Positions 1-22,476 of a stretch of DNA of 22,476 nt are shown in pieces. The notes beneath the pieces were generated by a model, which saw only the letters and a program-made list of their open reading frames with translations, did not search any database and was not told where the DNA came from. The translations under genes and the position numbers were made by a program. Position 1 is the first letter of the stretch; each line of letters starts with the position of its first letter. The stretch comes from a virus, in the IMG/VR virus record IMGVR_UViG_3300020416_000068, positions 1 to 22,476 of that record, one strand, 5' to 3'.

Positions 1-2955
1 TACCCAGCGCCAATAGGTCCCCAGCGCCCTGACGCTCCCATGATGGGGCCTGGTTTTGATGGAAGACGAGGTTTCCTAGGTCAGCAAGGCAGAAGAGCGG
101 GTTTCTCTCGTAATGTTCAAAATCTAAGTAGGCAAGCTTCGGCAGGATTCTCAGCACTCGGTGGTGCGGCTGGTGGCGGCGGGCTGTTAGCTCCGTTGGC
201 GTCTGGGTTCGCTCTGCAGCAATCAGTATCTGGTGCTCTTGATCTGGACTCTCAGCGCCAAAAGCTGAAGCTCTTGAGTGATCAATACGGTGAGTACGAT
301 CAGATTCTGAAAATTATTGATAACAGTGCAGAAACCTTCAATAAGTCGCAACGAGAGGCGACTACTGAGTTCGCAAACGTCTTTGCACGTCTCAGGCCCT
401 TAGGTGTTGAGTTGCATCAGATTAAGGGTGTTTACGAAGGATTCAACAGTGTCGCAATCAAGAGTGGAGCCACCTCAAATGCTTCCAGAATCGCGTTCAT
501 GCAGCTTGCTCAAGCAATTGGTTCTGGACGCTTAGCTGGGGACGAATTCCGCTCTGTCTCGGAGCAGATTCCTGGAGTCTTGATCCCCATCGCCCAGACA
601 ATGGGTGTCGCTGTGGGTGAACTAAAGGAACTTGGATCTGAGGGCAAAATCACCTCCGATGTGCTTATTCAATCTTTAAGTAAAGGTGTCAATATTTCTA
701 AAGAAGAAATCAAGGCATTCCTTGAGCAGCAACCCGCCCAAAAGTTCAAGGCATTTAGTAATGCTGTTTCTGATTTGGGCGTTGTTGTTGGTGATACATT
801 GTTGCCAATCCTTCTGCCTATTGTTGAAAAACTGACAGAAGTCCTGCAGTTTATTCAGGATCTACCTGGCCCGATCAGAAACGTAGTCGTTGTTGCAGGT
901 GTTGCCGCAATTTCAATTACTGCACTTGCAGCGGCATTTAAAACATTAGGTCTCGGTATTGGCGTAAAATTTGTCGGTAATTTAGCAGCTTCTGCCTTAG
1001 GCATAAAAGGTGTTGGTTTAGCATCAGCGGCTGCACTGCCCCCATTATTGCTTCTTAAAAAGGCACTTCTAGGACTTGGACTTCTTGGAATTATTACCGT
1101 CGGTGTAAATGTAGTTGTAAACGGGCTTGATAAAATGGCCCAACTTGAAGCACGTTTTAAGGGTATTGAAGAATTTCAGAAGCCTGGAAGTTTTCTTAAG
1201 AGTATCGGAGGCTCTGCATTATCTAAACAGGAGCTTGATACGGTCATCAAAGATGTTGAAGCTCAATTAGCCAAGGACCTTGCTAGGGGTGGTGTCAGTG
1301 ATCCCAGTGATATTATTACAGGAAACTTCAGGGACGAGATATTTAGTGGTTTCGACAACGCTGCGCGAGATGCAGTCTTGTCCGGTCTAGGCCGTTTAAA
1401 TGATCTCAGAGAAGCAAAAAAGGTAGCTCGTTTTAATACCCCGGAAGACCGTCAAGTTGCGGACCAGAAGGCGTCGGCGGCTAGATTTCAAGCGGCGCTA
1501 GACAAAGCAAATAAAGGGAAAGGAGATAAAACAGCCGAGCAGCTAGCCAAGACACAAGCTAACAATCAGCTTCGTTTAATACAAAGAAATGCTCAGGTTG
1601 CGCTTCAGGTTGCGCGTGATGAGTATAAATTACGTTTAGAACTTGAAAAGTCCAATCATGCTCTTGAAGAATCAAACCTGATAGGTGTTGCAAGACAGCA
1701 ACAAGCGATACTTAACGCCAGGATTGCAGCGGTTAGAGAATTAGAGCAGCGTCAGGACAGGTTAAAAGATGAGGTTACGGCTGCTGAGCAGAGGCTAGAA
1801 GCCGCCAGACAGCGCGTGCAGCAGGCAACTGACCCTGTGGATAGAGCAAGGGCGCAAGGAGCTGTTGATATTGCTCAGACAGACCTGTTAGGCAATCAGC
1901 AGAAGCTTGCTAATTTCCAAGCGGCCTCCCCCGTAATGTTCAACAATATTACAGCCGGAGTCTCTGCAAAATCTACTGAAGCTCTGAGGCAACAAACTAA
2001 AGAAACTCAGATTCAAATTGGAGAACTACGTAAACGTAATCAGTTACTCATGCAAGGCGTTTCACCTGAGGTGCTTCAAGCGGAGATGGCGAAGTTTGAA
2101 ATTGATAGAGCCACCAATGATCAACTGGACCGACTAAATACAAACCGTGCTGCTAACGCGCAAACGATCCGTGATGTTAAGCAAGCTGCCATAGATGCTA
2201 AGGATGCAATTGATCAGCTAACCGAGGCTCAACAGCAAGGCGCAGGCGCGATTGGTGAGTATATAAGTCAGTCCATGCAGTTTGTGACTGATATAAAGGC
2301 AAGAATTGTAGACATCGCTCTAGTTATTGAGGATGGAATTGCTAGTGCCATTCAAGGAGTCATTGAAGGCACGATGACTGCTTCTCAAGCTTTCGGCCAA
2401 TTCTTCCAAACAATAGCCAAGTCATTTTTACAAATGGCATCGCAGATGATCGCCAAACTGATTGTTATTAATTTGTTGAAAAGGGCTCTAGGTCCATTAT
2501 TCAACTTCGGCTCTCCGGGCTTTGACTTGAACACTACGCAGATGGGTGCTGGCACCGATGGTGTACTTGGAGGGATGGGCACATTCGGGCCTAACTTCGG
2601 CTTCCCTGCTCCCACGCCCAACGCCAATGGCAATGTCCTGAGAGGCGGCTTCCAAGCTTTCGCGAATGGTGGGGTTGTGAAAAGCCCGACGTTGGGCCTT
2701 ATTGGAGAAGGTCGAATGAATGAAGCGGTGGTTCCGCTGCCTGATGGCCGTGCAATACCTGTTGATATGGGTAAAGGTGCGGCTGGTAATATTCAAACTA
2801 ATATCACCGTCAATGTCGACCAAGGCGGTAATACTGAAGGCGACGTTTCTGGCGATAATGCTAATAAGCTCGGTTTAGCTATTAACAACGCAGTTAAGCG
2901 CGTGATTATGGACGAGCGCAGGGCAGGAGGACTTCTACACAATGGCCGACGTTAA
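1..2955 (+). CDS. H: Tape measure protein (5' partial at window edge)
   Basis: This protein sets siphovirus tail length and is threaded through the tail tube, later helping DNA pass into the cell. The first ATG in the window is at 40 and gives 971 residues. However, bases 1-39 are open in the same frame (YPAPIGPQRPDAP) and no Shine-Dalgarno lies before 40, so the true start is probably upstream. Residues below count from that ATG. A tape-measure N-terminal domain spans about 70-250, with the family motif AIGSGRLAGDEFRSVSEQ at 159-176 followed by an EGKIT..VL segment. Hydrophobic stretches lie near 280-300 and 328-360, long coiled-coil segments near 500-630 and 650-745, and a second hydrophobic helix region near 745-815. 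The C-terminus has the lambda-H-like FANGGVV..PTLGLIGEG...AVVPL pattern near 872-901. It overlaps the next gene by 14 bases. Confidence 0.93.
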   Translation, partial: YPAPIGPQRPDAPMMGPGFDGRRGFLGQQGRRAGFSRNVQNLSRQASAGFSALGGAAGGGGLLAPLASGFALQQSVSGALDLDSQRQKLKLLSDQYGEYDQILKIIDNSAETFNKSQREATTEFANVFARLRPLGVELHQIKGVYEGFNSVAIKSGATSNASRIAFMQLAQAIGSGRLAGDEFRSVSEQIPGVLIPIAQTMGVAVGELKELGSEGKITSDVLIQSLSKGVNISKEEIKAFLEQQPAQKFKAFSNAVSDLGVVVGDTLLPILLPIVEKLTEVLQFIQDLPGPIRNVVVVAGVAAISITALAAAFKTLGLGIGVKFVGNLAASALGIKGVGLASAAALPPLLLLKKALLGLGLLGIITVGVNVVVNGLDKMAQLEARFKGIEEFQKPGSFLKSIGGSALSKQELDTVIKDVEAQLAKDLARGGVSDPSDIITGNFRDEIFSGFDNAARDAVLSGLGRLNDLREAKKVARFNTPEDRQVADQKASAARFQAALDKANKGKGDKTAEQLAKTQANNQLRLIQRNAQVALQVARDEYKLRLELEKSNHALEESNLIGVARQQQAILNARIAAVRELEQRQDRLKDEVTAAEQRLEAARQRVQQATDPVDRARAQGAVDIAQTDLLGNQQKLANFQAASPVMFNNITAGVSAKSTEALRQQTKETQIQIGELRKRNQLLMQGVSPEVLQAEMAKFEIDRATNDQLDRLNTNRAANAQTIRDVKQAAIDAKDAIDQLTEAQQQGAGAIGEYISQSMQFVTDIKARIVDIALVIEDGIASAIQGVIEGTMTASQAFGQFFQTIAKSFLQMASQMIAKLIVINLLKRALGPLFNFGSPGFDLNTTQMGAGTDGVLGGMGTFGPNFGFPAPTPNANGNVLRGGFQAFANGGVVKSPTLGLIGEGRMNEAVVPLPDGRAIPVDMGKGAAGNIQTNITVNVDQGGNTEGDVSGDNANKLGLAINNAVKRVIMDERRAGGLLHNGRR
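2925..2930 (+). promoter_or_regulatory. Ribosome binding site AGGAGG for the M-like gene
   Basis: AGGAGG lies inside the end of the tape measure gene, 11 bases before the ATG at 2942. It is the strongest Shine-Dalgarno I noticed in the window. It supports 2942 as the start and suggests M is translated independently although it overlaps the upstream gene. Confidence 0.7.
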
Positions 2956-3304
2956 TCTCAGTATTGATCTTCGTATGGAGATCAAGGAAAAGGTCACTCA
3001 TCGCGTTCGCAAGTTTGGTTTTGGTGATGGGTATGAGCAGATTGCTGCTGATGGTATTCAAAGTCGTGTAACTGAATACGATGTCACTACACGTCCGTTG
3101 CTGGCCGCTGATGCTAATACTCTGCAAACAAACCTAGATAATGTAGCTCTGGGAGACTACTTTTTAGCAACTCTGACCCCCTTCAGCACCACCCCCCGGC
3201 GCTACAGGTTGAAAGATAATAACTACGAGCATCAAGTGTTTCCTGGAAGCATTGTTTCCTACGAAGTATTCACATTCACGCTTATTGAGGCATTCGCAAG
3301 CTAA
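2942..3304 (+). CDS. M: Minor tail protein M-like (Phage_min_tail family)
   Basis: This 120-residue protein matches the lambda gpM family (Pfam Phage_min_tail), which joins the distal tail structure at the tail tube end. The family signature is visible as KFGFGDGYEQIAADGIQSR at residues 24-42, followed by a beta-rich body and a C-terminal pattern of aromatic strands (YEVFTFTLIEAF). Its length is close to lambda gpM, about 109 residues. It sits directly after the tape measure, as in lambda H-M-L-K-I-J. Its stop overlaps the next start by one base (TAATG), implying translational coupling. No catalytic residues are expected, and the role is inferred from family and position. Confidence 0.85.
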   Translation: MADVNLSIDLRMEIKEKVTHRVRKFGFGDGYEQIAADGIQSRVTEYDVTTRPLLAADANTLQTNLDNVALGDYFLATLTPFSTTPRRYRLKDNNYEHQVFPGSIVSYEVFTFTLIEAFAS

Positions 3305-4098
3305 TGGCACGTCGCCCCGTCATAAGTACCTCGGCTTTAAGTCTCACTGCGCCAAATTATCTAGTGCTCCTGCAGTCCATTCAAGACTTACAAGGCGCTG
3401 AAAGTAATTTTTATGCGGATAGAAAGAATGAACTTAATAGCTACTTAGGTCAACCTTCGAGAAGTACAAATGAAGTAGAGAGTGCCTATGACAGCCTGTT
3501 AGGAACGCAGCCTTGGGAATACACAAATATCTTTAACAGCGCAGGAAATAGTTTGGATAACACAGAGACTTCCAATGAAGAAGACGATGATGGGAATGAT
3601 GCGGATCTTATCTACGTTCAGCTACCGTCTGCGCTCAGTGCCCACGCAACCAACGCTAGCAACACTATTTTGTATAACCCAGGAATAGGCTTTAGAGAGG
3701 TGGATTTACTCTATACAAACATTAGTTTTTATACGAGTCGAGGCGAAACCTTTTCAGCCAGCGATGATGATGACAATACTTCGTTCGATTACCAAACTGG
3801 TTTTGAAGAAGTTCCTGTCGCATATCAAGACAACAATAATCTTTCAGGTCGTCTGGCTCACATGTATCGGCTGATTGGAAATCGATATGACAGTGCAGTA
3901 GCCCCTAAATACTCGAACTACATTAATCAAGTCAACGCCTACAACAATTACGTGGGAGGAGGTTCATCAACTAGTTATACCGGAGGTACGCCTGATAGAC
4001 CTTATGACGGTTATTCGCGTCCTGCTTCTGTGTTCGGTTATAACCGGCCAGACAAATTAAATATCAAGATAGTAGAAGAGACAAGAGGTTATAGCTAA
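3304..4098 (+). CDS. Unrecognised acidic, Tyr/Asn-rich tail protein between M and L
   Basis: I do not recognise this 264-residue protein. It occupies a position between the M and L homologues where lambda has no gene. It contains no cysteine. Two acidic runs stand out, NEEDDDGND at 91-99 and SDDDDN at 153-158, and both could bind Ca2+ or other divalent ions. The N-terminal third (about 15-68) looks helical. The last 70 residues are rich in Tyr, Asn, Gly and Pro (repeated NAYNNY, GGTP, PYDGYSRP patterns) and are probably extended or disordered. It has one-base overlaps at both ends (TAATG), so it is translated in step with M and L and is very likely a tail-tip component or assembly factor. No transmembrane segment or signal peptide is visible. 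Confidence 0.75.
   Translation: MARRPVISTSALSLTAPNYLVLLQSIQDLQGAESNFYADRKNELNSYLGQPSRSTNEVESAYDSLLGTQPWEYTNIFNSAGNSLDNTETSNEEDDDGNDADLIYVQLPSALSAHATNASNTILYNPGIGFREVDLLYTNISFYTSRGETFSASDDDDNTSFDYQTGFEEVPVAYQDNNNLSGRLAHMYRLIGNRYDSAVAPKYSNYINQVNAYNNYVGGGSSTSYTGGTPDRPYDGYSRPASVFGYNRPDKLNIKIVEETRGYS
4084..4088 (+). promoter_or_regulatory. Ribosome binding site AGAGG for the L-like gene
   Basis: AGAGG lies nine bases before the ATG at 4098, inside the end of the preceding gene. It supports that start and adds to the coupling provided by the one-base TAATG overlap. Confidence 0.5.
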
Positions 4099-4769
4099 TG
4101 GCATTAAAAGAAGATACTTTAATTTCTTTGTTCATTATTGATGGGCAGGCGTCAACTCCTACCGGGAGTTTTGGACGTATTAATATTGTTAGTCCAGAAC
4201 AATCTGGAGGTCAGACAGTCAAGTATGTCAATGAGCAGGGGCAGGATGTTGTTTATAATCCAGTGCCTGTAAGGTTTGGTTCTGTAGAGATATCCGGCAG
4301 TAATAAACTTCCGTCCCCAAAAGTACAATTCGCTAATGTCGACGCGGGTCTGACTGCTTTAAGTAGAGACTACGACGATCTAATCGGATTTAAGCTTATC
4401 CGACTAAGAACCTACGCTAAATTCTTGCTGGAGATTGGAGGTGTAACCGGCCCGTCTCCCGATAGAACAGCCCACTTCACACCGGACACTTGGTATTTCG
4501 AGCGAAAGGTCGAAGAGAACAAAGTGAGTGTGAGTTATGAACTAGCATCTATCTTTGATGTTGAAGGTCTAAACATACCAGGACGACGACTTTACCAAAA
4601 CTTTTGCCCATTTGCTTACAGAGGACCCGACTGTCAGTATGCAGGCCCGAATGTTCCGACCAGCGGTCAAGCAGACGGGTGTTTAAAGACTTTGAGCGCA
4701 TGTCAACAACATTTTGGCGCACAGAATCTAGATCTTCGTTACGGGGGCTTCCCCACAGTGCAGAACTAA
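4098..4769 (+). CDS. L: Minor tail protein L-like, with four-cysteine C-terminal domain
   Basis: This 223-residue protein matches the lambda gpL family (Phage_tail_L), a tail-tip hub component. Its length is close to lambda gpL, about 232. An N-terminal beta domain (1-160) includes VRFGSVEISGSNKLPSPKVQ, family-typical sequence, near 58-77. The C-terminal domain carries the only four cysteines, C170, C179, C195 and C202, spaced C-x8-C-x15-C-x6-C, followed by the conserved-looking RYGGFP ending. Lambda-type gpL proteins are known to coordinate a 4Fe-4S cluster through four C-terminal cysteines, so an Fe-S site here is a reasonable inference. The middle spacing looks shorter than I recall for lambda. 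The TAA stop is followed two bases later by the next gene's start (TAATAATG). Confidence 0.88.
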   Translation: MALKEDTLISLFIIDGQASTPTGSFGRINIVSPEQSGGQTVKYVNEQGQDVVYNPVPVRFGSVEISGSNKLPSPKVQFANVDAGLTALSRDYDDLIGFKLIRLRTYAKFLLEIGGVTGPSPDRTAHFTPDTWYFERKVEENKVSVSYELASIFDVEGLNIPGRRLYQNFCPFAYRGPDCQYAGPNVPTSGQADGCLKTLSACQQHFGAQNLDLRYGGFPTVQN

Positions 4770-4771
4770 TA

Positions 4772-5110
4772 ATGAAAAAGCTTTATCAGCAGATAGCGAG
4801 GTATGCCGTCAAAGCCTGTCCTAACGAGGTTTGCGGTGTCGTTAAGAATAGTAAGGCGATCCGCTGTGAGAATAAAGCCAACGAAACCAATCAAGCTTTT
4901 CTCATCGACGCTGAAACGTATTTGAAGTATCTGCCAGATACTATTTTCCATTCTCATCCAACGGGAATGTCAGGTTTTAGCGAACACGACTTAGCTGTAG
5001 CTGCGAATATGGAGTTGACCTCATACGTATATGTCGTCGAAGCTGACCGTCTTGAAAAGTGGACAGCAGCGAAAGGTGTTGAAGTATTTGAGAAGGTACT
5101 AGGCCAATGA
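4772..5110 (+). CDS. K: Tail tip K-like JAMM/MPN+ metallopeptidase domain protein
   Basis: The 112-residue product has a complete JAMM zinc metallopeptidase signature: E19 in NEVCGVV, then H60-S-H62-P, S70 and D73, fitting E...H-x-H-x7-S-x2-D. This is the N-terminal domain of lambda gpK, whose second domain is an NlpC/P60 cell-wall hydrolase. That second domain is absent here. I chose the ATG at 4772, two bases after the L stop, over the in-frame ATG at 4604. The upstream extension lies wholly inside L, has no domain character, and the start at 4772 places the JAMM fold at the N-terminus as in relatives. No strong Shine-Dalgarno is visible, so reinitiation from L is likely. It overlaps the next gene by four bases (ATGA). 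Confidence 0.85.
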   Translation: MKKLYQQIARYAVKACPNEVCGVVKNSKAIRCENKANETNQAFLIDAETYLKYLPDTIFHSHPTGMSGFSEHDLAVAANMELTSYVYVVEADRLEKWTAAKGVEVFEKVLGQ

Positions 5111-7680
5111 TGAAGATCACGCTTGAGGGTGTAGCGGGCAAGCGGTTTGGTCGTGAACACCAACTAAGTGTTCGTAATCCAAACGAAGCTTTACGTGCTC
5201 TTTGCCAACTCATTCCTGGTTTTAGAGAATTTCTAACGTCGGCACATGAGTTCGGAATCTTTTTTCAAGTAATCACCAACAACAATAATGAAGTTAATTA
5301 TGAGGGTCTTGGTCTAGGTTGTGAGTCCTTCTCGCTGGTTCCAGTTATTACGGGTGCGCTTAACTTCACCTTCAGGAACATTGGCTTAGTTCTTGTTGGT
5401 GCATTGTTAGTTGCCGTCTCGTTTGGTGCGTTTGGTATTACTTATGGAGCTGCAGGGACTATTTCGGCTGGATTAAAGTCGGCAGCATTTGCTCTTGGTA
5501 CTGCATTGATATTTACGGGTATCGCAGGGTTGTTCGCGCCGGGTATACCTGAGGATGGAAAGCAAGAAGGGTCAGAATCTGATGATGCGGTTTTTCGCGG
5601 CGGCTCTGGTACAGCCTCACAGGGCACACCAATACCTTTGTTATATGGAGAATTTCTTTGTCAAAATATGCCGATTATCTCTTCGTATGTAGAAGGTACG
5701 GATGGGCATATATTGAATATTGTTTCTGAGGGTGAGATCGAAGGTTTAGCTACTGGCAGCTTTGGAAAAGACATCTATCTGAATGGGCTGCAATCTGCTT
5801 CAAGTTCAACAGGTGATATAACGCTAACCACTGGCAACCAAAATAGCAAAGTAATTACAGGTATTGACTCAGCGGGGTTTCATTTGGCGGTGGGCCAGAC
5901 CCTACAATTTACTGACGACAATGCCCCAAACCCACAAATTATTCGATCGTTTAATCAACCAGATGCTGACAGGTTAGACATCCGTATTTTGCGTGGACCT
6001 AGTTATCAAATCCGAACTTCTAGTCCTAATGATGGTGGTGCTGCTTCTACAGACTACCGAGATTACGATGCTAAGGCTGACGGCTTTACGGCTACTAATT
6101 TTCTTACCTGGAATATTCGAGTCATTGATGCCAATGGCGGAATTATTAAAGATGAAACAGTTGAAGACAATGAAATTCTAAAAGCTAGAAAAGTTTATGA
6201 AGGTCTTAAAAATATTAATATTTCTGGTAGGCCGCAGCCTATTGCGATAACTCTCACTCGTCTAGACAAAGGAGCAGTACCTGATCCCAAAAATGAAAAG
6301 GGGGGAGCAAACAGGTACTCATACCAATGGGTCAAAGGTGACGTTCAACTTGTTGCTGCGGATGTTATGTGGGACGAGAAACTCGTATATCCCAGAAGCG
6401 CCTTATTGGGCATGAAATTCAATGTAGGTGAGTTTTCATCTATGCCGACAGTTCAAGGGCTATTTAAAGGTATAAAAGTCCCCACGCTTGATAGCAACCT
6501 GAGAATTAGTTATGCATTCAGCAAAAACCCGGCATACGTTCTGCTTGATCTGCTGACCAACCCACGTTATGGATGTGGTGGGCGTGTGTACACTCCGACT
6601 GGTCCCGGTAACCCTGCTCCAGTCTCACAACCTGGAATCAATATCGAAGACATCGATTTGGCCTCATTTCTTGTAGCGGCCAACTTCTGCGACGAAAAGA
6701 ATATTGAGTTCAATGGATACATAAATCGCAAATCTGACGCTTTAGATCTTATTAGATCTGTAGCCTCTACGTTTCAAGGTAGTCTGATTTATGCAGGAGG
6801 TTATACCTCAGTAATTATTGATAGGAAGCTTGAGTTGGCTGACGAGGCCCAATTCAGACTTTATTCAGAAGCTAACACCATTCAAGAAACAGATGATGGC
6901 GGTGAAGTCATCGAGCCCTGTTTTACTTATGAGGGTACAGCTAAAAAATCCAGAACAACTGCGGTAGAGGTCAGTTATGTAGAACCTAGTGAGTTCTACA
7001 TTGAACGCAAAGAAAGTATTGAAGACCGCATTGCTATTGATCGCTTTGGATACAACCAAAAGACGATCAGGGCACTTGGATGTACCAGTCGAAGACAGGC
7101 TCGTCGTTTAGGTCGATATATCTTAGGTAGCAATCAACTTAATACTGAGACAGTTACCTTCAAAGTATCTACCGAAGGCGCGATGCTTCTTCCTGGTGAT
7201 ATTTGTCTTATTGCAGATCCCTTAAAAACAAGGATGTCTGGGGGAGGTCGAGTTGTGTCTGCGTCACAGAACCAGCTTGTTACAGACAGAGTTTTAACCA
7301 ATCTTCCGTCGTCAAATCTTTTTGTTTACACCTACGGCAGTACAGGCATCGCTCAAAAACATGAGGTGAGCAGTGTTTCGGGTTCAACAATAACAATCAA
7401 CGGCACATTCAATCAAATTCCAACCACTATGCAAATGTGGATTTTGGCGACGAATAATGATAGAGATACTTTTCGTCGTTACAGAGTACAATCAGTAAAA
7501 GAGGAAGGTGATGGCACATACGTGATTATCGCTATTTTATATGTCGATCGTAAGTTTGACTATGTAGAAACCGAAGATGATATTAATTACGGAAAGACTA
7601 ACAGGACATACTATAAAAATCGTAACCCAGCACTTAATCCAAAATCTGTTGGCTTCAGTATCCGTAATATCGAAACGTAA
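5107..7680 (+). CDS. J: Fused tail assembly I / tip attachment J-like protein
   Basis: The 857-residue protein combines two lambda tail genes. Residues 1-148 resemble gpI (Lambda_tail_I): EALRALCQLIPGFREFL at 27-43, LVPVITGAL at 77-85, and hydrophobic stretches at about 92-111 and 127-146. A linker follows, with the usual F.GG..T.SQGTPIPLLYGE segment at about 163-182. From about 200 on it resembles gpJ, the central tip protein that contacts the receptor. Evidence is ILNIVSEGEIEGLATG at 202-217, YPRSALLGMKF at 428-438, LLDLLTNPRYGCGGRVY at 479-495, an NAYL-like NGYINRKSDALDLI segment at 536-549, and RRQARRLGRYIL...LPGDICLIADP at 662-705. Lambda gpJ alone is 1132 residues, so the J part (about 650) is short and lacks obvious FN3 repeats and the receptor-binding C-terminus. 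The start at 5107 overlaps K by four bases; a second ATG follows immediately. Confidence 0.88.
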   Translation: MMKITLEGVAGKRFGREHQLSVRNPNEALRALCQLIPGFREFLTSAHEFGIFFQVITNNNNEVNYEGLGLGCESFSLVPVITGALNFTFRNIGLVLVGALLVAVSFGAFGITYGAAGTISAGLKSAAFALGTALIFTGIAGLFAPGIPEDGKQEGSESDDAVFRGGSGTASQGTPIPLLYGEFLCQNMPIISSYVEGTDGHILNIVSEGEIEGLATGSFGKDIYLNGLQSASSSTGDITLTTGNQNSKVITGIDSAGFHLAVGQTLQFTDDNAPNPQIIRSFNQPDADRLDIRILRGPSYQIRTSSPNDGGAASTDYRDYDAKADGFTATNFLTWNIRVIDANGGIIKDETVEDNEILKARKVYEGLKNINISGRPQPIAITLTRLDKGAVPDPKNEKGGANRYSYQWVKGDVQLVAADVMWDEKLVYPRSALLGMKFNVGEFSSMPTVQGLFKGIKVPTLDSNLRISYAFSKNPAYVLLDLLTNPRYGCGGRVYTPTGPGNPAPVSQPGINIEDIDLASFLVAANFCDEKNIEFNGYINRKSDALDLIRSVASTFQGSLIYAGGYTSVIIDRKLELADEAQFRLYSEANTIQETDDGGEVIEPCFTYEGTAKKSRTTAVEVSYVEPSEFYIERKESIEDRIAIDRFGYNQKTIRALGCTSRRQARRLGRYILGSNQLNTETVTFKVSTEGAMLLPGDICLIADPLKTRMSGGGRVVSASQNQLVTDRVLTNLPSSNLFVYTYGSTGIAQKHEVSSVSGSTITINGTFNQIPTTMQMWILATNNDRDTFRRYRVQSVKEEGDGTYVIIAILYVDRKFDYVETEDDINYGKTNRTYYKNRNPALNPKSVGFSIRNIET

Positions 7681-8030
7681 TGGCTCGTACAGTAATCGCT
7701 GAATGGGAACCTCCAATCAACTTTCCGCATGCACCACTTGATGTGGTCATTTATGGAGGTTTGTTTTCTAAGGGTATTAACGACGGCACCGTTGACCACT
7801 ATGAGGTTGATCGGTTCGACGTTGATGAAAAAGAGTTTATGACAATCGGGTCCCCGAGGACCCCCAGAATTGAGTTTCCGGCTGAGGATTTTGAGAACGC
7901 TACGATTAGAATACGGGCGGTTCTAGATAACGGAAGTAAAACACCGTTTATGTTTGCAACCTTTCTTGTATTCAGTATGGTTGCTGAATTTGAGAGCCCA
8001 AATAATACAATTCTCCTGTCCTTCATCTGA
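7680..8030 (+). CDS. Small FN3-like protein downstream of J
   Basis: This 116-residue protein looks like a single fibronectin type III-like beta sandwich. Features are an N-terminal strand with a WEPP motif (residues 9-12), a central VDHYEVDRFDV strand, and an ATIRIRAVLDNGSKTPF segment near 80-96 that resembles the FN3 pattern before the last strands. In lambda-type J proteins FN3 modules follow the tip-attachment domains within one polypeptide. Here the candidate sits in its own gene whose ATG overlaps the J stop by one base (TAATG) in a different frame. It may be a detached J domain or a small tip-decorating protein. The final 20 residues are hydrophobic, with a phenylalanine-rich stretch. 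The FN3 call is moderate. Confidence 0.7.
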   Translation: MARTVIAEWEPPINFPHAPLDVVIYGGLFSKGINDGTVDHYEVDRFDVDEKEFMTIGSPRTPRIEFPAEDFENATIRIRAVLDNGSKTPFMFATFLVFSMVAEFESPNNTILLSFI

Positions 8031-8443
8031 TGGCACTTTACGGACGCGATGCCAACGGAAATGATGCTTACATCCGTGGTACTGGTACAGGCACCACAAC
8101 TGATGGGTATCTGACTTTTCACGACACTTTTTCTGACGAGGTCAAGTTTGCAACTGTGGCCCAGGCATCCGCCACGGCAACTTCTGATCTGGTAACAGCC
8201 GTTGCCGCCAAAAAGCTGCGGGTACTCAGCATGACTCTTAGCGCTGATGCTGCTTGCAGTGTCAAGTTTGAGACCGGATCATCTGCAGCCACAATTGCAC
8301 AAAGTATTTACTTGCCTGTCAACGGCACGGTCACACAATCATGTGACCTCGGTTTGTTTGAGACGGCGTCAGGTGACAAGTTGATGATCAATAAGACGGG
8401 TACAGCGAACGTCTCAGTAATTATCAGCTACAGAGAGATCTAG
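8030..8443 (+). CDS. Small beta-rich structural protein
   Basis: I do not recognise a named family for this 137-residue protein. From residue about 60 it has the alternating strand pattern of a small jelly-roll or beta sandwich: VLSMTLS, CSVKFETG, IYLPVNGTV, LGLFETASGDKLMINKT and VSVIISY. Similar short proteins occur in phage virions as capsid or tail decorations and fibre bases. The N-terminus begins LYGRDANGNDAYIRG, which is Gly/Asp-rich and probably extended, suiting an attachment peptide. The start overlaps the previous stop by one base (TGATG). It resembles the 109-residue protein at 16404-16733 in strand order and in a VLS...GDKL/GEKL...SV.I pattern. Confidence 0.7.
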   Translation: MALYGRDANGNDAYIRGTGTGTTTDGYLTFHDTFSDEVKFATVAQASATATSDLVTAVAAKKLRVLSMTLSADAACSVKFETGSSAATIAQSIYLPVNGTVTQSCDLGLFETASGDKLMINKTGTANVSVIISYREI

Positions 8444-8445
8444 AT

Positions 8446-9201
8446 ATGACCAGGGTTCATGGCAAGTTATTTTCCGATGGTCGGAGTGGCGTGTTGGCTG
8501 TTAAGCCTTCACGGCCCTTCTTTGGTGTTTCTCGCGACGAACGCCACTATGAAGTCAACGACGGGTGTATCGACCTAGAGCTGTATCCAACTCCTTCAGG
8601 GATCCACTACCAGATTGGTTTCAAGGATGCTGGCGACGTGCGCCGGACTGACTATACGTTGAAATGGCGTATTCCCGATGTTGACACCTTTGACATCACT
8701 CCAGGGGCAAGTGCTCGCAAAAAGGCTGCAGAGCAAGGAAATGCGCCTAAGGCAAGTGTTTACGAACGTGTTCAACTAAAGAGAGTTGCCAATGAACTGT
8801 CTGATTCAATCAGTGAATCCGACAAACTTTCCTCACAATTGCTGCAGTCTGAATTAGAGATCGATCGTCTCAAAGGTGAGCTGGCGAAATTTAAAACTGT
8901 TACTAACGCTGTCTTGTCTGATCGAGACAAAACAATTGCACAACTCTCTGAGCAGAGTGCTCCTGTTGTAAAGACTGTTTACCGCGACACCCCAGTTCCG
9001 CCAGAGCCTCTTCAGCGGAGAATTCAATTTCTAGAACAAGAGAATCAAAGGCTTGTAAATCTAAACGCTGAATACTATAAGTCAGTTGTAGAACTGCATC
9101 AGTTACAGTTAGATAAAGCGCAGTCAACACCTATTCAATCGCCTGTTGAGTTAAGTAATTCACCACAACAGCGGTTACTTCGCAAGCTACTCGGTAAGTA
9201 A
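8446..9201 (+). CDS. Beta-domain plus coiled-coil structural protein
   Basis: This 251-residue protein is not one I can name. Residues 1-80 look like a compact beta domain with GKLFSDGRSGVLAVK near the start and TDYTLKWRIPDV at 68-79. Two long heptad-like helices follow, about 104-171 (ERVQLKRVANELSDSI..., QSELEIDRLKGELAKFK) and 187-224 (RRIQFLEQENQRLVNLNAEY), broken by a proline-rich hinge (DTPVPPEP, 181-188). The C-terminus is basic (RLLRKLLGK). The layout of a globular head, trimeric or dimeric coiled coil, and basic tail suggests a fibre shaft or connector between the tail tip and distal adhesins. It starts two bases after the previous stop; the function is inferred from architecture and neighbours only. 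Confidence 0.7.
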   Translation: MTRVHGKLFSDGRSGVLAVKPSRPFFGVSRDERHYEVNDGCIDLELYPTPSGIHYQIGFKDAGDVRRTDYTLKWRIPDVDTFDITPGASARKKAAEQGNAPKASVYERVQLKRVANELSDSISESDKLSSQLLQSELEIDRLKGELAKFKTVTNAVLSDRDKTIAQLSEQSAPVVKTVYRDTPVPPEPLQRRIQFLEQENQRLVNLNAEYYKSVVELHQLQLDKAQSTPIQSPVELSNSPQQRLLRKLLGK

Positions 9202-9204
9202 CAC

Positions 9205-9927
9205 ATGGCTCTTGACAATATCGCCGTAACTGTTCGTGAGGGGGACAGCTTTGACGAGTTGTTCTTAAACATTGAAAAGCCTTGGGGAACCCCTCATGAT
9301 CTCAGCACTTCTGTATTAGTTGCTGATATCCGACGCTTTTTCAATGACAATACTTCGCCAGCATCCGTTGTCGATAGTTTTGGCATTGTTGAGCTTGATG
9401 CATCTAAAGGGCAAATCGCTCTTAAATTGACAAGCAGGCAAACCGAGGCTCTAGGTCGTAATGTCCCCTTGGGCTATGCCGAGAGAGGTTTTGAGCAGGG
9501 CGGTATCGCCGTTGGTATCGACCCAACTGATGAAAGTCAAGGCAAGTTTCTTTGGGACTTGAGAGAGTATTTCTCTATTACTCAAGCAGCTATTTCCTCC
9601 ATCACGTCCGGTACTTCTTTCACAACAACTGGAGGGGTTACCGCCAACAAGGTTCGCATCACTACTGCTGTACCTCATAAGTTGACCGTAGAAGACCAGA
9701 TCATTATTTCTGGCAGTGGTCAAAGTGTCTATGATGGGGTAGATTTCAACGCTAATAAATTGTCAATTATTAGCAATACTGTATTTGAAATTGACCCAAC
9801 AACTGCAGGTGCTCCTGCGTTTTCTGTTGGCTCCTCTCAAGGCACTGTAAGTGTTTACAAAGAGGACACCCTTGCGATCGGAACCCTTGAGGTTCTACCT
9901 CGTATCTCTAGAGATTCTGTTAGCTGA
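9205..9927 (+). CDS. BppU-like baseplate/tip protein with inserted beta module
   Basis: The 240-residue protein begins like the Ig-like N-terminal domain of phage upper baseplate proteins (BppU type): VREGDSFDELFLNIEKPWG at 10-28, HDLSTSVLVADIRRFF at 31-46, GQIALKLTSRQTEAL at 69-83 and LWDLREY at 116-122. The expected last strand, TLAIGTLEVLPRIS, appears only at 222-235. Between them, about 130-219, sits a separate beta module with AVPHKLTVEDQIIISGSG at 155-172 and NTVFEIDP at 191-198, of the 'H.L..GD.V.I.G' kind common in phage structural proteins. It probably attaches fibres to the tip complex, since BppU-type proteins bridge the tail and receptor-binding proteins. The family call rests on pattern recognition. 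Confidence 0.72.
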   Translation: MALDNIAVTVREGDSFDELFLNIEKPWGTPHDLSTSVLVADIRRFFNDNTSPASVVDSFGIVELDASKGQIALKLTSRQTEALGRNVPLGYAERGFEQGGIAVGIDPTDESQGKFLWDLREYFSITQAAISSITSGTSFTTTGGVTANKVRITTAVPHKLTVEDQIIISGSGQSVYDGVDFNANKLSIISNTVFEIDPTTAGAPAFSVGSSQGTVSVYKEDTLAIGTLEVLPRISRDSVS

Positions 9928-9936
9928 TCTTAAATT

Positions 9937-11553
9937 ATGGCCAATGTCGAAGAAGGCGTAAGCGTCATCAGTGTAGGTAGGACTACGCCTGTCCCGGCTG
10001 GTCAAAATACCTCTGCTAATTCCCTCCCAGTTGTTGTCGCATCGGACCAGACGCCGGTCCCTATTCTTGACAACCTGAGCGCCCCCTCGCAGGTGCGTGA
10101 TGATCTGCTAGGTATCCCTCGCGTTCAGACGCCCCTAGCGATTTTTGACGATACGAATCTGATTGATATCTCCCCAAATATTTGGGCGAAGAACGAGCAG
10201 ACCACAGCAGGTGTCAAGGTCACTCAGGTAAACCACCTTCTGGAGCAGTCTGCTGCAGAGTGTCGACTTAAGGTTGCTGCTGCCAATGGAAACGTCGCCA
10301 GCCTCATCACTAAGCAGGCGTTCCCTTATCAAACCGGCCGCATCACCAGCTCGTCCTTTGGTGTAGCACTATCCACGGACACTTCAGCCACGCTGGAGTT
10401 TGGGATGTTTGATGCCAGTGACGGCTACTTTGTTCGTGTCGTTGGCACCAACATCTTCTACGTCAGACGCACTTCATCTGGCGAAAGACCATCCGATCAC
10501 CTTAACGGGTTTACTGGTCAGGGCACTGACCCCACAACATTCACGGTTGATGCAGCGGTTATGACCGCTCAACCAAACCGTACTGACGAGGGCACTATTT
10601 ATAAGATCATCAGCAATTCCCCCAATGTGATGGAGGAGATCGTTCCCCGTAAGCATTGGAACGGCGACACGATGGTTGGTGAGGATGGTGCAGCGCTGAT
10701 TGGAGCTGCAGATAGTAAGTCAGCCCATAAGCTGAGCCTTACAAATCTCTGCATGGCGAGAATTGAATACGGGTGGTATGGAGGCACAGGCTCTCGTCTT
10801 TTCTTCTATGTGCCAGAAGACGCCAACCTAGGTGGAGCCGTAGCGAAGAATGCCCGTTGGGTTTTGGCTACGCAGCTCAACTGCTCAGATCGCATCCCCT
10901 TCCCGTCACTAGGGAATCCAACACTGCCGATGCAGTTCCGTGCAGAAAAGACTGGCACTCTTTCTGCTGATGCTTACGTTCGCAAATACGGGGCTCAAGT
11001 CTCCATCGACGGTGGAGACGCCGAGAAGCTGGCAATCTTCAGTCAAGACGGTGCGAAGGTCACAGGCATCAATACCAGCACGTTCAAGCCACTGCTGGCT
11101 ATCAGGATCAAGGAATTGATCACCAACAACCAGGGAGAGTCAAAGCGCAACCTACTGCGTGTATTTCCGCTGATGCTGTCGATGGTCAGCTCACACCGGG
11201 CTCAATTCCTGCTGGTCAAGAATCCAACAACGATGACCGACTCTGGCACAACAGCCGTAACTGCTTTTACCTCTTCAGGGACCCTGTCAGCAATTGAGTT
11301 CAACTCGCCTGATAGCGCCTCAAACGCTATTGACGCTTTTACGGGCGGTGAACAGCTCGCGAGTTTCTTTACTGGGGACGCAGATGCCGACACGCAGTCG
11401 TTGACGGACATCTTTCACTATGCCCGTCAGTATTTGACCCGTGAAGCTACTGCCTCAACAGGCACTGCCGGAGACGTATTGGTCATCGCCGCACGTTCGG
11501 TAGACAACGCCTCAAATACATGTAAAGCCTCTCTTACCTGGGGACAACGATGA
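9937..11553 (+). CDS. Virion structural protein, paralogue 1 of a tandem pair
   Basis: This 538-residue protein shares a clear framework with the next gene. N-terminal matches are SLPVVV...VPILDNLSAPSQV.DDLLGIPR at 29-62. Core matches are HWNGD at 240-244, ARIEYGWYGG at 274-283, RLFFYV at 287-292, ARWVLATQL at 306-314, PSL.NPTLPM at 323-332 and RKYGAQVSIDGGD at 349-361. The segment LEFGMFDASDGYFVRVVG (153-170) resembles the FD..DG.F pattern of particle-associated structural proteins in cyanophages, as I recall it. The C-terminal 180 residues are Thr/Ser-rich and less similar to the paralogue. It probably forms part of the tail periphery. The gene looks somewhat richer in G+C than its 3' neighbours, by eye. 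Its stop overlaps the next start by four bases (ATGA). Confidence 0.75.
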   Translation: MANVEEGVSVISVGRTTPVPAGQNTSANSLPVVVASDQTPVPILDNLSAPSQVRDDLLGIPRVQTPLAIFDDTNLIDISPNIWAKNEQTTAGVKVTQVNHLLEQSAAECRLKVAAANGNVASLITKQAFPYQTGRITSSSFGVALSTDTSATLEFGMFDASDGYFVRVVGTNIFYVRRTSSGERPSDHLNGFTGQGTDPTTFTVDAAVMTAQPNRTDEGTIYKIISNSPNVMEEIVPRKHWNGDTMVGEDGAALIGAADSKSAHKLSLTNLCMARIEYGWYGGTGSRLFFYVPEDANLGGAVAKNARWVLATQLNCSDRIPFPSLGNPTLPMQFRAEKTGTLSADAYVRKYGAQVSIDGGDAEKLAIFSQDGAKVTGINTSTFKPLLAIRIKELITNNQGESKRNLLRVFPLMLSMVSSHRAQFLLVKNPTTMTDSGTTAVTAFTSSGTLSAIEFNSPDSASNAIDAFTGGEQLASFFTGDADADTQSLTDIFHYARQYLTREATASTGTAGDVLVIAARSVDNASNTCKASLTWGQR

Positions 11554-13700
11554 CAAAAACTGCCTATCAGCTTCCTGAAGACATCGGCCAAAACGAAGTC
11601 TCAAGAAACGGGAAGGTTGTTCAGGCAGAAGGGACTTTTCCCAGCGGTCAGAAAGCTTCAACCAAAAGTATTCCGATCGTTCTGCCTGAGGAAAATTATC
11701 ATCTACCAATTATTGATAACTACAGGTCACCGACCGAGGTAGATCGGGACCTGCTGGGATTTCCACGACAGACTCGTCCCTATAGTTTTCTTGAGATTGA
11801 CGATCAATTTGAGCTGTCTGCCAATGATTGGGTTTTTGACGTTACAGGCTTAAACGAAAGACCCTTAGACGACAGCACACAATCCGCTCGCTGGACTCAG
11901 CTTAGTAATGCTAGTGCTGTTTATTCACCTGCACCTAATGGTGAAGTCAGATATAACAGCAACTCAAATTCAGGGCAGCTCATTCTCAGCAACAACGACG
12001 GAGGCTTTCAACGCGCTCGTATCGCGTCTAAGCGTCGTTATCGATATCAGCCTGGAAGAATTGTGCGGGCCAGTCTCGCAACCCGTTTGTCTGTCGAAGG
12101 TAGTCCGGTAAGTCTGACACGTCTATGGGGTGTAGGCGATTCTACGGATGGGTTCTTTGTTGAGTGCAAGGGTGATGGTGAAGGAGATCGTCTTAATATC
12201 TTGTACCGTAACAGCGCGGGCAATGGTCTAACTTTTGAGACGCGAGTTCCCAGATCTCAGTGGAATGGTGACAAGCTAGATGGAACAGGTAAGAGTAAAC
12301 AAACTCTTGATCTAAGTAAAACTTTCATGACCCTGATTGAGTGGGGGTGGTATGGAGCGAGTGATGTAAGAATCTTTTTCTTCGTTGTAGATAAAGATGA
12401 CCAGTTACCTACATCGATCACTCAAATCCCCAGATCACGCTGGGTGTTGGCGCATGAGCTAGTTCTTGCCGATACTGCTGTCCGCGACGACCTGACTGAA
12501 CCAGACGGGGCTGGTGGAACTAGGGCATTTGATGTGCCTTCACTTAGAACGCCTTCTCTCCCTGTTCTAATTGAGATCAATAACAGCGGGAATCTTGCTC
12601 GTTCGCATTTTATTGAACGCTACGGAGCATCTGTCCTGGTCGATGGCGGCGAAGATGAAAGTGCCAAAATCCGGGTTGTTGATGCTGGTTTTGATTCTAG
12701 TGTTCAGCCTTTGATCGGCGGCTCTCACTCAGGAGCCGGACAGTCTTTAGCCACTATTCGGTCTAAAGAGAAAATCACTAACGCAGACGGGAAAGAGGTA
12801 GACAACCTGTTTATGACTGCCCCCACGCTGATGAATATTGGCGCGTCTGATCTCGTTGAAATTGAGTTATGGCTAGATCCTGAAATGGTTGCGCCTGATG
12901 AACTCGGGCACATCAACGGCAGCTTGCCATTTAAGCCAGGGGACTATGTTTCACCTTTCAATATTGTCCCGCTATTAATTACAAGTTTTGACTCCACCGG
13001 GACTGAGTTTGCCCTTACAGGCGAACCGCCAACATCTGAGCGGTTGACTGTAAATACTCAGTACAACAGTGGTGATTTACTGTCTTTGGATGTCAGTTTT
13101 AATGATTTCCGTATTGTCAAGAGTGGGAAAAGGATTGCTAGTTTCATAGTCGACTCCAAAGGGTTGTCAGTTGACTTAGACGATATCTTTTCAAAGCAGA
13201 GAGAGGTGCTGAGCACAGAATATGATTCACCGACCGAGTTTCCTCCGGCAACCGCCTCCTTAACTGTTGAAGGCTTCGACAGCTCGACTGGTGTTATATC
13301 TGTAAATCGAGCATTTCCCCTACGTCTTTATGAAGGGCAGAGAGTGCAACTAGGACAGACTAATTACTACGTCTTGTCCATTGACTCAATCAATACTTTT
13401 AAATTTAAAGCAGCTAAAGTAAATACAACTGCCGTTACATCTGGTATTTCAGTCGGCGACACTCTTGTTGCTTTCTATGAACTTGATTTGACCAGTAATG
13501 TGGCTGCTAATTTGCGGCCAATTTATAGGTCAGAGCTAGTGATTTTGGCCAGACCATTCAATGCAAACTATTCAGCTCTAGATCCAGCAGTTGAGCACAA
13601 CGCAGAATGGATGCGGCTTGTGAACACCACTAGCTCTGATGCCTATAGCATTCAGACAGCACCAACTGTAAATCTTTATCTGACTAACAGAGTAAGCTAA
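11550..13700 (+). CDS. Virion structural protein, paralogue 2 with extended C-terminus
   Basis: This 716-residue protein is the diverged tandem copy of the preceding gene. Shared positions are KSIPIVLPEENYHLPIIDNY at 39-58, DRDLLGFPR at 65-73, WNGDKLDG at 238-245, LIEWGWYGA at 262-270, RIFFFVVD at 274-281, SRWVLAHEL at 296-304, PSLRTPSLPVLIE at 330-342 and ERYGASVLVDGGED at 356-369. Beyond about 470 it carries extra beta modules not seen in its sister. One near 565-655 contains GVISVNRAFPLRLYEGQRV and YYVLSIDSINTFKFKA, which resembles the inserted modules of the 240- and 269-residue proteins. A GGGGA sequence (11540-11544) lies five bases before the ATG, which overlaps the previous stop as ATGA. 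Structural role is inferred. Confidence 0.75.
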   Translation: MTKTAYQLPEDIGQNEVSRNGKVVQAEGTFPSGQKASTKSIPIVLPEENYHLPIIDNYRSPTEVDRDLLGFPRQTRPYSFLEIDDQFELSANDWVFDVTGLNERPLDDSTQSARWTQLSNASAVYSPAPNGEVRYNSNSNSGQLILSNNDGGFQRARIASKRRYRYQPGRIVRASLATRLSVEGSPVSLTRLWGVGDSTDGFFVECKGDGEGDRLNILYRNSAGNGLTFETRVPRSQWNGDKLDGTGKSKQTLDLSKTFMTLIEWGWYGASDVRIFFFVVDKDDQLPTSITQIPRSRWVLAHELVLADTAVRDDLTEPDGAGGTRAFDVPSLRTPSLPVLIEINNSGNLARSHFIERYGASVLVDGGEDESAKIRVVDAGFDSSVQPLIGGSHSGAGQSLATIRSKEKITNADGKEVDNLFMTAPTLMNIGASDLVEIELWLDPEMVAPDELGHINGSLPFKPGDYVSPFNIVPLLITSFDSTGTEFALTGEPPTSERLTVNTQYNSGDLLSLDVSFNDFRIVKSGKRIASFIVDSKGLSVDLDDIFSKQREVLSTEYDSPTEFPPATASLTVEGFDSSTGVISVNRAFPLRLYEGQRVQLGQTNYYVLSIDSINTFKFKAAKVNTTAVTSGISVGDTLVAFYELDLTSNVAANLRPIYRSELVILARPFNANYSALDPAVEHNAEWMRLVNTTSSDAYSIQTAPTVNLYLTNRVS

Positions 13701-14509
13701 TGGCCACAGGATCTAATCTAATTAATACTTCCTCTAATGGTCGACCTACCGACGCCGAGGATCGTCCATTTAGCTTCGCTATTGGTACTCAGCTTTTTCT
13801 AAACCCTTCAGACAGTCCAACAAGCGGTGTTGTCTCATTTAAAGCGGATGCAAATCTGCTCGCAGACACCTTGGCTAGTGGTAGCTCTAATTTATCAATT
13901 GGTTTTTCTACGGACAGTGAACTGAACACACTGGCGTCGTGGGGTGAGTCAAATATTAGTAGTGCCAGTCCTAATAGATTTCCTATTGGATTTGGACGTG
14001 TGACCACAGCTCCGCAAAGGATCGGAGTAAATGTTGAAGGAACTCAGGTAGCAACTATCGGCAAACCACAGACAGCGGGAGCCGTTGATACAGCCAGTAA
14101 TGAGATTTCACTACCTTCCCATCCGTTTAACACTGGTGATCGTGTAGCTGTTACTTCTACGGGTGCAGTCCCTGGAGGTTTAGTATCTGGTACTGGATAT
14201 TTTGTAATCAGTTCGTCTGCAAATTCAATCAAGCTGTCTGCCACACGGACAGGGGCGGTGGGCAACTCTGAGATTGATATTCAATCTGCTGGCTCCGGTA
14301 CAATTACTGTAGCTTCAGATGAGATTTTTACTCTCACAAGAGCAGGTAGCAGCGGCACTGTCACTGTCAAAAAAGCGGACGTAACCGTCGCAACTTTCAC
14401 AAACACAAATATCAATAGCCCTCTGCGTCTTTTTTATTGGAACAGGGAGCAATCAGTGTCATCTACTGATCCGGTTTTAAAGGAAATTAAGGTTACAGGA
14501 GCTATCTGA
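13700..14509 (+). CDS. Beta-sandwich structural protein with inserted module
   Basis: I cannot assign this 269-residue protein to a named family. The outer part looks like one beta sandwich: FSFAIGTQLFLNP at 24-36, RIGVNVEGTQVATIG at 107-121, then EIFTLTRAGSSGTVTVKKAD at 208-227 and SPLRLFYWNRE at 240-250, ending DPVLKEIKVTGAI. The later strands recall LamG/concanavalin-like sandwiches. Between 121 and 208 lies an independent module with NEISLPSHPFNTGDRVAVTS at 134-153, GYFVISSSANSIKLSAT at 166-182 and a terminal GTITV. The gene follows paralogue 2 with a one-base overlap (TAATG). A host-binding or fibre-attachment role fits the context but is inferred. Confidence 0.7.
   Translation: MATGSNLINTSSNGRPTDAEDRPFSFAIGTQLFLNPSDSPTSGVVSFKADANLLADTLASGSSNLSIGFSTDSELNTLASWGESNISSASPNRFPIGFGRVTTAPQRIGVNVEGTQVATIGKPQTAGAVDTASNEISLPSHPFNTGDRVAVTSTGAVPGGLVSGTGYFVISSSANSIKLSATRTGAVGNSEIDIQSAGSGTITVASDEIFTLTRAGSSGTVTVKKADVTVATFTNTNINSPLRLFYWNREQSVSSTDPVLKEIKVTGAI
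14497..14501 (+). promoter_or_regulatory. Ribosome binding site AGGAG for the tail fibre gene
   Basis: AGGAG lies nine bases before the ATG at 14511 and inside the end of the preceding gene. It fixes the start of the fibre gene, which begins one base after the previous stop codon. Confidence 0.6.
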
Positions 14510-14510
14510 C

Positions 14511-16352
14511 ATGGTCGCCACACGGAACATCACCGATCTAAATGCTCTCGTCACGCCTCAGGCTGACGACATCATGCTGATTGTCGATCGGCTGAGCGCG
14601 ACCAGCACTGAAGCCAAAAAAATTACATTTGGAGATCTACTTGAAGCCTTCCAAGACTCTGTCGGTAGTATGGCTACTGACAGTACTAGCGTTGATTTCA
14701 CTTACGACGACGCTAATGGCACGCTTACCGCTGTAGTAGTCAACAATACGTCTACGCAGAAGTCGATCTTTCATGACGGGACCACTTCCAGTACACGTCA
14801 AGAGGGTCGGTTTGTTGATGGCCCAGGTGTCAATGTTGTAGTTGCTGACGACGCTGGGAACGACCGTGCAAATATCACCGTTAACAATACGGGTGTCGTC
14901 AACGCGGCCAACAATACTGTCGCGGGCACCAGCTACAACTTCCTCTCAAGTGTCACCGTCGAAGCGAATGGGACCAAGTCGCTTGAGATGCGACCGCTCA
15001 AGCTGGGGTCAAACAAGCTATCTGCCTCACTTACTGATTCAAACCAATCACTGACTCTCGACGTTGCTGCGAGCAACATCAACATCAACGATCTGAACAC
15101 CAGCACTCCACTGGGTGTCAGCACGGGTGGTACTGGCGCATCGACTGCTGCTAACGCTCGGACCAACTTGTCGGCGGCCAAGAGCGGAGCCAACAGTGAC
15201 ATCAGCGCACTTAGTGGTCTGACTACCGCGCTATCTATTTCACAAGGCGGTACTGGAGCGACAACAGCCTCCGCAGCACTGGCCAACTTGGTTGGTCTGA
15301 ACAGCGTTGTTCACGTCGGTTCATCTGGCCAGTCTCTTGTTCACAGCACGCAGACACTGGTGTCGGGTGCCTACCGGGCAGAGCTTAAGGGTCTGAAGCC
15401 AGCTACGGGAAACACCATCACGGTGACCACGGATGGCTCAGACGTTGCTATCGGTGCAAACGCCAACAACATCCTTGATGCGATCACTGGTGCGCGAAAC
15501 ATCAACGGCGCTCGGATTACTGGAGCAGCGGCCCCAATCAACGGATCCGACTTAGCAACTCGCGCCTTCGTCGAGAGTGTTGCCCAGGGCTTAGATGTCA
15601 AAGAAGCTGTCAAGGTTGCAACCACTGGCGGATTGGCGGGCACCTATGCAACGGGTGGTCAGACTCTGACAGCCAACAGCAACGGAGCCATTCAGGTTGA
15701 TGGAGTCACTCTGAGCGCCGCTGATCGAGTTCTTCTCAAGGATCAGGCAGACGGCACACAGAACGGAATTTATACAGTCACCACTGTTGGTGACGGCAGC
15801 AACCCGTTTGTGCTGACCAGAGCCCTGGACTTCAACACCTCTGCCGAGGTAGGCGCAGGTGCGTTCATGTTCGTCGAACAGGGCACCGCCAACGCTGGCA
15901 AGTCCTTTATTCAATCTGTTTCCGGCCCCACGCTGGACACAGACGCGCTGACGTTCAGTGTCTTTGGCGACTCTTCAGTTGCTAACGACTCAATCAACAA
16001 CGTCAAGCTGGCGAACATGGCGCAGGCCACCGTCAAAGGACGAGCCTCTTCCACGGGTACTGGTGATCCAGTTGATCTGACTCCAGATCAGTTAGTAGCA
16101 ATCATCAATGCAGCTACGACAGCTCTTAATGCAGCTCGCCTACCCAGCACAGCAGACACAAACGCCAGAGTCAGCGTCAGTAATAACGGCACAAGTATTG
16201 GTACTCGACGAACGATCAACTTTGTACCGGGATCAAATGTCAACATTATTGTTGCTGACGATAGCAACAATGAGGAAGTGGATGTCACCATCGAATCCAC
16301 TGCATCTGGCGGTGGTGGTGTAAGTCTTGGTCTTGCGCTTGCACTGGGTTGA
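14511..16352 (+). CDS. Tail fibre protein with GGTGA repeats
   Basis: The 613-residue protein has many hallmarks of phage tail fibres. Its N-terminus (NITDLNALVTPQADDIMLIV, 5-24, then KKITFGDLL) resembles the attachment segment of such fibres. The motif GVNVVVADDAGNDRANITV (about 106-124) recurs near 575-596 as GSNVNIIVADD...VDVTI. Two GGTGA-type repeats lie near 205-227 (STGGTGASTAANARTNL) and 244-264 (SQGGTGATTASAALANL), flanking a SGANSDISALSGLTT element. Residues about 361-485 form the common fibre module that opens GLDVKEAVKVATT and contains DRVLLKDQADGTQNGIYTV and TRALDFNTSAEV. The last residues are Gly-rich then LGLALALG. Such fibres are normally homotrimeric and bind the host surface. 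I see no chaperone or intramolecular protease domain at the C-terminus. Confidence 0.85.
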   Translation: MVATRNITDLNALVTPQADDIMLIVDRLSATSTEAKKITFGDLLEAFQDSVGSMATDSTSVDFTYDDANGTLTAVVVNNTSTQKSIFHDGTTSSTRQEGRFVDGPGVNVVVADDAGNDRANITVNNTGVVNAANNTVAGTSYNFLSSVTVEANGTKSLEMRPLKLGSNKLSASLTDSNQSLTLDVAASNININDLNTSTPLGVSTGGTGASTAANARTNLSAAKSGANSDISALSGLTTALSISQGGTGATTASAALANLVGLNSVVHVGSSGQSLVHSTQTLVSGAYRAELKGLKPATGNTITVTTDGSDVAIGANANNILDAITGARNINGARITGAAAPINGSDLATRAFVESVAQGLDVKEAVKVATTGGLAGTYATGGQTLTANSNGAIQVDGVTLSAADRVLLKDQADGTQNGIYTVTTVGDGSNPFVLTRALDFNTSAEVGAGAFMFVEQGTANAGKSFIQSVSGPTLDTDALTFSVFGDSSVANDSINNVKLANMAQATVKGRASSTGTGDPVDLTPDQLVAIINAATTALNAARLPSTADTNARVSVSNNGTSIGTRRTINFVPGSNVNIIVADDSNNEEVDVTIESTASGGGGVSLGLALALG

Positions 16353-16388
16353 ACTCGGTAGAATTAGCCAAGAGGATTCTCATTTAGA

Positions 16389-16394
16389 ACATAG
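16389..16394 (+). promoter_or_regulatory. ACATAG box in the 51-base gap before the 109-residue gene
   Basis: The gap 16353-16403 holds no gene. ACATAG ends nine bases before the ATG at 16404 and runs into GGA, so it could be part of a Shine-Dalgarno (TAGGA) or a separate signal. The same hexamer occurs in the only other two gaps above 30 bases. A weak AGAAT/ATTCT inverted repeat with a long loop is present in the gap, but it does not look like a terminator. Confidence 0.35.
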
Positions 16395-16403
16395 GATTGT
16401 TCC

Positions 16404-16733
16404 ATGCCTGAAGCATTCCAACGCACGTCATTGGCGGTCACATCGACTGAGTCTGATGCTTATACGTGCCCATCAGCTACAACCGCTGTCGTACTCAGTT
16501 GTCTAGTCGCCAATGTGGACGGCACTAACTCTGATGATGTCACAGCCAAGATCACAAATAACTCCAACACTGAGCAATCACGCATTGCTAGCACCATCAC
16601 AGTTCCTGCAGACGCATCGTTGGAATTGATTCCTAACAAGCTAGTTCTAGAGGCGGGTGAAAAGCTGCGATTGACTGGTGCTGCTGCGAGTGGGCGTTTG
16701 TCAGCCACTGTCAGTATTCTCGAAATTAGCTAA
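16404..16733 (+). CDS. Small beta-rich structural protein
   Basis: This 109-residue protein has the strand pattern of a small beta sandwich: AVVLSCLVANVDGTNSDDV, IASTITVPADASLELIPNKL, LEAGEKLRLTGA and LSATVSILEIS. Short proteins with this VDGTN...I.VPA..SL......LE.G..L pattern are found among marine phage structural genes in my recollection, though I cannot name the family. Its strand order parallels the 137-residue protein at 8030-8443. It sits between two fibre genes with non-coding gaps on both sides, unlike most genes here, so it may have its own translation or transcription control. A virion decoration or fibre-base role is inferred. Confidence 0.72.
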   Translation: MPEAFQRTSLAVTSTESDAYTCPSATTAVVLSCLVANVDGTNSDDVTAKITNNSNTEQSRIASTITVPADASLELIPNKLVLEAGEKLRLTGAAASGRLSATVSILEIS

Positions 16734-16751
16734 TAACAGGCGCTAAAACTT

Positions 16752-16757
16752 ACATAG
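16752..16757 (+). promoter_or_regulatory. ACATAG box in the 37-base gap before the large fibre gene
   Basis: The gap 16734-16770 contains CGCTAAAACTTACATAG at 16741-16757, followed by AGG and then the ATG at 16771. AGAGG at 16756-16760 is a plausible Shine-Dalgarno ten bases from the start and overlaps the box. The 17-base segment matches 14 of 17 positions with 22414-22430 in the gap before the next-but-one gene. Confidence 0.4.
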
Positions 16758-16770
16758 AGGCAACGCATAA

Positions 16771-19700
16771 ATGAGTAAGCTGCATCGCGACAACGCAGGC
16801 TACGTCGGATGTAGCGCGGAGGAAACTCAGGATCCTTACTACAGCTACAACAAGCTGGCGTTGCCTCTAAGTGGGGACGTAAATTCTGTCCAAAGAGAGG
16901 AGGTGACATTTACAGTCACCGTTGTTAGTACTGGCAGTGGTAATAAATATGTGATTGACGGCGTTCAACAAGCCACAGTCAATCTGCTGCAGGGAAATGT
17001 TTATACCTTTGATCAGAGTCACAATTCAAATAGCGGCCATCCGCTCAGATTGAGCTATACGGCGAATGGCACACACGCTGGAGGGATTGAGTACACACTC
17101 GGCGTAACAAAGCACGGCACGCCTGGAACGAGTGGAGCCTATACCAGGATTGTTGTACCCTTTGGTCTGCACGATCTGAATTACTACTGCTTCTACCACT
17201 CTGGAATGGGTGGTGCAGCGAATGTAAGCAGTAACCCGAACATGACCACGTTTGGGCTACCGATCCTAAAAACAACAGGTGCGGCTGGTCAGACTGCAAA
17301 TAGTAACCCGTCCTCTAGTGGTTTAGAGTTCGGATATGACAATGCAGATAATTCCTTTGACAGTAGCTCCACAACTCTTACTAAAGACACTACGGGCTAT
17401 ACGTTCAATACTTGGGGTGGATCTCAATTAGCATCTGCCCTTGGTGGTAATGGAACTAACAGTGTTCAAGTCATAAAAGCGACTGATGGCAAGGTTAAGG
17501 CGTGGTTTGTCTCAACTGACAATACAGATCGATATTTTTGGACTTCCGATAATGGAATCCACTGGAGAAGTAAAGGTTCTTATTACGACACAGATGGAAG
17601 CACACAAGTAATTGTATCGAGATACCTTGGTTGGGCAGCAGGCTCTAACTCAAGCACAATCACTGTAACGGCTGAAGATCCACAAGTCGCTGCTGATCCT
17701 TATGCGCCGAATTTAGTGCTAGCTGTGCCGATGAACGGCAGCAATGGCGCCAGATCATTTGCAGATTACAGCTCAGCAATTAAGGGCAGTGGCATTGCAA
17801 ACGCAATCACTATTGAAGGCGACACTCAAATTGCGACTTCGCAGAGTCAATTCTACGGAAGTAGTGCTTACTTGGATGGGTCATCAGATGAGGGTTTGAC
17901 AATAGCAAATAATCCTGATCTTGACTTGGGTACAGGTGACTTTACTGTTGAATTCTGGACTTATTTGACAACCATCGAATCCACCGCTTTTGTTGGGAAG
18001 TTTGTGAGTGGAAATTATGGTTGGATTATTCAGTTGGTAAATGCTACAACTTTTAGATTCTACTCGGGAAATAATGGCAGTTTAGGAAGCCCTTATGATT
18101 TCACAGGTGGAACTGTCTTAGCAAATAAATGGCATCATGTCGCTCTTACAAGACATGAAGGCGTAGTAACGATGTATCTCGATGGAAATTCCATCGGAGC
18201 AGCATCTAATAGGCATGATTTAACAGCATCAACAGCATTGGTAGTTGGTACAAATGCTGACAGCACAGATCAAACTGTGAATGGATTTATGTCAGACCTA
18301 CGTATTTACAAAGGCGTAGCTAAATACAGAACACCGTTTCCAATTGGAGAATTTGGGCACAAGGCCGTTACCTATATCGGAAACAGCGGTGTCAAAAAGA
18401 TTGGTCCCAAGTCCGTAAGCGTTGGAGTAACCGCAACTGGGACAGGCGCTGTGTCAGGAATCAGCAGCACCTATCCACTCTCAGGATTGTTTGACGGAAA
18501 CAGTTCAACTTATTTGGCATCAAGTGCCAGCAATATTAGTTCCAGCCCTGCTATTTTGACAGTTTTATTTCCTGCTGGGAATCAACCTTCTTATAGCTCA
18601 AGCGTTGTTGTTGAGGTTTGGTCCGGTTCCATAGATACAGTTCAAGTCTCTATTAATGGAGGGTCTTATCAAAGCGTTGCTCAAAATAATTGGACGCAAC
18701 ACACTATTGCTACTGGCTCAGGCACGATTACTGAAATAAAAGTCTCTCGCCAGAAAAGTAATACAAACGCAGGTGCAGCAGAAATTAGACGGATAATTGT
18801 TGATGGGGTTGAGCTGCTGGATGGCGACGGGTCAAATATTCTTTTCAGCCCAGGTCTAGTTTGGATAAAAGAAATAGATAGTACTGGGGACCACCATTTA
18901 TTTGACACGGTACGCGGCGCTACAAAGGCTTTACGTTCTAACGAACCAGATGGAGAAGTTACCGATACAAATGAGTTAACCGCTTTTAATTCTGATGGTT
19001 TCAGCTTAGGTAACGGGGGTGATGTCAATGCCAATACAACAAATACAGTTGCCTGGATGTGGGACGTTGGAACAGTTACTAATCCCGTTGGTGATATTTG
19101 GACGCCAGGAGCAACGAAATACATAGGTATTAAGTTTGCTACTGCTAGTGGCGGTACTGTTGTTTATGGTCAAACATCCGGTAGTGATACTGTTGAGGTA
19201 TGGACCTCTTCTGATAACTCCAATTGGACACAGCAAGGTTCTTCACAGACTATTACTACTCAACGGAGCCTGACTACTAGCGACCAATACGTCTACATTA
19301 GAAACACTTCAAACGCTTTATTTAGCAATTGGTACGCTGCTGCTAGCAATGGAGCCGATGGCCATTATTCAAGTGTTACTTACCCAAGCGGTGCTAGCTG
19401 GACCGGTCCAGGTTACACGGATCATGACTTTAGAGATGGTGGCGGTGCAGTAATTGCTGCTGGCAGTCTGAATAGCTCTGTTTACAATCAAAGCCATGCA
19501 ATAACTTCAAACATTACAGGCAACTTGCCTGCTACTGGTAACCCATTGGCCAACTGGTTTAATGGTCAAAGAGCAAATAAATTGGAACCTTCTGGTAGTG
19601 GCTCTTTAGATTTCTCCAGCGTATCCGCACTTCAAAACTTTAGTGGAACGCTTCAGTTCGCTGTATCGGCTTACAGCGGATCTACCAGTATGAAGTTTGT

Positions 19701-21222
19701 AATTAACGCATCTACTGACAACCTTACGTTTACTACGGAGGCACTACCTAGTTCTTCTGGGGGATTCCCAAGCCAGTTGTTGACTATTCCTGTTACCAGC
19801 CTGAGTACGCTTGATTTTACTTCTATAAGCGGTCAATCTACCCAGTTTTGGGGTATGTATTTGGACGGAAAATTGCTTGTGGATTCGACGGCTACTCCTA
19901 CTAACATCCCATCAGTTGCGTCAAGTGTTAGGGCATCGACGGAAAATGGTTTTTCGATTGTAAGGTTTACTACGACTGCAAACGGTCAACAGATCTCACA
20001 CGGGTTAAATAGCACCCCTAAATGGATTATTGGCAAGTACTTAGATGGTTCCAGTAACTGGCGCGTTTACCACTCTAGTGTTGGTGCTTCTAAGACATTA
20101 TATTTAAACTCTACGTCTGGTGAAAGCTCGGACAATGACCGAATAACTGCTGTTGACTCGTCAACTTTTACTTTAGGTGGCGCAGGTCTTGGAACTCTTG
20201 GCGACTCAATTGCTTATTGTTGGTCTGAAACCGCATACAGCAAGTTCGGTTCGTACACATCAAGTTCAAACGCTGCCCAGACTATTACGACTGGATTTAA
20301 GCCCGCGTTTGTACTGATTAAAGGTACGGGCTCAGGCGGGTTTGAATGGGTTATATATGATTCAGTACGTGGTGGTGCAAATCATTTAACTGCCAACAAC
20401 TCCAACGTTGAGAATAGTCCCAGCGGAATAGGTGACATTACATTTGAAGAAAATGGTTTTTCAATTCCGGCTTCTGGCGACAACGGAAATATCCGTGGTG
20501 GTGGCACTTACGTCTACATGGCATTCGCTGAATCCAGTGCAAACGATGATGCTTATAAAGCTGTAGGTAGTAGCGAAGTTGCTCTTAACGATCTATCTAG
20601 TAGCGCCCATGCCATCACCAACAACGGCGCTACGTTCCAGAGCACTGTCAGTAAGTTCTACGACGGTGCTACTGAGTTTAATGGGTCGTCTAGTAATCTC
20701 ACAATTCCCGCCTCAAGTGATTTTGACTTTGGCACTGGCGACTTCACTATTGAGATGTGGGCCTATTTAAAAGCAGCGACTAGCAATATGACACTAATAT
20801 CTTCTGGCAACTATTACACCGTAGGGTCTAATGGAAACTGGTTGTTAAGACGTACAAACGGTTCTCAAATTACATTTGCGTCTTGGGACGGTCAAGGCAG
20901 CTCTGAAAATGGCGGACTAAGCGCAGTCACCAATCTCTATGCTTGGAATCATTTTGCTCTAACTAGGCGAGCAAATACTGTGCAGGTTTTTGTAAATGGT
21001 TCGCCAGGTGGAACTATGACCGTCACAAAAAGCCTTTCAGACGGCGGCACAAACGGGCTGAGGATTGGTCATGGGAATACCAATGCCCACTGGAATGGAT
21101 ACATTCAAGATGTGCGCGTCTATAAAGGCATCGCTAAATACACATCTTCGTTCTCACCGCCTGAGCGAAGTGTCCAGGGTACAGCCAGAAGATACCCCTC
21201 TGGCATTTATGTGGTGAGCTAA
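16771..21222 (+). CDS. Large mosaic adhesin with cupredoxin-like and two LamG-like domains
   Basis: This 1483-residue protein is probably a receptor-binding fibre or side adhesin. Residues 1-35 form a likely attachment peptide (GYVGCSAEE). About 45-155 is a cupredoxin-like domain with NKYVIDG, YTFDQS..SNSGHPLRLSY and YYCFYHSGMGG. H90, C140, H143 and M146 form the canonical type-1 copper ligand set, C-x2-H-x2-M. A LamG-like domain spans about 310-525 (LDLGTGDFTVEFWTYL, WHHVALTRHEG, SDLRIYKGVAKY). A discoidin-like stretch lies at 565-687. Three related repeats sit at about 691-768, 1058-1157 and 1163-1259, with further beta modules at 774-1040. A second LamG-like domain lies at about 1259-1467 (FDFGTGDFTIEMWAYL, IQDVRVYKGIAKY). 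No signal peptide or transmembrane helix is evident. Domain limits are approximate and the host target is unknown. Confidence 0.85.
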   Translation: MSKLHRDNAGYVGCSAEETQDPYYSYNKLALPLSGDVNSVQREEVTFTVTVVSTGSGNKYVIDGVQQATVNLLQGNVYTFDQSHNSNSGHPLRLSYTANGTHAGGIEYTLGVTKHGTPGTSGAYTRIVVPFGLHDLNYYCFYHSGMGGAANVSSNPNMTTFGLPILKTTGAAGQTANSNPSSSGLEFGYDNADNSFDSSSTTLTKDTTGYTFNTWGGSQLASALGGNGTNSVQVIKATDGKVKAWFVSTDNTDRYFWTSDNGIHWRSKGSYYDTDGSTQVIVSRYLGWAAGSNSSTITVTAEDPQVAADPYAPNLVLAVPMNGSNGARSFADYSSAIKGSGIANAITIEGDTQIATSQSQFYGSSAYLDGSSDEGLTIANNPDLDLGTGDFTVEFWTYLTTIESTAFVGKFVSGNYGWIIQLVNATTFRFYSGNNGSLGSPYDFTGGTVLANKWHHVALTRHEGVVTMYLDGNSIGAASNRHDLTASTALVVGTNADSTDQTVNGFMSDLRIYKGVAKYRTPFPIGEFGHKAVTYIGNSGVKKIGPKSVSVGVTATGTGAVSGISSTYPLSGLFDGNSSTYLASSASNISSSPAILTVLFPAGNQPSYSSSVVVEVWSGSIDTVQVSINGGSYQSVAQNNWTQHTIATGSGTITEIKVSRQKSNTNAGAAEIRRIIVDGVELLDGDGSNILFSPGLVWIKEIDSTGDHHLFDTVRGATKALRSNEPDGEVTDTNELTAFNSDGFSLGNGGDVNANTTNTVAWMWDVGTVTNPVGDIWTPGATKYIGIKFATASGGTVVYGQTSGSDTVEVWTSSDNSNWTQQGSSQTITTQRSLTTSDQYVYIRNTSNALFSNWYAAASNGADGHYSSVTYPSGASWTGPGYTDHDFRDGGGAVIAAGSLNSSVYNQSHAITSNITGNLPATGNPLANWFNGQRANKLEPSGSGSLDFSSVSALQNFSGTLQFAVSAYSGSTSMKFVINASTDNLTFTTEALPSSSGGFPSQLLTIPVTSLSTLDFTSISGQSTQFWGMYLDGKLLVDSTATPTNIPSVASSVRASTENGFSIVRFTTTANGQQISHGLNSTPKWIIGKYLDGSSNWRVYHSSVGASKTLYLNSTSGESSDNDRITAVDSSTFTLGGAGLGTLGDSIAYCWSETAYSKFGSYTSSSNAAQTITTGFKPAFVLIKGTGSGGFEWVIYDSVRGGANHLTANNSNVENSPSGIGDITFEENGFSIPASGDNGNIRGGGTYVYMAFAESSANDDAYKAVGSSEVALNDLSSSAHAITNNGATFQSTVSKFYDGATEFNGSSSNLTIPASSDFDFGTGDFTIEMWAYLKAATSNMTLISSGNYYTVGSNGNWLLRRTNGSQITFASWDGQGSSENGGLSAVTNLYAWNHFALTRRANTVQVFVNGSPGGTMTVTKSLSDGGTNGLRIGHGNTNAHWNGYIQDVRVYKGIAKYTSSFSPPERSVQGTARRYPSGIYVVS
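21104..21119 (+). repeat. 16-base direct repeat in LamG 3' coding region, copy 1
   Basis: TTCAAGATGTGCGCGT encodes the QDVRV core of the final LamG strand. It is identical to 22333-22348 in the next gene, while flanking bases diverge at codon wobble positions. Confidence 0.8.
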
Positions 21223-21224
21223 TC

Positions 21225-22406
21225 ATGACTGCATTCGACAACATCAAAGTAAACAACTGGCCCGCCACGTCCAATGATTTTGAGGACTTTCTGGTGCTTG
21301 AGCTGCCGCTCAATGACGCTGCAGCACTGACTCAATCCCGCCGTGACATCCTTGTTGGCAACACGGTGCTGCACTTAAAGACCGTGTTCAGTAATGGCAA
21401 CGCAACGTCTACGGCGTCGGGTAGTAGTCACACTCTTGTCTTTAGAGGAGCTAGTGACCCTCATAAACACTTAAAAGACAACACGCAATCTAACGGCAGT
21501 TTCTTTTCCTCAAACAATCATTACGATGCTAATGATGCAAATACACACTTTTGGGATTGGACATTTGATCCCCCAATTCCAAACGTGACACAAGTGGGTG
21601 TTAATGGTAGACATCTCAATCAGCATTACAATCCATATTATTATCAGTGCTACGACGAGAATGACAACGCCCTTGTTGCCTCTCCTGCAGATAAATCAAG
21701 TGTCACAACCGATACTGATATCTACAGTGGTAGCGCCATTAATTTAAAGAGAATAAAGATGTATGGCGGGGCTGGAGGTGATGACTTTTATAAAATTATC
21801 GTCAATAATGTTGCGCTAAATCAAACTAACGGTATTGGCTCAATTACCACTACTGCTTCACACACAGCCTCAACAACTTATTTGACGGGTCTCCCCAAAA
21901 AGCACTACGACGAGAACTGTGTCCTTACCGCATCAGGCAGTAACTACCTTATTGCCGAAAACATGGAGATTGTCGGATCTGATGACTACACCTACGAGTG
22001 CTATGCGTATGCTGATGGCACTCCTAATAACTGGACACTTCTTCATACCAACAGGACTAGCCGTGCAGGAATTTTGGTTCTGTTTACCAGCGCTACAAAT
22101 GTTCAGCTTTATTTTGGTGCCGGTTCTAGCTGGGCCAGCAATACAAACATCACTATAAGCAACGCGGCATCTGGCTGGCATCATTACGCTGTTGTCCGAC
22201 AGAATGGTGGCGATGTGAGTTTCTATATGGATGGTGTACTCCAAGGAACTGCCACGCCAGGAACGCATAATCATGGCGACTTAGTCATTGGTCGTCAGAA
22301 CGGCGACAACAATTTGTACTGGAATGGCGTGGTTCAAGATGTGCGCGTTTACAAGACAGCTAAGTACACCTCCAACTTCACGCCACCAGGGGCGATCCTG
22401 GGATAA
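21225..22406 (+). CDS. LamG-domain fibre/adhesin protein
   Basis: The 393-residue protein ends in a LamG/concanavalin-like domain from about 215. It has DDYTYECYAYADG near 252-264, GWHHYAVVRQNGGDVSFYMD at about 318-337, HGDLVIGRQNGDNN, and the ending WNGVVQDVRVYKTAKYTSNF. That ending matches the second LamG of the preceding protein (WNGYIQDVRVYKGIAKYTSSF). The N-terminal 200 residues are beta-rich and unfamiliar, with a short FDNIKVNNWPATSNDFEDFL leader and a His/Tyr-rich stretch (GRHLNQHYNPYYYQCYDEN). It follows the large adhesin by two bases, so the pair is likely co-translated. Proteins of this kind bind surface glycans or other polymers, which is an inference for this one. Confidence 0.8.
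   Translation: MTAFDNIKVNNWPATSNDFEDFLVLELPLNDAAALTQSRRDILVGNTVLHLKTVFSNGNATSTASGSSHTLVFRGASDPHKHLKDNTQSNGSFFSSNNHYDANDANTHFWDWTFDPPIPNVTQVGVNGRHLNQHYNPYYYQCYDENDNALVASPADKSSVTTDTDIYSGSAINLKRIKMYGGAGGDDFYKIIVNNVALNQTNGIGSITTTASHTASTTYLTGLPKKHYDENCVLTASGSNYLIAENMEIVGSDDYTYECYAYADGTPNNWTLLHTNRTSRAGILVLFTSATNVQLYFGAGSSWASNTNITISNAASGWHHYAVVRQNGGDVSFYMDGVLQGTATPGTHNHGDLVIGRQNGDNNLYWNGVVQDVRVYKTAKYTSNFTPPGAILG
22333..22348 (+). repeat. 16-base direct repeat in LamG 3' coding region, copy 2
   Basis: This is identical to 21104-21119. Both copies lie in the same codon frame and the same LamG strand, so protein-level constraint may explain part of the identity; recombination between the genes is the alternative. 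Confidence 0.8.
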
Positions 22407-22424
22407 TTTGCACCGTTAAAATTC

Positions 22425-22430
22425 ACATAG
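22425..22430 (+). promoter_or_regulatory. ACATAG box in the 37-base gap before the last gene
   Basis: The gap 22407-22443 contains CGTTAAAATTCACATAG at 22414-22430, then GGCAA, and AAAGAG five bases before the ATG at 22444. It matches 14 of 17 positions in the gap before the 1483-residue gene. It could be a conserved leader, promoter element or extended translation signal. Confidence 0.4.
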
Positions 22431-22443
22431 GCAAAGAGTTAAC

Positions 22444-22476
22444 ATGTCAAACGGCGGTTATAAGGGTGCTACCCCT
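22444..22476 (+). CDS. Start of another probable fibre gene (3' partial)
   Basis: Only eleven codons are present, reading MSNGGYKGATP to the window edge. The Gly-Tyr-x-Gly opening resembles the NAGYVG start of the 1483-residue adhesin and the start of many fibre proteins in marine phages as I recall them. AAAGAG five bases upstream is a fair Shine-Dalgarno, and the ACATAG box precedes it as before the large adhesin. This supports a real start, probably of another adhesin, but the body lies outside the window. Confidence 0.55.
   Translation, partial: MSNGGYKGATP

Follow-up and report, generated by a model that had tools for sequence, protein, structure and literature searches.

The tail fibre protein encoded in an IMG/VR virus record of 22,476 bases (the window, which is the whole stretch of DNA analyzed here) contains at residues 45-155 a predicted cupredoxin-like sandwich. 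We consider it reasonably probable that this domain harbors a type-1-like copper site and belongs to a structural or adhesive module that was shuffled among marine phage proteins. Copper binding by the domain can reasonably be inferred because its fold appears cupredoxin-like, its ligand set is complete, and the ligands are strongly conserved; from these sequence and model data we also infer the identity of the metal, its occupancy, and the structural role of the site. Several considerations argue against the copper reading. Profile matches of the window domain to known copper families are absent or weak, phage proteins are made in a reducing and copper-poor cytoplasm with no export step, and the first His is followed by Pro, not by Asn or Ser, in 123 of the 130 viral copies with an intact ligand set, the window copy included.

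The fibre gene and the predicted fold of the domain

The window holds a lambda-type tail module with a tape measure protein, Phage_min_tail, minor tail protein L, a JAB-domain protein, and a J-type protein with an I-like start. Among named relatives, Synechococcus phage S-CBS4 ranked first for the J-type protein, for two structural/fibre proteins, and for the C-terminal part of the tape measure, and a cyanobacterial host is therefore likely, as judged from these protein similarities. We regard the fibre as being of the cyanosiphovirus type. Minor tail protein L (positions 4098-4769; PF05100, E = 3.8e-34) carries four Cys residues in its C-terminal region. Since the lambda minor tail protein L family binds an iron-sulphur cluster, the tail of the window phage may hold a second metal. 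In addition, one open reading frame at positions 5107-7680 joins the I-like start (a weak Lambda_tail_I match) to the J-type tail protein, two features that are separate in the matched phage records, which makes it an apparent gene fusion in the window.

The layout of the fibre gene is given in Table 1. Its N-terminal segment probably serves virion attachment. Translation placed H90, C140, H143, and M146 exactly where the original prediction had put them, the last three in a C-x2-H-x2-M loop that occurs only once in the six-frame translation of the whole window. C140 is the only Cys of the domain and one of only three in the 1483-residue fibre (positions 14, 140, and 1150). The four-ligand motif is not a chance pattern, since all four ligand positions rank within the top seven columns for conservation in the alignment of 141 viral homologues.

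Table 1. Features of the tail fibre/adhesin gene in the window.
Feature	Coordinates	Strand	Basis or remarks
Tail fibre/adhesin gene	16771..21222	+	1483 aa; N-terminal segment, cupredoxin-like domain, two LamG (concanavalin A-like) domains, DUF7483
N-terminal segment, residues 1-44 (MSKLHRDNAGYVGCSAEETQDPYYSYNKLALPL...)	16771..16902	+	Conserved start of orthologous fibres, directly followed by the cupredoxin-like domain
Cupredoxin-like domain, residues 45-155 of the 1483-aa reading frame	16903..17235	+	Stop-free; translation, AlphaFold2 model, Foldseek, viral alignment
His90 codon, first ligand, in SNSGHPL	17038..17040	+	Translation and conservation
Cys140 codon, ligand, in YYCFYHSGM	17188..17190	+	Translation, conservation, and motif scan
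His143 codon, ligand, in YYCFYHSGM	17197..17199	+	Translation and conservation
Met146 codon, axial ligand, in YYCFYHSGM	17206..17208	+	Translation and conservation; sole Met of the domain
LamG-like domain, residues 373-515	17887..18315	+	PF13385
DUF7483, residues 1047-1255	19909..20535	+	PF24299
Second LamG-like region, residues ~1280-1473	20608..21189	+	Profile/family matches

An AlphaFold2 model of the domain built with 38 homologues was a beta-sandwich with a mean pLDDT of 93.9, a pTM of 0.87, and every residue at 70 or above. In domain numbering, in which H46, C96, H99, and M102 stand for ligands H90, C140, H143, and M146, the model places H46 in the loop preceding strand 48-51, C96 at the end of strand 92-96, and H99 and M102 in the loop ahead of strand 104-109. 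This predicted placement of the ligands along the strands is in the cupredoxin order. In a Foldseek comparison against the PDB, ranks 1-12 were all cupredoxins, including copper nitrite reductase, rusticyanin, AcoP, and a pseudoazurin with an engineered amicyanin loop (probability 1.00, query TM-score 0.50-0.62, best E = 3.9e-4), followed by multicopper oxidases among a few other beta-sandwich proteins. Since the TM-scores are moderate, the match to cupredoxins is at the level of fold only. The cupredoxin-like fold originally proposed for residues 45-155 is thus borne out by a confident beta-sandwich model and by PDB matches that cupredoxins lead. A ligand-free homologue, modeled from an alignment of only five sequences, showed the same strand order as the ligand-bearing domain (pLDDT 82.7), which suggests that the sandwich can stand without metal. 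The nearest PDB matches of this ligand-free model were Ig domains and not cupredoxins, weak evidence given so shallow an alignment.

Conservation and loss of the ligands

All four ligands were kept in 130 of the 141 non-redundant viral copies of the domain that made up the conservation set, a share that is inflated because several scan patterns overlapped ligand residues and ligand-bearing copies were consequently over-sampled. In this set, column conservation was 96% for H46 and 94% each for C96, H99, and M102 (domain numbering). Exactly one ligand was missing in two copies, with Met replaced by Glu in one and the first His by Tyr in the other, and three or four ligands were missing in nine. 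In most cases the ligands appear to have disappeared together, which is what one would expect of a metal site. Free variation of Cys, His, and Met on a retained fold, which the original prediction had named as its refutation, was not seen; the ligands were either all kept or mostly lost together. The window domain bears out the original claim of a full set of type-1 ligands, in canonical order and spaced as in amicyanin, and the ligands are strongly conserved in its relatives.

Three fibres with an orthologous N-terminal segment retain the full set of ligands. When the domain of the window was compared to that of orthologue L450, the non-synonymous difference was 0.157 and the synonymous difference 0.681, a pN/pS ratio well below 1. 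Cyanophage fibre gene records of PHROG 693 (L156, L157, L166, L202, L203, L453-L456, L458, and L459) have lost Cys, the second His, and Met together, with the domain still recognizable, and one of the further records without these three residues retained the first His. The gene neighbourhood of S-H38 (L158) resembles that of the PHROG 693 loci, yet its ligand set is intact. The best domain tree, built without the ligand columns, had five changes of ligand state; only 7 of its 70 inner branches were well supported, and at this low branch support the tree is compatible with a single origin. As far as sequences can tell, the ligand-free clade shows that one fibre gene at least can do without the putative metal.

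The same patterns bear on the alternative that the domain is a metal-free adhesion module of cupredoxin fold in a copper-free virion, its ligand set being kept for packing and hydrogen bonds or as the relict of a cellular copper protein. We consider this unlikely but deserving of serious attention, given that fibres are assembled in the cytoplasm, that the domain shares its fibre with LamG domains, and that ligand-free homologues keep both the predicted strand order and clear profile homology. A metal-free module does not, however, sit well with ligand columns conserved above almost all others, nor with the loss of ligands as a set and not singly. Packing would hardly account for the retention of a single unpaired Cys and a single Met among sequences of 30-60% identity. 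Furthermore, the spacing from His to Met is 2 in 109 of the intact copies and 3 in the other 21, and the copies with the extra residue still keep Met. It is very improbable, in turn, that the site binds zinc, iron, or cobalt; type-1 sites accept other metals under laboratory conditions, but the conserved Met and the thiolate-imidazole set prefer copper, Met as fourth ligand favours copper over zinc, and there is no second carboxylate or Cys ligand.

Relatives among copper proteins and metal-binding fibres

At sequence level, links to known copper families were faint. The window domain reached no family in Pfam or NCBIfam, and the curated cut-offs of amicyanin (TIGR02657), plastocyanin (TIGR02656), and PF00127 were not attained; of the relatives in profile A1, the best had an E-value of 0.02. 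A divergent copy from P-SSM2 matched Pfam Cupredoxin_1 (2.6e-4), PF00127 (4.5e-4), and the NCBIfam rusticyanin family (2e-4), all below curated cut-offs, its score for PF00127 being 21.0 against a cut-off of 21.2. A sequence search of the PDB with the window domain gave no match, and profile A1 gave only weak matches there, with pseudoazurin first (E = 0.095), antibodies mixed in, and plastocyanin profiles among the weak hits. Against a small panel of cellular blue-copper proteins, profile-profile comparison brought the C-H-M loop into register, with a score that was not significant.

The domain resembles amicyanin, pseudoazurin, plastocyanin, and rusticyanin in its predicted eight-to-nine-stranded beta-sandwich and in the position of His before an inner strand. 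It shares with single-domain cupredoxins the grouping of Cys, His, and Met around the last inter-strand loop and with amicyanin an identical C-x2-H-x2-M spacing. Unlike the single-domain cupredoxins, however, it is part of a phage fibre whose N terminus showed no export signal, and it has no known redox partner. The residue that follows the first His also differs, being Pro in the phage module and Asn or Ser in the classical single-domain proteins; it is Asn54 in amicyanin and Ser86 in rusticyanin, positions that tune the redox potential (PMC12723479). This Pro precludes the backbone hydrogen bond that the Cys sulphur usually accepts at that position. Pro also follows the first ligand His in the type-1 site of multicopper oxidases, which have the motif HPxHLHGH and, as noted above, were among the Foldseek matches. 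In contrast to these enzymes, the phage module has HPLRLS and lacks the His cluster of type-2/3 copper, consists of a single domain, and has a Cys-His spacing of 2 instead of 4. Membership in the multicopper oxidases was ruled out by the single domain and by HPLRLS in place of HPxHLHGH.

The original prediction had also pointed to the plastocyanin of cyanobacterial hosts, a resemblance that our results weaken. Mimicry of plastocyanin, or descent from a host plastocyanin within a cyanophage, would be in line with the Synechococcus phage S-CBS4 as best named relative of the window phage, with the plastocyanin profiles among the weak hits, and with the presence of petE in some cyanophages (PMC3037559). 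We nevertheless find either scarcely credible, because Pelagibacter and Methylophilales phages carry the module too. Moreover, no plastocyanin or amicyanin cut-off was reached, the spacing is of amicyanin type, the module has His-Pro where plastocyanin has His-Asn, and the nearest cellular cousins found were predicted secreted proteins of Verrucomicrobia with the pattern GHPF...C..H..M.

Metal sites of another kind are established in fibres, where iron-binding HxH motifs have been described in the tail fibres of T4 (gp37) and of alterophage R22Y (PMC11705849). The site predicted here likewise belongs to a fibre, would plausibly be stabilizing, and occurs in marine phages. It differs in being confined to one sandwich domain with one soft-metal site, whereas the iron fibres have a trimeric, octahedral site of HxH repeats at the fibre tip. 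Homologues of the domain are contained in PHROG 30742, 27200, 693, and 677 (tail fibre, baseplate wedge tail fibre connector), which are whole-protein families with no stated metal site; most of the PHROG 693 cyanophage members examined have lost the ligands. In the collection of open-access papers searched, which lacks most subscription journals, we found no description of such a domain in phage virion proteins, and a cupredoxin module with copper-site residues in these proteins is, provisionally, previously undescribed.

Distribution and possible role of the module

A tblastn search with the window domain matched 49 phage records from cyanophages, Pelagibacter phages, and Methylophilales phages, and contig scans recovered many more copies, with one query giving as many as 426 confirmed stretches. 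Carriers include T4-like cyanophages, Pelagibacter and Methylophilales phages, siphoviruses, and podoviruses (P-GSP1, for example), and tandem copies were present in 39 of 324 open reading frames. The related P-SSM2 domain matched 347 phage records, most of those listed being annotated as gp9 or baseplate wedge tail fibre connector, where gp9 is the annotators' name for the cyanophage protein and does not imply homology to T4 gp9. In the two copies read (L460:1301-1603 and L461:265-579), gp9 of S-ShM2 and of Syn33 has a related domain at its end, and the four ligands are all present. By its distribution in sequence records, the domain appears to be widespread as a module in the virion proteins of marine phages, not peculiar to one fibre. 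The original prediction, which spoke of one phage adhesin, was too narrow in scope.

No copy was present in the plasmid sequences searched. Verrucomicrobia genomes encode cellular proteins with a GHPF...C..H..M domain (L191, L192, L194, L195, L196, and L200), some with a signal-peptide-like start and one with a PEP-CTERM-like end, and some of these cousins are apparently secreted. Another Verrucomicrobia copy (L193) has Asn in place of the first His. Contig NHDJ01000130.1 (13,398 bases), binned in a Verrucomicrobia MAG, has the same size and match as IMGVR_UViG_2811995095_000003 and is a virus contig inside that MAG. Given the sub-cut-off cupredoxin matches of the P-SSM2 copy and the Verrucomicrobia cousins, the module is a branch of the cupredoxin superfamily common to phages and cells and not a plastocyanin.

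The position of the module within virion proteins also bears on whether its role could be directed at the host, with copper being shown to an uptake or redox protein on the host surface, or redox sensing triggering attachment. Iron-binding tail fibres and the receptor-hijack (Trojan Horse) hypothesis for their iron (PMC11705849) offer a precedent, the phage tail already holds another member of a metal-binding family (minor tail protein L), and the module occurs in fibres and baseplate connectors of phages whose hosts live in the oligotrophic ocean. Such a role is nonetheless improbable. No receptor is known, the module lies here near the N terminus, away from the expected receptor-binding tip, it is also found in baseplate connector proteins, and the hosts are too diverse for a single receptor.

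Under the preferred reading of a structural or adhesive copper module, one copper ion would most likely be bound by His90, Cys140, His143, and Met146, having been acquired at assembly or after lysis. The ion would fasten the last inter-strand loop to the loop that leads into strand 48-51. Thus held, the domain would serve, shortly after the segment that probably attaches the fibre to the virion, as an Ig-like spacer or adhesion module that is both rigid and stable. A role as electron carrier is unlikely for lack of a known partner. The same module would have been shuffled among many fibre and baseplate proteins of marine phages, and wherever the copper role was dropped, the ligands would go together and the sandwich would stay.

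To our knowledge, the known metals of phage tails are iron in T4-type fibre tips and, in minor tail protein L of the lambda type, an iron-sulphur cluster. It is quite possible, though somewhat short of probable, that marine phage virions regularly contain copper, held for stabilization or host attachment by a type-1-like module with a His-Pro second sphere in the fibres and gp9-annotated connectors of hundreds of sequenced cyanophages. A conserved copper site would give a testable handle on the fibre module, with the cyanophage clade that lacks the ligands as its natural control. If the proposal is true, copper joins the biochemistry of the virion through the attachment apparatus of abundant marine phages, and phage particles may represent a copper-binding pool in sea water.
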